Shown here: positions 1 to 64,000 of the stretch, piece after piece | Position numbering within the stretch: the stretch's first letter is position 1 | Layout: every line of letters begins with the position of its first letter | DNA from: Gammaproteobacteria bacterium | GTDB lineage: Bacteria > Pseudomonadota > Gammaproteobacteria > Eutrophobiales > Eutrophobiaceae | DNA: 64,000 bases | NCBI GenBank assembly: GCA_026710545.1 | Contig: JAPOQU010000063.1 | Coordinates: 1-64,000 of the forward strand | Reading direction: 5' to 3' | Position numbers and translations under genes: made by a program | The notes under the pieces: generated by a model | What the model saw: only the letters and a program-made list of their open reading frames with translations | The model's database searches: none | What the model was told of the DNA's origin: nothing

Positions 1-1249
1 CCCTGTATCTACCGCTTGCCAGTTTGACGCTCACGTAGGTGATGAAACCCACGGCGATGCCGTCTGCTATGGAAAAAGTCAACGGTATGGCGACAATCGT
101 GAGCAACGCAGGGACCAGTTCGGTGGCATCTTCCCAGTCCAATGCGCGCATCCCGCCCAGCATCAGCATGGCTACGAACAGCAACGCTCCCGATGTGGCG
201 AATTCAGGCACCATCTGCGCCAGCGGAGCAAAGAATACCGCCAGCAGGAACAGGACTCCCACCGTCACCGCGCTCAACCCGGTGCGGCCGCCACTGGCAA
301 TGCCCGCTACACTCTCCACGTAGCTGGTTACCGGGGTACAGCCGAGGCAGGCTCCAACCACACTTGATGAGCTGTCAGCCTTCAGCGCCCGGTCCAGGTT
401 ACGGATATTGTCCTGGTCGTCAACCAGGCCGGCCCGGTAGGCAACACCCATCAGGGTGCCGGTAGTATCGAACAGGTTGACGAACAGAAAGGCCGCCACC
501 ACGCTCACCATACCCACGTCAAGCGCACCGGCAATGTCCAGTTGCAGGAAGGTCGAGGCCATATCCGGCGGTGCGGACACCAGTCCGCGCCAGGATACCA
601 GCCCGGTGAGCATACCGGCGGCCGTTACCGCGAGGATGCCCAGCATGATGGCGCCGGGAACCCCCCTCACGCCCAGGCCGGCGATCAGCAAGAACCCGAT
701 GCCGGCCAGCAGGGGTTCGGGCCGGGTCAGGTCGCCGAGGCTAAGGATCGTTGCGGGATTGGCAACGACGAGACCGCCGTTCTGCAAACCGATAAAGCCG
801 ATGAACAGGCCCACCCCGCAGCCCATGGCAAAACGCAGGTTCATGGGAATGCTGTTCAGCATCCAGCCGCGCAAACGGGTAACACTGATGATCACGAACA
901 ACACGCCGGAGAGAAAGACCGCTCCCAGGCCGACCTGCCAACTGTAGCCCATGTTCCCGACCACCGTGTAGGTAAAGAATGCGTTCATGCCCATACCCGG
1001 CGCCAGCCCGACCGGCCAGTTCGCATACAGGCCCATGAACAGGCAGGCCAGCGCCGAGGCCAGGCAGGTGGCGACGAAACTGGCGCCCGGGTCCATACCG
1101 GCCGCGGCCATCATCTGCGGATTGACGAAGATAATGTAAGCCATGGTGACGAAGGTGGTAAGCCCCGCCAGCACCTCGGTACGGACCCTGGTGCCGTGTT
1201 CCGACAGCCTGAACAGGCGCTCCAGGAAGGGGGTAAGTGAGTTCACCAT
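1..1249 (-). CDS. NCS2-family purine permease, AzgA-like (3' end beyond window)
   Basis: Inner-membrane proton symporter, likely for hypoxanthine, guanine or adenine. Reading the minus strand from an ATG at 1249 gives an uninterrupted frame of about 416 codons to the left edge. AzgA-type permeases are about 430 residues, so only the last few should be missing. The N-terminus (RVRTEVLAGLTTFVTMAYII) is typical of the family. Two signature regions are visible: NLFDTTGTLMG, and a CTPVTSYVES loop followed by GGRTGLSAV. The position usually written GTS in the second motif reads GCT here. It diverges from the dehydrogenase gene at 1441. Substrate preference cannot be read from sequence. Confidence 0.9.
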   Translation of the reverse strand, partial: MVNSLTPFLERLFRLSEHGTRVRTEVLAGLTTFVTMAYIIFVNPQMMAAAGMDPGASFVATCLASALACLFMGLYANWPVGLAPGMGMNAFFTYTVVGNMGYSWQVGLGAVFLSGVLFVIISVTRLRGWMLNSIPMNLRFAMGCGVGLFIGFIGLQNGGLVVANPATILSLGDLTRPEPLLAGIGFLLIAGLGVRGVPGAIMLGILAVTAAGMLTGLVSWRGLVSAPPDMASTFLQLDIAGALDVGMVSVVAAFLFVNLFDTTGTLMGVAYRAGLVDDQDNIRNLDRALKADSSSSVVGACLGCTPVTSYVESVAGIASGGRTGLSAVTVGVLFLLAVFFAPLAQMVPEFATSGALLFVAMLMLGGMRALDWEDATELVPALLTIVAIPLTFSIADGIAVGFITYVSVKLASGRYR

Positions 1250-1277
1250 AATGCCAGTTTACAGGGGCCGGGGATTA

Positions 1278-1296
1278 GGGGCCAGGGGCTGGCCCC
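1278..1296. repeat. GC-rich hairpin in the intergenic region
   Basis: Arms GGGGCCA and TGGCCCC enclose a GGGGC loop, inside a run of imperfect GGGGC repeats (1264-1297). It lies just upstream of the permease start and within the 191-base divergent spacer. There is no U-run, so a terminator role is unlikely. It may be a degenerate relative of the other dispersed palindromes in this window. Confidence 0.4.
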
Positions 1297-1440
1297 CGCT
1301 TCATGTCGTATAACCGATTAATCCTGTCGCAAAGCCGACCCCGCACAGGTGATATATCTAATATCGTCGGCTATCATTGTCGCATAGCAGGTTCCCGATT
1401 CCCGGCAACCCGGATTGCCCGACTTGCAATATAGAACAGT

Positions 1441-3855
1441 ATGAAAAATCATGCGCAAATCGTCATCGTTGGCGGCGGCATCATGGGAGCCGGGCTGCTC
1501 TACCACCTGGCTGAGGAAGGTTGCAGCGACGTTCTCCTGATTGAGAAAGGCGAACTCACTTCGGGTTCGACCTGGCATGCGGCCGGCCAGTGCCCGAACT
1601 TTGTCGGCAACTACAACCTCGCCAAGATCCACGAATACAGCATCTCCCTTTATAAGAGGTTGGAGGAAATCACCGGCCAGTCCGTAAGCTGGCACACCTC
1701 GGGCAGTGTTCGTTTCGCGCTGACCGAGCGCGACCTTGACTGGTTCAGGTACGTGCAGGGAATCGCGGACAATGTCGGTTTCCACATGGAAATCATCGGC
1801 GTCGACGAGATCAGGAAACTCAATCCGTTCATATCCACCGACGGCGTCCTGGCCGGAGCGTGGACGCGTGACGACGGTCATGCGGACCCGGCAGGACTCA
1901 CCAACGCGATGGCGCGCGGCGCGCGCGACATGGGCGCCACGATTGTCCGGCACAACCGGGTCACCGATATTAAACTGCTGCCCTCCGGCGAGTGGCAGGT
2001 GGTGACCGAGAATGGCGTCGTCATTGCAGAAACCGTCGTCAACGCAGCAGGTTGTTATGCGAGACAGGTGGCGCAAATGGTCGGAACGGACCTGCCGATC
2101 TGCAATATTCAGCACCACTACCTCGTCTCCGGGCCGATCCAGGAGTTTATCGACCGGGAGGAGGAGATCCCTGTCATGCGCGACCCGTATGCCTCGGCCT
2201 ACCTGCGCCAGGAGCAGAAGTCCGGCCTGATCGGCATTTACGAGCACGCCGGCCTGGCCGAGGCCTGGCCACCGCAGGGGCTGCCGGAGTGGGAGTCAGA
2301 GAGCGAATTGTTTGACGAAGACCTCGACCGCCTGATGCCATGGCTGGAGCGGGCGATGGAGCGCATGCCGATCATCGAAAACGCCGGTCTCAAGCGTATC
2401 GTCAACGGCGCCATTCCCCATTCCGCGGACGGCCCGCCCCTGCTGGGACCCGTGGCCGGGCTGAAGAACTTCTGGCTCTGCTGCGGTTCCTCGTTCGGCA
2501 TTGCCCAGGGCGCGGGGTGCGGCAAGTACCTGGCGCAGTGGATGCTCCATGGCGATGCGGAAATCAACATGACCGGTTTCGACCCGCGCCGCTTCGGTGG
2601 TTTCGCCGATGAGAGCTACATGAAAGCCAGGGGTCGCCAGGATTACAGCATGACCTACTTCACCCCCCTTCCCGGTGAAGAGTTGCCCGCCGCCCGTCCG
2701 CTTCGCGTCAGCCCGCTGTATGAAAAGCTGCGCGCGCAGGGTTGCGTGTACACCGAGACATTCGGTTGGGAGCGGCCCAAGTGGTTCTCTCCGGATGGAC
2801 GCGAGGAGGATTACAGTTATCGCCGCAACAACGTTTTCGGAGTGGTGCGCGCCGAATGCCTGGCAGTGCGCGAACGGGTCGGCATCCTGGATTTATCGGG
2901 TTTCGCCAAGTACGACGTGACCGGCGCCGGCGCGCGGGCGTTCCTGAACCGTATTTGCGCCAACAGGATGCCGAAAACGAACGGCATTGTCCTTGCGCAC
3001 GTATTGTCCGAACGCGGCCGTATCGGCGCTGAGATGACAATAACGCATCTTGCGGACGAGCATTTCTACGTGTTGTCCGCAGCCGGCGCCGAACTGCGTG
3101 ACCTGGATCATTTGACCCGGAGCAGGCGCGCAGGTGAGCAAGTGCAGGTCGCCAACGTCACCGATGAACGGGGGGTACTGGTGCTTGCCGGTCCGCATTC
3201 GAGAGATGTTCTTGCCCGGTTGACGGACTCGCCCCTGGACAGCGGCGCTTTCCGCTGGTTGAGCGGCCGGGAAATTACCGTTGCAGGAAGACGCGTGCGG
3301 GCGTTGCGGGTTAACTACGTCGGCGAACTGGGCTGGGAGTTGCACCCGCCGATGGAACACATGGAGGAGTTATACGATGCCCTGTGGGAGGCCGGCGCGT
3401 CCTTCGGCCTGGCCAATTTCGGGCTGTACGCCGTCAACAGCCTGCGCATGGAGAAGGCGTACCGTGGCTGGGGCGCGGAGTTGACCAACGAGGTCACCAT
3501 GATCGATGCCGACATGGCGCGTTTTATGCGGTTGGACAAGGAAGACTTCGTCGGCAGGCAAGCCACCCTGGCTCAAAAGGATCGGATCATGCAACTCGTA
3601 TATTTCGAGGTCGATGTAACCGATTCGGATATTCGGGGTAGTGAACCCATGTACAGGGGCGATGAATGTGTCGGAGTGACAACGTCAGGCGGCTATGGCC
3701 ATTACGTCCAAAAAAGCCTGGGCTTCGGCTACGTAACCCCGGAACTGGCCAGACCCGGCACGGAACTCAGTATTGGCCTCCTCGGAGAACGCTGTCCGGC
3801 AAGGGTCCTGAAGGACCCGGCTTATGACCCTGCCAACGAACGGCTGAAAATATAG
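1441..3855 (+). CDS. FAD-dependent dimethylglycine/sarcosine dehydrogenase-like protein with GcvT folate domain (paralogue 1)
   Basis: Cytoplasmic two-domain demethylase of 804 residues. The N-terminal DAO-type flavoprotein domain has the dinucleotide motif VGGGIMG (residues 10-16) and GSTWHAAG (42-49). His46 is the histidine that carries covalent FAD in dimethylglycine dehydrogenase. From about residue 420 a GcvT/aminomethyltransferase-like fold follows, which in the family passes the oxidised methyl to tetrahydrofolate as 5,10-methylene-THF. The next gene is a paralogue 32 bases downstream, so they are probably co-transcribed. The exact N-methyl substrate is unknown. The neighbouring MttB homologue and corrinoid protein point to betaine-type methylamines. 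Start is ATG 1441 without a strong ribosome-binding site. Confidence 0.88.
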   Translation: MKNHAQIVIVGGGIMGAGLLYHLAEEGCSDVLLIEKGELTSGSTWHAAGQCPNFVGNYNLAKIHEYSISLYKRLEEITGQSVSWHTSGSVRFALTERDLDWFRYVQGIADNVGFHMEIIGVDEIRKLNPFISTDGVLAGAWTRDDGHADPAGLTNAMARGARDMGATIVRHNRVTDIKLLPSGEWQVVTENGVVIAETVVNAAGCYARQVAQMVGTDLPICNIQHHYLVSGPIQEFIDREEEIPVMRDPYASAYLRQEQKSGLIGIYEHAGLAEAWPPQGLPEWESESELFDEDLDRLMPWLERAMERMPIIENAGLKRIVNGAIPHSADGPPLLGPVAGLKNFWLCCGSSFGIAQGAGCGKYLAQWMLHGDAEINMTGFDPRRFGGFADESYMKARGRQDYSMTYFTPLPGEELPAARPLRVSPLYEKLRAQGCVYTETFGWERPKWFSPDGREEDYSYRRNNVFGVVRAECLAVRERVGILDLSGFAKYDVTGAGARAFLNRICANRMPKTNGIVLAHVLSERGRIGAEMTITHLADEHFYVLSAAGAELRDLDHLTRSRRAGEQVQVANVTDERGVLVLAGPHSRDVLARLTDSPLDSGAFRWLSGREITVAGRRVRALRVNYVGELGWELHPPMEHMEELYDALWEAGASFGLANFGLYAVNSLRMEKAYRGWGAELTNEVTMIDADMARFMRLDKEDFVGRQATLAQKDRIMQLVYFEVDVTDSDIRGSEPMYRGDECVGVTTSGGYGHYVQKSLGFGYVTPELARPGTELSIGLLGERCPARVLKDPAYDPANERLKI

Positions 3856-3887
3856 TAACCTGATAACTTTCAGGACGACTACGGGGG

Positions 3888-6377
3888 GTGTGCAATGACA
3901 ATCTTGCCGGTGAACCGGTGGTGACCGATACACAGGTTAATCTCCCTGGACGCGCCGACGTCATCATCGTAGGCGGTGGCGTGATCGGTTGTTCAATTGC
4001 CTACCACCTGGCCGGATTTCAGTCCCTGGACGTGGTATTACTGGAACGCCGGCAGATTACATCGGGGACCACCTGGCACGCGGCCGGACTGATCGGGCAG
4101 TTGCGCGGCTCCATCAACATGACCAGGCTCGCCCGTTACACCAGGGAACTTTACGACGGGCTGGAAGCGGAGACGGGGCAGGCGACGGGCTACCGGCAAT
4201 GCGGCTCCATATCAATCGCCACCAGCGCAGAACGCTTCGAGGAACTGAAACGCAACGCGTCGATGGCAAAGGTTTTCGGACTACAGGTCGACGTCGTCAC
4301 ACCCGGGGCCATCAGGGAGCGGGCGCCACTGCTGCATACCGGCGACGTCCTCGGTGGCATCCATATACCTTCCGACGGCTACGGCAACGCGGTCGACATA
4401 ACCCAGGCGCTGGCGAAGGGCGCACGCGCCGGCGGCGCGCAGATTTTTCAGAACGTGCCGGTAACGGCAATCCGTACCGGCGCCGGCCGGGTCACCGGCG
4501 TGAGCACCGGCTACGGCGACTTGGACGCCGACCACGTGGTGCTTTGCGCCGGCATGTGGACGCGGGACCTGGCCGCGACCATCGGGGTCAACGTACCGCT
4601 GCACGCCTGCGAGCACTACTACGTTTTGTTTGAATCCGTTGCCGGACTGGAAGAAGACCTGCCGGTCATACGCGACTACGACGCCTGCACCTATTACAAG
4701 CACGACGCCGGCAAGTTACTGGTGGGTGCGTTCGAACCCAACGCCCGGCCCTGGGGTATGGACGGCATCCCCGAGGACTTCTGTTTTGACGAGATCGCCG
4801 GTAATTTCGACCACTTCGAGCCGATCCTGCAGGACGCCATGGCGCGCGTGCCGGCTCTGGAAGCGGCCGGCATCCAGAAGTTCTTCTGCGGCCCGGAAAG
4901 CTTTACCCCGGACGTTCGTTACCATCTCGGCCGGGCGCCGGCGTTCGGGAACTGCTTTGTCGCCGCGGGCCTGAATTCAATCGGCCTGCAATCGGCAGGC
5001 GGAATCGGGAAAGTCATGGCGGAATGGATTCGCGACGGACAGCCACCGGCCGATCTCTGGGAGGTGGACGTGCGCCGCAACATGCCGTTCCAGGGCAACC
5101 GCAAATACCTGCAGGAACGCGTGTCCGAAAGCCTGGGGCTCCTGTATGCCAGGCACTATCCCTTCCGCCAGTACGAGACCTCCCGCGGCGTGCGCAAGTC
5201 ACCGCTTTACGACCGGCTCAAGGCAATCGGCGCCTGCCACGGCGAGACTGCAGGATGGGAGCGGCCGAACTGGTATGCGCCCGCGGGGGTGGAACCCGTG
5301 TACGAATACAGCTACGGGCGCCAGAACTGGTTCGAGTACTCGGCGGCCGAACACCGGGCGGTGCGAGAGAACGTCGGCCTGTTCGACCAGTCGTCCTTCG
5401 CCAAGTACCGCCTGGAAGGCAGGGACGCGGCGCGTGTGCTGAACCAAGTCTGCGCCAACGACATTGACGTCCGTCCCGGCCGCATCGTCTATACACAATG
5501 GCTGAACGGGAAAGGAGGCATCGAGGCGGACCTGACGGTCACACGCCTCTCGGAGGACAGCTTCCTGATCGTGACTGCCGCGGCGACGGAAGTGCGCGAT
5601 TTTCACTGGCTTAAACAGCACATCCCCGCCGCTGCGCATTGCGTGCTGACCAACATAACCTCGGCCATGGGCGTCATCTCCGTGATGGGTCCGAATGCGC
5701 GCAAGCTGTTGCAGCCACTAACGCCGGCCGACCTGTCAAACGAGGCGTTCGGCTTTGCAACCAGCCGGGAGATAGAACTGGGTTACGCACTGGTGCGCGC
5801 ATCGCGCATCACCTATGTCGGCGAGTTGGGCTGGGAACTTTATATTCCGACTGAGTTCGTACTCGACGTATATGACGCTATCACGGCTGCCGGAGAGTCG
5901 GTGGGCCTGGTCCATGCCGGCTATCATGCCCTGGACTCCCTGCGCATCGAAAAGGCCTACCGGCACTGGAGTCACGATATTACCGACGAGGATACACCAC
6001 TCGAAGCGGGACTTGGCTTCACGGTCAAGTTCGACAAACCTGGCGGGTTCATCGGCCGCGAGGCGTTGCTGAAACAGCAGGAACAGGGTCTGAACAGACG
6101 CCTGCTGCAGTTCAGGCTGCTGGACCCTGAACCCCTGCTTTACCACAACGAACCGATCTGGCATGAAGACAGGATTATCGGCCACGTGACATCCGGCAGT
6201 TACGGCCACACCCTGGGCGCCAGTATCGGTCTCGGATACATCGATACTTCAGACGTTGCCGATGTTTCGGAACTGCCGGGAGATACGTTCGAAATCGAGG
6301 TTGCGGGCATCCGCGTACCGGCCGAGGCATCCCTGCGTCCCATGTACGATCCGGATGGGGGGAGGATTAGGAATTAG
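3888..6377 (+). CDS. FAD-dependent dimethylglycine/sarcosine dehydrogenase-like protein with GcvT folate domain (paralogue 2)
   Basis: Same architecture as its upstream neighbour: an N-terminal flavin domain with VGGGVIG and GTTWHAAG, the latter holding the predicted covalent-FAD histidine, and a C-terminal GcvT domain. Length is about 829 residues. No ATG suits the start. GTG 3888 follows a G-rich stretch, and GTG 3921 is an alternative that removes 11 residues before the flavin fold, so the start is uncertain. The C-terminus ends GGRIRN and its TAG stop lies inside a GGAATTA-type repeat shared with the convergent gene. Two adjacent but divergent copies suggest sequential or different N-methyl substrates, for example dimethylglycine and sarcosine. 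Confidence 0.87.
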   Translation: MCNDNLAGEPVVTDTQVNLPGRADVIIVGGGVIGCSIAYHLAGFQSLDVVLLERRQITSGTTWHAAGLIGQLRGSINMTRLARYTRELYDGLEAETGQATGYRQCGSISIATSAERFEELKRNASMAKVFGLQVDVVTPGAIRERAPLLHTGDVLGGIHIPSDGYGNAVDITQALAKGARAGGAQIFQNVPVTAIRTGAGRVTGVSTGYGDLDADHVVLCAGMWTRDLAATIGVNVPLHACEHYYVLFESVAGLEEDLPVIRDYDACTYYKHDAGKLLVGAFEPNARPWGMDGIPEDFCFDEIAGNFDHFEPILQDAMARVPALEAAGIQKFFCGPESFTPDVRYHLGRAPAFGNCFVAAGLNSIGLQSAGGIGKVMAEWIRDGQPPADLWEVDVRRNMPFQGNRKYLQERVSESLGLLYARHYPFRQYETSRGVRKSPLYDRLKAIGACHGETAGWERPNWYAPAGVEPVYEYSYGRQNWFEYSAAEHRAVRENVGLFDQSSFAKYRLEGRDAARVLNQVCANDIDVRPGRIVYTQWLNGKGGIEADLTVTRLSEDSFLIVTAAATEVRDFHWLKQHIPAAAHCVLTNITSAMGVISVMGPNARKLLQPLTPADLSNEAFGFATSREIELGYALVRASRITYVGELGWELYIPTEFVLDVYDAITAAGESVGLVHAGYHALDSLRIEKAYRHWSHDITDEDTPLEAGLGFTVKFDKPGGFIGREALLKQQEQGLNRRLLQFRLLDPEPLLYHNEPIWHEDRIIGHVTSGSYGHTLGASIGLGYIDTSDVADVSELPGDTFEIEVAGIRVPAEASLRPMYDPDGGRIRN

Positions 6378-6395
6378 GAATTGAACCTTAATTCC
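6364..6395. repeat. GGAATTA repeat at convergent gene ends
   Basis: The sequence GGATTAGGAATTAGGAATT is followed ten bases later by TTAATTCC. It supplies the stop codon of the plus-strand dehydrogenase (TAG 6375-6377) and of the minus-strand MttB-like gene (TAA at 6388). Both proteins therefore end in Arg-Asn. The same heptamer recurs at 38262-38281, 38371-38453 and 52264-52290. Confidence 0.75.
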
Positions 6396-7932
6396 TGCCG
6401 ATTGCCTCGCGGGACAGGAATATCGGAAACTTCGCCCTTACCTCGTAATCGGTACTGTCGCTGACGTGGTTCGGGAAATGGCCGGCAAGGATTGAGCGCT
6501 TTTTCTCTATGGCTTTCTGCAACATAATTGGTTTGCCGCTTTCCTCCCACACGTTCGGGCTGCTCCGGTCGCCGAAATCCGGGTAAATGTATTCGCTCTG
6601 CATGACCTTCAAGGTTTTGTCAGAGCCCAGGTAATGACCTTCACCACTGGTGCAGACCTGTTCGATTTCGTCAAAACTCAGGGTTTCGGCATTCACCTCG
6701 ATGCCGCGCGTTACCCGCAGGGCAGCGCCGAGTACGTCATTGTCCAGCAGCAGGCTCTCGGGGCAGGCGCCCAGCAGGCTTGCGTACATGCCCGCCGATT
6801 CGTATACGATGTTGGCGCCCGACAACGCCGCTGCCAGGGTTGTCGCGGCGCGCTCCGCGCCGGCCTGAAAATCCGGGAATTTCGAATCCGTCATACCGCA
6901 CGCGGTGCCGAACGGCAGGTCGTAGACGTTGCCCATCTGTGCACAGGCCGCAGACAACAGGCCTTGCTCGGGTGAACCACCGCTCATTGCGCCGGTGCGC
7001 AGGTCGGACACGAACGGCCAGGCGCCGAGAATCGCCGGCGCGCCGGGCTCGATGGCATTCACGTAGACCAGGCCGCCGAGACATTCCGCCCAGGCCTGGG
7101 AAACGGCAGCGGCCAGGCAGGCAGGGGTCGTCGCGCCTGCCTGTCCGGCGGAAAGGAGCAGCACCGGCATGCCGCCCTCGACTGCGACCCGCAAACATTC
7201 CAGTGACTCCTGTGCGAACTTCATGGGCGGCACCACAAAGCAGTTGGACTGGCTCACGAACGGCCGCGCGCGCCAGGCGGCTTCACCTCCGGCGATTAAA
7301 TACAACATTTCCAGGGTCTTTTCGACGTGGACGGCCTCTGTCCAACTTGAGCCAACGTGCTTGCTGGTGCCCATGACTGCGCAATACGTGGTATTGAGAT
7401 CCATTTCGTAATTATCGGTAATGTCCCGCAACACGCAGGTGCGCTGGAACATGTGTATGTGATCGCAGGTGTCGGTGATGCGCGCCATATCGTAGAGGTC
7501 CTGGGCCGTCGATTCGCGGTACAGGTTGTTTTCAGGGTCGGCAACCATGACCGCGGCGCCCGCCGTGGCAAAGTGCACCTTGCTGCCGCTGAGATCCAGG
7601 TCGTGTGCGGGGTCCTGGCCGTGCAGCACCAGGTTGTGCCGGGCAAGTTTCATGGTGTTTTCGACCACCGCTCGCGGCATTCTCAGCCGGCCGTCATCGC
7701 CGAGCACGGCGCCGGCAGAGGTACAGGTCTCTATGCAGTGGGGTGTCGCGTCGCCGAAGCCGACTTGTTCCAGAATCCTGAACACGTTGGCGTTAATGGC
7801 CTCGACATCCGCTGCCTTCAGGGGCCGGAATTGCCCGCCTGCTTCGCCCGGATGAACGGGTTTGAGCGCATCAGCCAACGGCGCACTGCGCAACGCCCTG
7901 CGCGCCTTTCTTCCACCGGATTGTCTCGCCAT
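6388..7932 (-). CDS. Trimethylamine methyltransferase (MttB) superfamily protein, non-pyrrolysine
   Basis: Predicted cytoplasmic TIM-barrel methyltransferase of 514 residues that moves a methyl from a quaternary amine to a corrinoid protein. Full-length similarity to the MttB/COG5598 family is seen by eye (HFATAGAAVMVAD, GTSKHVGSSW, SQSNCFVVPPMKFAQESLEC, FGTACGMTDSKFPDFQAG). The reading frame has no internal TAG, so pyrrolysine is not used. In the family this marks enzymes for substrates other than trimethylamine, such as the glycine betaine enzyme MtgB. ATG 7932 is chosen because GGAGGA stands seven bases upstream. The corrinoid partner is at 9754-10482. No MtgA/MtrH-type second methyltransferase or RamA-type activator is in the window. 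Confidence 0.88.
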   Translation of the reverse strand: MARQSGGRKARRALRSAPLADALKPVHPGEAGGQFRPLKAADVEAINANVFRILEQVGFGDATPHCIETCTSAGAVLGDDGRLRMPRAVVENTMKLARHNLVLHGQDPAHDLDLSGSKVHFATAGAAVMVADPENNLYRESTAQDLYDMARITDTCDHIHMFQRTCVLRDITDNYEMDLNTTYCAVMGTSKHVGSSWTEAVHVEKTLEMLYLIAGGEAAWRARPFVSQSNCFVVPPMKFAQESLECLRVAVEGGMPVLLLSAGQAGATTPACLAAAVSQAWAECLGGLVYVNAIEPGAPAILGAWPFVSDLRTGAMSGGSPEQGLLSAACAQMGNVYDLPFGTACGMTDSKFPDFQAGAERAATTLAAALSGANIVYESAGMYASLLGACPESLLLDNDVLGAALRVTRGIEVNAETLSFDEIEQVCTSGEGHYLGSDKTLKVMQSEYIYPDFGDRSSPNVWEESGKPIMLQKAIEKKRSILAGHFPNHVSDSTDYEVRAKFPIFLSREAIGRN

Positions 7933-8043
7933 CGTTTTATCCTCCGGATAGCAGTAAAACCGGCAAAATTCTGGCACATGGAAATGATTGAAGCAAGAAA
8001 AATAATCCCGTTAAATTACTGTATTCAGGATGAGCTTATTGGT

Positions 8044-8100
8044 TAAGCGTAAAAATACGCAGCAAGGTACCCGCAGGGCGTCCGCCGGCGCCTGTATTTT
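8044..8100. repeat. Degenerate inverted repeat with GTAAAAATAC arms
   Basis: GCGTAAAAATACGC and GCCTGTATTTTT face each other across about 40 bases in the divergent spacer between the MttB-like gene and the aldehyde dehydrogenase gene. The arms match the inner part of the GGGGTCAGAGTAAAAATAC element seen at 18020, 42325 and 46489 but lack the GGGGTCAGA end. Confidence 0.45.
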
Positions 8101-8190
8101 TCCCTGCACCCGGAGATTCTTATTGTAGGAATTAATATGTAGCGTAAAATTCGAAGATGATCAGATTAAAACCGTAAAACAGGTGTTGTG

Positions 8191-9711
8191 ATGGACGTGG
8201 AAGTTAAAGAAACGCTGTATCATTATATCAATGGCGAACGGGTAGAGGGGGCGAGCGGCCGCTTCGGTGACATCTACAATCCCGCGTTCGGCACGGTGGT
8301 CAAACAGGCCCCTTACGCCGGTGCGCAGGAGGTTGACGTTGCAGTGAACGCGGCCGCGGCAGCACTTCCGGACTGGGCTGCAACCCCGCCGGGAAGCAGG
8401 GTTCAGGTCCTGTTTTCGTTCCGTGACAAGGTCCGCAACAGGATGGACGAACTGGCCGAAGTGATATCGGCCGAGCACGGGAAAACCCTGGCGGATGCGA
8501 AGGGTTCGATCAGCCGGGGACTGGAAGTCGTGGAATTTGCCTGCGGTATTCCCCAGTTGCTGAAGGGTGAAATGTCCGAACAGGTTGCCAGGGGCGTGGG
8601 AAGTTACTCGATACGCCAACCGGTAGGTGTGTGCGCGGGAATCACCCCGTTTAATTTTCCCGCGATGGTGCCCCTGTGGATGTTTCCGGTCGCCATTGCC
8701 TGCGGCAACACGTTCATCCTGAAACCGTCCGAGAAGGACCCGTCATGTTCGCTGCTGATGGCGGAACTGATGAAACAGGCCGGACTGCCTGATGGCGTCC
8801 TGAACGTGGTGATCGGCGACAGGGAAGCGGTTGACGCCCTGCTGGTCCACCCGCACGTGGCCGCGATCAGTTTCGTCGGTTCGAGCGCGGTGGGAGAATA
8901 CATTTACCGGACAGGATGCAAGCATGGAAAACGCGTGCAGGCGCTGTGCGGCGCAAAGAACCACATGGTTGTCATGCCTGATGCGGACCTGGACCAGGCT
9001 GTGGATGCCGCGATCGGTGCGGGTTATGGTTCTGCCGGTGAGCGCTGTATGGCCGTTTCGGTTGTCGTGGCAGTCGGTGACGAGACGGCAGACGAGTTAA
9101 CGGCCCGGCTGGCACCGCGTGTCAGGGACTTGACCATCGGCCCCGGTACGGACGAGAACGTAGAGATGGGGCCGCTGGTAACCCCGGATCACTACAGTAA
9201 GGTGAAGTCCTACGTTGATCTCGGCGTTGAAGAAGGGGCGGACCTCGTTGTGGACGGCCGGAGCCTGTCCCTGGCGGGATATGAGCAAGGCGCATTCCTG
9301 GGCGGTTGCCTGTTCGACCACGTAACGCCTGATATGAAAATCTATCGCGACGAGATCTTCGGGCCGGTGCTCTGCCTGGTGCGGGTTGGCAGCTACGGCG
9401 AAGCGCTCAGGCTGGTAAGCGGGCACGAGTATGGAAACGGCGCGGCCATCTTTACCCGGGACGGCGGTTGCGCCCAGGATTTTGCAGCACGGGTCAAAAC
9501 CGGGATGGTCGGCATCAACGTACCGATTCCGGTACCCGCGGCCTACCACAGTTTCGGCGGCTGGAAGAATTCGTTATTCGGCGACCACTATATCCACGGC
9601 CCGGAAGGTGTCAGGTTTTACACGAGGATGAAGACTGTCACCACGCGCTGGCCGGCCGCTATCCAGGCAGGCGCGCAGTTTAATTTCAGGCGCGGCAGCG
9701 AGGACAATTAA
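8191..9711 (+). CDS. mmsA: CoA-acylating methylmalonate/malonate-semialdehyde dehydrogenase
   Basis: ALDH-superfamily enzyme of 506 residues that in the MmsA family oxidises methylmalonate or malonate semialdehyde to propionyl-CoA or acetyl-CoA with NAD and loss of CO2. MmsA-specific features are visible: the start region LYHYINGERVEG, GITPFNFPAMVPLWMFP, and the catalytic cysteine in GSAGERCMA. GTG 8188 directly precedes ATG 8191; the ATG is preferred, with AGG seven bases upstream. It stands alone on the plus strand between the MttB-like gene and its corrinoid protein. Malonate semialdehyde could come from the omega-amino acid transaminase at 52274, but that link is inference. An aldehyde from methylamine catabolism is another option. 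Confidence 0.88.
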   Translation: MDVEVKETLYHYINGERVEGASGRFGDIYNPAFGTVVKQAPYAGAQEVDVAVNAAAAALPDWAATPPGSRVQVLFSFRDKVRNRMDELAEVISAEHGKTLADAKGSISRGLEVVEFACGIPQLLKGEMSEQVARGVGSYSIRQPVGVCAGITPFNFPAMVPLWMFPVAIACGNTFILKPSEKDPSCSLLMAELMKQAGLPDGVLNVVIGDREAVDALLVHPHVAAISFVGSSAVGEYIYRTGCKHGKRVQALCGAKNHMVVMPDADLDQAVDAAIGAGYGSAGERCMAVSVVVAVGDETADELTARLAPRVRDLTIGPGTDENVEMGPLVTPDHYSKVKSYVDLGVEEGADLVVDGRSLSLAGYEQGAFLGGCLFDHVTPDMKIYRDEIFGPVLCLVRVGSYGEALRLVSGHEYGNGAAIFTRDGGCAQDFAARVKTGMVGINVPIPVPAAYHSFGGWKNSLFGDHYIHGPEGVRFYTRMKTVTTRWPAAIQAGAQFNFRRGSEDN

Positions 9712-9720
9712 TCCGGGTAT

Positions 9721-9745
9721 GGGGACGGATTTGAAATCCGTCCCC
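9721..9745. repeat. 25-bp palindromic repeat (GGGGACGGATTT half-site)
   Basis: Perfect palindrome between the convergent aldehyde dehydrogenase and corrinoid protein genes. Each half reads GGGGACGGATTT around one central base. It is one of at least nine copies or variants in the window (13779, 17150, 17977, 33308, 34520, 37841-37987 in tandem, 42395). It would fold as a strong RNA hairpin on either strand, but lacks a U-tract. Confidence 0.9.
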
Positions 9746-9753
9746 GATGATTA

Positions 9754-10482
9754 TCAGGCGGCGACAGCAGTCCGCGTACTAACGAGGCGAGTACCGGTAT
9801 CCGCCGCTTCCGCCGCGTCGCGGCAATAAGCATCGGCGCCTATCACCCGGCCGAACTCTTCGTTCAGCGGCGCGCCGCCGACCATGACGATATAATCATT
9901 GCGAATGTTTTGCGACACCATCTCGTCGATCACGACTTTCATATAGGGCATGGTGGTGGTAAGCAGGGCGGACATGCCGAGAATATCCGGTCGATGCTGT
10001 TCCATGGCGGCAAAATAGTCTTCCACGCTGTTGTTGATGCCGAGGTTGATCACATCGAACCCTGCCCCTTCCATCATCATGCCTACCAGGTTCTTGCCGA
10101 TATCATGGATGTCGCCCTTGACGGTGCCGATGACCATTTTACCGATGGGTTTAGCCCCTGTTTCCGCCAGCAGCGGGCGCAAGACTTCCATCCCGCCCTT
10201 CATGGAGTTGGCCGCCAGCAATACCTCGGGGACGAATAATATACCGTCGCGAAAATCGATCCCGACAATCTGCATGCCGCCGACCAGGGCTTCGTTCAGT
10301 ACCTTGTCCGCGGCCCAGCCCCGCTCAAGCAGGATTTGTGTGCCTTCTATAATCTCGTCCCTGAGGCCGTCATACAGGTCGTCGTGCATTTGCTCGACCA
10401 GCTCGGAATCGTCCAGTTCCGACAGGATAAGCTCATCGTCCTGTCCTTCAACCCAGTTTTCTGCTGTCGCTGCCTGATTCAT
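9754..10482 (-). CDS. Corrinoid (B12-binding) methyltransferase carrier protein, MttC/MtbC-like
   Basis: Methyl-carrying corrinoid protein of 242 residues. A helical cap domain (about residues 28-108, with LNEALVGGMQIVG and FVPEVLLAANSMKGG) precedes a Rossmann-like cobalamin domain with the lower-ligand motif GDIHDIG (Asp124, His126, Gly129). It is the expected partner of the MttB-superfamily protein encoded 1.8 kb away on the same strand. An acidic N-terminal stretch of about 27 residues precedes the cap. The methyl acceptor from this protein is not encoded nearby. The BHMT homologue and the folate-linked enzymes here could share the downstream C1 pool, but none is an obvious direct partner. 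Confidence 0.9.
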   Translation of the reverse strand: MNQAATAENWVEGQDDELILSELDDSELVEQMHDDLYDGLRDEIIEGTQILLERGWAADKVLNEALVGGMQIVGIDFRDGILFVPEVLLAANSMKGGMEVLRPLLAETGAKPIGKMVIGTVKGDIHDIGKNLVGMMMEGAGFDVINLGINNSVEDYFAAMEQHRPDILGMSALLTTTMPYMKVVIDEMVSQNIRNDYIVMVGGAPLNEEFGRVIGADAYCRDAAEAADTGTRLVSTRTAVAA

Positions 10483-10799
10483 CGCTGTTTTGCCTCATAA
10501 GTGACATTAAGAAGATAGAACTGAAACTTACCTCTTTTCATGAAGTTGAACTTTCGCGGAAGTCTGGATTAGACCGCGATTTGATGTGTACGGCAGCACG
10601 ACATTCCTGCATCCCTATGCGACATACGCAACCATATAAGCACAAGCCGGATTGCCGACCCCGGCGGTGCATATAAAATTGCCGGTTAACAGCCGCCTGG
10701 AAGTATTACGCAGAAAAGGCCGGGATTTTCGTCACACGTGAGAAGAGTCTCAAAATTCCAACAATGTCGCATGGAATATAAAAAATGTCGGTTCAGGAA

Positions 10800-10827
10800 T
10801 TGTGGTAAAATGCCTCTTTCCTATAAT
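10800..10827 (+). promoter_or_regulatory. Sigma70-type promoter candidate for the TonB receptor
   Basis: TTGTGG (10800-10805) and TATAAT (10822-10827) are separated by 16 bases, 33 bases upstream of the ATG. AAGGGG at 10846-10851 is a suitable ribosome-binding site. The remainder of the 377-base spacer 10483-10859 shows no gene and no recognised riboswitch. Confidence 0.5.
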
Positions 10828-10859
10828 TGGTTTTGAGGCAAAAACAAGGGGTATAGAGT

Positions 10860-13766
10860 ATGTCCAATAAAGCCGGCTTCAAACGCAATAAACTGAGTTG
10901 TGCAATCCTGTCAGCCCTCACCGCAACTGCAGTCAGCACTCCTGCCAGTGCCCAGATAGAAGAAATCATCGTCACCGCGACCAAACGCGCGGAATCCACC
11001 CAGGATATTCCCGTATCGGTCTCAGCCTTACAGGGCGAGGACCTCCAGGAACTGCGCATCAGCACCTTCGATGATTACGTCAGGTACCTGCCCAACGTGG
11101 TGAGCATGGGCACCGGTCCCGGACAGAGCGAACTCTATATCCGCGGCGCCGCCACCGAGCAATCGAAAAATACCATCTCGGCGATCCAGGGATCGGCGCC
11201 GGCAGTGGCACTGTACGTGGACGAGATGCCGGTCGCGTTCGGCGGACGCAACCTGGACGTGTATGCAACCGACCTCAACCGTATCGAGGTGCTGCCTGGA
11301 CCCCAGGGCACCCTGTTCGGCGCCAGTTCCCAGTCCGGCACGGTGCGCCTGATTACCAATAAACCTGTCGTAGGCGAATTCCAGGCCGGCGCCAGCGTCG
11401 ATGTATCCACCACCAGGGGCGGGGATGTCAGCAATTCCCAGGAGGCCTATCTCAACGTGTCCCTGAGAGACGACCTGGCCGTGCGCATCGCCGCCTACCA
11501 CGACGAGCAGGCCGGCTGGATCGACAACATCAGCAACCTGGACGGCAGCGGTAACGTAATCCCCGGCGGTTTCGAAACCAACGACGGCGGCCTTGTCACC
11601 GTACTTAATCGAAACACCGCCAATGTTTCGGCGGGCTTCATCCATCCTGACAGCCCTGTCGAAGCGGCGGAAAACAGCGCGCTGGTCGAAGACGACTTCA
11701 ATGATGCCACCTACATCGGCGGGCGCTTCAGTCTGGCCTATGAACCGACAGACAACTTCGGCCTGCTGGTGCAACATACCCAGCAATCCCTGGAGACGGA
11801 TGGCGTGTTCGCCTACGACCCCAACCTGGACGGCGAGAGCAGCACGACCCGCTTCACCCAAGACACCAGCGAGGACGATTTCGGCCTGACCACCCTGACC
11901 CTTAACGGCCGCATCGGCATGCTGGACATGATCTACACGGTCGGTTACCTGGACCGGGAAATGGAGGCTTACATAGACTACACGGACTACACCGCCGGCG
12001 GCGGCTACCAGGTGTACTACCTGTGCGCCCCGGTCAGGGACTGGGGCGGCAACGGATTTGTGGGCTATGGCGGCACGGTGGGCGTGAGCGAATGTTGGGA
12101 CCCGGAGGCGCAGTACATCGACAACAATGACAGCAAACGCGTCACCCAGGAGTTTCGCGTTTCCATGCCGGACGACTACCGTATGCGGGTCACGGCCGGT
12201 GCGTTCTTTGACGAGCAGACGACCAATGGAACTTCATCCTTCGAGGATGCGGCCACGCAGGACGACGGCGACGGTTCCTGGCTGCCCCTGGGCATGATAG
12301 GCGACCAGGTGCCCGGCACGAACGCCGACCCCAACGTGCCGTTCAATCCCAGGGTCAGTTTCGTCAACGACTACACCCGCAAGACCGAGCAGATGGCGCT
12401 GTTCGGCCAGCTGGATTTTGACATTATGCCGACAGTCACCGCCAGTTTCGGCGCCCGCTGGTACGATATCGATTTTGATTTCAAGGGCGCCAGCAGTTTT
12501 TCATTCGGATGTAAAGACTTTGACGGTGTGGTAAACGGCGATGATGTTCCATGTGACTCCAGTTTTGGAAGGGGCGGCTTCGACGCCGCCAGTCCCACCT
12601 CCGGCAACAACGTGACGGCTCGGCTTGCAGCCTTGGGCGCGGGTACGCTGGAGGCGCTCGCGACCGTCAATGCCGACGCCTGCCGGCCTGACGCCGCCAG
12701 GTGTCGCGGCGGTACCGGGGATACGTTCAGTTCCAGTGCAGAGGATGTGCTCGCAGACATCCAGAACGGTTCCCTGAACGTGTCAAACCTTGGCAGCGAC
12801 GGAGTCCTGAACGAATCCGACGTCATCTTCCGGGCCTCGCTGGACTGGAAGGCGACCGACGACATCCTGTTGTTCGCCACCTTCGGCCAGGGCTTCCGCC
12901 CGCCGGTGACGAACCGGAACGCAGGCAAACGTTCGAACAGGCAAACCGGCCCGTATGAAGGTTACCGTGTGCCGGCAGTCGCCGTGACGGACGAGATGGA
13001 CAACTACGAGTTGGGCATCAAGGCTGATTTCTTCGACCGCACCCTGCGCGTGAACGCTACCGGCTACTATTCCGAGATAGACGATTTGCAGGTATCGCGG
13101 TTCGACCCCGCCAACGTGGCCTTCCTGGTGTTCATCGAGAACGTGGGCGACGCAGAGATATTAGGCATGGATGGTGACTTCACCTGGGCGCCAACGGCCA
13201 ACCTGACCATCGCCGGAGCCTTGAGCATCGTGGACAGTGAAATTACCCGAATCAACCCGCAGTTGGACGGCATTTCCGTACCGGTCGGCAGCGAACTGCC
13301 GTTTACCCCGGATTTTTCCGGCAACCTGCGGGCGCGCTATGAATTTGACCTGCCTGCCCTGGGCGGGTCCAGCGCCTACATATCCGGCGGCCTCAGCTAC
13401 ACCGGCGAGAGCAAGTCGGGCATTGCCGGCAGCGCTTTTGCCGTTGAAGACACGCTCAGGCGCACCCACGGCGGTCGCGGTTCGGGACTCAAGATTGCCA
13501 ATGAGGGCGGCAATTTTGCTGCCGGCAACTGCGGCGCCTACGATGCGCCCGTCGCCTGCCCGAACGGCAGGTACGTGCAGGATGACTATGTCCTGCTGGA
13601 CATGGCGGTCGGTTTCAGGAGTGATACCTGGGGCGCGGAACTGTTCGTCAACAACGTGACCGACGAACGGGCCGAACTGCATGTCGACACCTTGCAGTAC
13701 GTGCCCAAAGTGGTAACCAACCGGCCGCGTACCTTCGGCGTGCGTTTCTCCTACGACTATAACTGA
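10860..13766 (+). CDS. TonB-dependent outer-membrane receptor (1)
   Basis: Outer-membrane active transporter of 968 residues. A signal peptide ends at TPASA-QIEE, followed by a TonB-box-like EEIIVTATKRAES. A plug domain contains DLNRIEVLPGPQGTLFGASSQSGTVRLITNKP, and a long beta-barrel ends in FGVRFSYDYN. The final aromatic-hydroxyl pattern is close to the usual C-terminal signal, although the last residue is Asn rather than Phe. It resembles receptors of marine proteobacteria with unknown substrates. The nearest upstream gene is the corrinoid protein on the opposite strand, so a cobalamin or methylated-amine role is possible but unproven. Transcription is probably from the promoter at 10800. 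Confidence 0.92.
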   Translation: MSNKAGFKRNKLSCAILSALTATAVSTPASAQIEEIIVTATKRAESTQDIPVSVSALQGEDLQELRISTFDDYVRYLPNVVSMGTGPGQSELYIRGAATEQSKNTISAIQGSAPAVALYVDEMPVAFGGRNLDVYATDLNRIEVLPGPQGTLFGASSQSGTVRLITNKPVVGEFQAGASVDVSTTRGGDVSNSQEAYLNVSLRDDLAVRIAAYHDEQAGWIDNISNLDGSGNVIPGGFETNDGGLVTVLNRNTANVSAGFIHPDSPVEAAENSALVEDDFNDATYIGGRFSLAYEPTDNFGLLVQHTQQSLETDGVFAYDPNLDGESSTTRFTQDTSEDDFGLTTLTLNGRIGMLDMIYTVGYLDREMEAYIDYTDYTAGGGYQVYYLCAPVRDWGGNGFVGYGGTVGVSECWDPEAQYIDNNDSKRVTQEFRVSMPDDYRMRVTAGAFFDEQTTNGTSSFEDAATQDDGDGSWLPLGMIGDQVPGTNADPNVPFNPRVSFVNDYTRKTEQMALFGQLDFDIMPTVTASFGARWYDIDFDFKGASSFSFGCKDFDGVVNGDDVPCDSSFGRGGFDAASPTSGNNVTARLAALGAGTLEALATVNADACRPDAARCRGGTGDTFSSSAEDVLADIQNGSLNVSNLGSDGVLNESDVIFRASLDWKATDDILLFATFGQGFRPPVTNRNAGKRSNRQTGPYEGYRVPAVAVTDEMDNYELGIKADFFDRTLRVNATGYYSEIDDLQVSRFDPANVAFLVFIENVGDAEILGMDGDFTWAPTANLTIAGALSIVDSEITRINPQLDGISVPVGSELPFTPDFSGNLRARYEFDLPALGGSSAYISGGLSYTGESKSGIAGSAFAVEDTLRRTHGGRGSGLKIANEGGNFAAGNCGAYDAPVACPNGRYVQDDYVLLDMAVGFRSDTWGAELFVNNVTDERAELHVDTLQYVPKVVTNRPRTFGVRFSYDYN

Positions 13767-13778
13767 TTGATGTTATCA

Positions 13779-13824
13779 GGGGACGGATTTGAAATCCGTC
13801 CCCAAATGCTGCAAATCCGTCCCC
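13779..13824. repeat. Palindromic repeat plus adjacent half-copy
   Basis: A full GGGGACGGATTT palindrome (13779-13803) is followed by a half-site, CAAATCCGTCCCC (13812-13824). It begins 12 bases after the TonB receptor stop codon and could act as a 3' stem-loop for that mRNA. Confidence 0.88.
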
Positions 13825-13956
13825 GGACGCATCTCCCCCGGTAACGGGGGCGGGTTTGGTTTCCAGGGCGCCCCTGCCAAACAATTTTTACTATGACCCC
13901 ATATATTTTAATGTTATAGTTCAACGGAACTTTTCGGAATATAAGGAGATATGCTC

Positions 13957-14208
13957 ATGGCTGCAATCATGTTTGATACCCACGCTTTCGTAAAAGAATT
14001 GATCGAGGCCGGTATGCCCGAACCGCAGGCCGAAGTTCTGGCGCGGACCCAGGCAACGCTGATTAACGAGAAGCTTGCTACAAAACAGGATTTGCAACGG
14101 GAACTGAGAGAACTGGAGCTGCGGTTGAAACACGACTTGACGTTGCGCCTCGGTTCCATGATGGTGGTGGCAGTCGGGGTGGTCGCCGCGCTGGTCAAAC
14201 TGCTGTGA
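13957..14208 (+). CDS. Small coiled-coil membrane protein, DUF1640/CCDC90-like
   Basis: 83-residue protein with an N-terminal region (FDTHAFVKELIEAGMPEPQA), a charged coiled coil (about 38-64), and a C-terminal membrane anchor ending VVAALVKLL. This is the layout of short bacterial DUF1640-like proteins, whose biochemical role is not established. ATG 13957 is chosen over ATG 13951 because AAGGAGAT (13943-13950) sits eight bases ahead of it and too close to the other. The stop codon overlaps the next gene's GTG (GTGA at 14205-14208), so translation is coupled to the TPR-sulfotransferases. Confidence 0.75.
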   Translation: MAAIMFDTHAFVKELIEAGMPEPQAEVLARTQATLINEKLATKQDLQRELRELELRLKHDLTLRLGSMMVVAVGVVAALVKLL

Positions 14209-16202
14209 AACCGGGGCAAACCGGCACATCTGAAAATCTCACCCAAGCAAAAGAACTGATCCGGACAGCCAGGTTTGGTGATGCAATCTTTTCGCTGAAA
14301 CAACTGCTTGCCACCGAACCGGAAGATGACGATCGGGTAGAAGCGCTGTACATGCTGGCCGTCGCGCAACGCTACGCCAAGCAACCCGTCATGGCACTGG
14401 CAACGCTTGATACCCTGCTCGGTGAAAACCCTGAATACGCCCGCGCCCACCAGGAACAGGGCCATCTCTATTTAGCCCTCAACCGGAGCGAAGACGCTAC
14501 CCATGCTTACGCAAGCGCAGTCGAGTTAAACCCTGCACTGCATGCCAGCCTGAAAGCGCTTGTCAACCTGGAACAACGCGCCGGCAGGCAACAACAGGCG
14601 CAACCGGCCCGGGAGCGGCTGGATTTTCTCAATCGACTGCCGCCGGAACTGGTCAACGTCCTCGACCTCATCCACGAGAACAAACTGTACAAGGCTGAAC
14701 GGCTGTGCCGGGATTACCTGCAGGGACATAAGCACCACATCGAAGCCATGCGTCTCCTGGCCGAAATAGGGATCCGCCTGGGCATCTACGACGATGCCGA
14801 ATTTCTTTTGGAAAGCTGCGTGGAATTCGCGCCGGAATACGTACAGGCCCGCATTGATTACGTCAATATCCTGATCAGGAAAACCCGTTTTGAAAAAGCC
14901 CATGAACAGGCCCGGCGCCTGCTGGAACTGGAACCCGGTAACCCGGGGTTTCAAAGCACGCTGGCAACCACCCTCGTCGGTCTCGGCAGGTTTGACGAAG
15001 GAATTGACCTGTATAAACAGGTACTGGATGAGCAACCCGGCAGGCACGAATTGCACCTGCAACTGGGTCACGCGCAAAAAACAACGGGGTTGCTGGACCC
15101 TGCCGTGGAATCCTACCGGGAAGCATACAGGCACAGGCCGGATTTCGGCGATGCCTACTGGAGCCTTGCCAACACCAAGACCTACCGGTTCAAGGACGAA
15201 GAGCTTGATCTCATCAGGCGCTACGCAGACTCTGCCGGCGTTGCCGGCAATGACCGGGTCCACCTGTGTTTTGCCGGCGGCAAGGCGCTGGAAGACCGGG
15301 AGGACTATGCTGCATCATTTGAATATTATGAAAAAGGCAATGCCCTCAAGCTACGGCAGACCGGTTACAGGATTGAAAAAATGGAAGCGCGCGTCCAGGC
15401 ACAGACTGATTCCTGCACACACGAGTTGTTTGAAAACCGGCAAGGCGCCGGACTTGATTGCCGGGACCCGATCTTCATAGTCGGCCTGCCCCGCTCCGGT
15501 TCCACCCTGCTGGAACAGATCCTGGCCTCACACAGCATGGTGGACGGCACCATGGAACTGCATAACATACTGGCCCTGGCGCAAAGATTACGCGGTCGTG
15601 AGACCGAGGAAACATCCAGGTATCCCGGGATACTCCATGAACTGGATGAGGACTATTTCCGCCGCTTCGGGGAACAGTACATCAAGGATACCCGGGTTTA
15701 CCGGGCCGAAGCGCCTTTGTTCATCGACAAGATGCCGAACAATTTCCTGCACATCGGCCTGATTCGCCTGATCCTGCCGAATGCCAGGGTAATCGATGCC
15801 CGGCGCGACCCGATGGCCTGCTGCTTCAGTTGCTTCAAACAGTTATTCGGGGAAGGACAGGAGTTTACCTACGGTTTGCAAGAGGTAGGCCGCTATTACC
15901 GCGCCTACGTATCGCTCATGGACCACTGGGACCGGGTGTTGCCCGGCTTTGTCCTGCGCGTCATGCACGAGGACGTGGTGGAAGACTTGGAAACCCAGGT
16001 GCGGCGCATCCTGGATTTCTGCGGCCTGCCCTTCGAGGATGCGTGTGTTAACTTCCACGAAACCGAACGCAATATCAGGACGCCCAGTTCCGAACAGGTG
16101 AGGCAACCCATCTACCGTAGCGGCCTGGAACAATGGCGTAACTTTGAGCCCTGGCTGGACCCGCTGAAAGAGGCGCTGGGACCGGAGATACTTGGCAAAT
16201 GA
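14205..16202 (+). CDS. TPR-repeat sulfotransferase (1)
   Basis: 665-residue protein: tetratricopeptide repeats over about residues 1-400, then a PAPS-dependent sulfotransferase domain. The 5'-phosphosulfate loop FIVGLPRSGSTLLEQIL is near residues 424-440, and the 3'-phosphate region VIDARRDPMACCFSCFKQLF near 529-548. The family transfers sulfate from PAPS to hydroxyls or amines. Bacterial TPR fusions are common in marine and symbiotic lineages, but their acceptors are unknown. The start is GTG 14205, overlapping the previous stop by four bases. The end overlaps the next gene by ATGA. No signal peptide is seen, so it is probably cytoplasmic. Confidence 0.88.
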   Translation: MKPGQTGTSENLTQAKELIRTARFGDAIFSLKQLLATEPEDDDRVEALYMLAVAQRYAKQPVMALATLDTLLGENPEYARAHQEQGHLYLALNRSEDATHAYASAVELNPALHASLKALVNLEQRAGRQQQAQPARERLDFLNRLPPELVNVLDLIHENKLYKAERLCRDYLQGHKHHIEAMRLLAEIGIRLGIYDDAEFLLESCVEFAPEYVQARIDYVNILIRKTRFEKAHEQARRLLELEPGNPGFQSTLATTLVGLGRFDEGIDLYKQVLDEQPGRHELHLQLGHAQKTTGLLDPAVESYREAYRHRPDFGDAYWSLANTKTYRFKDEELDLIRRYADSAGVAGNDRVHLCFAGGKALEDREDYAASFEYYEKGNALKLRQTGYRIEKMEARVQAQTDSCTHELFENRQGAGLDCRDPIFIVGLPRSGSTLLEQILASHSMVDGTMELHNILALAQRLRGRETEETSRYPGILHELDEDYFRRFGEQYIKDTRVYRAEAPLFIDKMPNNFLHIGLIRLILPNARVIDARRDPMACCFSCFKQLFGEGQEFTYGLQEVGRYYRAYVSLMDHWDRVLPGFVLRVMHEDVVEDLETQVRRILDFCGLPFEDACVNFHETERNIRTPSSEQVRQPIYRSGLEQWRNFEPWLDPLKEALGPEILGK

Positions 16203-17968
16203 CTTCGCCGGACTCATCAATAATCAAATCCCTGTTCAAGTTGTATCGGGCCGGTGATTACCGGGCACTGCTGGAACAGACGCGCTCCCTGCTTGCAGCC
16301 CACCCAGGTGAACTGGCGCTCCACAGCCTGTCAGGCTCGGCATACCTGGAACTGGAAGATTTTGAATCGGCAATCAACAGTTATCAAAAGGCGCTGGCAA
16401 TTAAACCGGATTTCGCCAAACTGCATAACAGCCTGGGTATCGCGTATCTGCGAACGGGGCAACTTGAACAAGCCGCAGGAAGTTTCCACAACGCGGTCAA
16501 ACACGATTCTCAATTCGCCCAGGCGTGGTTCAACCTGGGTATTGTTTACGAGAACCGGCGCCGGTTGCCTGAAGCCGCGGGTTACTTCAAAACGGCTACA
16601 CAGCTAAACCCCGTTTATTACCAGGCCTTCAGTTCACTGGCCAAGGTGCTGTGGGAATTACGCATTACTGAGCAGGTGGCTGAATTCTATGAAAAAGCGC
16701 TGGCCGTTGAAAAAGCCTACCTGCCGGCGCACCTGGGCCTGTTGCACTTCCTTGAGCAAAGCAACCAGCATGAGAAGCTGCATGATGCAGTTTCCCGCGC
16801 CCGCAAGGCCCTTGGTCCACACGTCGTGGTCAGGCTCTACGAAGGTATATTGACCGACATTAACGGCAAGCATGAAGAGGCAAAGACGTTACTGGAAGAT
16901 ATCACCATCGAGCCGACAGACGCCTGGACAAGATATGGCGAGCGAACGCGACTGGCCCGACTGGCACACATCTGCGACAGGCTGAACGACACCACTGCGG
17001 CATTCCAATTTGCACTGAGAGCCAACGGCCTGTCACAGGAAATAAGCGACGGCAAGGGAATCGACAAGGCAAGTTTCCTGCAATTCGTGGAACACCGGCG
17101 AACTTATTTCGTTTCCGAAAACATCAAGCAGTGGCCGGACTACGCCCCCGGGGACGGACTTCAAGTCCGTCCCCGCCCAGGTGATAAATCCGTCCCGGGA
17201 CGCGGCAATGAACCCGTATTCATCATCGGCTTCCCCCGCTCCGGCACCACGTTGCTCGACACGCTGCTGCGGGGACACCCGTCAATCGAAGTGGCGGAGG
17301 AAATCGATGCCGTACCCAGGATGGTCAACCGGCTTTCGGGGGATGCGGATGAACGTCTGGACGCGCTGGCAACCCTTTCGGACAGCGACGGTGAGAGTTG
17401 CAGACGAACTTATCTCGACACGCTGGCGCGGCACGTAAAACCGGAGAATGATAGCGCCATACTGATCGACCGGTTTGCCCTCAACATCATTTATACCGGC
17501 GAAATAGTTCGCCTGTTCCCGCAGGCCAGGTTTATCCTGCTGTTACGCCACCCCGCGGATTGCGTATTGAGTTGCTTCATGCAGACCTTCTACGAAACCT
17601 CGGCAAACGCCAGTTTTTTCACCCTGGAAGACAGCGCCCACCTGTACGACCAGGTATTCGGCCTGTGGCGGCAATACACCGACACCCTGCAATTGAACAT
17701 CCTCCAGGTGAAATACGAAGACCTGATCGCAGACGTCGAATCAACCTGCCGCCGGATAACGGACTTTCTGGAAATGCCCTGGCATCCGGGCATCCTGGAG
17801 CACGAACGAACCGCCGGGGACAGGCCTCTCATCGGCACTGCAAGCTATAACCAGGTAACCCGTCCCTTATATACCGAAGCCCGGGAACGCTGGCAGCGCT
17901 ACCGCGCTGAGATGCAGTCGGTGCTGCCGGTGCTTGAACCTTGGATACGTTACTTTGAATATCAATAA
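16199..17968 (+). CDS. TPR-repeat sulfotransferase (2) with a repeat-encoded insert
   Basis: 589-residue relative of the preceding protein, translationally coupled through ATGA at 16199-16202. TPR repeats fill about residues 1-300. The sulfotransferase domain has the PAPS loop FIIGFPRSGTTLLDTLL near residue 340 and FILLLRHPADCVLSCFMQTF near 445. Residues of about 318-333, immediately before the catalytic domain, are encoded by the dispersed palindrome at 17150-17174 and a following partial copy, giving a Gly/Pro/Arg-rich linker absent from the paralogue. The frame remains open. The two enzymes may work as a pair on the same acceptor, which is unknown. Confidence 0.87.
   Translation: MTSPDSSIIKSLFKLYRAGDYRALLEQTRSLLAAHPGELALHSLSGSAYLELEDFESAINSYQKALAIKPDFAKLHNSLGIAYLRTGQLEQAAGSFHNAVKHDSQFAQAWFNLGIVYENRRRLPEAAGYFKTATQLNPVYYQAFSSLAKVLWELRITEQVAEFYEKALAVEKAYLPAHLGLLHFLEQSNQHEKLHDAVSRARKALGPHVVVRLYEGILTDINGKHEEAKTLLEDITIEPTDAWTRYGERTRLARLAHICDRLNDTTAAFQFALRANGLSQEISDGKGIDKASFLQFVEHRRTYFVSENIKQWPDYAPGDGLQVRPRPGDKSVPGRGNEPVFIIGFPRSGTTLLDTLLRGHPSIEVAEEIDAVPRMVNRLSGDADERLDALATLSDSDGESCRRTYLDTLARHVKPENDSAILIDRFALNIIYTGEIVRLFPQARFILLLRHPADCVLSCFMQTFYETSANASFFTLEDSAHLYDQVFGLWRQYTDTLQLNILQVKYEDLIADVESTCRRITDFLEMPWHPGILEHERTAGDRPLIGTASYNQVTRPLYTEARERWQRYRAEMQSVLPVLEPWIRYFEYQ
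17150..17174. repeat. Palindromic repeat inside the sulfotransferase coding region
   Basis: A GGGGACGGACTT half-site variant of the dispersed 25-bp palindrome sits in frame in the TPR-sulfotransferase gene and is translated as GDGLQVRPR. A degenerate partial copy (AAATCCGTCCCGGG, 17186-17199) follows. Confidence 0.9.
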
Positions 17969-17976
17969 TGAGAACA

Positions 17977-17999
17977 GGGACGGACTTCAAGTCCGTCCC
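17977..17999. repeat. Palindromic repeat after the sulfotransferase operon
   Basis: GGGACGGACTT palindrome, same sequence variant as the copy within the gene at 17150, beginning eight bases after the stop codon. It could serve as an mRNA 3' stem. Confidence 0.88.
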
Positions 18000-18019
18000 C
18001 GGATATACCTCAAAATTTT

Positions 18020-18087
18020 GGGGTCAGAGTAAAAATACGTCTAACCTGGTAGCAGCGTCCGCCCGTCGTTAAGTATTTTTACTCAGC
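18020..18087. repeat. Paired inverted GGGGTCAGAGTAAAAATAC element
   Basis: Left arm GGGGTCAGAGTAAAAATAC (18020-18038); right arm GTATTTTTACTCA (about 18072-18084), truncated before the GACCCC end. The right arm reaches the toxin gene's stop codon region (18083-18085). The spacing resembles the intact pair at 46480-46569. Confidence 0.75.
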
Positions 18088-18445
18088 CATCGTCGGATAG
18101 ATTGAACCCCAGAACTATCTTCAGGTATTCCTCTATTTCTACCAGTTGCGCTCTGGTCAATACTGTCAGTACCTTTCCAGATACCCGCCTGTTATCTATG
18201 GTTCTTACCTGGTCAAGCATAGCCTCGGAATCTGATTGCAGTTGATCCCTGGCGCTGAGCCGATACCGTAACGGCGCCGCATTGCCGACCAGCCTGCTGG
18301 TGAGCGGGATAACTGTTGTGCTTGGGTGGTCGGCGCCGTTAAGGAGGTCGCTCTGGATGATCAGGCAAGGTCGAATCTTACCGGGTTCCGTGCCCTTTGC
18401 TGGATTGAAGTTTGCAAGACGTATCTCGCCGCGTCTACAGGCCAT
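18083..18445 (-). CDS. MazF/PemK-family toxin of a type II toxin-antitoxin pair
   Basis: 120-residue predicted endoribonuclease toxin. The N-terminal RRGEIRLANFNPAKGTEPGKIRPCLIIQSD is the standard MazF/PemK beginning, including the conserved Gly-x-Glu and Arg-Pro. Downstream PLTSRL and SEAMLDQVRTID match the central core. ATG 18445 is chosen because it gives the usual family N-terminus and overlaps the antitoxin stop by 11 bases. An upstream ATG at 18475 would add ten non-conserved residues. The gene follows its antitoxin on the minus strand, the usual order for autoregulated modules. Confidence 0.88.
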   Translation of the reverse strand: MACRRGEIRLANFNPAKGTEPGKIRPCLIIQSDLLNGADHPSTTVIPLTSRLVGNAAPLRYRLSARDQLQSDSEAMLDQVRTIDNRRVSGKVLTVLTRAQLVEIEEYLKIVLGFNLSDDG

Positions 18446-18668
18446 CTGCGTCGGCCGCTTCGAATTCGGATGCATACTCCAGGGCTTCCTCTCGAACCTT
18501 TAGTGACGCTTCCCGGACCTGGCGCCCCAGGGCAGCTCGCTCCACGTGTTTTTTGTAATTCAACACCGCGCTGCGCATGACCCCGCTCTTTGTCGTGTTC
18601 AGGTTTCTTGCCAGGCCTGTGAGCAAGGCGTCAAACGTATCATCGGCTTTTAGTGTAATGGTCTTCAT
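18435..18668 (-). CDS. Antitoxin partner of the MazF-like toxin
   Basis: 77-residue protein whose first half (MKTITLKADDTFDALLTGLA and a Thr-Lys-Ser-Gly turn) looks like a ribbon-helix-helix DNA-binding fold. The charged C-terminal half would bind the toxin. It overlaps the toxin gene by 11 bases and is preceded by a good promoter (18698-18726). By analogy with MazE/PemI-type antitoxins it should repress its own operon. Family assignment beyond this is uncertain. Confidence 0.8.
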   Translation of the reverse strand: MKTITLKADDTFDALLTGLARNLNTTKSGVMRSAVLNYKKHVERAALGRQVREASLKVREEALEYASEFEAADADGL

Positions 18669-18697
18669 TGCTGTAAATAGTAATACTGTTTTAAGTA

Positions 18698-18726
18698 ATT
18701 ATACGGATAAACCGGGCAGAATTCAA
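18698..18726 (-). promoter_or_regulatory. Promoter for the toxin-antitoxin operon
   Basis: On the minus strand TTGAAT (18726-18721) and TATAAT (18703-18698) are separated by 17 bases. The predicted start of transcription is about 23 bases before the antitoxin ATG. Confidence 0.6.
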
Positions 18727-18734
18727 ACGGGTTG

Positions 18735-18820
18735 CCGGATCCTGCCCCGGCATGACGAAAGCAGGGGGCGCAATCCGGATGCCGGGTCAAGCCCGGCACG
18801 ACGAACAGGGGGCGCGGGAA
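18735..18820. repeat. Two tandem copies of a CCGGAT...CGGCA-type dispersed repeat
   Basis: Two related units run in tandem: CCGGATCCTGCCCCGGCATG and CCGGATGCCGGGTCAAGCCC, each followed by an ACGAA and CAGGGGGCGC tail. The second contains a GCCGGG/CCCGGC stem. Repeats of this type are common in proteobacterial intergenic DNA. It lies between the antitoxin promoter and the HD-domain gene's stop. Confidence 0.75.
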
Positions 18821-18834
18821 TGGCGGACCCGGGG

Positions 18835-19389
18835 TTAAACAAAAGTATTCGGCTTGCGCGCAAACAGCCGTTCGACCATGGGGATGAAGTATTCCAGCGG
18901 TTTCGACGGGTAGGCGGGATCGAACGAGCATTGATCCCACCTGGCGCAGAAGTCGACACAGTCCTGGTACCAGGGATGGTCCTTGTAGCGGTCACGGGCA
19001 TTCCTGTCCTGCTCGTAATGCTCCATCCAGTAATAGCCCTGGAACAACCCGTGGTGTTTCACTACCCAGTAGTTCTTTTCGCTGACATAGGGCCGCAACA
19101 CGGCTGCGGCGATTTGCGAGTGATTACAGGGACCGAGCACGTCGCCGAGGTCGTGTAACAGCGCGCATACCACGGTTTCCTCATCAGCGCCGTCCCGCTC
19201 CGCCCGCGTAGCGGTCTGCAGGCAATGCTCAAGGCGGCTGATCTGATACGGGGAATCCCCGTCCATGGCTTGTAGCCAGCCAATCACCCGCTGCGCCTGG
19301 CCCGCCGCATTTTCTGCGTCGTGGGCGAAAACCAGGTCGTAGTCTTCACGGGTACCGTGATCCATAGCGGTGAAATTTACTTTACTCAT
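18835..19389 (-). CDS. HD-domain protein, possibly a PhnZ/TmpB-like mixed-valent di-iron oxygenase
   Basis: 184-residue soluble HD-fold protein. Metal-ligand candidates are His55 (in LEHCLQTA), His79-Asp80 (ALLHDLGD), His90, His112 and Asp152 (ARWD). The gap of 24 residues between the first two histidines and the LEH...HDLG pattern resemble the oxygenase branch that includes PhnZ and TmpB rather than classical phosphohydrolases. The N-terminal GTREDYDLV is conserved-looking but of unknown role. It ends a five-gene minus-strand cluster with two other iron enzymes and a Rieske ferredoxin. An oxidative role is therefore inferred; phosphohydrolase activity cannot be excluded. Confidence 0.75.
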   Translation of the reverse strand: MSKVNFTAMDHGTREDYDLVFAHDAENAAGQAQRVIGWLQAMDGDSPYQISRLEHCLQTATRAERDGADEETVVCALLHDLGDVLGPCNHSQIAAAVLRPYVSEKNYWVVKHHGLFQGYYWMEHYEQDRNARDRYKDHPWYQDCVDFCARWDQCSFDPAYPSKPLEYFIPMVERLFARKPNTFV

Positions 19390-19419
19390 CGTTACTGTCT
19401 CATTCAGCTATCGATATTT

Positions 19420-19445
19420 GGGGTCAGAGCTTTTGCTCTGACCCC
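19420..19445. repeat. GGGGTCAGAGC palindrome at the hydroxylase gene end
   Basis: Palindrome GGGGTCAGAGC - TTTT - GCTCTGACCCC. It encodes the last residues and the TGA stop of the Asp/Asn hydroxylase-like gene. It lies in the short spacer before the HD-domain gene, where it forms a potential intercistronic hairpin. Confidence 0.88.
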
Positions 19446-20419
19446 AAAAATTGATCGTAGACATCAGGCGCGAGGGCGGCGCGCAGTATGCGCTGCATGA
19501 TTACCGGGTTCACGCCGATATCGTTTGCGGAGATTAGCAGGGCGCGCCGGTCAGGGTGTAGTTCGCTTTTTACCCGGTCTATCAGGCGCCGGTAACGGGG
19601 TAATCCCTGTTTGCCCATGCCGTAGCGGTGCCAGGTCGCGCGCCAGTCGCTGGCGAAGTCGTGCAACGTGCATTTGTAACGTTCGACCAGGTCAGGATCA
19701 TTACGGGGATGATCCTCAAATTCACGCACCAGTCCGTCCACCAGCGCATCGATTTCCCCCGGCGCCATGACCGGCGTGATATTGTAATTCTCGGTCTGGA
19801 TCTCAGCCCGCCTGCCCGGCTCGAACGGTACGAATTCAACCTGTTTGTCATCCGTGCCGTAGCCCGCCGGACCGGTCTGCACTGAGCGCCTGACCATCTG
19901 CCAGAAACGCGAGGAACCGGCCAGGTCTATGACCAGGTGAATACGCTCCTGTGCGCCTGCATTGATGACGTTGTGCCGGCGCCAGTTATCGAATATCCAG
20001 CATTCGCCCGACTGCATGTGGACTTTTTCATCGCCGCAATAAAACATGACTGCGGGGTTGGTCGTGATCGGTATGTGTATGCGTGTCCGGGTATACCAGT
20101 GGTAATTGAAATCGACGTGGTACTGCACCTCGCAGCCCGGACCCAGTTTCATCAGGCGGGAACGCGCCAGCACCTCGCCGAAACCCGCCATCACCTGCCG
20201 GTGGTAGGGGCACCGGGCAAGATTGGGGGTAGCCGCCATGCGTCCGCCGAATTCATCGTTGTCCCCACCGCCCCGGGATATGAGCGCAACGGCCGAATTC
20301 CCCTTCAATCCCAACGGGTGCGGCCGCCAGGCGGCCGGTTCCAGTTGCGCGGCTTCCTGTGCCAGCATGCTTGCGTCAAAGGACAGCGGAAGGCGGATGA
20401 AGGGTCTGGCAAGTTTCAT
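19424..20419 (-). CDS. Aspartyl/asparaginyl beta-hydroxylase-domain protein (Fe(II)/2-oxoglutarate oxygenase)
   Basis: 331-residue double-stranded beta-helix oxygenase. Iron and 2-oxoglutarate residues are visible: His101-x-Asp103 (QYHVDFNYHW), His149 (NWRRHNVINAG) and Arg159 (ERIHLVIDL). This matches the Asp_Arg_Hydrox family, which hydroxylates peptides or small molecules. A C-terminal part of about 130 residues after the oxygenase fold has no recognised domain. The last residues, LGSEQKL, and the stop codon come from a dispersed palindrome. It sits between the sulfotransferase gene and the HD-domain gene; hydroxylation followed by sulfation of one product is an attractive but unproven reading. 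Confidence 0.8.
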   Translation of the reverse strand: MKLARPFIRLPLSFDASMLAQEAAQLEPAAWRPHPLGLKGNSAVALISRGGGDNDEFGGRMAATPNLARCPYHRQVMAGFGEVLARSRLMKLGPGCEVQYHVDFNYHWYTRTRIHIPITTNPAVMFYCGDEKVHMQSGECWIFDNWRRHNVINAGAQERIHLVIDLAGSSRFWQMVRRSVQTGPAGYGTDDKQVEFVPFEPGRRAEIQTENYNITPVMAPGEIDALVDGLVREFEDHPRNDPDLVERYKCTLHDFASDWRATWHRYGMGKQGLPRYRRLIDRVKSELHPDRRALLISANDIGVNPVIMQRILRAALAPDVYDQFLGSEQKL

Positions 20420-20448
20420 GGCTCGTTAAGTCTGATTTCGCGGCATCT

Positions 20449-21093
20449 TCAGGGACCGGTAACAATCCTTTCCATATCATAGCCGAAAAGCTCGAAATCC
20501 TTCCGGTAGTATCCTGCAACCGCTTGCTTCAGGGTAGCGTCATAATAGCATTCGTAACTCCGGTGACGGGAGGCATTCTTCCTTGTCAATTTCGACGGGG
20601 CAAGGCCGATGTGACGGCAGATATCATCAAATGATTCCTGCAGGGTCTCATAACGCCCAACGTAGTCCATCATAAGCGTACCGTCATCATCCGTAAGCAG
20701 GTGGTGTTGGGGCCTTACCAGGACGCGTTGCCGAAAGCGCGTGTTGCCGAGGGCCTGGCGCATGAACCCGACCTCGTTGCCGGCGAATCCGGGATTGCGG
20801 CGGTTCAGAAAAAAACAGGTGGAAACAAAACGGTCGTAGGGGTTCCTGACAAAGCCGAACTTGAAATAAGACGATACGGTCTCAGCCGGCAGATATGCCC
20901 TTGCCTGTTGGAAAGAGACATGGCCGTGCCTGAGGGCGGCGATTTCGGGAACCGGTATGCTCTGTTCGCCAAACAGCGCCTGCTGTTCCCAGTCGTCTTT
21001 TCCCAGGTGCGCCCTGAGGGCCTGGCGCACTGCATGGGTTGCCGTCCTGGGAACGGCAAAGAAAATAAACCGGTGTTTATGAGAGATGATCAC
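20449..21093 (-). CDS. Small sulfotransferase-family protein
   Basis: 214-residue PAPS-dependent sulfotransferase of the short Sulfotransfer_2 type. IISHKHRFIFFAVPRTATHAVRQAL holds the 5'-phosphosulfate loop, and FVRNPYDRFVSTCFFLNRR the 3'-phosphate site. No ATG fits. GTG 21093 makes the protein begin just before the family's normal first strand, and it overlaps the Rieske gene's end by 17 bases. TTG 21120 is an alternative adding nine residues. The P-loop reads PRTATH where many relatives have PKTAGT. It is the only conjugating enzyme in this oxidative cluster. Confidence 0.8.
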   Translation of the reverse strand: MIISHKHRFIFFAVPRTATHAVRQALRAHLGKDDWEQQALFGEQSIPVPEIAALRHGHVSFQQARAYLPAETVSSYFKFGFVRNPYDRFVSTCFFLNRRNPGFAGNEVGFMRQALGNTRFRQRVLVRPQHHLLTDDDGTLMMDYVGRYETLQESFDDICRHIGLAPSKLTRKNASRHRSYECYYDATLKQAVAGYYRKDFELFGYDMERIVTGP

Positions 21094-21406
21094 TGATCCG
21101 AATACAGACCATCCCGTCAATCACCCGGGTCGGGTAGGTTTTCAGGTCGATACATACCGGTGCGCCCCTGGCCTTGCCGGTAGGGATGTGGAAACGTCCC
21201 TGGTGCAACGGGCATTCGATGATGTCGTCGATGACAAACCCTTCCGCAAGGTGCTGCTGTTCATGGGTGCATAGCCCGTCAGTGGCGTATGTCTTGTCGT
21301 CCGCTGTCCTGTAGACGGCATAAGTCTTGCCGCCGTGGTCAAAACGCACGACGTCCTCTGCATCAATATCATCGAAAGCACATACGGGCGCCCATTGTTC
21401 GGTCAT
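21077..21406 (-). CDS. Rieske-type 2Fe-2S ferredoxin, MocE-like
   Basis: 109-residue single-domain Rieske protein. The cluster ligands are Cys46-x-His48 (LCTHEQ) and Cys65-x-x-His68 (CPLHQGRF), and the pattern is that of ferredoxins that feed monooxygenases. ATG 21406 follows AGGTGG by seven bases and is preferred to the adjacent GTG. The next gene upstream encodes a desaturase-like membrane oxygenase. This ferredoxin plus desaturase pair has the arrangement of MocE/MocD in rhizopine demethylation, which suggests the ferredoxin supplies electrons to that enzyme. No ferredoxin reductase is encoded nearby. Confidence 0.88.
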   Translation of the reverse strand: MTEQWAPVCAFDDIDAEDVVRFDHGGKTYAVYRTADDKTYATDGLCTHEQQHLAEGFVIDDIIECPLHQGRFHIPTGKARGAPVCIDLKTYPTRVIDGMVCIRISDHLS

Positions 21407-21489
21407 CACGTTTCCACCTGGATAATGTGTCGGCTCCGGCGCCTGCTGATTTTACTTGATTTCCGTACTTAGGTCCGTAAACGGGACAT

Positions 21490-21525
21490 CCCTGCGCCAC
21501 TGCCCGGCCGGAGCGGGAATGACGA
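21490..21525. repeat. CGTCATTCCCGC-type dispersed repeat
   Basis: In the 137-base spacer between the desaturase-like gene and the Rieske gene, the minus strand reads CGTTCGTCATTCCCGCTCCG, a common proteobacterial intergenic repeat. It resembles the element inside soxA at 35028. Confidence 0.5.
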
Positions 21526-21543
21526 ACGTGTTTTTCTGCATTA

Positions 21544-22518
21544 TTACCCTGACCCCGATTTTTGAATAACCGGTTGATGGACATAACTGGTGTCTGTTTT
21601 CTGCCTGGTCATTGTTTCCAGAACCTCTGCCATGGCGCCGCTAACCCCTTTGCTCGGCACGGGCATCTGGTCCCTGACGCGCTCATGCAGTGCCTTCAGG
21701 GCATGGAACGGCACCATGGGGAACATATGATGTTCAATATGATAGTTCATATTGCAATAGAAAAACCGCAGCAGCGGATTCAGGTACATGGTCCGGGTGG
21801 TGAGGCGGTGATCCTTGACGCCGGTCGCCAGAGCCCCATGCTGGGTGATGCGCAATATCCCGTGCACCGGCGCGCCGACCGCCCGGGGCAGCAACAGCAG
21901 GCACACCGGCAACCACGTCTGCATCCAGACGGAAAGACCGATAATGGCGATATAGCTCAGCAGAAAAAGCCGGGCATTACGGAAAACAGCCGGTAGTTCG
22001 GAGGCAGGTACGGACTCCCTGATGAAATAATTCGCATACCCGAAGGTCAATTGCACCAGTTCTCTATTGTAGTGCCATACCTGGTTCCAGCCGCCGGCCA
22101 GGCTCAGGATATCCGCCCAGCGGACCGGGTTGGGCAACAGGTATTCCGCATCATTTCCGACGTCGGAGGTATAGGAGTGATGCCGCGCGTGTACCCACTT
22201 CAGCGATACCGGTTCCCAACTCAGCATCCAGCTGCAAATATAAAGCAAAGTCCGGTTTAACGTATGGTTCCTGAACGGCGTGCCGTGGCAGGCCTCGTGT
22301 CCTGCCGCATTGGCAAACGACCACACAGCGCTGTACAACAGCATCACTGCGACTGCCCACCAGGTACCCCAGGTGTAAACCAGCATCGCAGCCAGGCCAA
22401 TCAGGATAGTAAAGTAGGCGCCGAAGTGCAGGATGCCGGGGCCGTCAGTTCGCCTGGACAAGGCCTTCAGCGTCTTCCGGTCAATATCACATTTGAACCA
22501 GTCTTGTTTATCTTGCAT
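21544..22518 (-). CDS. Fatty-acid-desaturase-family membrane di-iron oxygenase, MocD-like
   Basis: 324-residue integral membrane protein with the three histidine boxes of the family: HEACH (74-78), HARHH (110-114) and HIEHH (260-264). Four or more hydrophobic segments (about 31-70, 92-102, 184-212) surround them. The family hydroxylates, desaturates or O/N-demethylates hydrophobic or small substrates with a ferredoxin. ATG 22518 is preceded by GGAGGG. It heads the operon that continues through Rieske ferredoxin, sulfotransferase, Asp-hydroxylase-like and HD proteins. It diverges from the aldolase gene at 22753. Substrate is unknown; ordinary acyl-lipid desaturation is less likely given the neighbours but is not excluded. 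Confidence 0.85.
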   Translation of the reverse strand: MQDKQDWFKCDIDRKTLKALSRRTDGPGILHFGAYFTILIGLAAMLVYTWGTWWAVAVMLLYSAVWSFANAAGHEACHGTPFRNHTLNRTLLYICSWMLSWEPVSLKWVHARHHSYTSDVGNDAEYLLPNPVRWADILSLAGGWNQVWHYNRELVQLTFGYANYFIRESVPASELPAVFRNARLFLLSYIAIIGLSVWMQTWLPVCLLLLPRAVGAPVHGILRITQHGALATGVKDHRLTTRTMYLNPLLRFFYCNMNYHIEHHMFPMVPFHALKALHERVRDQMPVPSKGVSGAMAEVLETMTRQKTDTSYVHQPVIQKSGSG

Positions 22519-22752
22519 CTCACCCTCCTGTCAAGGATGATAATCGGAGAAATGTCCGGCGGCTGTGCCCATAACCCACGGCCTGCGCGGATTTTAAACA
22601 TTATTCGCCCATGTTCGATCAGTCTGGATTTTAACGTGTCGCCTGCGCGTAAAGTCGCGTCGTTTGTTCTGCAAATCCGCCTGAACAGTTGCTGTTGATT
22701 CTTCTATATTACATTTCTGAAAAGCATAGAATAGTACGACAATGGTGCAAAG

Positions 22753-23520
22753 ATGGTTACCCGGACCGAGACATTGACAACCTTGCCGGAACTGCTGTTC
22801 CGGCAGGAACGCACCGACCTGGCCGCGGCATTCCGCTGGGCGGTGAGACTGAATATGCATGAAGCCGTTGCCAACCATTTCTCACTGGCCGTGGACAGTT
22901 CCGGAAAACGCTTCCTGATCAATCCCAGCCAGCGCCATTTTTCCCTCATCAAGGCGAGCGACCTGTTACTGCTGGACGCGGATGATCCCGGCGTCCTTGA
23001 CCGCCCCGGCGCCCCGGACCCGACCGCCTGGGGACTGCATGGACCAATCCATCGCTACTGTGCCCATGCCCGCTGCATCATGCATACGCACTCCATCTAC
23101 GGGACCGTGCTGAGCAGCCTTGCCGACAGCACGTTGCCGCCAATCGACCAGAACAGTGCGACGTTCTACAACCGTTACGTGATTGACGATGGTTTCGGCG
23201 GTCTGGCCTTCGAAGAGGAAGGGAAACGCTGTGCCGCGCTGCTCCAGGACCCGAACAAGAAAGTCATGATCATGGGCAACCACGGAATCCTGGTCATCGG
23301 AGACGGCGTTGCCGATACATTCAACCGGCTCTATTACTTCGAACAGGCTGCCGAGACCTATATCAAGGCGTTGCAGACCGGCCAGGAGTTAAGGGTGATA
23401 CCTCCTGAAACAGCCGGGAAAACCGCACAGGAACTGGAGGATTATCCGAACCAGGCAGAGCGTCACTTCAGCGACCTGAAAAAAATCCTGGACCTTGAAG
23501 GTGACGATTACGCTGAATGA
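22753..23520 (+). CDS. Class II aldolase/adducin-family protein
   Basis: 255-residue protein with the aldolase II fold. Zinc-ligand candidates are in CIMHTHSIYG and in MGNHGILVIGDGVADTFNRL. NHFSLAVD near the N-terminus fits the usual phosphate- or carboxylate-binding strand. Members act as aldolases or decarboxylases on sugar-like and hydroxy-acid substrates. It leads a plus-strand operon with an acyl-CoA dehydrogenase and CaiD, so a role on a carnitine-derived or other hydroxyacyl compound is conceivable. Specific function is not assignable. The start ATG 22753 is preceded only weakly by CAAAG. Confidence 0.82.
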   Translation: MVTRTETLTTLPELLFRQERTDLAAAFRWAVRLNMHEAVANHFSLAVDSSGKRFLINPSQRHFSLIKASDLLLLDADDPGVLDRPGAPDPTAWGLHGPIHRYCAHARCIMHTHSIYGTVLSSLADSTLPPIDQNSATFYNRYVIDDGFGGLAFEEEGKRCAALLQDPNKKVMIMGNHGILVIGDGVADTFNRLYYFEQAAETYIKALQTGQELRVIPPETAGKTAQELEDYPNQAERHFSDLKKILDLEGDDYAE

Positions 23521-23590
23521 CAGGTTCGCTGCGACTAACGCAGCTTCCAGCGGTATCCGGATGGACCTGAAACAACTTTACGAGGATGCA

Positions 23591-24751
23591 ATGGAATTCG
23601 GTTTGACACATGAACAGCAACTGGTGGTGGACACCGTGCGGGACTTCGTCGAGCAGGAGTTTTACCCGCTCGAAGACGAGGTCGAGCGAACCGGGCAGGT
23701 ACCCAGGGCACTGGGACGGGAGATCCAGGACAAGGTCCTTGAACTCGGTTTCTACGCCCCGAACATCCCGGATCAATTCGGCGGGGGCGGCCTCGATACC
23801 CTGACCTTCACCCTGCTTGAACGGGAACTCGGGCGCGCCTCCATGGCGCTGTCGGTATTCTGGGGCAGACCGTCCAACATCCTCTGCGCAGGCAATGCCG
23901 GGCAACGCGCACACTACCTGGACCCCTGCGTGCGCGGCGAGAAGATCGACGCCCTGGCGATGAGTGAACCCGACGCAGGCTCCGACCTGCGCGGGATGAA
24001 GACCTTTGCCCGCCGCGACGGCGATGACTACGTGATAAACGGCACAAAGCATTTCATCAGTCACGGAGACGTTGCCGATTTCGTAATCACGTTTGCGGCA
24101 ACGGGAGAAGACGAAACGGAAGCAGGTTTCAAAAAACGCATCACCTGTTTCCTGGTTGACCGTGATACTCCGGGATTCGAGATACGTCCGGGCTATAATT
24201 CCGTCTCCCACCGCGGTTATCACAATACCACCCTGACCTTCGACGACTGCCGCGTGCCGGCCTCCCGGGTACTCGGCGAGGAAGGCGCCGGTTTTGACCT
24301 GGCCAACTCCTGGCTTGCCGCCACCCGGCTCACCGTAGCCGCCATGTGCGTCGGCCGGGCGCGCCGCTGTTTCGATCTCTGTGTGGACTGGGCCGCCAAC
24401 CGCCGCCAGTTCGGCCAGCCTATCGGCAGGTTCCAGGGCATCTCCTTCAAACTCGCCGACATGCTTACCTGGATCGATGCGGCAGACTGGTTGACACTTG
24501 TAGCGGCATGGCGCCTGGATCAGGGACTGGACGCCAACCGCCAGATCGCACAGGCAAAACTCTACGCCTCGGAGATGCTGGGACGGGTGACGGATGAGGC
24601 TGTGCAGATATTCGGCGGTATGGGCCTGATGGACGACCTGCCAATAGAACGCTTCTGGCGTGATGCCCGGGTTGAGCGTATCTGGGACGGCACCAGTGAA
24701 ATCCAGCGCCACATCATCGCCCGCGACCTGCTGCGGCCGCTGGGGGCTTGA
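23591..24751 (+). CDS. Acyl-CoA dehydrogenase, possibly CaiA-like
   Basis: FAD enzyme of 386 residues with the normal family layout: MEFGLTHEQQLVVDTVRDFV at the start, the FAD/substrate loop ALAMSEPDAGSDLRG, and RRQFGQPIGRFQ and QIFGGMGLMDD near the end. At the position where medium- and short-chain enzymes have the catalytic glutamate (YEGTS) this protein has Asp366 in RIWDGTSEIQR. The base may therefore be Asp, or lie elsewhere as in some relatives. ATG 23591 follows CGAGGA and gives the usual family start; ATG 23561 would add ten residues. It lies three bases before caiD, which suggests a crotonobetainyl-CoA or related substrate, but no CaiB/CaiC partner is present. Confidence 0.85.
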   Translation: MEFGLTHEQQLVVDTVRDFVEQEFYPLEDEVERTGQVPRALGREIQDKVLELGFYAPNIPDQFGGGGLDTLTFTLLERELGRASMALSVFWGRPSNILCAGNAGQRAHYLDPCVRGEKIDALAMSEPDAGSDLRGMKTFARRDGDDYVINGTKHFISHGDVADFVITFAATGEDETEAGFKKRITCFLVDRDTPGFEIRPGYNSVSHRGYHNTTLTFDDCRVPASRVLGEEGAGFDLANSWLAATRLTVAAMCVGRARRCFDLCVDWAANRRQFGQPIGRFQGISFKLADMLTWIDAADWLTLVAAWRLDQGLDANRQIAQAKLYASEMLGRVTDEAVQIFGGMGLMDDLPIERFWRDARVERIWDGTSEIQRHIIARDLLRPLGA

Positions 24752-24754
24752 ATA

Positions 24755-25549
24755 ATGACGAATACGACCGATAATCCCATTCACACCAGCCGCAACGGCG
24801 CCATCCTGGAAGTCACCCTGGACCGGCCCAAGGCTAATGCCATAGACGGCCCCACGAGCAAGCTCATGGGCGATGTATTTGCCGGATTTCGCGATGATCC
24901 TGAATTGCGCGTGGCGATCCTGAGCGCGGCAGGCGAGCGTTTTTTCTCGGCCGGATGGGATCTGAAGGTTGCAGCCGAGGGCGAACCGCCGGACACGGAC
25001 TACGGCGTAGGGGGATTCGGCGGCCTGCAGGAACTCCCCGGCCTCAACAAACCGGTCATCGCCGCGGTCAACGGCATGGCCGTCGGCGGCGGCTTTGAAC
25101 TGGCGCTATCCTGCGACCTGATCTATGCCGCCGAACACGCCCGGTTCGCGTTACCCGAGATCAATGTCGGCGTGCTTGCCGATGCCGCCAGCATCAAACT
25201 GCCGCGCCGTATTCCCCACCATGTTGCCATGGACATGTTGCTGACGGGACGCTGGATGGAAGCGGAAGAAGCCGCACGCTGGGGACTTGTCAACGAAGTG
25301 CTGCCTGCGGAAGTACTGATGAACCGGGTGCGGGAAATCGCGCTACTGCTGGCTGAAGGCCCGCCGCTGGTCTTCGCCGCCACCAAGGAAACCATCCGCA
25401 TGACCGAAAACCTGAGCGAACAGGAAGCGTTGCAACTGGTGAACAATAAGGGAGTGCCTTCCGTTAACGCCCTGTATGCCAGCGAAGACCTGCAGGAAGG
25501 CACCCGCGCCTTCGCCGAAAAGCGCAAGCCGGTGTGGAAGGGCCGGTGA
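24755..25549 (+). CDS. caiD: Carnitinyl-CoA dehydratase (crotonobetainyl-CoA hydratase)
   Basis: 264-residue crotonase-fold enzyme, close in sequence to enterobacterial CaiD, which interconverts L-carnitinyl-CoA and crotonobetainyl-CoA. Recognisable stretches run the whole length: ILEVTLDRPKANAID, ERFFSAGWDLKVAAEGE (oxyanion hole), GGGFELALSCDL with one catalytic glutamate, FALPEINVGVLAD with the second, and the end AFAEKRKPVWKGR. It is the last gene of the aldolase, acyl-CoA dehydrogenase, caiD operon and faces the carnitine dehydrogenase gene. The CoA-transferase CaiB and ligase CaiC are absent here, so how the CoA thioester is made is unclear. Confidence 0.88.
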   Translation: MTNTTDNPIHTSRNGAILEVTLDRPKANAIDGPTSKLMGDVFAGFRDDPELRVAILSAAGERFFSAGWDLKVAAEGEPPDTDYGVGGFGGLQELPGLNKPVIAAVNGMAVGGGFELALSCDLIYAAEHARFALPEINVGVLADAASIKLPRRIPHHVAMDMLLTGRWMEAEEAARWGLVNEVLPAEVLMNRVREIALLLAEGPPLVFAATKETIRMTENLSEQEALQLVNNKGVPSVNALYASEDLQEGTRAFAEKRKPVWKGR

Positions 25550-25551
25550 CC

Positions 25552-25606
25552 AATTTGGGACACCCATAAATTTACAATATTTATTAATTTATGGGTGTCC
25601 CAAATT
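25552..25606. terminator. Perfect 21-bp inverted repeat between convergent genes, likely bidirectional terminator
   Basis: Arms AATTTGGGACACCCATAAAT(T) at 25552-25572 and its exact complement at 25586-25606 flank a 13-base AT-rich loop. It begins two bases after caiD's stop, and its end contributes the TAA of the convergent dehydrogenase. The AT-rich outer ends give short U-runs. The arm sequence also resembles repeat-type elements, so it may be a mobile repeat serving as terminator. Confidence 0.75.
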
Positions 25607-26591
25607 AGGTTCTCCGGCTACGGCGCGCATCTTCCCGGGCAAGCACGTTGCCGGCGCCGACCTCGAATTGTTGCAGGGCTCGCATGATGGCAATCAGGCA
25701 GTCGTCGCGTAACTGCTCCAGTTCCTTCACCGTCCGCCCCGCGGCCTGTTGCCGGGTTCCGTCAGTCAGCTTGTCTATCAATTCATCGGTCAGTTCAGGC
25801 GCTTCCAGTTTTGTCCAGGGCAGCTTCAATGCCGGGCCGAACTGTTTCATAAAATCACGCATGCCGCCGTCGCCGCCAGCCATGTGGAAAGACAGGCAGG
25901 TACCCATGAAGGCCCAGCGCAGGCCCGGACCGTAGGTGATGGCTGCATCAAGTTCCCCGGTGCCGGCCACATCCTCGTTGACCAGGTGCAGGATTCCCCG
26001 CCACAGCGCCTCCTGCAGGCGGTCGGACAGGAACCCTGCTATTTCGCTGCGCACCCGCAACGGGCGCATACCCAGGTCCGTGTAGAATGCCACGGCGCGG
26101 TCAACGGCCTCAGGCGCGGTTTTCCTTCCACCCAGCACCTCCACCAGCGGCAGCAGGTACACCGGATTGAACGGGTGACCGACGACGACCCGTTCGGGCC
26201 GGTTGCAACCGGCCTGGAGATCGGACGGCAACAATCCGGAAGTACTGGAAGCAATGACAACGTCCGCGCCGGCGCAGGCATCTATCGCGGCGATCAGGTC
26301 GCGCTTCAATTGCAGTTGTTCCGGTGCGCTTTCCTGGATAAACTCGGCAACCGTGCAGGCCGCCTCCATCGATTCGGCATGACGCAGCCGTTCTATGCTT
26401 GCGCCAGGGTAGAGACCAAGTTTGCATAATGCCGGCCAGGCGTTCTCCAACGCGGCCCCCAACCTGTTCTGCCAGCCCGGTGCGGGGTCCCAGGCAACCA
26501 CGTTGAGACCGCGCGCCAGTATGCGTGCGGTCCAACCCGCGCCGATAACCCCGGTACCGATTACGGCTACGGTTTTAATATCCTGCGCCAT
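25605..26591 (-). CDS. cdhA: L-carnitine 3-dehydrogenase
   Basis: 328-residue NAD-dependent enzyme of the 3-hydroxyacyl-CoA dehydrogenase family that oxidises L-carnitine to 3-dehydrocarnitine. The Rossmann motif VIGTGVIGAGW (10-20), AWDPAPG, FIQESAPEQL, ASSTSGLLPSDLQ, VVGHPFNPVYLLPLVEVLGG and GPGLRWAFMG match known carnitine dehydrogenases. The size is that of the free enzyme, not the thioesterase-fused form. It follows the BKACE gene by 76 bases, the expected functional partner. The stop codon TAA is provided by the inverted repeat at 25552-25606. Confidence 0.92.
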   Translation of the reverse strand: MAQDIKTVAVIGTGVIGAGWTARILARGLNVVAWDPAPGWQNRLGAALENAWPALCKLGLYPGASIERLRHAESMEAACTVAEFIQESAPEQLQLKRDLIAAIDACAGADVVIASSTSGLLPSDLQAGCNRPERVVVGHPFNPVYLLPLVEVLGGRKTAPEAVDRAVAFYTDLGMRPLRVRSEIAGFLSDRLQEALWRGILHLVNEDVAGTGELDAAITYGPGLRWAFMGTCLSFHMAGGDGGMRDFMKQFGPALKLPWTKLEAPELTDELIDKLTDGTRQQAAGRTVKELEQLRDDCLIAIMRALQQFEVGAGNVLAREDARRSRRT

Positions 26592-26667
26592 CGGGCCTCA
26601 GCCAGGCTGCAACGGGCACCGCTCCCCCTGAATAAAGCTGAACGCGGCATGGTTAGCCGGTACCCTG

Positions 26668-27558
26668 TCAGCCACGTCTGACCAGGCCGAATTTCGCGCG
26701 CGTCTCCTCGGGACCCAGTATATGGGCGCCCATCAGTTCGATGATATTACGCGCCCGCTCTACCAGTTGCGCGTTACTGGCGAACACGCCTTTTTCCAGG
26801 TATAGATTATCTTCCAGGCCCACGCGCACGTTACCGCCGAGAATTACTGCCTGTGCCGCAAACGCCATCTGGTAGCGTCCCAGGGCGAAGGCAGTCCAGT
26901 TGGCGTCCGGCGGTAACTGGTCGACCGATGATTTAAGGACGCCAACATCCGCCGGCGCGCCCCAGGGTATGCCGTGACACAATTGAAACAACGGCGGGGG
27001 GTCCAGCAAGTCTTCCTTAAGCATCTGCAGCGCAAAACTCAGGTTGCCCGTATCGAAAATTTCCAGTTCCGGCTTCACGCCCAGTTCCCTGATGCGATTT
27101 GCGCCACGGCGCAACATGCCGGGCGTGGATACGTAGACCAGGCTACCGTCATCGAAGTTGAGTGAACCGCAATCCAGGGAGCAGATTTCCGGCAACAGTT
27201 CCTCCACGTGAGGCAGGCGGTCCATTGCGCCGACCAGGTCGGTGTCTTCTCCGAATTTCGTCGGCGCATCATCCGGCCCGATAATGAGGTCTCCACCCAT
27301 TCCCGCGGTAAGGTTGATCACCACGTCGGTGTCGGCAGAGCGAATACGATCGACCGTTTCACGGTAAAGAGCGACATCCCGCGCCCCCTTTCCAGTTTCG
27401 GGGTCGCGTACATGGCAGTGGACTATGGCCGCTCCGGCCCTGGCCGCATCGATGGCTGCCGCGGCTATCTGTTCCGGGGTAACCGGAAGCGCGGGATGTT
27501 TCCCGACCGTATCGCCGGCGCCGGTCACGGCACAGGTGATAACTACTTCAAAATTCAT
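26668..27558 (-). CDS. cdhC: 3-dehydrocarnitine-cleaving BKACE (DUF849) enzyme
   Basis: 296-residue beta-keto acid cleavage enzyme. In the dehydrocarnitine branch it condenses 3-dehydrocarnitine with acetyl-CoA and releases betainyl-CoA and acetoacetate. The zinc ligands His47 and His49 are seen in [13 protein letters not shown], and the third, a glutamate, in [25 protein letters not shown] and PFFQ-like central regions match the family. GGAGGG precedes ATG 27558. Its place next to the carnitine dehydrogenase and downstream of a CdhR-like regulator supports the substrate assignment. A betainyl-CoA thioesterase is not present in the window. Confidence 0.9.
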
Positions 27559-27665
27559 TCATCAACCCTCCGGATACAGTGGTCACGCAGGTTATTGAAG
27601 CATGGCAGGTCTGCGGAAACCGGAGAAAAAACGACATGGATTTACCTGTTTTCGCAATCAGGTGC

Positions 27666-28625
27666 TTATGTTTCTGAATACCTGGCGCGCTCCTGGGTAG
27701 GCCGGAGCTTGAAGTGCTCGTGGTAACACTTACTGAAGTGCTGCAGGGATTTGAACCCGGTTTCTATAGCTATCCCGCGTACGGTCGTGCCGGTATGGCG
27801 CAGGAGATTGCGCGCGGCAATCAGCCGCAGCCTCAGGTAATACTGGCTTGGGGAATAATGAAAATACTGCTGAAACACACGCTCCAGTTGCCGGGTCGAT
27901 ACATTGAGATATTTGGCTATCTCCTCTACGAACAACGGCTCTGAAATATTATTGCGCATGAGCAGTACGGCCTCGTTCAGGTAATCAGGTGCGCCCGGGG
28001 CCTGGCTGCGCACCGATATATACTGGGGTTCACCGAGTTCCCTGATGCGGTCGATAGTGAACTGTTCGGAGATCGCGGAGGCCACCTCACGGTTGTAATC
28101 CCTGCGCACCAGGAACAGCATCATGTCCAGCGGTGCGGTGCCGCCGGCACAGGTATAACGGTGCCGGTCAATCTCGAACAGTTCGTCGGTCACTTTCAGT
28201 TGGGGAAATTCCTCGCGCAGACTGCCTATGTTTTCCCAGTGAATTGTGCAGCGATGATCGTTCAGTATGCCGGATTTTGCCAGCAGGTATGCCCCGGTAC
28301 ACAAGGCGCCCAGAGGCTTGCCGCCGGCCAGCCGCTGCAATGCCCTGCCCAGCGGCGGATTCCAGGAGTCCTTGACATGCACTCCTGCGCAAACGAATAA
28401 CATGTCAAGTTTTCTTGCCTGCTCAAACGGCAGGGTGGGATGGATTTCCAGGGCGGCGCTTGAGGACACCGGAGCATCGTCAAAAGTCAGGACGGACCAG
28501 CGATACAACTCCTGCTCGGAGGTTAAATTTGCCATGCGTAGCGTCTCGACCGCCGAGGAAAACGCTATCAGGGTAAAATTCGGCACCAGCAGGAAGCCGT
28601 AATGCAGTGGTTGTTTAGTAGCTAT
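27666..28625 (-). CDS. cdhR: GlxA-type AraC-family regulator, CdhR-like (apparent AUA start)
   Basis: Transcription activator with an N-terminal DJ-1/PfpI-like domain (LLVPNFTLIAFSSAVETLRMAN; GALCTGAYLLAKSGIL) and a C-terminal double helix-turn-helix (LFVEEIAKYLNVSTRQLERVF; VRGIAIETGFKSLQHFSKCY). In pseudomonads CdhR activates carnitine dehydrogenase genes, and the context here is equivalent. The first recognisable start codon, GTG 28586, would delete the first beta-strand. The frame extends upstream to an in-frame stop at 28643-28641. GGAGGT stands six bases before ATA 28625, so ATA is the likely start, giving 319 residues. It begins 15 bases after the BCCT gene's stop. Confidence 0.85.
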   Translation of the reverse strand: MATKQPLHYGFLLVPNFTLIAFSSAVETLRMANLTSEQELYRWSVLTFDDAPVSSSAALEIHPTLPFEQARKLDMLFVCAGVHVKDSWNPPLGRALQRLAGGKPLGALCTGAYLLAKSGILNDHRCTIHWENIGSLREEFPQLKVTDELFEIDRHRYTCAGGTAPLDMMLFLVRRDYNREVASAISEQFTIDRIRELGEPQYISVRSQAPGAPDYLNEAVLLMRNNISEPLFVEEIAKYLNVSTRQLERVFQQYFHYSPSQYYLRLRLIAARNLLRHTGTTVRGIAIETGFKSLQHFSKCYHEHFKLRPTQERARYSET

Positions 28626-28640
28626 CGCCCTACCTCCGGG

Positions 28641-30230
28641 TTAAACCTCGCGCACCTCCGTACTGCCGTCCGGCCCTTGTTCAAGCGCGTAATTCGCCGG
28701 TCGGAGTATTTTACCAAAATCCTTGCGCAGCCATTTGAATAAGGATACCTGAAGGATCACCAGAACCGGGATCAACGGCAATGCGGCAATCACCGTTGAC
28801 GTCTGTACGGTCTTCAAGCCGCCGGCCGCGATCAGCCCGACCGCTATAATGGCAAGGGCAAAGGCCCAGGCAAAGCGGTTCCAGCGAGCCGGTTGTCCCT
28901 CGCCGGTCAGGTTCCTGGTACTCATGCTGGACAGTACGTAAGCGGCAGAGTCCAGCGTCGTGGCAAGGAAAATAATGCACAGGAGGGTAAATATGAACAC
29001 CGTAATCCCCCCTCCCGGAAGGCTGCTGACGATGGTAACGACAGCAGCAGGGATACCTGAATCGTTCAGCACCGAGGATATGTCCAGAGTTCCACTCATC
29101 TCCATATCCAGGGAATAGCCGCCGGCAATCGCAAAAAAGGCCATGCAACCGATGCTCCCCCATATTACCTGGCCGATGATGACCTCCCTGATGGTGCGTC
29201 CCCTGGAGATGCGCGCCACGAACAGCCCGACCATCGGCGCATAGGCAATCCACCAGCCCCAGTAGAATACCGTCCAATCCTCCGGGAAGCCGCTTTTTAC
29301 AACCGGGTCCATCCAGAAACTCATGCGGAACAGGTTGTCCAGCATCAGGCCGAAACTGTTCACGGACATGCTCAGGATGAATACGGTCGGACCGGCAACC
29401 AGCACGAAGACAAGGAAAAGGATAGCGAACACTGCGTTTGTGTCGGCGAGTATACGGATACCCTTCTCCAGCCCCAGGTATACGCTTGTCGCAAAGACTG
29501 CCGTCCACACCACCAGGACGCCGAATTGCAGCATGGGCGTATCCTGCAGGGAAAAACTATCGGCGACAAGCGCGGAGACCAGGGGAAGACCCAGCCCCAG
29601 GCTGGTGCCGGCACCGCCGATGATGGCAATTATCACAATCACATCGACTCCGGTACCGAGCCAGCCGGCACTCTGCCTGCCGAGCAATCCGGCGCTTGCG
29701 GTACTGATCCTGCAGAAAGGCTGTTTCCGGACGTACATGGAATAGGCAATCGGCAACGCCGGCAGCGCGTAGATCGCCCAGGGAACTATCGACCAGTGGT
29801 ACTGGCCGTACATGTGCGCCCACTCGGCTGCCTCCGGCGTACCCGCCTCGACTCCGAACGGGGGCGATTGCAGATAAAAGATCGGTTCGATAAATGCCCA
29901 GTTGGTCAGGCCAATGCCTATCCCCACGGTAAACATCATGGCGATCCAGCTTGGTGTCGAAAACTCGGGGGGCTCGCCGGGAGCGCCCAGGAGCACCCGT
30001 CCGTAACGGCTGAACGCCAGCCAGACAAGTACCGCGATGGCGCTGAAACCCACCAGGAGATACAACCAGCCGAAATAGCCGGTCACTACCTGCAAGGCAT
30101 CGCCGAGTAGCAACCTGGCATAGTCGGGCTTCAGGACCAGCAATACACCGATGAGCATAACCAGGAAAAAGGTCGGCAGGAAAACCTTTTTATCCAGGGA
30201 CGGCTGTGGGGATGGTGAGTCCATGTTCAC
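28641..30230 (-). CDS. BCCT-family transporter, probable carnitine/betaine (1)
   Basis: 529-residue integral membrane transporter of the betaine/carnitine/choline family with about 12 hydrophobic segments. The glycine-rich motif reads GIGIGLTNWAF, differing from the GMGIGLMF of sodium-coupled betaine carriers. The tryptophan-rich segment FYWGWWIAYAPMVGLFVARISRGRTIRE is diagnostic of the family. It lies 36 bases after a second BCCT gene and just before the CdhR-like regulator, in the operon leading to carnitine dehydrogenase. Carnitine, betaine or choline are all possible. Two divergent BCCT copies suggest separate substrates or coupling modes. Confidence 0.9.
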   Translation of the reverse strand: MNMDSPSPQPSLDKKVFLPTFFLVMLIGVLLVLKPDYARLLLGDALQVVTGYFGWLYLLVGFSAIAVLVWLAFSRYGRVLLGAPGEPPEFSTPSWIAMMFTVGIGIGLTNWAFIEPIFYLQSPPFGVEAGTPEAAEWAHMYGQYHWSIVPWAIYALPALPIAYSMYVRKQPFCRISTASAGLLGRQSAGWLGTGVDVIVIIAIIGGAGTSLGLGLPLVSALVADSFSLQDTPMLQFGVLVVWTAVFATSVYLGLEKGIRILADTNAVFAILFLVFVLVAGPTVFILSMSVNSFGLMLDNLFRMSFWMDPVVKSGFPEDWTVFYWGWWIAYAPMVGLFVARISRGRTIREVIIGQVIWGSIGCMAFFAIAGGYSLDMEMSGTLDISSVLNDSGIPAAVVTIVSSLPGGGITVFIFTLLCIIFLATTLDSAAYVLSSMSTRNLTGEGQPARWNRFAWAFALAIIAVGLIAAGGLKTVQTSTVIAALPLIPVLVILQVSLFKWLRKDFGKILRPANYALEQGPDGSTEVREV

Positions 30231-30266
30231 TTGATATCCGGAAATTAAGCCTGTCAGAGCATATCA

Positions 30267-31757
30267 TTAGTTCGCTTCGGACAACAGACCCAGGATCAGG
30301 CACAGGCAGGACAGGAGCAGTACCAGGGTGAACGGTACGGCCATGGTGATGGTGCCGGCCTGCAACGCGCTCAGGGCATCGCTGCCGCCGCCGATGAGCA
30401 AGGCTGCCGCGATAAATCCCAGCAGGACGGCCCAGAACGCGCGCTGGTAACGGGGAGTGTCCAGTTTGCCGCCGGCAGTGATTATGTCTATGACCAGGGA
30501 GCCGGAATCGGCTGAGGTAATAAAAAAAGTCAACACCAGGACCACGGCCAGCAATGATGCAAGGATGGTAAACGGCAGGTTTTCCAACATATGGAACAAT
30601 GCCAGGGAAGGGTCGGTGAGACCGCCTGCCAGTGCGCCGATGCCCTGTTGCGCCTGGTCCAGGGCAATGCCGCCAAAGACTGACATCCAGATGGCGCTGA
30701 CCAGTGTCGGCAACAGCAACACGGCCGTTACAAATTCCCTAACGCTGCGCCCCCTGGAAATGCGCGCGATAAATACGCCGACAAAAGGCGACCAGGATAT
30801 CCACCAGGCCCAGTAAAACACGGTCCAGCTCTTGTACCACGCCTCATCATCACGGCCCACCCAATCACTCAGGGGGAGGAAGTGCGCCAGGTAGTATGAA
30901 AGGTTCTCGCCGATGCCGAACACGGTCGCCAGGGTGGGGCCGGCGCATATAACGAAAACCAGGAGCAGCAGGGCAGCCAGGATATTGAAGTTACTCAGTA
31001 CCCTGACGCCGCGGTCCAGCCCGCGTACGACCGAAACGATGGCGATTGCCGTGATCACCGCGATAAGCAATAACTGGGTCGTCAAGCCGTTGTCCACACC
31101 AAACACGGAATGCAGTCCCCCAGTGGCCTGTTTCGCACCCAGGCCGAGAGAGGTTGCCAGGCCGAATATGGTTGCGAACACAGCCACAACGTCTATGATA
31201 TGGCCCGGCCAGCGCCAGCATTGCTCGCCGAACAACGGGTAGAAGATGGACCGGGTCGCCAGCGGCAGGCCCTTATTGAATGAAAAGAAGGCAAGGGACA
31301 ATGCCACCACGGCAAAGATGGCCCAGGGATGCAGCCCCCAGTGATATAACGCCGCTCCCATTGCCGCGGCCGCGGCTTCGGGCGAATGGGGCGCTACGTT
31401 CAACGGCGTTCCCGACCAGTTCGTATAGTAAGCAACCGGTTCGGCCACGCACCAGAACATCAGGCCGATACCCATCCCGGCCGCAAACAGCATGGAAAAC
31501 CAGGACAGCCTGGAAAACTCCGGTTCCGCATCGGGACCGCCAAGGCGCACTTTCCCGAACGGCAGCACGATCAGCAGCAGGCAGAATAAAACAAAGAAAT
31601 TGCCGGAAATCATTACCAGCCAGTGGAAGTTATCGATGGACCAGTTCTTTGCCCGGTCAAGAATGACATTCGCGTCCTGCGGAAACGCCAGTACCCCGAT
31701 AACAAAAGCCACGGTGAGAAATGCGGTGATGAAAAATACCGGATTGTGCAGTTCCAT
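30267..31757 (-). CDS. BCCT-family transporter, probable betaine/carnitine (2)
   Basis: BCCT transporter of 496 residues from ATG 31757 (MELHNPVFFITAFL). It carries the canonical AAGMGIGLMFWCVAEP glycine motif of sodium-coupled betaine carriers and FYWAWWISWSPFVGVFIARISRGRSVREF. Upstream codons continue open to 31883 but code for no hydrophobic or conserved sequence, so the later start is preferred despite a poor ribosome-binding site. It heads the minus-strand carnitine operon and diverges from an MFS gene at 32023. Confidence 0.88.
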   Translation of the reverse strand: MELHNPVFFITAFLTVAFVIGVLAFPQDANVILDRAKNWSIDNFHWLVMISGNFFVLFCLLLIVLPFGKVRLGGPDAEPEFSRLSWFSMLFAAGMGIGLMFWCVAEPVAYYTNWSGTPLNVAPHSPEAAAAAMGAALYHWGLHPWAIFAVVALSLAFFSFNKGLPLATRSIFYPLFGEQCWRWPGHIIDVVAVFATIFGLATSLGLGAKQATGGLHSVFGVDNGLTTQLLLIAVITAIAIVSVVRGLDRGVRVLSNFNILAALLLLVFVICAGPTLATVFGIGENLSYYLAHFLPLSDWVGRDDEAWYKSWTVFYWAWWISWSPFVGVFIARISRGRSVREFVTAVLLLPTLVSAIWMSVFGGIALDQAQQGIGALAGGLTDPSLALFHMLENLPFTILASLLAVVLVLTFFITSADSGSLVIDIITAGGKLDTPRYQRAFWAVLLGFIAAALLIGGGSDALSALQAGTITMAVPFTLVLLLSCLCLILGLLSEAN

Positions 31758-32022
31758 CCTGAGGATGCGGACGTTGTCCCGGCCGACCCTGTACGAGCTC
31801 TGGTAGTGATTGCTGGATTGCACTATATATCTGATTGAGCAAAGTTTTTCTGCTATCACACTATAACCCGGAAGAGCAGGCAAAGCTATGCATCAATTGC
31901 ACTTGACTATCTGTAAAATTAGCGGACAATCGCGCCACCTGCTGGTAACCAGGCTATCCCTGAAATTACGAGGCTCAGACATCGATCACCTGTTCACACG
32001 CTTGAAGTAACCGGATCAGAAC

Positions 32023-33297
32023 ATGAAAACACCACAGATTTTACCCGTCTGGAGCCTGCTGTTCGGCGTGGCCTTGATTTCCGTCTGCAGCGGCATGCAG
32101 GGTACATTGCTGGGGCTGCGGGCCTCCCTGGAAGACTTTGCGGTGGATACAATCGGACTGATCATGTCCGCCTATTACCTGGGTTTTCTCCTGGGCGCCC
32201 GCGTTGTGCCCAAGTGGGTAAGACAGGTGGGACATATCCGCGTCTTTGCCGCGCTGGGGTCAATCGCATCCGTAGTCATCCTGCTGCACTCTGCCATCGT
32301 TGACCCGGCGATGTGGTTCGGGTTCCGCGCGTTGACCGGCTTTTGCCTGTCCGGCCTGTTCATGGTCTCGGAAAGCTGGCTGAACGCGATCACCGGCAAT
32401 GACAATCGCGGCCGTCTGCTGGCCGCCTACATGTTCACCATCACATTGGGGTTCACCGGCGGACAATTCCTGATAAACCTGGCTTCCCCGCTGGGTTTCG
32501 AGTTGTTTATCCTTGCCTCAGTCATCCTGTCCATTGCAATCGTACCCTTATTGCTGAGTAATATTTCCGCCCCTGCAATCGCCTACGCGGAACACCTGGA
32601 ACTGGGGAGGTTGATCAGGCTGACTCCCCTGGGAGCCATGGGCGTCTTTGTCCAGGGTCTTAGCTTCGGCGCAGTGATGTGGTTGACCGCGGTATTCGGC
32701 AAGCAGAGCGGTTTTTCCGTTGCCGAAAGCGCCTTGCTGGTAGGCACCCTGATGTTCGGGGGATTGGCGCTGTTGCTGCCGGTCGGCGGCTTGTCGGACC
32801 GCCAGGAACGCCGTCATACCCTGCTGTTATTGTCAGTCCTGGCTGCCGGCGCAAGCCTGCTCGTGCCGTTTGCCGCACGCATGGGCAACCTGTGGCTGCT
32901 GGCCGTCCTGTTGTTCCTGGTGGGCGGTGTGGTCCTGTGTTTTTATTCGGTGTCCCTGTCCCATATCAACGACCACGTACGCAACGAACAAATCCTGTCG
33001 GCCAGCGGCAGCATTATTTTTATCAACGGGATCGGCGGGTTGTCAGGCCCCATACTCAGTACCCAGGTGATGAAGTTCTTCGGTCCGGGCAGCCTGTATT
33101 ACTTCGTGGCCCTGGTTTACCTGTTCATGGCGCTGTTCACCCTGTACCGGATGTCGGTGCGCGCGCCGATTACCGCCGAGGAGCAATCCCACGGCATGGC
33201 GGTCATGTTGCAGACCTCACAGGTCATCGTGGCCGAGGCGATGGATGAAACGGACCTGGGCGACCCGCTGGCGCCGGAACAGGAGCAAGGCGCCTGA
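32023..33297 (+). CDS. MFS transporter (YcaD-like)
   Basis: 424-residue major facilitator with twelve likely membrane helices. The first half contains SAYYLGFLLGARVVPKWVRQVGHIRVFAALG, a cytoplasmic loop 2-3 signature, and RALTGFCLSGLFMVSESWLN, resembling the YcaD/UMF group. The C-terminal 45 residues are acidic and hydrophilic. Substrate and direction are unknown. The gene is monocistronic, diverging from the BCCT operon and converging on the sox operon's last gene. Confidence 0.82.
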   Translation: MKTPQILPVWSLLFGVALISVCSGMQGTLLGLRASLEDFAVDTIGLIMSAYYLGFLLGARVVPKWVRQVGHIRVFAALGSIASVVILLHSAIVDPAMWFGFRALTGFCLSGLFMVSESWLNAITGNDNRGRLLAAYMFTITLGFTGGQFLINLASPLGFELFILASVILSIAIVPLLLSNISAPAIAYAEHLELGRLIRLTPLGAMGVFVQGLSFGAVMWLTAVFGKQSGFSVAESALLVGTLMFGGLALLLPVGGLSDRQERRHTLLLLSVLAAGASLLVPFAARMGNLWLLAVLLFLVGGVVLCFYSVSLSHINDHVRNEQILSASGSIIFINGIGGLSGPILSTQVMKFFGPGSLYYFVALVYLFMALFTLYRMSVRAPITAEEQSHGMAVMLQTSQVIVAEAMDETDLGDPLAPEQEQGA

Positions 33298-33307
33298 CGC
33301 GGGGGGA

Positions 33308-33328
33308 GGACGGAATTCAATTCCGTCC
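33308..33328. repeat. GGACGGAATT palindrome at convergent gene ends
   Basis: Variant of the dispersed palindrome with a GGACGGAATT half-site. It begins ten bases after the MFS stop and contains the TGA stop (33317-33319) of the convergent TupA-like gene, whose terminal Arg-Gly-Arg-Asn it encodes. Confidence 0.82.
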
Positions 33329-34132
33329 CCGTATCCTTATAACATCGGGTATGAAGAGTTGCTCGCCTGATATCCTGAATTCACGAATAATACGCTGCCC
33401 CTGCTCTCCCCGGATGAAGTCCGCGTATTTCTGCGCCAGCGCCGTTTGGACATGGGGATGTTTTTCGGGATTAATGAGGATAACGTGGTACGAATTGCGT
33501 AGTTCCGCCGCGCCTTGATGGACGATATCCAGGTCTGTCTTGCCTTTAAATGCCAGGTACGTGCCCCTGTCGGTCAGCGTGTACGCCTGCCTGTCATCGG
33601 CGATCTTCAAAACGGCGCCCATTCCCTGGCCGACAGACAGGTACCATTCCCCTTCCGGCCTGATCCGGGCCGCCTGCCAGAGAGCCATTTCCTTCTTGTG
33701 GGTTCCTGAATCATCCCCTCTTGAAATAAAACCGGCAGCGGATTGTGTAATCCGGGTCATGGCATCTGCCGGGGAATTCGCCGCGGCCACGCCAGCCGGA
33801 TCCGCGGCCGGGCCGACCAGCACAAAATCGTTGTGCATGACAGGCAGACGTTCTACGCCATAGCCGCTCTCCATGAACTCCTGTTCCGCTGCCGGGGCAT
33901 GGACCATGACCAGGTCCACGTCGCCGTTCTCAGCCAGGCGCAAGGCCTTGCCGGTGCCGACGGCGATCACGTCCACCGTGACGTTGTACTGCTCTTCAAA
34001 AGGCGGGTGCAGCAGGGACAGCAGGCCCGAGTTTTCCGTGCTGGTGGTCGTGGCCAACCTTAACCTGTCCTGGGCAAATACAGTGCTGGACAATAAAACT
34101 GCCGCCAGTAGTGAATACAAAACTCTACTCAT
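33317..34132 (-). CDS. Periplasmic TupA-like oxyanion-binding protein
   Basis: 271-residue solute-binding protein with a signal peptide (MSRVLYSLLAAVLLSSTVFA-QD). LRLATTTSTENSGLLSLL and ISRGDDSGTHKKEMALW are typical of tungstate-binding TupA proteins. ATG 34132 lies two bases after the soxG stop and is preferred to a GTG-like extension into soxG. It is an orphan: no TupB permease or TupC ATPase is adjacent. Location at the end of the sarcosine oxidase operon is unexplained. Tungstate, molybdate or another small anion are candidates. Confidence 0.85.
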   Translation of the reverse strand: MSRVLYSLLAAVLLSSTVFAQDRLRLATTTSTENSGLLSLLHPPFEEQYNVTVDVIAVGTGKALRLAENGDVDLVMVHAPAAEQEFMESGYGVERLPVMHNDFVLVGPAADPAGVAAANSPADAMTRITQSAAGFISRGDDSGTHKKEMALWQAARIRPEGEWYLSVGQGMGAVLKIADDRQAYTLTDRGTYLAFKGKTDLDIVHQGAAELRNSYHVILINPEKHPHVQTALAQKYADFIRGEQGQRIIREFRISGEQLFIPDVIRIRGRN

Positions 34133-34134
34133 TG

Positions 34135-34767
34135 TTACATTGCCCCGGCGCCACTGTAGTGCAGCCACAGGGCCGCGTATTCGGCGAAACTGCGGCGGAC
34201 GATGATATCGAAGGTTGGAGTGTTATCGACCTGGGCTATCAGCATGGACGTTTTTGCCAGGGTGGTCTGTGCGCATTGGCCCACTTTGAACGCGCGCGGG
34301 TGAAGGTCCAGGGTACAGCCTTTCGCCAGTACCTTCCGTGCCTGGCTGCCGCGCAGGCGGAGTAAAATCTGTCCACCCGTCACATCGACCAGGGAGTGGC
34401 ATTGCCCGGACAGGCTTTTCCCCAGTTGTTCCGCTTTGCCGTTTTCCTTGCCTGGCCCGGTGACCAGCAACCACTCATCGGGACCCAGCCAGAATATTGT
34501 ATGAGACGACGTGGGTGAAGGGGACGGATTTGAAATCCGTCCCCGTTGTGTGGATGCCGTAAATGTATTGGCAATGGTGGGCAGGGGCTGTCCGAGCGTT
34601 GCCTGCACCGCCTGCAGAAACTGTTCATCCCCGGGGTCGCCGCGCAGGTTCAGGTAACCGTGGTCGGGATGTATTTCCAGTTGCATGCCCGGGTGATCCG
34701 GACCAGGAGCAATCCTCCCATTCAGGAAAGAGGCCAGTGCGTGCCGTCTTTGCGGTCTATGAGGCAT
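34135..34767 (-). CDS. soxG: Sarcosine oxidase gamma subunit (repeat-encoded insert)
   Basis: 210-residue small subunit of heterotetrameric sarcosine oxidase. FWLGPDEWLLV, SLVDVTGGQILLRLRG and the C-terminal FDIIVRRSFAEYAALWL fit SoxG. ATG 34767 overlaps the soxA stop by 11 bases with GGAG upstream. About residues 75-83 (RGRISNPSP) are translated from a complete copy of the 25-bp dispersed palindrome at 34520-34544, in frame, in a region that is normally a short loop. The protein otherwise looks intact, so function is probably retained. Confidence 0.88.
   Translation of the reverse strand: MPHRPQRRHALASFLNGRIAPGPDHPGMQLEIHPDHGYLNLRGDPGDEQFLQAVQATLGQPLPTIANTFTASTQRGRISNPSPSPTSSHTIFWLGPDEWLLVTGPGKENGKAEQLGKSLSGQCHSLVDVTGGQILLRLRGSQARKVLAKGCTLDLHPRAFKVGQCAQTTLAKTSMLIAQVDNTPTFDIIVRRSFAEYAALWLHYSGAGAM
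34520..34544. repeat. Palindromic repeat inside soxG
   Basis: Complete 25-bp palindrome identical to those at 9721 and 13779, translated in soxG as part of QRGRISNPSP. Confidence 0.92.
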
Positions 34768-37700
34768 GCTGCCGCTCCGCTTTCGGGTCGTAGAATACGG
34801 GAGAGACGATCCTGACCCTGATGTAGCGCCCGTCGCGCAACGCCGCATGTATGACATCGCCCTTGCGGGCGCGCCCGTTGCTGACCAGCGCCAGGGCTAT
34901 GGGCCGGCCGAGGCAGGCACTGTAATAACTGGAGCTGACGTGGCCCAGTTTGGGGATGGGTGGGACGCCGCCCGGTTGTTCTACCAGCTGCGCGCCTTCA
35001 GGCAATATCTCCGTAAGGTGTTTGTTATGACTGGATTCCGGCTTTCGCCGGAACGACGGGCGGGGGGATACCTCCCTGCCATCTTCAATTAACAGGCCGA
35101 CCAGTTGTTTCCGATCCGGGCGTTGGCAGTCGGGCCGCGCCAGGGACCGTTTGCCCAGGAAATCCTTGTCTTTGGACAGCAGCCAGTGCATCCCCAGGTC
35201 CAGCGGAGATACGGAGCCGTCGGTATCCTGGCCGACGATGACAAACCCTTTCTCGGCGCGCAGCACATGCATGGTTTCGGTACCGTAAGGGGTAATGCCG
35301 TAGCGTTCACCGGCCTCCGTCAGGGTCTGCCACAGGGACGGGGCAAAATCGCTTTCCACGTTGATTTCGAAGGCCAGTTCACCGCTGAAACTGACGCGGA
35401 ATACCCGAACGGTGAAGCCTGCCAGGGAGCCGGAGCGCACCGCCATGAAGGGAAAACCGGCCTGGCTGAAGTCAACATCGCCATCCATACCCTGCAACAG
35501 CTTCCTGCTGTCCGGACCGGCCAGGACAATGGTGGACCAGCGTTCCGTTACGGAAGTCAGGTATACCTGTAAATCCGGCCATTCCGTCTGCAACCACTGC
35601 TCCAGCCAGCCCAGTACCCGCGCCGCGCCGCCGGTAGTGGTGGTCAGGTAAAAATGCTGCTCACCCAGGCGCGCCATGACCCCGTCATCCATGACCATGC
35701 CGTCTTCGCCCAGCATGACGCCATAGGCACAGCGTCCGGGCTTCATCCCGGCGACATTATGGGTATAGATACGCTCCAGGAAGGCCGGTGCGTCCGGCCC
35801 CTGCACTTCTATCTTGCCCAGGGTCGAGGCATCCATGATCGCCAGTGACCCGCGCGCGGCGAGACACTCCCGGTTGACCGCGCTGCGCATGTCCTCCCCT
35901 GGCCCGGGATAATACCAGGGACGCAACCATTGACCCACCACCTCAAACTCAGCGCCGGCAGCTTCGTGCCAGTCGTGCAGCGCAGTCTTGCGTACCGGTT
36001 CGTAGAGCGTACCCACGTCGGCGCCGGCACAGGCGCCGAATGTTACGGCCGTGTAAGGCGGCCTGAAGGTGGTCGTGCCGACATCTGCAATGGGTTTGCC
36101 CAGACACTCCGCCAATAATGCCATGCCGTTGATATTTCCCAGCTTGCCCTGGTCGGTACCGAACCCCAGCGCGGTATACCGTTTGACATGCTCCACGTTC
36201 CGGAATCCTTCACTTACCGCCTGGTGCAGGTCCGCCACGGTCGTATCGTTCTGGTAATCGACAAACTGTTTCGGGTAACGATGCGGGGATCGCGGCAAGG
36301 GAACCCGCCATAATGGTTGCAGAGGACGGGCGTCTCCGGTCAGGTCCTGGTTGATCCCGGGTGTGGAAAACGGCGACGCCTCAAACCCGCACGCACGGGC
36401 GGCATCCAGTCCTGCCTGGTTTCCCTCCTGCAGACAGGCATCCAGGGAAAAGGAACCGTTGCACGCCCCCACTGACACATGCTCCTGCCGGGTTGCGCCG
36501 GGCACAAAGCAATTGCGGGCTTCGTCCCAGAGATTTCCGCCACCGGCCTGCGAATGCAGGTGGACGGCCGGATTCCAGCCCCCGGACATGGCGACCAGGT
36601 CACAGTCAAGGTTTATTGCCGTCCCGGCCGGGGTACCAGCGTCTGCCGACAGCGGCACAACTTCCACGGAACGAACCGATTTTCTGCCGGTTACATCGGC
36701 GATGACACAGCCCTGGTATATTTCAACCCCGGACCGGCGCAGGGGTTCGGCAATGGCGCCGGCGCCCTCCACGCGGCAATCAATAATCGCCGCGACGCTC
36801 GCCCCTGCCGATACCAGGTCCAGGGCCGTCCGGTATGCCCCGTCGTTGTTGGTGAAGATCACGCCGCGCCGGCCCGGACATACAGCGTAACGGTGAATAT
36901 AGCCCGATACTGCTGAAGCGAGCATCACCCCCGGACGATCATTGTTCGGAAATACCAGGGGTCGCTCGTGGCTGCCCTGGGCCAGGATGACGCGCCCGGC
37001 CCGAACCCGCCATTCGCGTTGCCGGACCCCGCCTGCGTCCTGTGCCCCCGGGTTATCGCCGTAGCGTTCCAGTATGGTCAGGAAATTATGGTCGTAATAT
37101 CCGAATACCGTGCTGCGGGACAAAAGAGTGACTTCGGGACAGCGCGCGAGCTCCTGCAACACCTTGCGCAACCATTCCGCAGCAGGGTTGCCGTTCAGCC
37201 TGGCCGTGTCGTATAACAGGCTGCCGCCGAACTCGCCCTGTTCATCCGCTATGATGACCCTGGCGCCGCATTTGGCCGCCGCCAACGCCGCCATCAGTCC
37301 TGCCGGCCCGCCTCCTGCCACCAGGACATCACAATGTGCATTGACGTGTTCATAACTGTCCGGGTCGGGCATTTGCGGCGAGGTACCCAGGCCGGAGGCG
37401 CGGCGCAGGTAATGCTCATACCAGCGCCACAGGAAGCGCGGCGCCATGAAGGTCTTGTAGTAAAATCCCGCGCCCAGCAAACGGGCGCAGAAATCGTTGA
37501 CCGCGAGCAGGTCAAAATTGACACAAGGCCAACCCCTGGTCGTAGCTGCGGCCAGGCCGTCGTATAACTCCACTTCGGTGGCGCGCAGTCCGGGTATGGT
37601 ATCGGCGCCGGCGCCTGTCTGCACTATGGCGTTGGGTTCTTCCACGCCTATGCCCATGATGCCCCGCGGACGATGGTACTTGAAGCTGCGGCCGACCATC

Positions 37701-37837
37701 CGGATGCCGTTGGCCAGTAACGCGGAGGCCAGGGTATCACCGGCATAGCCCCGGCAGGTACGGCCGTTAAAACTGAACGTAAGGGGTCGCGCGCGGTCGA
37801 TACGTCCGCCTTCTGGAAGTCGATTAACCTGCTTCAT
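34757..37837 (-). CDS. soxA: Sarcosine oxidase alpha subunit (repeat-encoded insert)
   Basis: 1026-residue catalytic subunit. An N-terminal small domain (FSFNGRTCRGYAGDTLASALL; GRSFKYHRPRGIMG) is followed by a NAD/FAD Rossmann region (VLVAGGGPAGLMAALAAAKCGA, ADEQGEFGG) and a C-terminal GcvT folate domain (about residue 620 onward). The complex oxidises sarcosine to glycine and passes the methyl to tetrahydrofolate or releases formaldehyde plus peroxide. About residues 922-938, reading PRPSFRRKPESSHNKHL, are encoded by a dispersed repeat at 35028-35060 and its flanks, placed between LLIEDG and LPEGAQLVEQ. The reading frame is intact. Order in the operon is B, D, A, G. Confidence 0.92.
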   Translation of the reverse strand: MKQVNRLPEGGRIDRARPLTFSFNGRTCRGYAGDTLASALLANGIRMVGRSFKYHRPRGIMGIGVEEPNAIVQTGAGADTIPGLRATEVELYDGLAAATTRGWPCVNFDLLAVNDFCARLLGAGFYYKTFMAPRFLWRWYEHYLRRASGLGTSPQMPDPDSYEHVNAHCDVLVAGGGPAGLMAALAAAKCGARVIIADEQGEFGGSLLYDTARLNGNPAAEWLRKVLQELARCPEVTLLSRSTVFGYYDHNFLTILERYGDNPGAQDAGGVRQREWRVRAGRVILAQGSHERPLVFPNNDRPGVMLASAVSGYIHRYAVCPGRRGVIFTNNDGAYRTALDLVSAGASVAAIIDCRVEGAGAIAEPLRRSGVEIYQGCVIADVTGRKSVRSVEVVPLSADAGTPAGTAINLDCDLVAMSGGWNPAVHLHSQAGGGNLWDEARNCFVPGATRQEHVSVGACNGSFSLDACLQEGNQAGLDAARACGFEASPFSTPGINQDLTGDARPLQPLWRVPLPRSPHRYPKQFVDYQNDTTVADLHQAVSEGFRNVEHVKRYTALGFGTDQGKLGNINGMALLAECLGKPIADVGTTTFRPPYTAVTFGACAGADVGTLYEPVRKTALHDWHEAAGAEFEVVGQWLRPWYYPGPGEDMRSAVNRECLAARGSLAIMDASTLGKIEVQGPDAPAFLERIYTHNVAGMKPGRCAYGVMLGEDGMVMDDGVMARLGEQHFYLTTTTGGAARVLGWLEQWLQTEWPDLQVYLTSVTERWSTIVLAGPDSRKLLQGMDGDVDFSQAGFPFMAVRSGSLAGFTVRVFRVSFSGELAFEINVESDFAPSLWQTLTEAGERYGITPYGTETMHVLRAEKGFVIVGQDTDGSVSPLDLGMHWLLSKDKDFLGKRSLARPDCQRPDRKQLVGLLIEDGREVSPRPSFRRKPESSHNKHLTEILPEGAQLVEQPGGVPPIPKLGHVSSSYYSACLGRPIALALVSNGRARKGDVIHAALRDGRYIRVRIVSPVFYDPKAERQHAS
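35028..35060. repeat. GGATTCCGGCTTTCGCCGGAA-type repeat inside soxA
   Basis: Hairpin element with stem TTCCGGC/GCCGGAA, read on the minus strand as GTCGTTCCGGCGAAAGCCGG and translated as SFRRKPESS. It belongs to a widespread proteobacterial repeat type normally found between genes. Confidence 0.9.
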
Positions 37838-37840
37838 CCC

Positions 37841-37987
37841 TGTGACTCTCCGGGGACGGACTCTCCGGGGACGGATTTAAATCCGTCCCCAAACCCTCCT
37901 TGTGACTCTCCGGGGACGGATTTAATCCGTCCCCAAACCCTCCTTGTGACTCTCCGGGGACGGATTTAAATCCGTCCCCAAACCCTC
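37841..37987. repeat. Tandem array of palindrome-bearing units between soxD and soxA
   Basis: Three near-complete units of about 43-45 bp plus one truncated unit, each TGTGACTCTCC, a GGGGACGGATTT palindrome, then AAACCCTCCT. The middle unit's palindrome lacks one A. The array fills the whole soxD-soxA spacer and ends only three bases before the soxA start codon region. It would place several stable hairpins in the sox mRNA. Confidence 0.9.
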
Positions 37988-37989
37988 GA

Positions 37990-38241
37990 TCAGGTTGCAT
38001 TTTCCGTAAATTGATAAGTCACGGTATCCCTTTCCAGTACGAACCAGCGGCGGCAGCCGTGCTCATGCACCCATTGTTCCCGGTGCAGGCCCCTGGTATT
38101 ACTGCGCATGAACAGGTAATCCGCCCATTCTTCATCGGTCAGGGCGTCCGGTTCTGCCGGCCGGACAATATCGGCCTCGCCGCCGTAACTGAATTCGCTC
38201 TCGTCGCGCGGGCCGCACCAGGGGCATTTAATCAGCAACAC
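37990..38241 (-). CDS. soxD: Sarcosine oxidase delta subunit
   Basis: 83-residue zinc-binding subunit. The N-terminal CPWCGPRDESEFSYGGEA and the later HEHGCRRWFVLERDT supply the cysteine and histidine metal ligands. EWADYLFMRSNTRG is diagnostic. It lies between soxB and soxA, separated from each by repeat arrays, an arrangement that has stretched an operon whose genes are normally only a few bases apart. Confidence 0.93.
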   Translation of the reverse strand: MLLIKCPWCGPRDESEFSYGGEADIVRPAEPDALTDEEWADYLFMRSNTRGLHREQWVHEHGCRRWFVLERDTVTYQFTENAT

Positions 38242-38261
38242 TTTATTAATAATTAAAAATT

Positions 38262-38281
38262 AAGAATTAGGAATTAGGAAT
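38262..38281. repeat. GGAATTA repeat upstream of soxD
   Basis: AATTAAGAATTAGGAATTAG-type sequence immediately ahead of the soxD start, opposite in orientation to the heptamer array at 38371-38453, so the two could pair across about 90 bases. Confidence 0.7.
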
Positions 38282-38370
38282 GGGTGCCTTCTGGATGTCA
38301 GGATGCCGTAATTGTCATTTTTGCAGGAACCGGAAAGCTGACAAGTTACTACATGTAACCTATTTACTTC

Positions 38371-38453
38371 AATTCCCAATTCCCAATTCCCAATTCCTAA
38401 TTCCTAATTCCTAATTCCTAATTCCTAATTCCTAATTCGTAATTCGTAATTCC
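38371..38453. repeat. Heptanucleotide tandem array (AATTCCY)
   Basis: Nearly twelve contiguous 7-base units: three AATTCCC, six AATTCCT, two AATTCGT and a partial AATTCC. It starts one base beyond the soxB stop codon. The unit length and gradient of variants suggest slippage growth. It is intergenic, so length change would alter soxB-soxD spacing, not a reading frame. Confidence 0.95.
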
Positions 38454-38454
38454 A

Positions 38455-39711
38455 TCAGTGCGCCACTGCAGCGGCGCCGTGCTCGTCTATCAGCGCGCCC
38501 GTGGTGAATCGTTCCAGGCCGAACGGGGCATTCAGTTCGTGGGGCCGGTCCCGGGCTATGGTATGGGCAAACGCCCAGCCGGAGCCGGGCGTGGCCTTGA
38601 AGCCCCCGGTGCCCCAGCCGCAGTTGAAATAGAGACCCTGCAAGGGAGTCTTGCCGATAATCGGGCAGGCGTCCGGCGCCACATCGACGATGCCGCCCCA
38701 TTGGCGCAGCATGCGCACCCGGCTGAAGGCGGGGAACAGTTCAATAATGGCCTGCATGGCATGCTCTATGGTGTGGAAACTGCCGCGCTGGCCGTAACCG
38801 GTGTAGGCATCGATGCCTGCGCCGACGACCAGTTCGCCCTTGTCCGACTGGCTGATATAGCCATGCACGGCGTTCGACATGACCACGGTATCCAGGACCG
38901 GTTTCAGGGGTTCCGACACGTAGGCCTGCAACGGGTGGCTCTCCAGGGGCAGGCGTAAACCCGCCATCTGCGCCAGGACGCTGGCATGGCCGGCGACCAC
39001 AACGCCGATCCGGTCTGCCTCGATGCGTCCGCGACTGCTCTCGACGCCGGTCACCCTGGAACCGTTACGGCAGATACCGGTGACTTCACATTGTTGAATG
39101 ATATCGACGCCCAGGGCGTCGGCGGCGCGGGCAAACCCCCAGGCCACGGCATCGTGGCGGGCAACCCCGGCCCGGCGTTGCAATGAAGCCCCAAGGATGG
39201 GATAACGCGCCCCGGGAGAGATATCGATCATGGGAATGGCTGCCTTGATCCGGGCCGGCATGACCACCTCGGCATCGATCCCGTCCAGGCGGTTGGCGCC
39301 GACCCGCCGTTCGATATCCCGCATGTCCTGCAGGCTGTGACCCATATTATAGACGCCGCGCTGGCTGAACATGACGTTGTAATTCAGGTCCCGGCTCAAC
39401 CCTTCCCAGAGTTTCAACGACTTCTCGTAGAACAGCGCGGCCTCGGTCCACAGGTAATTTGAACGTACTATGGTCGTGTTCCGCCCCGTATTGCCACCGC
39501 CGATCCAGCCCTTCTCCAGCACGGCGACGTTGCGTATCCCGTGTTCTTTTGCCAGGTAATAAGCGGTTGCCAGGCCATGGCCGCCGCCGCCGATTATGAG
39601 CGCGTCATACTTCTTCCGTGGCGCCGGACTGCGCCAGGCCTGCCGCCAGTTCTCATTATGAGAGACGGCATTGCGCAGTAAGGAGAATATGGAATATTTC
39701 TGCCTGGTCAT
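38455..39711 (-). CDS. soxB: Sarcosine oxidase beta subunit
   Basis: 418-residue flavoprotein subunit. It has an FAD-binding motif ([22 protein letters not shown]), [18 protein letters not shown], and [18 protein letters not shown], which holds the histidine thought to carry covalent FMN in this family. C-terminal [20 protein letters not shown] is a strong SoxB signature. It follows the third dimethylglycine dehydrogenase gene by 38 bases and is followed by soxD, soxA and soxG. Confidence 0.94.
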
Positions 39712-39749
39712 TCCGGTCCGTTTAACTCATCAAGCGCTGCGGGCTAACA

Positions 39750-42206
39750 TTAGTTATTTGCGTCATTGATGTCCAGCAACCGCTCGTTGCCGGGGTCGAA
39801 CGGACTTTCAGGGATCACAATGGCGCGGTAGTTCCTGTTGAGGATATCGATGTCCATTTCCGTACCTTCTGCCGCGTATTCCGGCCTGACCATGCCCAGC
39901 GCCAGGGATTTGCCGACGCGGAAGCCGAAGCCGCCGCTGGTGGCGCGCCCGATCAGTTCACCGTCCCGGGTCAGGGCATTGTTGCCCAGCGCATCGGCGT
40001 CATCGGTATCCCGGACTTCCAGCGTGACGAGTCTGTGTCCGGGGCCGCGTTCCCGGCCCGCCAGCAGCGCTTCCCGGCCGAGGAAGTCTCCCTTGTCCGG
40101 GTAAACGAAACGGTCCATCGCCGATTCCCAGGCGGAATACTCGATGGATAATTCCGTGCCCACCATGCGGTACGATTTCTCCAGCCGTAACGAATCCATT
40201 GCCCGTATGCCGAAAGGCCGTAGTTCGATGTCCTCACCGGCTGCAAACAAGGCATCGAACAACTCGTTCTGCCGCTCGATGGGGTGGTGCAGTTCCCAGC
40301 CCAGTTCACCTACGTAATTGACCCGCATGGCATGCACTGGTATGCCGCCCATAGCTACCTGCCTGGCGCTCAGAAACGGGAAGCCTTCGTTGGAAAAATC
40401 ATCACTCGACAAGCGTTGCAACAGCGTGCGTGAACGGGGCCCGGCAACGACGAATACGCCGATATCGTCGGTAATGTGTTCATAGTTCACCGAGCCGTCA
40501 GCAGGCATGAACCTGCCGAGGTAATCGTGGTCCAGTCTCTGCCATGCGCCGGCCGAGACCAGGTAGAACGAATCGTCCGCGGCGCGGGTAATGGTGAATT
40601 CCGAATGAATGCCGCCGCGCCGGTTCAGCGCGTGACAAAGCCGTATACGCCCTGCTTTTGACGGCAGCCGGTTTGCAACCATGTAGTCCAGGAACGCTTC
40701 CGCGCCCGGCCCGGATATCCGGCATTTGGCAAAGGCCGTCAAGTCCAGCAACCCCACTGCGCGATTCAGGTGCAACGCCTCCTTCCTGATGCCTGCAAAC
40801 CAGCGCGAACGGCGAAACGACCAGTGATCCTCCTGCGCCATGCCGTCGGTAGCGAACCAGTTGGCCCGCTCCCAGCCGAACTTCTGGCCGAACACGGCGC
40901 CCATCTCCTTGAGACGCCCATAGCAGGGGGCGGTCTTAAGTGGACGTGCCGCCGGCCGCTCCTCATCCGGGTAATGGATGATGAACACATGGGAGTAGGC
41001 TTCCTCATTCTTTTTGACCAGGTAATCCTTGCTGACGTAATCGCCGAAACGGCGCGGCTCGACCCCCAGCATGTCGATTCCCGGTTCACCCTCAACAATC
41101 CATTCCGCCAGTTGCCAACCGGCGCCGCCCGCGGCGGTGATGCCGAAGCTGTGGCCTTCGTTGAGCCAGAAGTTCTTCAGGCCCCAGGCCGGACCGACGA
41201 TGGGGTTGCCGTCCGGGGTGTAGGCGATGGCGCCGTTATAGACCTGCTTGATGCCGCAATCGGCAAAGGCCGGCACCCGGTTCATGGCCGTCTCGATATG
41301 GGGTTCCAGGCGATCGATATCTTCCTGGAAGAGTTCATACTCGGCGGTCTCGTCGGGGCCGTCCAGGTAACAGCAGGGCGCGCCTTTTTCATACGGGCCC
41401 AGGATAAAACCCTGGTTTTCCTCGCGCAGGTACCAGGAGCCGTCTGACTCGCGCAGGACAGCCATCTCAGGCAGGCCCTGCCCGGCCCGGGCGACCAGGT
41501 CGGGGTGGGACTCCGTGACTATGTATTGATGCTCCACCGGCATCACCGGGATATCCAGACCGACCATGGCGCCGGTGCGGCGGGCATAGTTGCCGGTCGC
41601 AGAGACAATATGTTCACAGGTGATATCACCCTTGCTGGTCCTGACCTGCCACTCACCCGAAGCGCTGCGATCAATGCCTTCGACCATGGTATTGCGGTAA
41701 ATTAGCGCACCCCGCGCCCGGGCGCCCTTTGCCAGGGCCTGGGTCAGGTCGGCGGGCTGGATATAGCCGTCTTCCGGATGGAACAGCGCCCCCACCAGTC
41801 CGTCCGTATTGCACAGGGGCCAGATCTCTCCTATTTGTCCCGGTGTCAGGAATTCAATGTTGACGCCGATGGTGCGGGCCGTGGCCGCGTACTGGTAATA
41901 CTCATCCATGCGCTCCCGGTTCATGGCCAGGCGCAGGTTCCCGACCTGTTTGAACCCTACCTGCTGCCCGGTTTCAGCTTCCAGTTCCTGGTACAGGCTC
42001 ACCGAGTACTTGTGGATCTGGCCGACGCTGTAACTCATGTTGAACAGCGGCAGCAGGCCGGCCGCATGCCAGGTGGAACCCGAGGTCAGTTCCGCTTTTT
42101 CCACCAGCACGACGTCTTCCCCCCAGCCTTTCCGGGCCAGGTGATACAGGGTGCTGACACCGACAACACCGCCGCCTATAACCACTACCCGGGCGTGTGT
42201 TTTCAT
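39750..42206 (-). CDS. Dimethylglycine dehydrogenase-like FAD/GcvT protein (paralogue 3)
   Basis: 818-residue protein with VIGGGVVGVS near the N-terminus, GSTWHAAGLLPLFNMSY with the predicted covalent-FAD histidine, and a C-terminal GcvT domain from about residue 430 (YVGELGWELHHPIERQNELFDAL). Direct linkage to soxBDAG, 38 bases upstream, makes dimethylglycine to sarcosine the best functional guess, with sarcosine oxidase taking the product. It is as divergent from the pair at 1441-6377 as they are from each other. All three keep the flavin histidine. Confidence 0.9.
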   Translation of the reverse strand: MKTHARVVVIGGGVVGVSTLYHLARKGWGEDVVLVEKAELTSGSTWHAAGLLPLFNMSYSVGQIHKYSVSLYQELEAETGQQVGFKQVGNLRLAMNRERMDEYYQYAATARTIGVNIEFLTPGQIGEIWPLCNTDGLVGALFHPEDGYIQPADLTQALAKGARARGALIYRNTMVEGIDRSASGEWQVRTSKGDITCEHIVSATGNYARRTGAMVGLDIPVMPVEHQYIVTESHPDLVARAGQGLPEMAVLRESDGSWYLREENQGFILGPYEKGAPCCYLDGPDETAEYELFQEDIDRLEPHIETAMNRVPAFADCGIKQVYNGAIAYTPDGNPIVGPAWGLKNFWLNEGHSFGITAAGGAGWQLAEWIVEGEPGIDMLGVEPRRFGDYVSKDYLVKKNEEAYSHVFIIHYPDEERPAARPLKTAPCYGRLKEMGAVFGQKFGWERANWFATDGMAQEDHWSFRRSRWFAGIRKEALHLNRAVGLLDLTAFAKCRISGPGAEAFLDYMVANRLPSKAGRIRLCHALNRRGGIHSEFTITRAADDSFYLVSAGAWQRLDHDYLGRFMPADGSVNYEHITDDIGVFVVAGPRSRTLLQRLSSDDFSNEGFPFLSARQVAMGGIPVHAMRVNYVGELGWELHHPIERQNELFDALFAAGEDIELRPFGIRAMDSLRLEKSYRMVGTELSIEYSAWESAMDRFVYPDKGDFLGREALLAGRERGPGHRLVTLEVRDTDDADALGNNALTRDGELIGRATSGGFGFRVGKSLALGMVRPEYAAEGTEMDIDILNRNYRAIVIPESPFDPGNERLLDINDANN

Positions 42207-42324
42207 GGTTTTCTACTATTGATGGGAGATGGCAATCAAACACGCATCTTAAGCGGCCGAAGACACGAGCCATTATCCCAGGAACGACCGGGATTAGTCA
42301 AAATACGCCATTGGGAAGATATTT

Positions 42325-42343
42325 GGGGTCAGAGTAAAAATAC
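42325..42343. repeat. Single GGGGTCAGAGTAAAAATAC element
   Basis: One arm of the paired repeat seen intact at 46480-46569, without its partner, in the 225-base spacer upstream of the dimethylglycine dehydrogenase gene. Confidence 0.8.
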
Positions 42344-42394
42344 AGGCGATCTGACAGGTGGTACTTGTTTTAATGACTAACGGAGGGACTCTCC

Positions 42395-42419
42395 GGGGAC
42401 GGATTTCAAATCCGTCCCC
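42395..42419. repeat. 25-bp GGGGACGGATTT palindrome after the cupin gene
   Basis: Complete palindrome preceded by GACTCTCC, the same flank as in the tandem array at 37841-37987. It lies 12 bases downstream of the minus-strand cupin stop. Confidence 0.9.
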
Positions 42420-42431
42420 CTTAGTCCTGCC

Positions 42432-42896
42432 TCAGCCTTGTTTTGCTGCCTGCGCCGCGTCCCAGGCTTCCTGGACAGTCTGCCAGGTCACCAGGGCAAC
42501 GGTATTGCCATCATCGTCAACAAAATTCAGGGGGCCGAGAAACGTCATGTAGAACTCGCTGTCTTCAAGAAAGTTTGTCAACCCATGAAAGGCCTGGCAT
42601 GCCTCATAGCCGTAGGCGGGGGCTTTTACACTGACGCCGCCTTCATCCTCGCCGCCCCGGACTTCCATGTGGCCTTTCGTCAGGAAATATTCGCCGGGAC
42701 CGATATGTACGTGGCTGGCAAAAGACGAGCCTTTCGGGCAATCGTAAATGGCTGCCCAGGAACCCAGTTCGGGCGCCACGTTCAGCAGTTTCCAGCGAAT
42801 ACCGCCCTGGCTCAACGGTCCCGGAAAATCTACCCAATCGACTTCATCAATTTGCACCGAACGGCCGGGGACTGGATCATACTTTTGTGGATTCAT
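42432..42896 (-). CDS. Cupin-domain protein (1)
   Basis: 154-residue single-domain cupin. SHVHIGPGEYFLTKGHMEVRGG gives the first metal-binding motif (two His, one Glu) and YEACQAFHGLTNF the second with its His. An N-terminal extension, IRWKLLNVAPELGSWAAIYDCPKGSSF, precedes it. It resembles cupins related to 2,4'-dihydroxyacetophenone or acetylacetone dioxygenases, but activity is unknown. It groups with a glyoxalase I and a second cupin on the same strand, suggesting handling of a small dicarbonyl or ketone, which is inference. Confidence 0.8.
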   Translation of the reverse strand: MNPQKYDPVPGRSVQIDEVDWVDFPGPLSQGGIRWKLLNVAPELGSWAAIYDCPKGSSFASHVHIGPGEYFLTKGHMEVRGGEDEGGVSVKAPAYGYEACQAFHGLTNFLEDSEFYMTFLGPLNFVDDDGNTVALVTWQTVQEAWDAAQAAKQG

Positions 42897-42932
42897 GCTA
42901 TTACCTCCTCATGTGTCAGGTTTTTTTACTGG

Positions 42933-43469
42933 TTACTGGTTACATAAAGCCGCCGATATTCCTGCTTCCAATATTTCAATCCAGTATCCGTCCGGATCTT
43001 TAATGAAAGCGATACCTTTCATCTTGCCGTCATCCGGCCGCTTGACGAATTCTACCCCTAACTCCTCGAAGCGGCTACAAGCTTGATAAACATCGGGAAC
43101 GGACAGTCCTATATGGCCGTAACCACGCGGGTCATTGTTACCGTTATGGTAACCATCAAATGATTCGTCATTTTCCGTGCCCCAGTTATGGGTCAGTTCC
43201 AGCAACGCTTTCTGCTCGAAAGTATATGCAGTCCTGTCCAGTGGGTTCTGTGGTATCGGATCATCGTCCGGGCGCACGTAACCCATGAAGAACAGCGAAA
43301 ATTCCATTTCGGGGAAGTCCAGTTTCTTGAGCAGGGTCATCCCCAGCACATCCTGGTAAAATGCGAGAGAGCGTTCCGGATCCTTGATCCGCAACATGGT
43401 CTGGTTAAATACGAACCCTTCCGTTTCGTTAGACTGTGTAACTCTCCCCTCCTGTACTGTTCCGCTCAT
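42933..43469 (-). CDS. gloA: Glyoxalase I (lactoylglutathione lyase), long zinc type
   Basis: 178-residue VOC-fold enzyme converting the methylglyoxal-glutathione hemithioacetal to lactoylglutathione. Ligand candidates are Gln23 ([10 protein letters not shown]), Glu in [12 protein letters not shown], His in [11 protein letters not shown] and Glu in YWIEIL. The length and stretches such as [10 protein letters not shown] and [19 protein letters not shown] match the long, Zn-dependent class shared with eukaryotes rather than the short Ni-dependent bacterial class. It lies between two cupin genes on the same strand. Confidence 0.92.
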
Positions 43470-43541
43470 TGCATAAATACCTTTTTTTGGTTTATTTTAT
43501 CTTTATCATATCCTGAATGATTTAATCAATTGAATTCCGGA

Positions 43542-43564
43542 CCCCGGCTTACTGCGTGCCGGGG
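43542..43564. terminator. Hairpin downstream of the second cupin gene
   Basis: Arms CCCCGGC and GCCGGGG with a nine-base loop, 15 bases past the minus-strand stop codon. No U-run follows, so termination is uncertain. Confidence 0.35.
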
Positions 43565-43579
43565 TGGATTGCTCCCGAA

Positions 43580-44056
43580 TCACATGCTGGCGCTTGTTTC
43601 GCCGGAATTCTCCCCCTTTCTTGTATATTCATCCTGGATACGCTGCAGTTCTTCCCAACCCAGGTAGCTGGTGAAGTTGTCATCGTCGAAGAACAGCACC
43701 GGCCCGTTACAGATAAACAGGTAGTCGGTGTCCTCCAGGGCCGTTGTGGCGCCGTGGACCATGCCGTTCGGTTCGTACACGTAGTCGCCTGCTTCGAGTA
43801 TCCCGTCGCGCACCTGCAACTTACCCGACAGGACATACACATGGGCCGGACTCAGGTGTTTATGGGGCGGCGCCACGTAGCCTTTATACCAGCGGAACAG
43901 CGCGGCCCAGGCGCCGGTCTCCGGCCCCGTCCACAGGACTTTCATGAACCCCCGCTCGGGGTCCGCTTCCATGGGGATCCAGTCCATGTCACCGGTTTTA
44001 CACAGCGAATCCATCAGTTCGCTGTTAACGGGACTGATGTCTTGTGGTAGAGCCAT
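43580..44056 (-). CDS. Cupin-domain protein (2), dihydroxyacetophenone-dioxygenase-like
   Basis: 158-residue cupin. Motif 1 is PPHKHLSPAHVYVLSGKLQV; motif 2 is EPNGMVHGATT. FLKVLWTG-like start and the aromatic-rich C-terminus (FFDDDNFTSYLGWEE) resemble 2,4'-dihydroxyacetophenone dioxygenase-type cupins. It follows a TonB receptor gene by 39 bases, so it may belong to the same transcript and act on whatever that receptor imports. Substrate unknown. Confidence 0.78.
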   Translation of the reverse strand: MALPQDISPVNSELMDSLCKTGDMDWIPMEADPERGFMKVLWTGPETGAWAALFRWYKGYVAPPHKHLSPAHVYVLSGKLQVRDGILEAGDYVYEPNGMVHGATTALEDTDYLFICNGPVLFFDDDNFTSYLGWEELQRIQDEYTRKGENSGETSASM

Positions 44057-44095
44057 AGCGTTAACCCGTGAGTGCGTTTACAGGATCCGTATCCT

Positions 44096-46462
44096 TCAGA
44101 AGTGGTACTGTACCGAACCGACTACGCGGCGCGGCTGTTCCAGGGTGCCGATAATGATATAGCCTGGAGCGCCCGGCAGTTTGCTACCCGCAAAGTTCGG
44201 GAATTCCTGCACGTCGATGTAGTAGTCCTCGTCGAACAGGTTCTCTATATGAACGCCGAACTCCCAGTTGTTCCACTCCACCCCGGCGCCCAGGTCCACG
44301 ACGGTAAAATCAGGGTTCGTCCAGAACGGAAAATCATCCCCGGGGGAATCCCAGAGTTGGGCATTGGTGGAAGCCTCCCCCTTGTAGCGCAGTTGCAGGC
44401 GTCCGAACAGGCGCATGTCATCGTTCAACTGCTGGTCGTAATCCAGGGCCGCGGTGGCGCTCCACTTTACGGTGTTGGGCGGTCTCCTTCCCGAGAGGTC
44501 AGCGAGATAATCGCTTGGGGTCACGAATTCAGTGCCGCCGACCCATTCCGCGTCCACATAGCCAAACCCGGCGGACAGGGTCCAGTTCTCATGCATGGAC
44601 AAGGCCATATCGCCTTCCAGTCCCCATTGCTCTGAATCGCCGATATTGAAGATACCCTCAAGTACAGTACCGGTTTGAGGGTTCTTCGTCTGAAGTTCGA
44701 ACTGCCGGCCCTCGTAATCGATATAGAAACCCGCCAGGGTCAATACCAGGCGGTCATCCAGCAACCTCCCCTTGTAGCCGATTTCAACCTGCGTTGCCTC
44801 TTCCGGCTCGATATCGAACAGGGCGTTCTCTCCCTCCAGGTTGAACGCATTGAAACTCCCCGGTTCAAAACCCTGGGAGAAGGTCGCGTACACCATGGAC
44901 CGGTCATCATCAAAGAACATGGAGACGGACGCGCGGCCCAATACCTCGGTATTGGACTGACTTCCGGTAGTGCCGCTGTCCAGGTTGTTCGCGTCGAATT
45001 CCCAGTGATCCACGCGCACACCGCCGCCAATCTCCACGTTATTCATGCGATAACTGAAATTGGCAAAACCCGCCACCTGTTCGCGTTTTTCGCGGAGATT
45101 CTCGAAAGGAACTACCACGACTACCTCAAACTCTGCCGGTTCGCCAGTGGCCGGATTGCCGGCAATCGGTGGTGGACCGGAGTCCTGGGGATAGGGCGGC
45201 GGGGCCGCATCATCATCACAGTTAGCCAGGAAGAAGCAGTAACCGTAGGGAACCGGAAGTTCCCCGAACTTGTGCCTCTTCCAGTCCAGGTAGTAGGCGC
45301 CGGCCTGCCATTGCAAAGGACTGTCATCCGTGGAGGTAAAGCGCAATTCCTGGGTCCATACCTCGACCGGCCATGACCGGGTCAGGTCGAGCACGAACTC
45401 CTGGTCGATGTCAAGATCGGTCTCCCGGTACGAATCCGTATCCGTATACGAGGTAAGATATGTGGCGTCGAAGTTGCCGAAATCATAGGTCAGCTCTATG
45501 CTGCCCGCGACGGTTTCCCGCTCGTGGCCCGCATTGTAGCTGGTGTCGATGATGTTGGTGTGGGTGAGATCACCGCTCATCTCCCGGTTCCAGATGTTGT
45601 TGGGCCCGTCGTACTCGTTGTAACGCAGGGTAGCGTAGAGCGAAAGCTGTTCGCTGATACTGCCGGCCAGGGCCGCGCGCACGCCGTATTTCTCCGTGTG
45701 CCCCACGTCGGGATCAACGTCCGGAACACCGCCGTTCAGGCGCGGGGTGTTGGGGTTGACCAGGTACGAATCATCGGTCATGGCAAACCCATACAGCGCC
45801 AGTGCCCAATCATTGCCCAACGGCACATTCAACTGGATCTCGCCGTCATAGTAATTATCTTCACCGGCCTGCGCTTTAACCCGGCCCGAAAAGGCTTCGG
45901 GGTCCGGCCGCCTGGTAACAAATTTGATCGCGCCGCCGATGTTGGCGCCGCCATAGAGGATGCCCTGCGGCCCTTTCAACACCTCGATCCGTTCGAAATT
46001 GCCGAAGCGGGACGAAGCATCCCCGAACAACTGCACGTCATCAAGGTAAAACCCGGCTCCCTGGGTATTGCCGAATCCCCCCAGACTGCGAATGGAGACG
46101 TTGGGGTAACCGTCCAGGCGCCGGCTCATCCAGAGATTTGGCACCAGCAGCCCTATATCTTCCAGGCCGTTGATATTGGCGCTCTCCACCATGTCCCCTG
46201 TGAAGGTGGTGAGGGACTCCGGGATCTCCAGCACGCTCTCCTCGCGCTTACGCGCGGTGACGATGATCTCCTCCAACAGGGTATCCCCTTGCGCCATGAC
46301 GGCCGGGCTCGTCAACAGGGCGGTTACCGGTGCGGTCAGCAATGCCAATGCAAGCATTGCCGTTCCGACAGTTGAACCTGTAATCACGCTTATCCTGCAG
46401 CGAGTCGCCCATCCTGAGATTGCTGCGGTCAATTGCCGTTCGTCTGAAAAGAATCTGTTCAT
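44096..46462 (-). CDS. TonB-dependent outer-membrane receptor (2)
   Basis: 788-residue receptor. A long signal region ends near PAVMAQ-GD, followed by the TonB-box-like LLEEIIVTARKREES. The plug contains RIEVLKGPQGILYGGANIGGAIKFVTRRP, and the beta-barrel ends QPRRVVGSVQYHF with the classic terminal Phe. It heads the minus-strand group continuing to two cupins and glyoxalase I. Upstream, across a spacer with a paired inverted repeat, an AraC-type regulator gene diverges. Substrate unknown. Confidence 0.92.
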   Translation of the reverse strand: MNRFFSDERQLTAAISGWATRCRISVITGSTVGTAMLALALLTAPVTALLTSPAVMAQGDTLLEEIIVTARKREESVLEIPESLTTFTGDMVESANINGLEDIGLLVPNLWMSRRLDGYPNVSIRSLGGFGNTQGAGFYLDDVQLFGDASSRFGNFERIEVLKGPQGILYGGANIGGAIKFVTRRPDPEAFSGRVKAQAGEDNYYDGEIQLNVPLGNDWALALYGFAMTDDSYLVNPNTPRLNGGVPDVDPDVGHTEKYGVRAALAGSISEQLSLYATLRYNEYDGPNNIWNREMSGDLTHTNIIDTSYNAGHERETVAGSIELTYDFGNFDATYLTSYTDTDSYRETDLDIDQEFVLDLTRSWPVEVWTQELRFTSTDDSPLQWQAGAYYLDWKRHKFGELPVPYGYCFFLANCDDDAAPPPYPQDSGPPPIAGNPATGEPAEFEVVVVVPFENLREKREQVAGFANFSYRMNNVEIGGGVRVDHWEFDANNLDSGTTGSQSNTEVLGRASVSMFFDDDRSMVYATFSQGFEPGSFNAFNLEGENALFDIEPEEATQVEIGYKGRLLDDRLVLTLAGFYIDYEGRQFELQTKNPQTGTVLEGIFNIGDSEQWGLEGDMALSMHENWTLSAGFGYVDAEWVGGTEFVTPSDYLADLSGRRPPNTVKWSATAALDYDQQLNDDMRLFGRLQLRYKGEASTNAQLWDSPGDDFPFWTNPDFTVVDLGAGVEWNNWEFGVHIENLFDEDYYIDVQEFPNFAGSKLPGAPGYIIIGTLEQPRRVVGSVQYHF

Positions 46463-46479
46463 CTGCTGTCCCCCTTTGC

Positions 46480-46569
46480 GGATATTTTGGGGTCAGAGTA
46501 AAAATACCGGACAGTAAATCGGCTTCACCTGCTTGTTTGCCTGTATTTTTACTCTGACCCCAAATATCC
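46480..46569. repeat. Paired inverted repeat, REP/MITE-like
   Basis: Arms of about 27 bases (GATATTTTGGGGTCAGAGTA continuing to AAAATAC, and its near-exact complement ending CAAATATCC) surround a 35-base centre. No open frame lies inside. It is the intact form of elements seen singly or truncated at 8044, 18020 and 42325. The layout is that of paired REP sequences or a miniature mobile element. Located in the 437-base divergent spacer. Confidence 0.88.
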
Positions 46570-46722
46570 TTGTTGTATTTAAGCTATGAGAATCTACCGG
46601 ATATCACTCAAAGTAACTTGTTTCCTGGGGAAACTGTGCCTGTCTGTATGTGCAAGTGGTAAGGAAGAGACAGGTTTTGAAGAAAATTACCGGCTGAAGC
46701 CTTGCCATCAGTGCAAATCAAC

Positions 46723-46750
46723 TTGGTTTTAAGTGAAAACGCGCTACACT
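46723..46750 (+). promoter_or_regulatory. Weak promoter candidate for the AraC-type regulator
   Basis: TTGGTT and TACACT are 16 bases apart, giving a leader of about 145 bases before ATG 46900. Matches to consensus are partial. Apart from this and the paired repeat, nothing was recognised in 46463-46899. Confidence 0.3.
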
Positions 46751-46899
46751 TTAAGGTCACAGGTAAGCTTGGCGCTACGGCATAGAGCTATTATTTTGTT
46801 TACATTTCCAGGCAGGTGTTGCTGAAAACACACATTGCAGTCCTGACAGAGAGAGACAACCATGGCATGCGTTGGTAAGACAGGCAGCTTGAGGGGGTA

Positions 46900-47889
46900 A
46901 TGAACGATAATACTGCACCATCGTTCGTCAGTACCTGGACGACAAATGAACTGGCAATGAGCGACCGTTACGATGCCTGGTCAAGCATGCTGAACCAGGC
47001 TTACGGCCGCTGGGAAATGGATAAACCGGTCACGCCTGACTTCTTCAGCAGCGTCAAGCATTATGACGACAGCATGCTGAAGGTCATCGAATGCACCTGT
47101 GACCCCTGCGGCGCAACCCGCACCCGCGCCAGTATCCGGGCCGACGGCCTTGAGACCCTGACCATACAGGCCGTTCTCGAAGGCCGTGAATATATCAACT
47201 TCAACGGCGAGGATATCCTGTTGAAACCGGGCGATCTCCTGGTCTGGGACAGCACCAGACCCATGACTTTTGAAGTTCAGGACCGCTTGCACAAGATTTC
47301 CGTCATGATGCCGTTGCCGCGTTTTCAATCCTGGCTGCCCCGATCCTGGTTCTCGATCCGGCATTCCCTGGATGGGCAGTCAAACAGCGGCCAGTTGTTG
47401 ACCGACCACGTGAAATCATTGCGCCAGTCGGTATTCGACGGAGGCTGCAAGGACACATACGCATTGATTGATGCGACCATCGGCGTGCTGGTCAATGCGC
47501 TGGACCCGGGCACCGCCGATGATCCAAAACCTCTGCGGGTCACCCAGTTACGGCACATCAAGGAATACATCAATGCCAATATCCGCAACCCGGACCTGTC
47601 CCCGGCCATGATCGCAAAAGCGGGTGGGATGTCCTCCCGCTACCTGCACTGGTTGTTCAATGCCGATGCCGACGACGACACGGTCAAGCAATATATTTTC
47701 CGCCAGCGCCTGGACCTGTGTGCGCGCGACCTGTCGAACCCGCACATGAGAAACAGAAAGATTTCCGACATCGCCTTCTACTGGGGCTTTCAGGACACCG
47801 CGCATTTCAACAAGCGCTTCAAGCAGCAATACGCCATGTCCCCCAGCGCGTTCCGCGAAAAGATGAACGAGGATCGGGCCAGACCCTAG
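46900..47889 (+). CDS. AraC-family transcriptional regulator (FeaR-like)
   Basis: 329-residue regulator. An N-terminal AraC-binding-like domain (SVKHYDDSMLKVIECTCDPCGATRTRA; ILLKPGDLLVWDSTRPMTF) is followed by a C-terminal HTH pair, SPAMIAKAGGMSSRYLHWLFNADADDD and KISDIAFYWGFQDTAHFNKRFKQQY. GAGGGGG stands before ATG 46900. It lies between a divergent TonB receptor gene and a downstream TonB receptor plus flavoprotein pair, and could control either. The ligand is unknown; FeaR itself responds to aromatic amine metabolism. Confidence 0.85.
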   Translation: MNDNTAPSFVSTWTTNELAMSDRYDAWSSMLNQAYGRWEMDKPVTPDFFSSVKHYDDSMLKVIECTCDPCGATRTRASIRADGLETLTIQAVLEGREYINFNGEDILLKPGDLLVWDSTRPMTFEVQDRLHKISVMMPLPRFQSWLPRSWFSIRHSLDGQSNSGQLLTDHVKSLRQSVFDGGCKDTYALIDATIGVLVNALDPGTADDPKPLRVTQLRHIKEYINANIRNPDLSPAMIAKAGGMSSRYLHWLFNADADDDTVKQYIFRQRLDLCARDLSNPHMRNRKISDIAFYWGFQDTAHFNKRFKQQYAMSPSAFREKMNEDRARP

Positions 47890-47996
47890 TACCCTTTCCA
47901 TTGCAATCCGGATAATCTGTTTTCGCATCTCCGTTTCAATCCCGGTATTTGTACTGTAAAATGGTACGAGTAACTCTTTTCTTCAACGATGGGGCA

Positions 47997-50258
47997 ATGA
48001 AAATTATGCGATTCTTGAGATACCTGTATGCAGCGATATTCACACCGTTAGTCAGTTTGAGCCTTATATTTTCCGGTTCAGTGAATGCGGCGGTGCTGGA
48101 AGAAATTATTGTGACCGCGCAAAAGCGCGAACAGAACCTGCAGGACGTGGGTATTTCGGTCACCGCATTCAGTGGCCAGCAACTGGACAACCTGGGGGCT
48201 ACCAATACCACGGATATCACGCAGCAATCACCTGCCGTGCAATTGTTCACGTACACGCCTTCCATTATTGTCTTCAATATCCGCGGCGTGTCACAAAACA
48301 ACTTCATTGACACGCTGGAAGCACCCGTGGCCGTGAACTTTGATAATGCCTACGTAGCCTCGATGAACGGCATCGGCCAGCAGATGTTTGACATGGACCG
48401 GGTGGAAGTATTGCGCGGCCCCCAGGGGACCCTGTTCGGACGCAATGCAACGGGTGGCGTAATTCAATATTTCACCAACGCGCCGGATGAAGAAGAAGCC
48501 AACGGTTATATCAAGGCCGGCGCGGCTGAATACGAGAACTTCTTTGTCGAAGGCGCCGTGGGGGGCGCCCTGGCGCCCAACCTGCGCGGCCGTTTTGCGG
48601 GCCGCTGGGAACAGGCAGACGGTTACACGGAATCGGTCACGCCGGGGGTACGCGACACCAACGGCAAGGACGGTTTCGCGCTGCGGGGCGCCCTGCAGAT
48701 GGACGTTACTGAGGACCTGATGGTGGACCTCAAGGTCTATTACTCGGAGGACAACGATGCCCCCACCGGCGGCTATGTCGCTTACGCCTCCAAGGCGGAC
48801 CGGGAAACCGGTTACAGCGCCACCCCGGAGGCCTCCCCCATTACCGGTGACGTCCACAAGCACGCCAACGGTATCGAGGGCAGCCTGGACCGGGAGGTCA
48901 CCTCGGTTACCGGCCAGATTACCTGGGACCTGAATGAGCATCTCCAGGTGGTCTCCATCACCAACTACATGGACATCTACAAGAATTATTACGAAGACGC
49001 GGGCGGCGGCTATATTCCGAATTTCCCCTACAATCCCGTTGCGGAAACAGAGCAGATTACCCAGGAGCTGCGCCTCAGCGGAGACTATGACCGGTTCCGC
49101 TGGCAACTGGGCGGCTATTATATGGACCTGGAAATCACCGGCATGGACTTCGTCAGCGGCGAGTTTGTCAGCTTTTTGCCTGAAGGACGTCTCGATGCGG
49201 ACTGGAACCTGGACTCGGAAAACTGGTCTGTTTTCGGACAGGTCGAAGTGGACCTGAGTGAGCAGGTCACCCTGATCGGCGGCGTGCGTTACTCCATGGA
49301 CGACAAGCAATACTCACTGGTGAACAGCGCCGCGGGCGAAGGCGCCTTTCTCGACCCGGTCACCTATATTCCGCCGGGAGAAGTATTTTTCGATAGTGCC
49401 TGGCTTCCGCCGGAATTTACCGAGATTGATTACAATGACTGGGCCGCACGGGCGCAACTGGACTGGCGGCCCAACGACGACTTGCTGGTTTATGCCGCGT
49501 TCAACCGGGGCATCAAGGGCGGTAACTTCACGACTTTTTTCAGCGCTCCTGAAAATTTACAGCACAAAGAGGAAGTTTTGTATTCCTACGAAGCCGGTTT
49601 CAAGCGGACCTTTCCGGAACAGGCAATGCGTTTGAATGCGACAGGCTTTTATTACGATTACAAGAATTACCAGGCATTCGGCCTGATTGCCGCGTTCCCG
49701 GAAATCCGCAACACCGATGCCGAAGCCTATGGAGGCGAAATAGAACTGGCCTGGTCCCCGGCCGAACGGCTTGACCTGGTGGCGGGTATCTCGTTCATCG
49801 ACTCGGAGATTGACGAGGTCCCCACGGTGCAGGATTTCTTCGGGATCGTGCTGCCGTTGCAACACATAGAGAATAACGAACTGCCCAACGCACCGTCGTT
49901 CAGCATCAACTTCCTGGCGCGTCATACCTGGCCGTTCGCGGGCGGCGAACTGGCGTTCCAGATTGACGGCAACTACAATGATGATCAATACCTGGACGTA
50001 TTCAATTCGGCAGCTTCCAGGGAAGAAGCGTATTTCATCGGCAATCTCCGCCTTACCTACATCACAGGGGATGATAAATGGGAGTTGGGTGCGTTCGTCA
50101 GGAACTTCACGGACACCAAGCACCGTTTATACTTGCTGGACCTCGCTGCGGGTGACTTGTTCGTTCCGCCGGATGTGCCCCCCACCGGCGACGGTATTAT
50201 TGAACAGGTCTATGGTCCGCCGCGCTGGGCGGGAGGTTTTATTTCGTACCGTTTCTAA
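47997..50258 (+). CDS. TonB-dependent outer-membrane receptor (3)
   Basis: 753-residue receptor from ATG 47997, which gives a clean signal peptide (MKIMRFLRYLYAAIFTPLVS... ending SVNA-AV) and TonB-box-like VLEEIIVTAQKREQN. An upstream ATG/TTG option at 47949 would add 16 hydrophilic residues and is not favoured. The plug contains MDRVEVLRGPQGTLFGRNATGGVIQYFTNAP. The barrel ends GGFISYRF with terminal Phe. It is followed 45 bases later by a spermidine-dehydrogenase-like gene; uptake of an amine-bearing compound is plausible. Confidence 0.92.
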   Translation: MKIMRFLRYLYAAIFTPLVSLSLIFSGSVNAAVLEEIIVTAQKREQNLQDVGISVTAFSGQQLDNLGATNTTDITQQSPAVQLFTYTPSIIVFNIRGVSQNNFIDTLEAPVAVNFDNAYVASMNGIGQQMFDMDRVEVLRGPQGTLFGRNATGGVIQYFTNAPDEEEANGYIKAGAAEYENFFVEGAVGGALAPNLRGRFAGRWEQADGYTESVTPGVRDTNGKDGFALRGALQMDVTEDLMVDLKVYYSEDNDAPTGGYVAYASKADRETGYSATPEASPITGDVHKHANGIEGSLDREVTSVTGQITWDLNEHLQVVSITNYMDIYKNYYEDAGGGYIPNFPYNPVAETEQITQELRLSGDYDRFRWQLGGYYMDLEITGMDFVSGEFVSFLPEGRLDADWNLDSENWSVFGQVEVDLSEQVTLIGGVRYSMDDKQYSLVNSAAGEGAFLDPVTYIPPGEVFFDSAWLPPEFTEIDYNDWAARAQLDWRPNDDLLVYAAFNRGIKGGNFTTFFSAPENLQHKEEVLYSYEAGFKRTFPEQAMRLNATGFYYDYKNYQAFGLIAAFPEIRNTDAEAYGGEIELAWSPAERLDLVAGISFIDSEIDEVPTVQDFFGIVLPLQHIENNELPNAPSFSINFLARHTWPFAGGELAFQIDGNYNDDQYLDVFNSAASREEAYFIGNLRLTYITGDDKWELGAFVRNFTDTKHRLYLLDLAAGDLFVPPDVPPTGDGIIEQVYGPPRWAGGFISYRF

Positions 50259-50303
50259 TTCACCTGGTGACAGCAACCAATTCCGGTTTCCGAGGGTAAT
50301 GAC

Positions 50304-52262
50304 GTGACAAAACAGAAGAGCAGTGCCAGCGAAGACAAGTTACTGGGTTTTGATTCAGACATCACACGCCGGGATTTTATCGGCAGCACCTTGATCGGCG
50401 CCGGCGCCGGTTTGTTATACGCCAATGCGCCCGGCCTGATGCGCAATGCAAGCGCCCAGACGCTGCCTGTTCCCTTGACCGGCGTAGGTCCCGACTGGAC
50501 CGGCCCGGGCGGTATCGGCGATTACAAGGATGCCAACGGCAATACCCACCAGGTAATGAACGACGGCCACGGCATCCGCAACGGCGCTTACGAAAAAGCC
50601 TTCAAGGATGCGGTTGATTCAGGCGAAGTCTATGACCTGGTCGTGGTCGGCGGCGGCTTTTCCGGCCTCGCTGCCGCCTACCGCTACCACGAGGACAGAC
50701 CGGACGCGCCGGTCTTGATCCTGGACAACCATGCCATGTTCGGCGGCGAGGCCAAGCAGAACGAATTCGAAGTGGACGGGGTCCATCTATGGGCCCCGCA
50801 GGGTTCCAACGGCAGCGTATTCCCGCCGAACCGCACCAAGCCGATCGGCTGGCATCATGATTACTGGGACAAGCTGGGCTTGCCGCAGGATTTCAAATAC
50901 CAGGCTGCGACAGGCCTGGAAAAGGACCTGAAAATCCCCAGGGACGTGTACAGCCCCATGCACATCGCCTGGGAACATGCGGACCTGGCCCACTACTACG
51001 ACAACCACGGCATGGTGATGAACCCCTGGAACACCGGTTTCAGGGATGCGCCCATGAGCGACAACCTGAAGCGCGAGATGTTGCAGATGGAGCTTTACAA
51101 GGATGTGCCGTACCGGAAGGAGGACTGGCACCACTGGCTGGACACCCTGACCTACGAGGAGTTCCTGACCCGGCACGTCGGTGTTTCAAAAGACGTGACG
51201 CCTTATCTCAACCCGCAGACCGCGGCCATGGGCTGCGGACTGGGCGCGGACGTCATTTCCGCGTATTCGGCCTACGAGTTTGTCCAACCGGGCGTGATTA
51301 CCTACAAGCGCCATGCCGGTTTGGAAGACCCGTCCGACTACGTTTACCTGGCCAGCTTCCCCGGCGGCAACACGGGTATCGCCCGCCATTTCGTCAAGGC
51401 CATGATCCCGGCTGCCATCGAGGGGGATAACTCCCTGTCGGCAGTGCTGTTCAACAATATCAACTGGCAGGAACTGGACCGGGCCGGCCAGCCGACGCGC
51501 ATGCGCCTGTCGGCTACCGTGGCCGGCGTGATGCACGATGGTTCGCCAAATTCCGCCAAGAGCGTATCGGTGATCTATTACCGGGACGGCAAACTCCACA
51601 AGGTCAAGGCGAAAAACGTCGTCATGGCCAGCGGCCAGTGGGTGAACCGGCTCGTCTGCAAGGACCTGCCGCCAGAATACCAGGACGCCATGGCCACGTT
51701 CCACCATGCGCCCATGCACACCGTCAACGTGGCGCTGCGCAACTGGAAGTTCCTGGAAAAACTGGGGGCGACTGCAGTACGCTGGTTCGAGGGATACGGC
51801 TGGTTCTTCAGCCTGCGCCGGCAGATGATCATCGACGGCAAGGAACCCATGCCCCTGGACCCGTCCAAGCCGACCGTGCTCACCATGTACAACTCGTTCT
51901 GCAACCCGGGCATCCCCATGCCGCAGCAGGCGACCACGGCCCGCATGCAATTGTTCGGCCTGCCTTATGCAGATGTCGAACGCGGGGTGCGCGAACAGTT
52001 CACTAAGATGTTCTCGCCTTACGGATTTGACGCCAAACGCGATATCGCCGGTATCGTCTCGAACCGCTGGGGGCATGCCTACGTGGTGTCACCACCCGGG
52101 TTTTACTACGGCAAACACGGCGAACCCTCAGCCAGCGACGTTATCCGCGAACCGCACGGCCGCATTAGCTTCGGTCATTCCGAACTGACCGGCGCCCAGC
52201 TCTGGGGCACGGCCGCAGAGGAAGGCTCACGCGCAGCCAGCCAGGCTCTGGATATGACGTAG
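50304..52262 (+). CDS. TAT-exported FAD/NAD(P)-binding protein, spermidine-dehydrogenase-like
   Basis: 652-residue flavoprotein with an N-terminal twin-arginine signal (DITRRDFIGSTLIGAGAGLL; cleavage near NASAQ), so it is probably periplasmic. The dinucleotide motif is DLVVVGGGFSGLAAAYRY (about residues 111-128), followed by LDNHAMFGGEAKQNEF. The overall layout matches proteins annotated as SpdH-type spermidine dehydrogenases. Conservation of catalytic residues was not checked, so amine oxidation is likely and the substrate open. The start is GTG 50304, since no ATG is suitably placed. It is probably co-transcribed with the TonB receptor ahead of it. Confidence 0.82.
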   Translation: MTKQKSSASEDKLLGFDSDITRRDFIGSTLIGAGAGLLYANAPGLMRNASAQTLPVPLTGVGPDWTGPGGIGDYKDANGNTHQVMNDGHGIRNGAYEKAFKDAVDSGEVYDLVVVGGGFSGLAAAYRYHEDRPDAPVLILDNHAMFGGEAKQNEFEVDGVHLWAPQGSNGSVFPPNRTKPIGWHHDYWDKLGLPQDFKYQAATGLEKDLKIPRDVYSPMHIAWEHADLAHYYDNHGMVMNPWNTGFRDAPMSDNLKREMLQMELYKDVPYRKEDWHHWLDTLTYEEFLTRHVGVSKDVTPYLNPQTAAMGCGLGADVISAYSAYEFVQPGVITYKRHAGLEDPSDYVYLASFPGGNTGIARHFVKAMIPAAIEGDNSLSAVLFNNINWQELDRAGQPTRMRLSATVAGVMHDGSPNSAKSVSVIYYRDGKLHKVKAKNVVMASGQWVNRLVCKDLPPEYQDAMATFHHAPMHTVNVALRNWKFLEKLGATAVRWFEGYGWFFSLRRQMIIDGKEPMPLDPSKPTVLTMYNSFCNPGIPMPQQATTARMQLFGLPYADVERGVREQFTKMFSPYGFDAKRDIAGIVSNRWGHAYVVSPPGFYYGKHGEPSASDVIREPHGRISFGHSELTGAQLWGTAAEEGSRAASQALDMT

Positions 52263-52263
52263 T

Positions 52264-52290
52264 TAATTAGGAATTAGGAATTCCTAATTG
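52264..52290. repeat. GGAATTA repeat at convergent gene ends
   Basis: AATTAGGAATTAGGAATTCC with an internal inverted AATTCCTAATT. It starts just after the flavoprotein stop and supplies the Ile-Arg-Asn-Ser end and TAA stop (52274) of the convergent aminotransferase. Confidence 0.82.
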
Positions 52291-53620
52291 TATTTATCAC
52301 CTTGCGCACGGTATCGAAGGTCTGCTCCAACAGGTCCGGCGTGAACGTCAAAAACGGTGAGAACGCCAGCGTATCCATGCCGTGGCGCACCATCAGTCCC
52401 TGTTCAAAACATTTGACGTGGGCCTCCATTCCCCGGGCGCCGGGCGCGCCGGGGCGCGGGGCCAGTTCGATGGCGCCCATCAGGCCGAAATTGCGGATAT
52501 CTATGACGTTGGGAGCGTCCCGCAAGCTATGCAGCGCAGTCTCAAACACCGGCTCAAGTTCTTTAACTCTGGCGCCGATGTCTTCCTCGACATAAATATC
52601 AAGCGCGGCCAGGCCTGCAGCGGCGGCGACCGGATGGCCTGAATAGGTATAGCCGTGGAAAAACTCGATAGCGTAATCGGGGCCGTTCATGAAACTCTGG
52701 TAAATCTCCCGGCTGACCAGCACCGCACCCATGGGAATGACACCGTTGGTGATCCCCTTGGCCGTGGTGATGATATCCGGCATTACGCCGAAACGCTGGC
52801 AGCCGAACGGCATGCCGATGCGGTGAAACGCGGTAATCACCTCATCGAAGATCAACAGGATGCCGTGCCGGGTGCAGATTTCCCGCAGGCGTTCCAGGTA
52901 ACCCAGGGGAGGAACCAGCACGCCGGCAGACCCGGATACCGGTTCAACGATCACTGCAGCGATATTCTGCGCGTCATGCAACGCGACAATGCGTTCCAGT
53001 TCATCGGCCAGGTGCCGGCCCCACGCGGGTTGCCCTTTGCTGAAGGCGTTATGTTCCAGGTTAAGGACGTGCGGCAGGTGGTCCACGTTTGGCAGCATGG
53101 CATTGCCGAACATCTTCCGGTTTCCGGGAATACCGCCCACCGACATCCCGCCGAAGTTGACGCCATGATAACCCCTTTCGCGGCCGATCAGCTTGATCCG
53201 CGTTCCCTCTCCCCGCACCCGGTGCCAGCCCAACGCTATCTTCAATGCGGTATCGACGGACTCCGAACCGGAATTGGTGAAGAACACGTGGTCGAACCCG
53301 TCAGGGGCGAAATCGATGACCTTCTCCGCCAGTTCGAACGCCCCGGTATGTCCCACCTGGAAAGCCGCGGCGTAATCCAGTTTTGCAACCTGGTCCTGCA
53401 CGGCCTTGACGATCCTGGGATGACAGTGTCCCAGGCCGGTGCTCCACAGGCCGGAGAAAGAGTCCAGGATGGTCTGTCCATCCCGGGTCTTGTAATAAAA
53501 CCCCTGCGCTGACTCGATGATACGGGGGGCATTCTTGAAGGCGCGGTTCGCGGTATATGGTAACCAGTACGGTTCCAGGTTCAATTCATTGCCGACAACC
53601 GGCTTCGCAATATCATCCAT
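52274..53620 (-). CDS. Class III aminotransferase, omega-amino acid:pyruvate type
   Basis: 448-residue PLP enzyme. It shows SGLWSTGLGHCHPRIVKAV, FFTNSGSESVDTALKIAL (phosphate cup), LLIFDEVITAFHRIG, and the PLP lysine in TTAKGITNGVIPMGAVLV. This matches beta-alanine:pyruvate transaminases, which give malonate semialdehyde. ATG 53620 is chosen because upstream in-frame sequence to 53773 is non-conserved and overlaps the divergent gene. A mixed pathway with the MmsA-like enzyme at 8191 (malonate semialdehyde to acetyl-CoA) and with the amine oxidase-like protein next door is plausible inference. The C-terminus comes from a repeat. Confidence 0.88.
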   Translation of the reverse strand: MDDIAKPVVGNELNLEPYWLPYTANRAFKNAPRIIESAQGFYYKTRDGQTILDSFSGLWSTGLGHCHPRIVKAVQDQVAKLDYAAAFQVGHTGAFELAEKVIDFAPDGFDHVFFTNSGSESVDTALKIALGWHRVRGEGTRIKLIGRERGYHGVNFGGMSVGGIPGNRKMFGNAMLPNVDHLPHVLNLEHNAFSKGQPAWGRHLADELERIVALHDAQNIAAVIVEPVSGSAGVLVPPLGYLERLREICTRHGILLIFDEVITAFHRIGMPFGCQRFGVMPDIITTAKGITNGVIPMGAVLVSREIYQSFMNGPDYAIEFFHGYTYSGHPVAAAAGLAALDIYVEEDIGARVKELEPVFETALHSLRDAPNVIDIRNFGLMGAIELAPRPGAPGARGMEAHVKCFEQGLMVRHGMDTLAFSPFLTFTPDLLEQTFDTVRKVINTIRNS

Positions 53621-53691
53621 CGGACTATTTAACCAGAAACAAGCAATAAAAAGGTAGCTCTTGACCCAAAGAATACAGACACGGGCCCGGA

Positions 53692-53719
53692 TTGACAATA
53701 CAATGTTCCCTGGTAAAAA
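53692..53719 (+). promoter_or_regulatory. Promoter candidate for the Rieske oxygenase gene
   Basis: A perfect TTGACA (53692-53697) is followed after 16 bases by TAAAAA (53714-53719), placing a transcript start about 25 bases before ATG 53751. Confidence 0.45.
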
Positions 53720-53750
53720 TTTATCCTTAATCGACACGTTTTGAGGTTGG

Positions 53751-55001
53751 ATGAACATGAGCGCAGTTATCAAGACCGATATCGACCGACTGATTGCCGG
53801 CTACCGCGACGGTTATTCCCTGGAACAGCCGTTTTACCTGTCGCCGGACATCTTCGCCCAGGACATGGAACGCCTGCTTTTCCGTAGATGGCTCCTGGTC
53901 GACCATGAATCACGCATACCCAGCAAGGGCGACTACTTCCTGTTTGACATAGCGAATGAGTCCATCATTATTATTCGTGAGTCCGAAAACAGGGTTAATG
54001 CTTTTTTCAACGTTTGCCGGCACCGCGGCTCGCGGGTATGCCTGGAACAACAGGGCAATAAACGGTTGCTCACCTGCCCCTATCACGCCTGGACCTACGA
54101 CCTGAAGGGAGAATTGCGACCGCCGCAGTTGATGCCGGCCGGTTTTGACAGGTCGCAACACAACCTGCATAAATGCCACGTGACCGTCTTCCACGGCTTG
54201 ATTTTTGTATGTTTGTCTGAGGATGCCCCGCCTGATTTTGCCGAGGAATACGCACCTTTCGATGAAATGCTGGGCTTCCATGGCTTCAAGGACGCGAAGA
54301 TTGCGGTAAAGCGTGATTACCCGAACCGCTGCAACTGGAAGCTCGTTGTGGAAAACTTTCTCGAATGCTACCACTGCGCCCCGGCGCACCCGGAATATTG
54401 CAGCGTACATCCCCCGGACCAGTTGCTGGCGCTTGGAGCCGGTCCCGGTTCCGGGCCTGAGGAAGCCATGGCAAAATATCAGCCGATACTGGACGAATGG
54501 ATGGAAAAAACACTGGCCATGGGCCATCCCGTACCTGAATTTGAGCGGGATGAATATTCCATCGATTTTGCCCAGTTATCAAGATTGCCCATTAATGACC
54601 GGAATTTTGCCTCGGAGACCAGGGACGGCAGCCCCGGCTGCAAAAAACTGATGGGGAAATTCAGGGAATACGACCATGGCGAGACCGCTTTCGTTTTCAA
54701 CCCGACCAATTACATCCTGGCCTTCAATGATTTTGCGCTGATGGTGCGCTTCCCCCCCCGTGACGCCGTCAATACCGATGTGCAGTTCAGTTGGCTGGTA
54801 CACAAGAATGCGGCGGAAGGCGTTGACTATGATGCGGATAATCTCATCTGGGTCTGGGATGAGACGACAAAGCAGGACAAGAAAATTACCGAAGACAATA
54901 ATGCAGGGGTGCAATCCAGCCGTTACCGGCCGGGCCCCTATTCCACGCATGAGGTAAAGGTTGCGGCTTTTATCCGCTGGTATTTGAACAGTATCCGTTA
55001 G
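53751..55001 (+). CDS. Rieske non-heme iron oxygenase, GbcA-like (candidate glycine betaine monooxygenase)
   Basis: 416-residue terminal oxygenase. The Rieske ligands are Cys89-x-His91 (VCRHRGSRVC) and Cys109-x-x-His112 (CPYHAWTY). The mononuclear iron site is in VVENFLECYHCAPAHPE with His208 and His213. This pattern and length match the GbcA/choline monooxygenase branch, which oxidatively removes one methyl from glycine betaine. GAGG precedes ATG 53751. No GbcB reductase is encoded nearby. Stachydrine or carnitine oxygenases are near relatives, so substrate assignment is provisional. Confidence 0.85.
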   Translation: MNMSAVIKTDIDRLIAGYRDGYSLEQPFYLSPDIFAQDMERLLFRRWLLVDHESRIPSKGDYFLFDIANESIIIIRESENRVNAFFNVCRHRGSRVCLEQQGNKRLLTCPYHAWTYDLKGELRPPQLMPAGFDRSQHNLHKCHVTVFHGLIFVCLSEDAPPDFAEEYAPFDEMLGFHGFKDAKIAVKRDYPNRCNWKLVVENFLECYHCAPAHPEYCSVHPPDQLLALGAGPGSGPEEAMAKYQPILDEWMEKTLAMGHPVPEFERDEYSIDFAQLSRLPINDRNFASETRDGSPGCKKLMGKFREYDHGETAFVFNPTNYILAFNDFALMVRFPPRDAVNTDVQFSWLVHKNAAEGVDYDADNLIWVWDETTKQDKKITEDNNAGVQSSRYRPGPYSTHEVKVAAFIRWYLNSIR

Positions 55002-55243
55002 CTTTCAGCTACGGCGGAACTTATTCAGGTAACGTAAATGCCACGGTGGAGGATTACAGGGGACACCAAAACCGGATGCCAGGCAATCCCGAACCCATAC
55101 GAACGGCGTCCCGGGCATCAAAACAATACGTGATGTCTAATGCAGGTGTTTGCGTTCATCAGCATCAAGGCCTTCACCCTGGTGACGCGCGGTAACTAGC
55201 CACGCCGCGGTTTCTCCCGCAATTCAGACCGGTAATTGGCAAA

Positions 55244-57046
55244 TTATCCTGCGAGTTTTTTTCGCGCCGCCTGGATTTCCTCGAGATCCAGGTCGCTCTC
55301 CTCCCAGAACTGCAGGAAGCGGCGGTACCAATCCAGGGCGCGGTCCTGGTCACCCTGTAGCTCATGCAACTGTCCCAGTTGGTAATGCGCTTTTACATAA
55401 TGGATGGGAATGTCCAGCCTGGCGTCGGTAAGGGCAACCAGTCTTTCCAGTTCTGCGATAGCGCCCTCCAGGTCTCCTGCCTGCCACCTGGCCCGGGCCA
55501 TACTCTCGCGGTATAGCGGATGGTCATATATCTTCAAGGTAGCCTGGAAGTTTATTGCAGCGTCTTCCGGCCGGTTGCGCGCCAGGAGAATTTCACCGTT
55601 CAGGTGATAGAAGCGGCGAATATGGGAGCGGAATTCGGGATCGTTCACAGAATCGCCGATCACCCGCAGGCGCTGGGCGGCATCGAGCAGCCGGCCTTTC
55701 TTGACCAGGGCCAGGCCGACCAGGTGCTCGATATCAAGATTTATGTCACTCGGGTCCCGCGCCAGTTCCAGCGCCTGCCCATAGCTCTCTATCGCTTCAT
55801 CGACGCGGCCGGTCTCCGCCTGGAAATAAGCGATGTAGAACAGCTTGAGTCCTTCACCCGCCGGATCGTTACGCAGGCCCCGGAGACGTTTAGCCTTCAG
55901 CTTGTGTTCCGCGGCCTCGGCAAACCTGCCCTGGTAGGCGGAAATCAGCGCCAGCTCGTCGTGAATTTTCTCCAGTATCTCATTATCGGTTGTGTCAGCA
56001 AGTAACGCCTTAAGGCGTTCCCTGGCCGTGTCAATCCTGTCCTCGAGAGTATCTATCCTGGCAAGTTCCAGGACTATCATGGGGTCGCCGGGTTGTGCCT
56101 GCAGTTTCTCCTGCAACAGTTGCCGGGCCGTGTCGAAGTCTCCGTTCCGGCGCGCCGTGACGGCGTCCGCCAGCTCGCCTTCGGGCGCCGGCAGGCCGCC
56201 GTAGGGCAGGTCGCCCGGAATTTCCGGCGCCCATCCCTCCCGCGCTGCCATGACATAGTCGGACAGCAGCTTGGCCCGGCTGTCCAGGTATTCCTGACCG
56301 GCTTCAACAGTCGCGCCGCGCGGATCCCCCAGGACGCCTATCGGCGAGATGCTATGGGTGCCGTCGCGGTTGAGCTTTTCACCCATTGCCATGGCATCAC
56401 CCATAAAGCCCTGTTCAGCGCTCTCCAGGTCAACCAGTTCAGGCTGGCAGGCCAGTATGAATGCCGTTTCCGACAAACCGGCGTGAGTGCCTGCCGTTGC
56501 AGGGTCGATTCCCAGGCGTTCCGAAATAACAGCCGCCGACCCAAGGTAGGCATCGGCATCGGAATAGGAAAAAATGTTCACGTGCGGATAGAGTACGCGC
56601 AGTTCTTCCCCCAGTTCACCGGCCATGGGAAAGTTGGTGCCGTGGGTCGGGATAATGGCGATGTGGCGGAACCCGTGCCAGGCGAGACTGTGGACGTATT
56701 CGTAGACCAGGGCTTTGAGTATCTGTTTCCGAACGGTGATAGTCCCGGGGAAGTGCATGTGATGGGGAGAGATGCCGACCCTGATGTTGGGTGTGATAAG
56801 CGCCCGCCCCACCTGTTCCGCAACCGCGCGCGCCAGGCAGTCACCGGAAGCCGAGTCGGCTGCCAGGGCCAGTTGCGGTCCGTGCTGTTCAGTCGCTCCG
56901 ATAGTAATGATAGCCGTATCAATTCCCTGCCCGAGGGCTGTCTCGACTTCCCTCCACGTCTTTTTTTCCAGTTCGTACTGGGTTGCCGGCGCCATTGGTG
57001 TCAAAAGCAGCATGAAAACCACTGCCACGGTTGTCTTATAGATCAT
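55244..57046 (-). CDS. Exported creatininase-family protein fused to TPR repeats
   Basis: 600-residue protein. A signal peptide (MIYKTTVAVVFMLLLTPMAPA) precedes a creatininase-fold amidohydrolase (about 25-270) with the metal-site motifs IGATEQHGPQLALAADS, SPHHMHFPGTI, IPTHGTNFP and THAGLSETAF. Residues of about 290-595 are TPR-like helices (DTARQLLQEKLQAQPGD; YYHLNGEILLARN-type; LDIPIHYVKAHYQLGQLHELQGDQDRALDWYRRFLQFW). Ordinary creatininases are about 250 residues and cytoplasmic, so export and TPR fusion are unusual. Creatinine hydrolysis would eventually feed sarcosine, but cyclic amide or peptide substrates are equally possible. Confidence 0.85.
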   Translation of the reverse strand: MIYKTTVAVVFMLLLTPMAPATQYELEKKTWREVETALGQGIDTAIITIGATEQHGPQLALAADSASGDCLARAVAEQVGRALITPNIRVGISPHHMHFPGTITVRKQILKALVYEYVHSLAWHGFRHIAIIPTHGTNFPMAGELGEELRVLYPHVNIFSYSDADAYLGSAAVISERLGIDPATAGTHAGLSETAFILACQPELVDLESAEQGFMGDAMAMGEKLNRDGTHSISPIGVLGDPRGATVEAGQEYLDSRAKLLSDYVMAAREGWAPEIPGDLPYGGLPAPEGELADAVTARRNGDFDTARQLLQEKLQAQPGDPMIVLELARIDTLEDRIDTARERLKALLADTTDNEILEKIHDELALISAYQGRFAEAAEHKLKAKRLRGLRNDPAGEGLKLFYIAYFQAETGRVDEAIESYGQALELARDPSDINLDIEHLVGLALVKKGRLLDAAQRLRVIGDSVNDPEFRSHIRRFYHLNGEILLARNRPEDAAINFQATLKIYDHPLYRESMARARWQAGDLEGAIAELERLVALTDARLDIPIHYVKAHYQLGQLHELQGDQDRALDWYRRFLQFWEESDLDLEEIQAARKKLAG

Positions 57047-57137
57047 TGCAGCCTCGCACCGGCATTATCCAGCAGCCGGAAGTTGGTGAACAGGATAATC
57101 GTAGCCTGGGAAATCAATGGGGTCAGACTCGATTGAT

Positions 57138-57863
57138 TTATCTGAGGACCTGAAAGCGTCGGCCGCCTTCCAGGGTTAGTACCTGACCGTCAAACGTGGC
57201 GTTCACTGCGGTATGGTTGGTATTGGAAGCCGAAGACTGATCTGCCGATGTCCAATAGGTTATGTCGAGACTGAGGGCGCCATTGTCCGCCTCATACCTG
57301 CCATAGCCGGTCTCGACGCCATTTTCATCGCCGCTGACAAGGATCAAATAGCCGTCAACGAAGGCCAGCGCGCCGTTTTCCAGCCTGTACACATCACCTT
57401 CGCCCGGTCCGGCCCGCTCAAATATTTGTACCGTCCCGGAGCGCATGAAGGTTAAAGTCATTTCATTATCCACGAGCATGACATCAACCTCGTGTTCCGT
57501 GAGGCCCCGGTAGTTGAGCGGAGGATCATTGGACGGCGCCGTACTGATGGTCTGCTCCGCCACCATCCCGATAAAACCCTCACCTGCCGAGTAAGGGCCT
57601 GCATGGGCCATCGCCCCCTGGTCCCGGGCCGGCTCGCCTTTGTACTGGGCGTACTGCAGGAAAAGGTCATCCCCGAACAGGAAGATCCCATCCAGCGGCA
57701 GGTCTTCACCGCTCGAGGTAATCAAACCGGTATAGAACCAGAGTCCCCTGACCTGCTGTTCGAGAGGAACCGGCTGTCCCGCTTCATCTGCAACAGGATT
57801 ACCGCAGAAGAGAACAAGCAGGAAGTAGAAGACAACAGGTCTGGCCGTGTGGTGTTTTTTCAT
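57138..57863 (-). CDS. Exported protein of unknown function
   Basis: 241 residues with an N-terminal signal peptide (hydrophobic VVFYFLLVLF, likely cleavage after PVA). The mature part is rich in beta-type sequence, with alternating small and aromatic residues (VRGLWFYTGLITSSGEDLPLDGIFLFGDDLFLQYAQYKGEPA; GRRFQVLR at the end), like a lipocalin or other beta-barrel. No family recognised. It follows the creatininase gene's start region by 91 bases on the same strand and may be transcribed with it. Confidence 0.7.
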   Translation of the reverse strand: MKKHHTARPVVFYFLLVLFCGNPVADEAGQPVPLEQQVRGLWFYTGLITSSGEDLPLDGIFLFGDDLFLQYAQYKGEPARDQGAMAHAGPYSAGEGFIGMVAEQTISTAPSNDPPLNYRGLTEHEVDVMLVDNEMTLTFMRSGTVQIFERAGPGEGDVYRLENGALAFVDGYLILVSGDENGVETGYGRYEADNGALSLDITYWTSADQSSASNTNHTAVNATFDGQVLTLEGGRRFQVLR

Positions 57864-58003
57864 GATTTGCTTTTAATGGTCAAATGTATCCACCATTTTA
57901 CGCACAGCTTTCAATGAGTGGCAATGTTTCCGGTTTTCAGTCCAGGTTTTCCTGGCCGGATTCATGCGTACGGTAATTGCCTGCGGCAGCAGGGGAACGG
58001 CGA

Positions 58004-59134
58004 TCAGGGCGTCGGCCTGACCGGGACGAACGCCAGTGCCGCCAGCAGGCACAAGCCACAGGAAAACCAGCCGATGGCTGCGTAAGAGAACCAGGTTGCA
58101 ATATAACCGCCGCAAGCGGGTCCGATTGCAAAGGTAAGCGATATGGCACCGGCGGCCAGGGGGGCGGCGCGGCCACTCGGGTCCATGGCCGCGCCGGTGC
58201 CGATCATCAGGGGCAACAGGAACATATACGTCATCCAGTAAAGGTTGACACCGGTGATATAGCTCGTGTTGTCCGTAGCGCCCCCCAAAATCATATACCC
58301 CAGGCTCGCCAGGACCAGGGCGAGTATTACGGGCCGCCTGCGGCCCCACCTGTCACCCAGCCACCCGGCAAACAGCGCGCCTGTCACACCGCTGACAGCG
58401 CCGGTTGCGATGATAAAGCCCGCTTCCTCGACGGAAAAACCCGCCTGCAGACCGAAGCGCACGGAAAAGCTCCAGATGGCGCCGGAACCGATATTGAAAA
58501 AGCCAATGCATAACAACAGGCCGGCCAGGGATTGCAGCGGCAAACCCGGCGCCTTGCCCGCATCCGCTGCCTGCGTTTGCCCCTGCCCCAGCCATCTCAT
58601 TACGGGAATCAGCATGATGACCAGCACACCCAGGGCAATATACGCGCCTTTATAACCGGTGGCCGTAACCACCATGGTAAAACAGGGCAGGAGGACGACT
58701 AACGCCAGCAAACCGGCGGTAACCCCGTAACCCAGCACCCGGTCAGGGTTCGCGGTTGCCGCAGCGGCCATGGCTGCAGCCGCGTAGGCCAGCCCAAGGC
58801 CGGCGCCGGCGATGGCCCTCAAACCAACCAGCAGGTATAAACTGCCGGCGGCCGCGCTGAGAAACTGCGCCGCCACCGCGAGCAGGCAACCGAATACAGC
58901 CAGTTTCCTGTTGGATACTTTCCCGGCCAGCGGCGCAGCGGCCAGGGCCGCAATAGCCACGGCAAGCAATTCAACCGTTCCCAATACCCCGACTTCCGCT
59001 TCGGTAATTGCCAGGCCATCGATCAGGGCGCTGATAATAACCGGTATGGAATTGGCGCTCAGCACGCCCAGGAACATGCCGAAGCTGATGGCGAGCAGGA
59101 GCTTTATCGGGATACGCTGATTGGCTGCCGTCAT
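58004..59134 (-). CDS. MFS transporter
   Basis: 376-residue major facilitator with about twelve hydrophobic segments. GWLGDRWGRRRPVILALVLAS is the classical loop motif. The start ATG overlaps the preceding gene's stop (ATGA, 59131-59134), so translation is coupled to the BHMT homologue. Export or import of a methylated or sulfur compound is plausible from context only. Confidence 0.85.
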   Translation of the reverse strand: MTAANQRIPIKLLLAISFGMFLGVLSANSIPVIISALIDGLAITEAEVGVLGTVELLAVAIAALAAAPLAGKVSNRKLAVFGCLLAVAAQFLSAAAGSLYLLVGLRAIAGAGLGLAYAAAAMAAAATANPDRVLGYGVTAGLLALVVLLPCFTMVVTATGYKGAYIALGVLVIMLIPVMRWLGQGQTQAADAGKAPGLPLQSLAGLLLCIGFFNIGSGAIWSFSVRFGLQAGFSVEEAGFIIATGAVSGVTGALFAGWLGDRWGRRRPVILALVLASLGYMILGGATDNTSYITGVNLYWMTYMFLLPLMIGTGAAMDPSGRAAPLAAGAISLTFAIGPACGGYIATWFSYAAIGWFSCGLCLLAALAFVPVRPTP

Positions 59135-60246
59135 GGTAAGGACCGGACTAATGATGTTCCTTGCTTGATAATTGGGGTCAGAGCAATTGCTCTGACCCCA
59201 ATTATCCAGAAAAGCGTTTCGTGGTGCTCCTTGAGAAACCTGGTGCGGTAATCCTTGACCACATCCTCAGCCCCCAGGACCGCATGCTTTGCAATATCCG
59301 GCGAGTACCGGCTTGCCGGGACTTCCTTGCCCAGCGCCTCGGCCATGGCCCGGACATGGTGCGGGGCGCCGCCGCAGCAGACGCCGATATAGCGCACGCC
59401 CAGGTCTCTGGCGGCCAGGGCAAACTCGGCCATCTCCGAGCGGGTCAATACAAACGGGTCCAGTTCCGCCGGGAATCCTGCTTCCCTGCCCTCCTGTTTC
59501 AGGTCGATAAAACTCAGGTGATCCGCATCAGTCCGGTAGGCAACAGGCAGCGCCGCAACGGGACACTGAACGCTTTCGACGACCTTTGCCAACACCGGCA
59601 GCAAGGTGGACGGTCCCCGTCCGCAATTCAATCCCACCACGTCGGCGCCCTTATCGCTCAAGATCCGGCAGGCGTCGTCAAATGCATAGCCGTCCGCCGT
59701 CGTGGAGGTGACGGCCGTGAAGGTAATCACGGCGGGCAGGTTGAAGCCCTTGATCACGTCGAGTGCGATGTCCGCTTCCGCAAACCAGTCAAAGGTTTCC
59801 GCCACGACGTAGTCCACACCCTCATCCACCGCCCAGGAGAGTTGCTCCTCGTACATGGCGCGTACTTCCTTGCCTGTTTCCTCCGGATTGCCGGGGTCAT
59901 AAACCCAGGTATTGCAGATGTTGGCGGCGACCAGCTTGCCCGACTCGCGGGCCACCTCTCCGGCCAGCCTGACGGCCTGGCGGTTTAACCTTTCGGCATC
60001 GAGTTCGCGTCCCACTACCTTCATCTTGTCCCGGTGCGCATAGTACGTCAGCGCCAGCACCACGTCCGAACCGGCGCGCACGAATTCCCGGTGCAATTCC
60101 TTCACGGCATCGGGATAATCGAGCACCACCTCAGGTACATACGGGCCTGATTTTACATAGCCCCGCCGTTCCAGTTCGAACACATAGCCTTCGGCGCAGA
60201 TGACGATGTCATCCTGCAGTTTTTCGAGGAGCGTATTTGTATTCAT
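59131..60246 (-). CDS. Betaine-homocysteine S-methyltransferase-like protein (repeat-encoded tail)
   Basis: 371-residue homocysteine S-methyltransferase-fold protein. The zinc cysteines appear as GLNCGRGP and GVCCGGAPHH, as in the family. AEGYVFELERRGYV at the N-terminus and TFTAVTSTTADGYAF in the middle fit bacterial BHMT-like proteins. The expected reaction moves a methyl from glycine betaine (or another donor) to homocysteine. The last 20 or so residues, from about WIIGVRAIALTPIIKQ, are translated from the GGGGTCAGAGC palindrome at 59174-59199 and downstream DNA. The original stop seems displaced. The ATGA overlap couples it to the MFS gene. Confidence 0.87.
   Translation of the reverse strand: MNTNTLLEKLQDDIVICAEGYVFELERRGYVKSGPYVPEVVLDYPDAVKELHREFVRAGSDVVLALTYYAHRDKMKVVGRELDAERLNRQAVRLAGEVARESGKLVAANICNTWVYDPGNPEETGKEVRAMYEEQLSWAVDEGVDYVVAETFDWFAEADIALDVIKGFNLPAVITFTAVTSTTADGYAFDDACRILSDKGADVVGLNCGRGPSTLLPVLAKVVESVQCPVAALPVAYRTDADHLSFIDLKQEGREAGFPAELDPFVLTRSEMAEFALAARDLGVRYIGVCCGGAPHHVRAMAEALGKEVPASRYSPDIAKHAVLGAEDVVKDYRTRFLKEHHETLFWIIGVRAIALTPIIKQGTSLVRSLP
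59174..59199. repeat. GGGGTCAGAGC palindrome inside the BHMT-like coding region
   Basis: Palindrome GGGGTCAGAGC - AATT - GCTCTGACCCC, same type as at 19420, here read through without a stop as GVRAIALTP. Confidence 0.9.
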
Positions 60247-60386
60247 TGTTTCCAGCCTTTTAAAAAGTCAACATTGTAAAATCTATGTAACATATTGTTT
60301 AAATTTGCTGTCTTATAGCATGATTGGGGTAATTCCTGAACCAGCTCGGAATTGACAGGAAAAGGTTTAAATAAAGCCAGGTAAAG

Positions 60387-60923
60387 CTATTCCACCGGTA
60401 CGGTCAAAGGCGGATCATCCGGGATGTCACCGAACAGGAATATCTCTCCTTGCCAAAGCGCCAGACCTTTGCCGCTGTTGAAATGAAAACTGGAGTTTAT
60501 TGTCCAGGTATTCAGGTTGATAACCTGGGTGACGACCTGTCTGGTCCCAGGCTCGAGCCAACTGACCTGGTATATGTTCTCGGCAATCCTGACCGTACCG
60601 CAAGGTTGCCGCGCATGCTCGCCGGCGAAAATATCGTGCGCAAACCATTCGCACTCGCCGTCTTCGTAAAAAAACAGGTCGTGCACCATTGCCGCCGGCG
60701 CGCCCTGCACGCCTTTGTCCTTGTTTACCTCCCAGAAGGTGTGATAACCGTACCGCATGACTTTACCGGCCAATGGTCGGGACGATAAATCCACTCTCGG
60801 CTCCGACCGCTCCATGTCGTACATCGGCGACATCGGATCCTCATCTGCGAAGGCGGGGGAAACAACGAGTGCCGCGAAAAACATGAAAAGTCCGGCAGGA
60901 TAATTGGGCTTCAATATTATCAT
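60387..60923 (-). CDS. Exported protein of unknown function, calycin/MoaF-like
   Basis: 178 residues. The signal peptide ends at SPAFA-DEDP. The mature part has strand-rich segments (GKVMRYGYHTFWEV, MVHDLFFYEDGECEWFAHDIFAG, NIYQVSWLEPGTRQVVTQVINLNTWTINSSFHF) reminiscent of MoaF/phenolic acid decarboxylase-type calycins. The resemblance is weak and no function is proposed. GAGGAA lies six bases before ATG 60923. It is not closely coupled to either neighbour. Confidence 0.72.
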   Translation of the reverse strand: MIILKPNYPAGLFMFFAALVVSPAFADEDPMSPMYDMERSEPRVDLSSRPLAGKVMRYGYHTFWEVNKDKGVQGAPAAMVHDLFFYEDGECEWFAHDIFAGEHARQPCGTVRIAENIYQVSWLEPGTRQVVTQVINLNTWTINSSFHFNSGKGLALWQGEIFLFGDIPDDPPLTVPVE

Positions 60924-61137
60924 TTCGATTTCCTCGGTAATAAATGTTCAGAATACAATAGGGACCGCAAAAAGGTGTCCTGCTGAGGCTTTCTCATGCT
61001 TCACCTGCAGTGGTAGAGAATACGTGCCATTTTACTCACAGAATTCAATCAGCGACAATGGTTCCGGTATAAACTGTAAACTGAATCGCCCCCGACAATC
61101 TCGCGTAAGGCTTTCAAATATGCACACCGCTGCTGAC

Positions 61138-61195
61138 TAAAATAAATGTTATTTTAGAATAGTCTTGACCAAAATAAAATCTTATTTATAATAGT
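61138..61195. promoter_or_regulatory. Direct-repeat operator and consensus promoter giving a leaderless transcript
   Basis: TTGACC (61165-61170) and TATAAT (61187-61192) with a 16-base spacer form a near-consensus promoter for the gene at 61199. Two copies of AAAATAAA-TTATTT-ATAGTC (about 61138-61163 and 61170-61195) overlap it, each itself dyad-like. The -10 box ends six bases before the ATG, so transcription should begin at or very near the start codon. Confidence 0.65.
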
Positions 61196-61198
61196 CGA

Positions 61199-62320
61199 AT
61201 GCGATACTTGCTGCCCAAGCTGCAAAAAGACCTGAAAAAGAAAATGGTCATCCTGGCCGGCCCGCGCCAGTGCGGCAAAACGACCCTGGCCAGGTCGTTG
61301 TTGGATAAAGACGGTGAATACCTCAACTGGGACGTCGTTAAAGACCGCAGGATTATCCGGGACATTGCATGGCCCAAGAATGCCTCCCTGGTGGTGCTGG
61401 ATGAATTGCACAAGGCCCCCAAGTGGAAAAACCTGCTGAAAGGCGTGGCGGACGAATTCGGCAACAAACCACCCGTGCTTGTCACCGGCAGCGCCCGTCT
61501 TGACAGCTTCCGCAGAACCGGTGACGCTTTGACCGGCAGGCATTACTTTTACCGGCTGCACCCCATCGACGTCGCCGAATCGAAACGCTTCCTGCCCAAG
61601 CTTGATCTCGCTGAGCGCATACAGCGATTGCTGCAAACCGGAGGATTCCCCGAGGCCTTTCTCAACCCGGGTGAAGCTTCCCGGTTACTTAATGACCGGC
61701 TGGAACTGGTGGTCAAGGAAGATAGCCGCGACCTGTCCCGTATCAGTTCCTGGCGCGGCGCTGCCGACCTGGTGGAATTGCTGCGCGAATGCGTGGGGAA
61801 ACCGGTAAAGTACGACAGTCTTGCCCGGGATTTAAGGATTTCTCCTCCTACGGTCAGAAGTTGGATTGAACTGCTGGAAAAACTTTATATCGTTTTTTTG
61901 CTGCCGCCATATTCAAGCCGTCTTTCCCGCAGTATTCGCAAGGAAAAACGGGTGTTCTTTTTCGATTGCGCCGCAGCTTATGATGAGACGCAAGGCGCAC
62001 AACTGGAAAACCTGGTTGCCTGCTGCCTGTTGAAGCACATCCAGTTCAGAAAAGACACCACCGGGGAAAACTGGGATTTATTCTATTTACGGGACAAGGA
62101 AAAACGGGAAGTGGATTTCGTCGTCACGCTCAACCGGCGGGTGTATTGGCTTATTGAGGTTAAAACATCGGATGACAGTATCAGCAACAGTCTCAGGTAC
62201 TACACAGACAGGCTGAAGCCGAAAGAATCCATACAGCTTGTATTACAACTCGACCGCGCCCGGGAAAAGTACGGGATTAAGACTTTGCCTCTCGGAAAGT
62301 GGTTAGAGAGTGTTGGTTAA
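61199..62320 (+). CDS. AAA-type ATPase with DUF4143 domain
   Basis: 373-residue protein. Walker A is ILAGPRQCGKTTLARSL (18-34), Walker B VVLDELHKAP (about 80-89), sensor-like LVTGSARLD. The C-terminal DUF4143 region (about 190-370) contains a nuclease-like core EVDFVVTLNRRVYWLIEVKTSD with the Asp/Glu-x-Lys pattern of PD-(D/E)XK folds. This is a common stand-alone family in mobile and defence-rich regions with no settled function. The family's usual start coincides with ATG 61199, which has no ribosome-binding site. The promoter lies directly before it. Confidence 0.9.
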   Translation: MRYLLPKLQKDLKKKMVILAGPRQCGKTTLARSLLDKDGEYLNWDVVKDRRIIRDIAWPKNASLVVLDELHKAPKWKNLLKGVADEFGNKPPVLVTGSARLDSFRRTGDALTGRHYFYRLHPIDVAESKRFLPKLDLAERIQRLLQTGGFPEAFLNPGEASRLLNDRLELVVKEDSRDLSRISSWRGAADLVELLRECVGKPVKYDSLARDLRISPPTVRSWIELLEKLYIVFLLPPYSSRLSRSIRKEKRVFFFDCAAAYDETQGAQLENLVACCLLKHIQFRKDTTGENWDLFYLRDKEKREVDFVVTLNRRVYWLIEVKTSDDSISNSLRYYTDRLKPKESIQLVLQLDRAREKYGIKTLPLGKWLESVG

Positions 62321-62324
62321 TGCC

Positions 62325-62789
62325 TCAACTTCGAACGGCGATACATTCAACTTCCACCTGTGCGCCGATAGCGAGTCCGTTGGCGCCGAACGCGCTTCTG
62401 GCCGGGTAGCGCTCATCAAACCAGGTTTTGTAGACCTCGTTGAACGTTGCCCATTGGGATATATCCGCCAGCATGACCAGGCACTTGACGAGGTCGTTCA
62501 TGGAATAGCCGTGCGCTTCCAGAGTCGTCTTTATATTTTCCATTGTCTGCCGGGTCTCGCCTTCCAGCCCCCCGGGCGCGAGATTCATGGTGCCGGGTAC
62601 TATGCCGACCTGGCCGGACAGGTATAGTGTGTCGCCCACGCGAACTGCTTCGGACAGGGGGAGACCAGCGGGGAAAACCTTGCCGGAATTGAGATACTCT
62701 GCAGAAGCTGCGTCATCAGCCGATAGCGGCGTTGCCATACTGCCGATAAACATCATGAATATAATCAGGATATTGTATGTTTTGTTCAT
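62325..62789 (-). CDS. Exported RidA/YjgF-family protein
   Basis: 154 residues with a signal peptide (hydrophobic ILIIFMMFIGSMA, cleavage near PLSA). The mature RidA fold has GDTLYLSGQVGI, QTMENIKTTLEAHGYSMNDLVKCLVMLADI, and ARSAFGANGLAIGAQVEVECIAVRS, including the arginine and glutamate used by RidA deaminases. Cytosolic RidA clears reactive enamines and imines. Export suggests a periplasmic imine source, for example the amine-oxidising flavoprotein encoded here, which is inference. Converges on the ATPase gene with four bases between. Confidence 0.87.
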   Translation of the reverse strand: MNKTYNILIIFMMFIGSMATPLSADDAASAEYLNSGKVFPAGLPLSEAVRVGDTLYLSGQVGIVPGTMNLAPGGLEGETRQTMENIKTTLEAHGYSMNDLVKCLVMLADISQWATFNEVYKTWFDERYPARSAFGANGLAIGAQVEVECIAVRS

Positions 62790-62860
62790 GGTTGATAGCT
62801 CACTTTTTTCAGTTTGGATAATTACCTCAGTCTTGTTATTTTATATATTATACATATAAT

Positions 62861-62875
62861 ATGTATTATACGTAT
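62861..62875. promoter_or_regulatory. Operator-like palindrome upstream of toxin-antitoxin pair 2
   Basis: TACATATAATATGTA is a perfect palindrome about one central base and contains a TATAAT box (62865-62870), 21 bases ahead of the antitoxin ATG. Overlap of operator and -10 fits antitoxin autorepression. Confidence 0.5.
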
Positions 62876-62890
62876 ACAACAGGATTTCTT

Positions 62891-63151
62891 ATGACAAACG
62901 TAACAATTACTCAACTACAACGCCATATTGGCGATATTCAGGAGCTGGCTTTAAAGGAACCCGTCTGTATAACCCGAAATGGCCGGGAAAAATATATCCT
63001 GCTATCGGCCGAGGAATACCGGCGCCTGAAACGCCGGGACAGGCAGGTCCTGGGTGTTGAGGACTTGAGTGAGGACGATGTCCGTGACATAGCTGCGGCA
63101 AACGTGCCTGAAGAATACGCATACCTGAACGAGTTGCTCAACGAAGAATAA
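62891..63151 (+). CDS. Phd/YefM-type antitoxin
   Basis: 86-residue protein. MTNVTITQLQRHIGDIQELALKEPVCITRNGREKYILLSAEEYRRLKRR is the typical Phd/YefM N-terminal DNA-binding half. The acidic C-terminal half would cap the toxin. ATG 62891 gives the family start; an upstream ATG (62861) lies inside the operator palindrome. The toxin gene begins 19 bases downstream. Confidence 0.86.
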   Translation: MTNVTITQLQRHIGDIQELALKEPVCITRNGREKYILLSAEEYRRLKRRDRQVLGVEDLSEDDVRDIAAANVPEEYAYLNELLNEE

Positions 63152-63170
63152 CCGAATAAAAAAACTCCGC

Positions 63171-63599
63171 ATGACACAGTTCCCAGCGCCGTTTCCGGGT
63201 CTTGTTATCAGCTATTCCTATCTCTGGCGTCAAGATTACCTTGCGGGGCAGGAGGAAGGCGCCAAAGACAGGCCGTGCGCAGTAGTTCTGTCCAGGAACA
63301 CGAAAGGGAATGATACGGTGGTCACCGTTGCGCCGATAACCCATAGCGAACCGGAGATTCCCGAGATGGCGGTAGAGATACCTGCCAAAGTAAAAGAATA
63401 TCTGAACCTGGACAGTGAAGCTTCCTGGATTATCTGCACGGAAGTGAACCGGTTTGTCTGGCCTGGTCCGGATATAAGCCCGATTACCAGCCAAGGCAAT
63501 AAAACATACAGCTATGGTGTTTTGCCTCCCGGTCTGTTTTCTAAAGTCACTAAAACCATTGTCCGTTCACTGGCAAAAATAGTCAGTCGTAGCGCGTAA
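63171..63599 (+). CDS. PemK-like toxin
   Basis: 142-residue predicted toxin. PFPGLVISYSYLWRQDYLAGQEEGAKDRPCAVVLS matches the beginning of PemK-like type II toxins, with the conserved Arg-Pro-Cys turn. VAPITHSEPEIPEMAVEIP follows. It is encoded directly after a Phd-type antitoxin, a mixed pairing different from the pair at 18083-18668. Expected activity is mRNA cleavage. Confidence 0.82.
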   Translation: MTQFPAPFPGLVISYSYLWRQDYLAGQEEGAKDRPCAVVLSRNTKGNDTVVTVAPITHSEPEIPEMAVEIPAKVKEYLNLDSEASWIICTEVNRFVWPGPDISPITSQGNKTYSYGVLPPGLFSKVTKTIVRSLAKIVSRSA

Positions 63600-63652
63600 C
63601 TAATGATTGACATAACTGCTTATGACATAAGCGGATTCTGCTTTTGGTCGTC

Positions 63653-64000
63653 TTACCCGATACAACCGATACGGGAAAACGGGATTAAGCGCGGGGTGGA
63701 TGCCTGGTAATCCCGGTAAGCCGGGTAGCGGGACAGGGAAATGGATTCGGCGAGCCGGGTTGAACCGAAAAATATCAGGGTAAGCGCGATGAAACCCAGA
63801 CCGGTCCAGTTGACCCACTGTCCCGTTGCCGCAACCGCGAACAGGTAAAACACGTACCACATGCCCATTTCGCAGGTATAAGCGGGGTGCCGGCAGTATC
63901 TGAATAACCCGTTGGTAATAAACGGCTGTTCCACGGGTTCCCCGGCCCCGATTCTGCGTTTCTTGTCCTGTTGAAACCTCCACATCTGCTCATCGGCAAC
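63653..64000 (-). CDS. DUF1295 membrane protein (5' end beyond window)
   Basis: C-terminal part (about 116 residues) of a steroid 5-alpha-reductase-like/DUF1295 integral membrane protein. The frame is open to the right edge, reading VADEQMWRFQQDKKRR. LFRYCRHPAYTCEMGMWYVFYLFAVAATGQWVNWTGLGF and ESISLSRYPAYRDYQASTPRLIPF are diagnostic. The stop is TAG-side at 63653. Function of the family is not settled; related folds include reductases and isoprenylcysteine methyltransferases. Confidence 0.88.
   Translation of the reverse strand, partial: VADEQMWRFQQDKKRRIGAGEPVEQPFITNGLFRYCRHPAYTCEMGMWYVFYLFAVAATGQWVNWTGLGFIALTLIFFGSTRLAESISLSRYPAYRDYQASTPRLIPFSRIGCIG

Follow-up and report, generated by a model that had tools for sequence, protein, structure and literature searches.

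The window, a stretch of 64,000 nucleotides from an uncultured gammaproteobacterium of the Eutrophobiaceae (GCA_026710545.1, contig JAPOQU010000063.1), carries genes whose 3' ends run into short repeats (Table 1). Genes were called with a home-made hexamer model trained on the present genome. All six gene ends which the original prediction had placed in repeats do overlap one, as judged from the letters and these gene calls, and four repeat families (A, B, C and D) cover all six. Family A is the palindrome GGGGTCAGAG, also written ATATTTGGGGTCAGAGCAATTGCTCTGACCCCAAATAT, with 48 exact pairs genome-wide, family B the palindrome GGGGACGGA..TCCGTCCCC, and family D a 45-nt palindrome, GGGACACCCAT, with 41 exact pairs genome-wide. 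Family C consists of GGAATTA heptamer arrays, some of them around a GC hairpin.

Table 1. Repeat elements of the window and the genes whose 3' ends they reach
Feature	Coordinates	Strand	Remarks
Family C heptamer units	6364..6395		Stops of both convergent genes, 3888-6377(+) and 6388-7977(-)
Family A palindrome	19414..19450		Asp-hydroxylase-like gene: C-terminal 8 residues (FLGSEQKL) and TGA stop encoded by the repeat
Aspartyl/asparaginyl beta-hydroxylase-like gene	19424..20419	-	PF05118; 3' end in A
Family D palindrome	25552..25606		26-nt arms; last two bases within TAA of gene 25605-26591(-)
Family B palindrome	33306..33330		Gene 33317-34168: RGRN and TGA stop encoded by the repeat
Periplasmic binding protein (TupA-like) gene	33317..34168	-	PF12849; 3' end in B
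Tandem array of B palindromes	37852..37979		10 nt behind a stop, per gene call
Long family C heptamer array (AATTCCT/AATTCGT units)	38371..38454		16 nt 3' of the stop of gene 38455-39711(-)
Family C heptamer units	52264..52290		Stop of aminotransferase gene 52274-53773(-)
Family A palindrome	59161..59212		In-frame read-through close to the 3' end of S-methyltransferase gene 59131-60246(-)

The Asp-hydroxylase-like gene ends as GGGGTCAGAGCAAAAGCTC[TGA]CCCC (stop codon in brackets) within palindrome A; its orthologs end at varying positions, +4 to +22 residues from the repeat junction, and for two of them the end falls within a B-type repeat. At two loci behind the Asp-hydroxylase ortholog, L065 and L066, the C-terminal tails are translated repeats, the tail SGTDFKSVPT of L066 being a translated B palindrome. 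The TupA-like gene ends as GGGGACGGAAT[TGA]ATTCCGTCC within palindrome B, and its orthologs stop one codon ahead of the junction. Of the convergent pair, the plus-strand gene terminates as GGAAT[TAG]GAATT in family C units, with ortholog stops at exactly the same distance from the junction (+3 codons), and the TAA of its minus-strand partner lies within a facing GGAATTAA unit. Ortholog stops of the aminotransferase coincide with the junction, two of them with A repeats behind, and the convergent partner of this gene stops at 52262, 2 nt off the C array. The S-methyltransferase gene carries the A-derived tail IIGVRAIALTPII.., and its stop overlaps the start of the next gene (ATGA).

Families A and B have many dispersed copies, mostly outside genes, and folding predicts strong RNA hairpins for A, B and D. 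Half-sites of A with the extension GAGTAAAAATAC occur at 46486-46564, 18015-18038 and 42320-42343 of the window; one such pair is inverted with a 29-nt gap, resembling a REPIN, and the others are single. Long-loop A forms of the GAGTAAAAATAC type predominate in sister species and short-loop forms in the present genome. Family D is clustered on few contigs (C3, C111, C98, C78 and C28; loci L048, L050, L200, L195 and L185), and no copy of it was found within 0.4 Mb sampled from two sister species. Several copies of family C have inverted heptamer arms with a conserved TGCCGCCTGCGGCGGC hairpin between them. At window positions 38264-38454 and at L024, L011, L032 and L038, such arms enclose a conserved ATGTGCCGCCTGYGGCGGC hairpin, which sometimes has a T run on its 3' side. 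Cyanobacterial short tandemly repeated repetitive sequences, whose 7-bp units are arranged in tandem and lie outside genes or at gene edges, resemble family C in unit length and position, but C differs in its inverted heptamer arms and, in several copies, in its conserved GC hairpin core. A literature search by the repeat letters found no paper with the family C unit strings. Within the window, no Rfam match and no tRNA gene was found. A scan of 18.0-34.5 kb gave fewer intrinsic terminators than in shuffled sequences and none at the palindromes, where a U-tract terminator is absent.

REP-type tyrosine transposases (RAYT/TIRYT) accompany families A and B. The genome holds four Y1 tyrosine transposase genes. 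The transposases match PF01797 above the cut-off, and their translations contain HVH and YIELNPVRAG or YVDLNPVRAG, giving a Y1 domain with the HUH motif and the tyrosine. Their best NCBIfam model is the REP-associated tyrosine transposase (REP_Tyr_transpos) with 67-72 bits, below its cut-off of 80, a result in keeping with the TIRYT relatives known from GGGGWSAS repeats (PMC3733652). Copies of A lie on both sides of the L002 transposase gene, the downstream one encoding its C-terminus. The gene (L002:1358-2115, G000:C89) ends inside this palindrome with ..RGQSICSDP*, and the last residues of the putative mover of A are thus encoded by an A element. A similar gene of a sister species, L325, also lies between A copies. 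Of family B, one copy follows the stop of the L003 transposase gene at a distance of 3 nt, and an array lies 0.8 kb upstream of the gene; inverted copies thus flank a Y1 gene in the case of A, and only loosely in that of B. Inspection of all four Y1 genes revealed no cognate transposase adjoining C or D.

The arrangement resembles that of the TIRtrons and TIRYT-associated repeats (Di Nocera et al. 2013, PMC3733652) in the self-complementary, dispersed copies and in having inverted copies on the two sides of a tyrosine transposase gene, with the 3' end of the gene overlapped by one of them. The A half-site GGGGTCAG fits GGGGWSAS, whereas B fits it only in GGGGACAG variants, the common form GGGGACGG being one base off; the upstream B copies 0.8 kb from the transposase gene and the new host lineage are further differences. 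With REPs and REPtrons and their RAYT (Nunvar et al. 2010, PMC2817692; REPINs, PMC3116915), the present elements share short palindromes in many intergenic copies, 3'-end placement and a cognate Y1 transposase. However, the symmetrised consensus of A, B and D has no unpaired GTAG or CGTC end tag, which sets these families apart from the GTAG/CGTC REP super-families.

Placement was evaluated against a null in which elements fall randomly in non-coding DNA plus 30-nt gene margins; copies were counted as independent, and the 15-nt bound was chosen in the present analysis. The sample comprised 1.2 Mb of contigs known to hold repeats and a hold-out of 0.61 Mb, about 41% of the genome, together with the sister-species sample of 0.4 Mb. 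Elements within 15 nt of a stop amount to 25/33 for A, 19/36 for B, 13/24 for C and 14/34 for D in the 1.2 Mb sample, as compared to 7.9, 7.8, 7.0 and 10.5 expected, respectively. The hold-out gave 8/13 for A (2.9 expected, P 0.003), 7/19 for B (3.2, P 0.03), 4/10 for C (1.8, P 0.09) and 7/17 for D (4.6, P 0.15), the 3'-end proximity of D not being significant. Over 1.75 Mb outside the window, 32 of 45 A elements (10.9 expected) and 20 of 49 B elements (9.3) are this close, and so are 24/45 (15.1 expected) and 9/14 (3.3), respectively, in the two sister species. The enrichment of repeats at gene 3' ends is real, in the hold-out too, and for A and B also in sister species.

The stop codon itself is overlapped at the null rate (35 of 174 elements against about 32 expected, over 1.75 Mb with the window left out). 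Overlap as the enriched quantity was dropped after A gave 11 against 5.5 in the first sample and 1 against 2.1 in the hold-out. In the window, 5 of 15 elements cover a stop against about 2.5 expected from the sampled rates, which alone is not significant; the claim that six such gene ends are more than random holds against placement anywhere on the chromosome, but not against the non-coding null. On the sampled contigs, a test of the distance to stops, as had been proposed, bears out an enrichment 0-15 nt behind stops, though not at the stop codon. The original idea thus holds in a changed form, with the repeats placed immediately behind genes and in some cases extending over the stop. Chance, by which repeats confined to short intergenic spaces would cover some stops, agrees with the overlap rate but explains neither the proximity within 15 nt nor the frame bias described below; it is contradicted for proximity, stands for overlap alone, and as a full account is extremely unlikely.

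The distribution among spacers was informative as to the cause of this proximity. Starts are avoided, only one element covering a start; divergent spacers are depleted of A and B, convergent spacers are enriched for elements of all four families, and in tandem spacers the elements lie closer to the upstream stop. The tandem-spacer bias of A and B largely disappears if the 20 nt ahead of the start are barred. Long tandem spacers still have more elements within 15 nt of the stop than expected (18/41 against 5.9), whereas long convergent spacers do not (7/20 against 6.0, with only 20 elements), family B alone deviating there (4/5 against 1.5). This contrast is predicted by avoidance of the upstream region of the next gene and not by a benefit near the stop, and harm avoidance fits it better than selection for mRNA stabilisers, small as the numbers are. 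Preferential insertion at 3' ends, as suggested originally, is not required, since the depletion of elements at starts and in divergent spacers (A and B) and the hugging of stops in long tandem spacers only, again with small numbers, fit purifying selection.

The supply of stops was followed in 23 genes with a stop from or touching a repeat and in their 96 orthologs from the same genus. In 79 of the 96, no more than 10 codons separate the stop from the repeat junction (median +2), which suggests that only few codons at the C-terminus were exchanged for repeat sequence; in most orthologs the distance from native stop to junction ranges from -15 to +25 codons. A stop-giving frame is found in 26 of the 29 A and B elements that run into coding sequence, that is 16/18 for A (expected fraction 0.48, P 4e-4) and 10/11 for B (0.36, P 3e-4); C and D elements entering coding sequence display no frame bias. 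The simplest reading of the bias is that read-through insertions were eliminated, and the bias itself supports selection acting on stop supply.

Orthologous ends are also occupied repeatedly. A repeat lies near the stop in 33 of the 96 orthologs, often one of a different family, as compared to a background of 23% in the relatives (P 0.008); the gene at C77:5123 ends in A here, and in three relatives A, C and B are found at that end. Among 93 ortholog pairs, a repeat in one member goes with a repeat in the other (odds ratio about 4-5, P 0.002 to 0.0008), more weakly where both ends have at least 40 nt of space (P 0.13). At 17 shared ends the elements, compared by eye, are unlike in form, spacing and flanks. 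Vertical inheritance of the same element was rejected at these ends on account of those differences. The shared ends look like independent insertions into permissive ends.

Two explanations would give the 3' end an active part. In one, the repeats would be useful 3'-end cassettes, stop included, whose RNA hairpins make the upstream mRNA more stable, terminate transcription or adjust translation. The strong hairpins of A, B and D, the hugging of stops by A and B above the null even in long tandem spacers, and the independent re-occupation of the same ends in sister species are in favour, as is the ribosome stalling reported for E. coli REPs within 15 nt of stops (Liang et al. 2015, cited in PMC12306157). 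The palindromes without a U-tract terminator, the long convergent spacers without hugging and the weaker re-occupation of roomier ends point the other way, making this explanation unlikely. In the other, the transposition machinery would target 3' ends, for instance via DNA structure or transcription-linked single-stranded DNA. A preference common to two or more unrelated families and repeated insertion at the same ends would agree with targeting, but the junctions show no obvious shared target sequence, the native stop-to-junction distance is widely spread, and the missing hugging in long convergent spacers would be unexpected; targeting is accordingly very unlikely.

With a probability of roughly 0.78, the repeats are short elements, mobile now or in the past, whose insertions persist where harm is small, namely in the stretch just behind stops. 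Families A and B would be spread by the neighbouring transposases as single-stranded hairpins. Insertions would land broadly, and selection would then remove those in coding, promoter and ribosome-binding regions. The sites left would be the few bases 3' of stop codons and the last dispensable codons, and an element intruding on the latter would persist mainly when the frame is closed at once, of which each of the four families is capable in at least one frame. The outcome would be a tail of about 0-11 residues and a stop, both repeat-encoded. The hairpins may later have acquired a function in protecting mRNA 3' ends or in translation, of the kind reported for E. coli REPs. A bolder proposal holds that the unrelated families are interchangeable 3'-end cassettes, each an in-frame stop with an RNA hairpin, repeatedly recruited because useful, and that C, with its heptamer arms and a core resembling a terminator, is an element not described before; this proposal is considered unlikely.

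Placement of this kind has precedents. According to PMC3733652, REPs of several genomes are found no more than 20 bp from gene 3' ends, chiefly in convergent and tandem spacers, and often contribute the stop codon with their termini; the present finding is hence a new instance of a known pattern. The supply of stops from the repeat is alike, although here the stop is a TGA, TAA or TAG inside the palindrome and not a GTAG terminus. The E. coli REPs within 15 nt of stops (Liang et al. 2015, cited in PMC12306157) share the hairpin directly behind the stop, but several of the present elements overlap it.

These observations extend the gene-end placement of REP-like elements, and their spill into the last codons, to an uncultured lineage and indicate that both are general across unrelated families. 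The frame bias and the independent re-occupation are two measurable signals which could separate tolerance from useful recruitment. For annotators, the recurring tails LGSEQ.L, RGRN and GTDFKSVP are translated repeats rather than conserved protein motifs, and such tails on orthologs probably lead databases to list conserved tails that are spurious.
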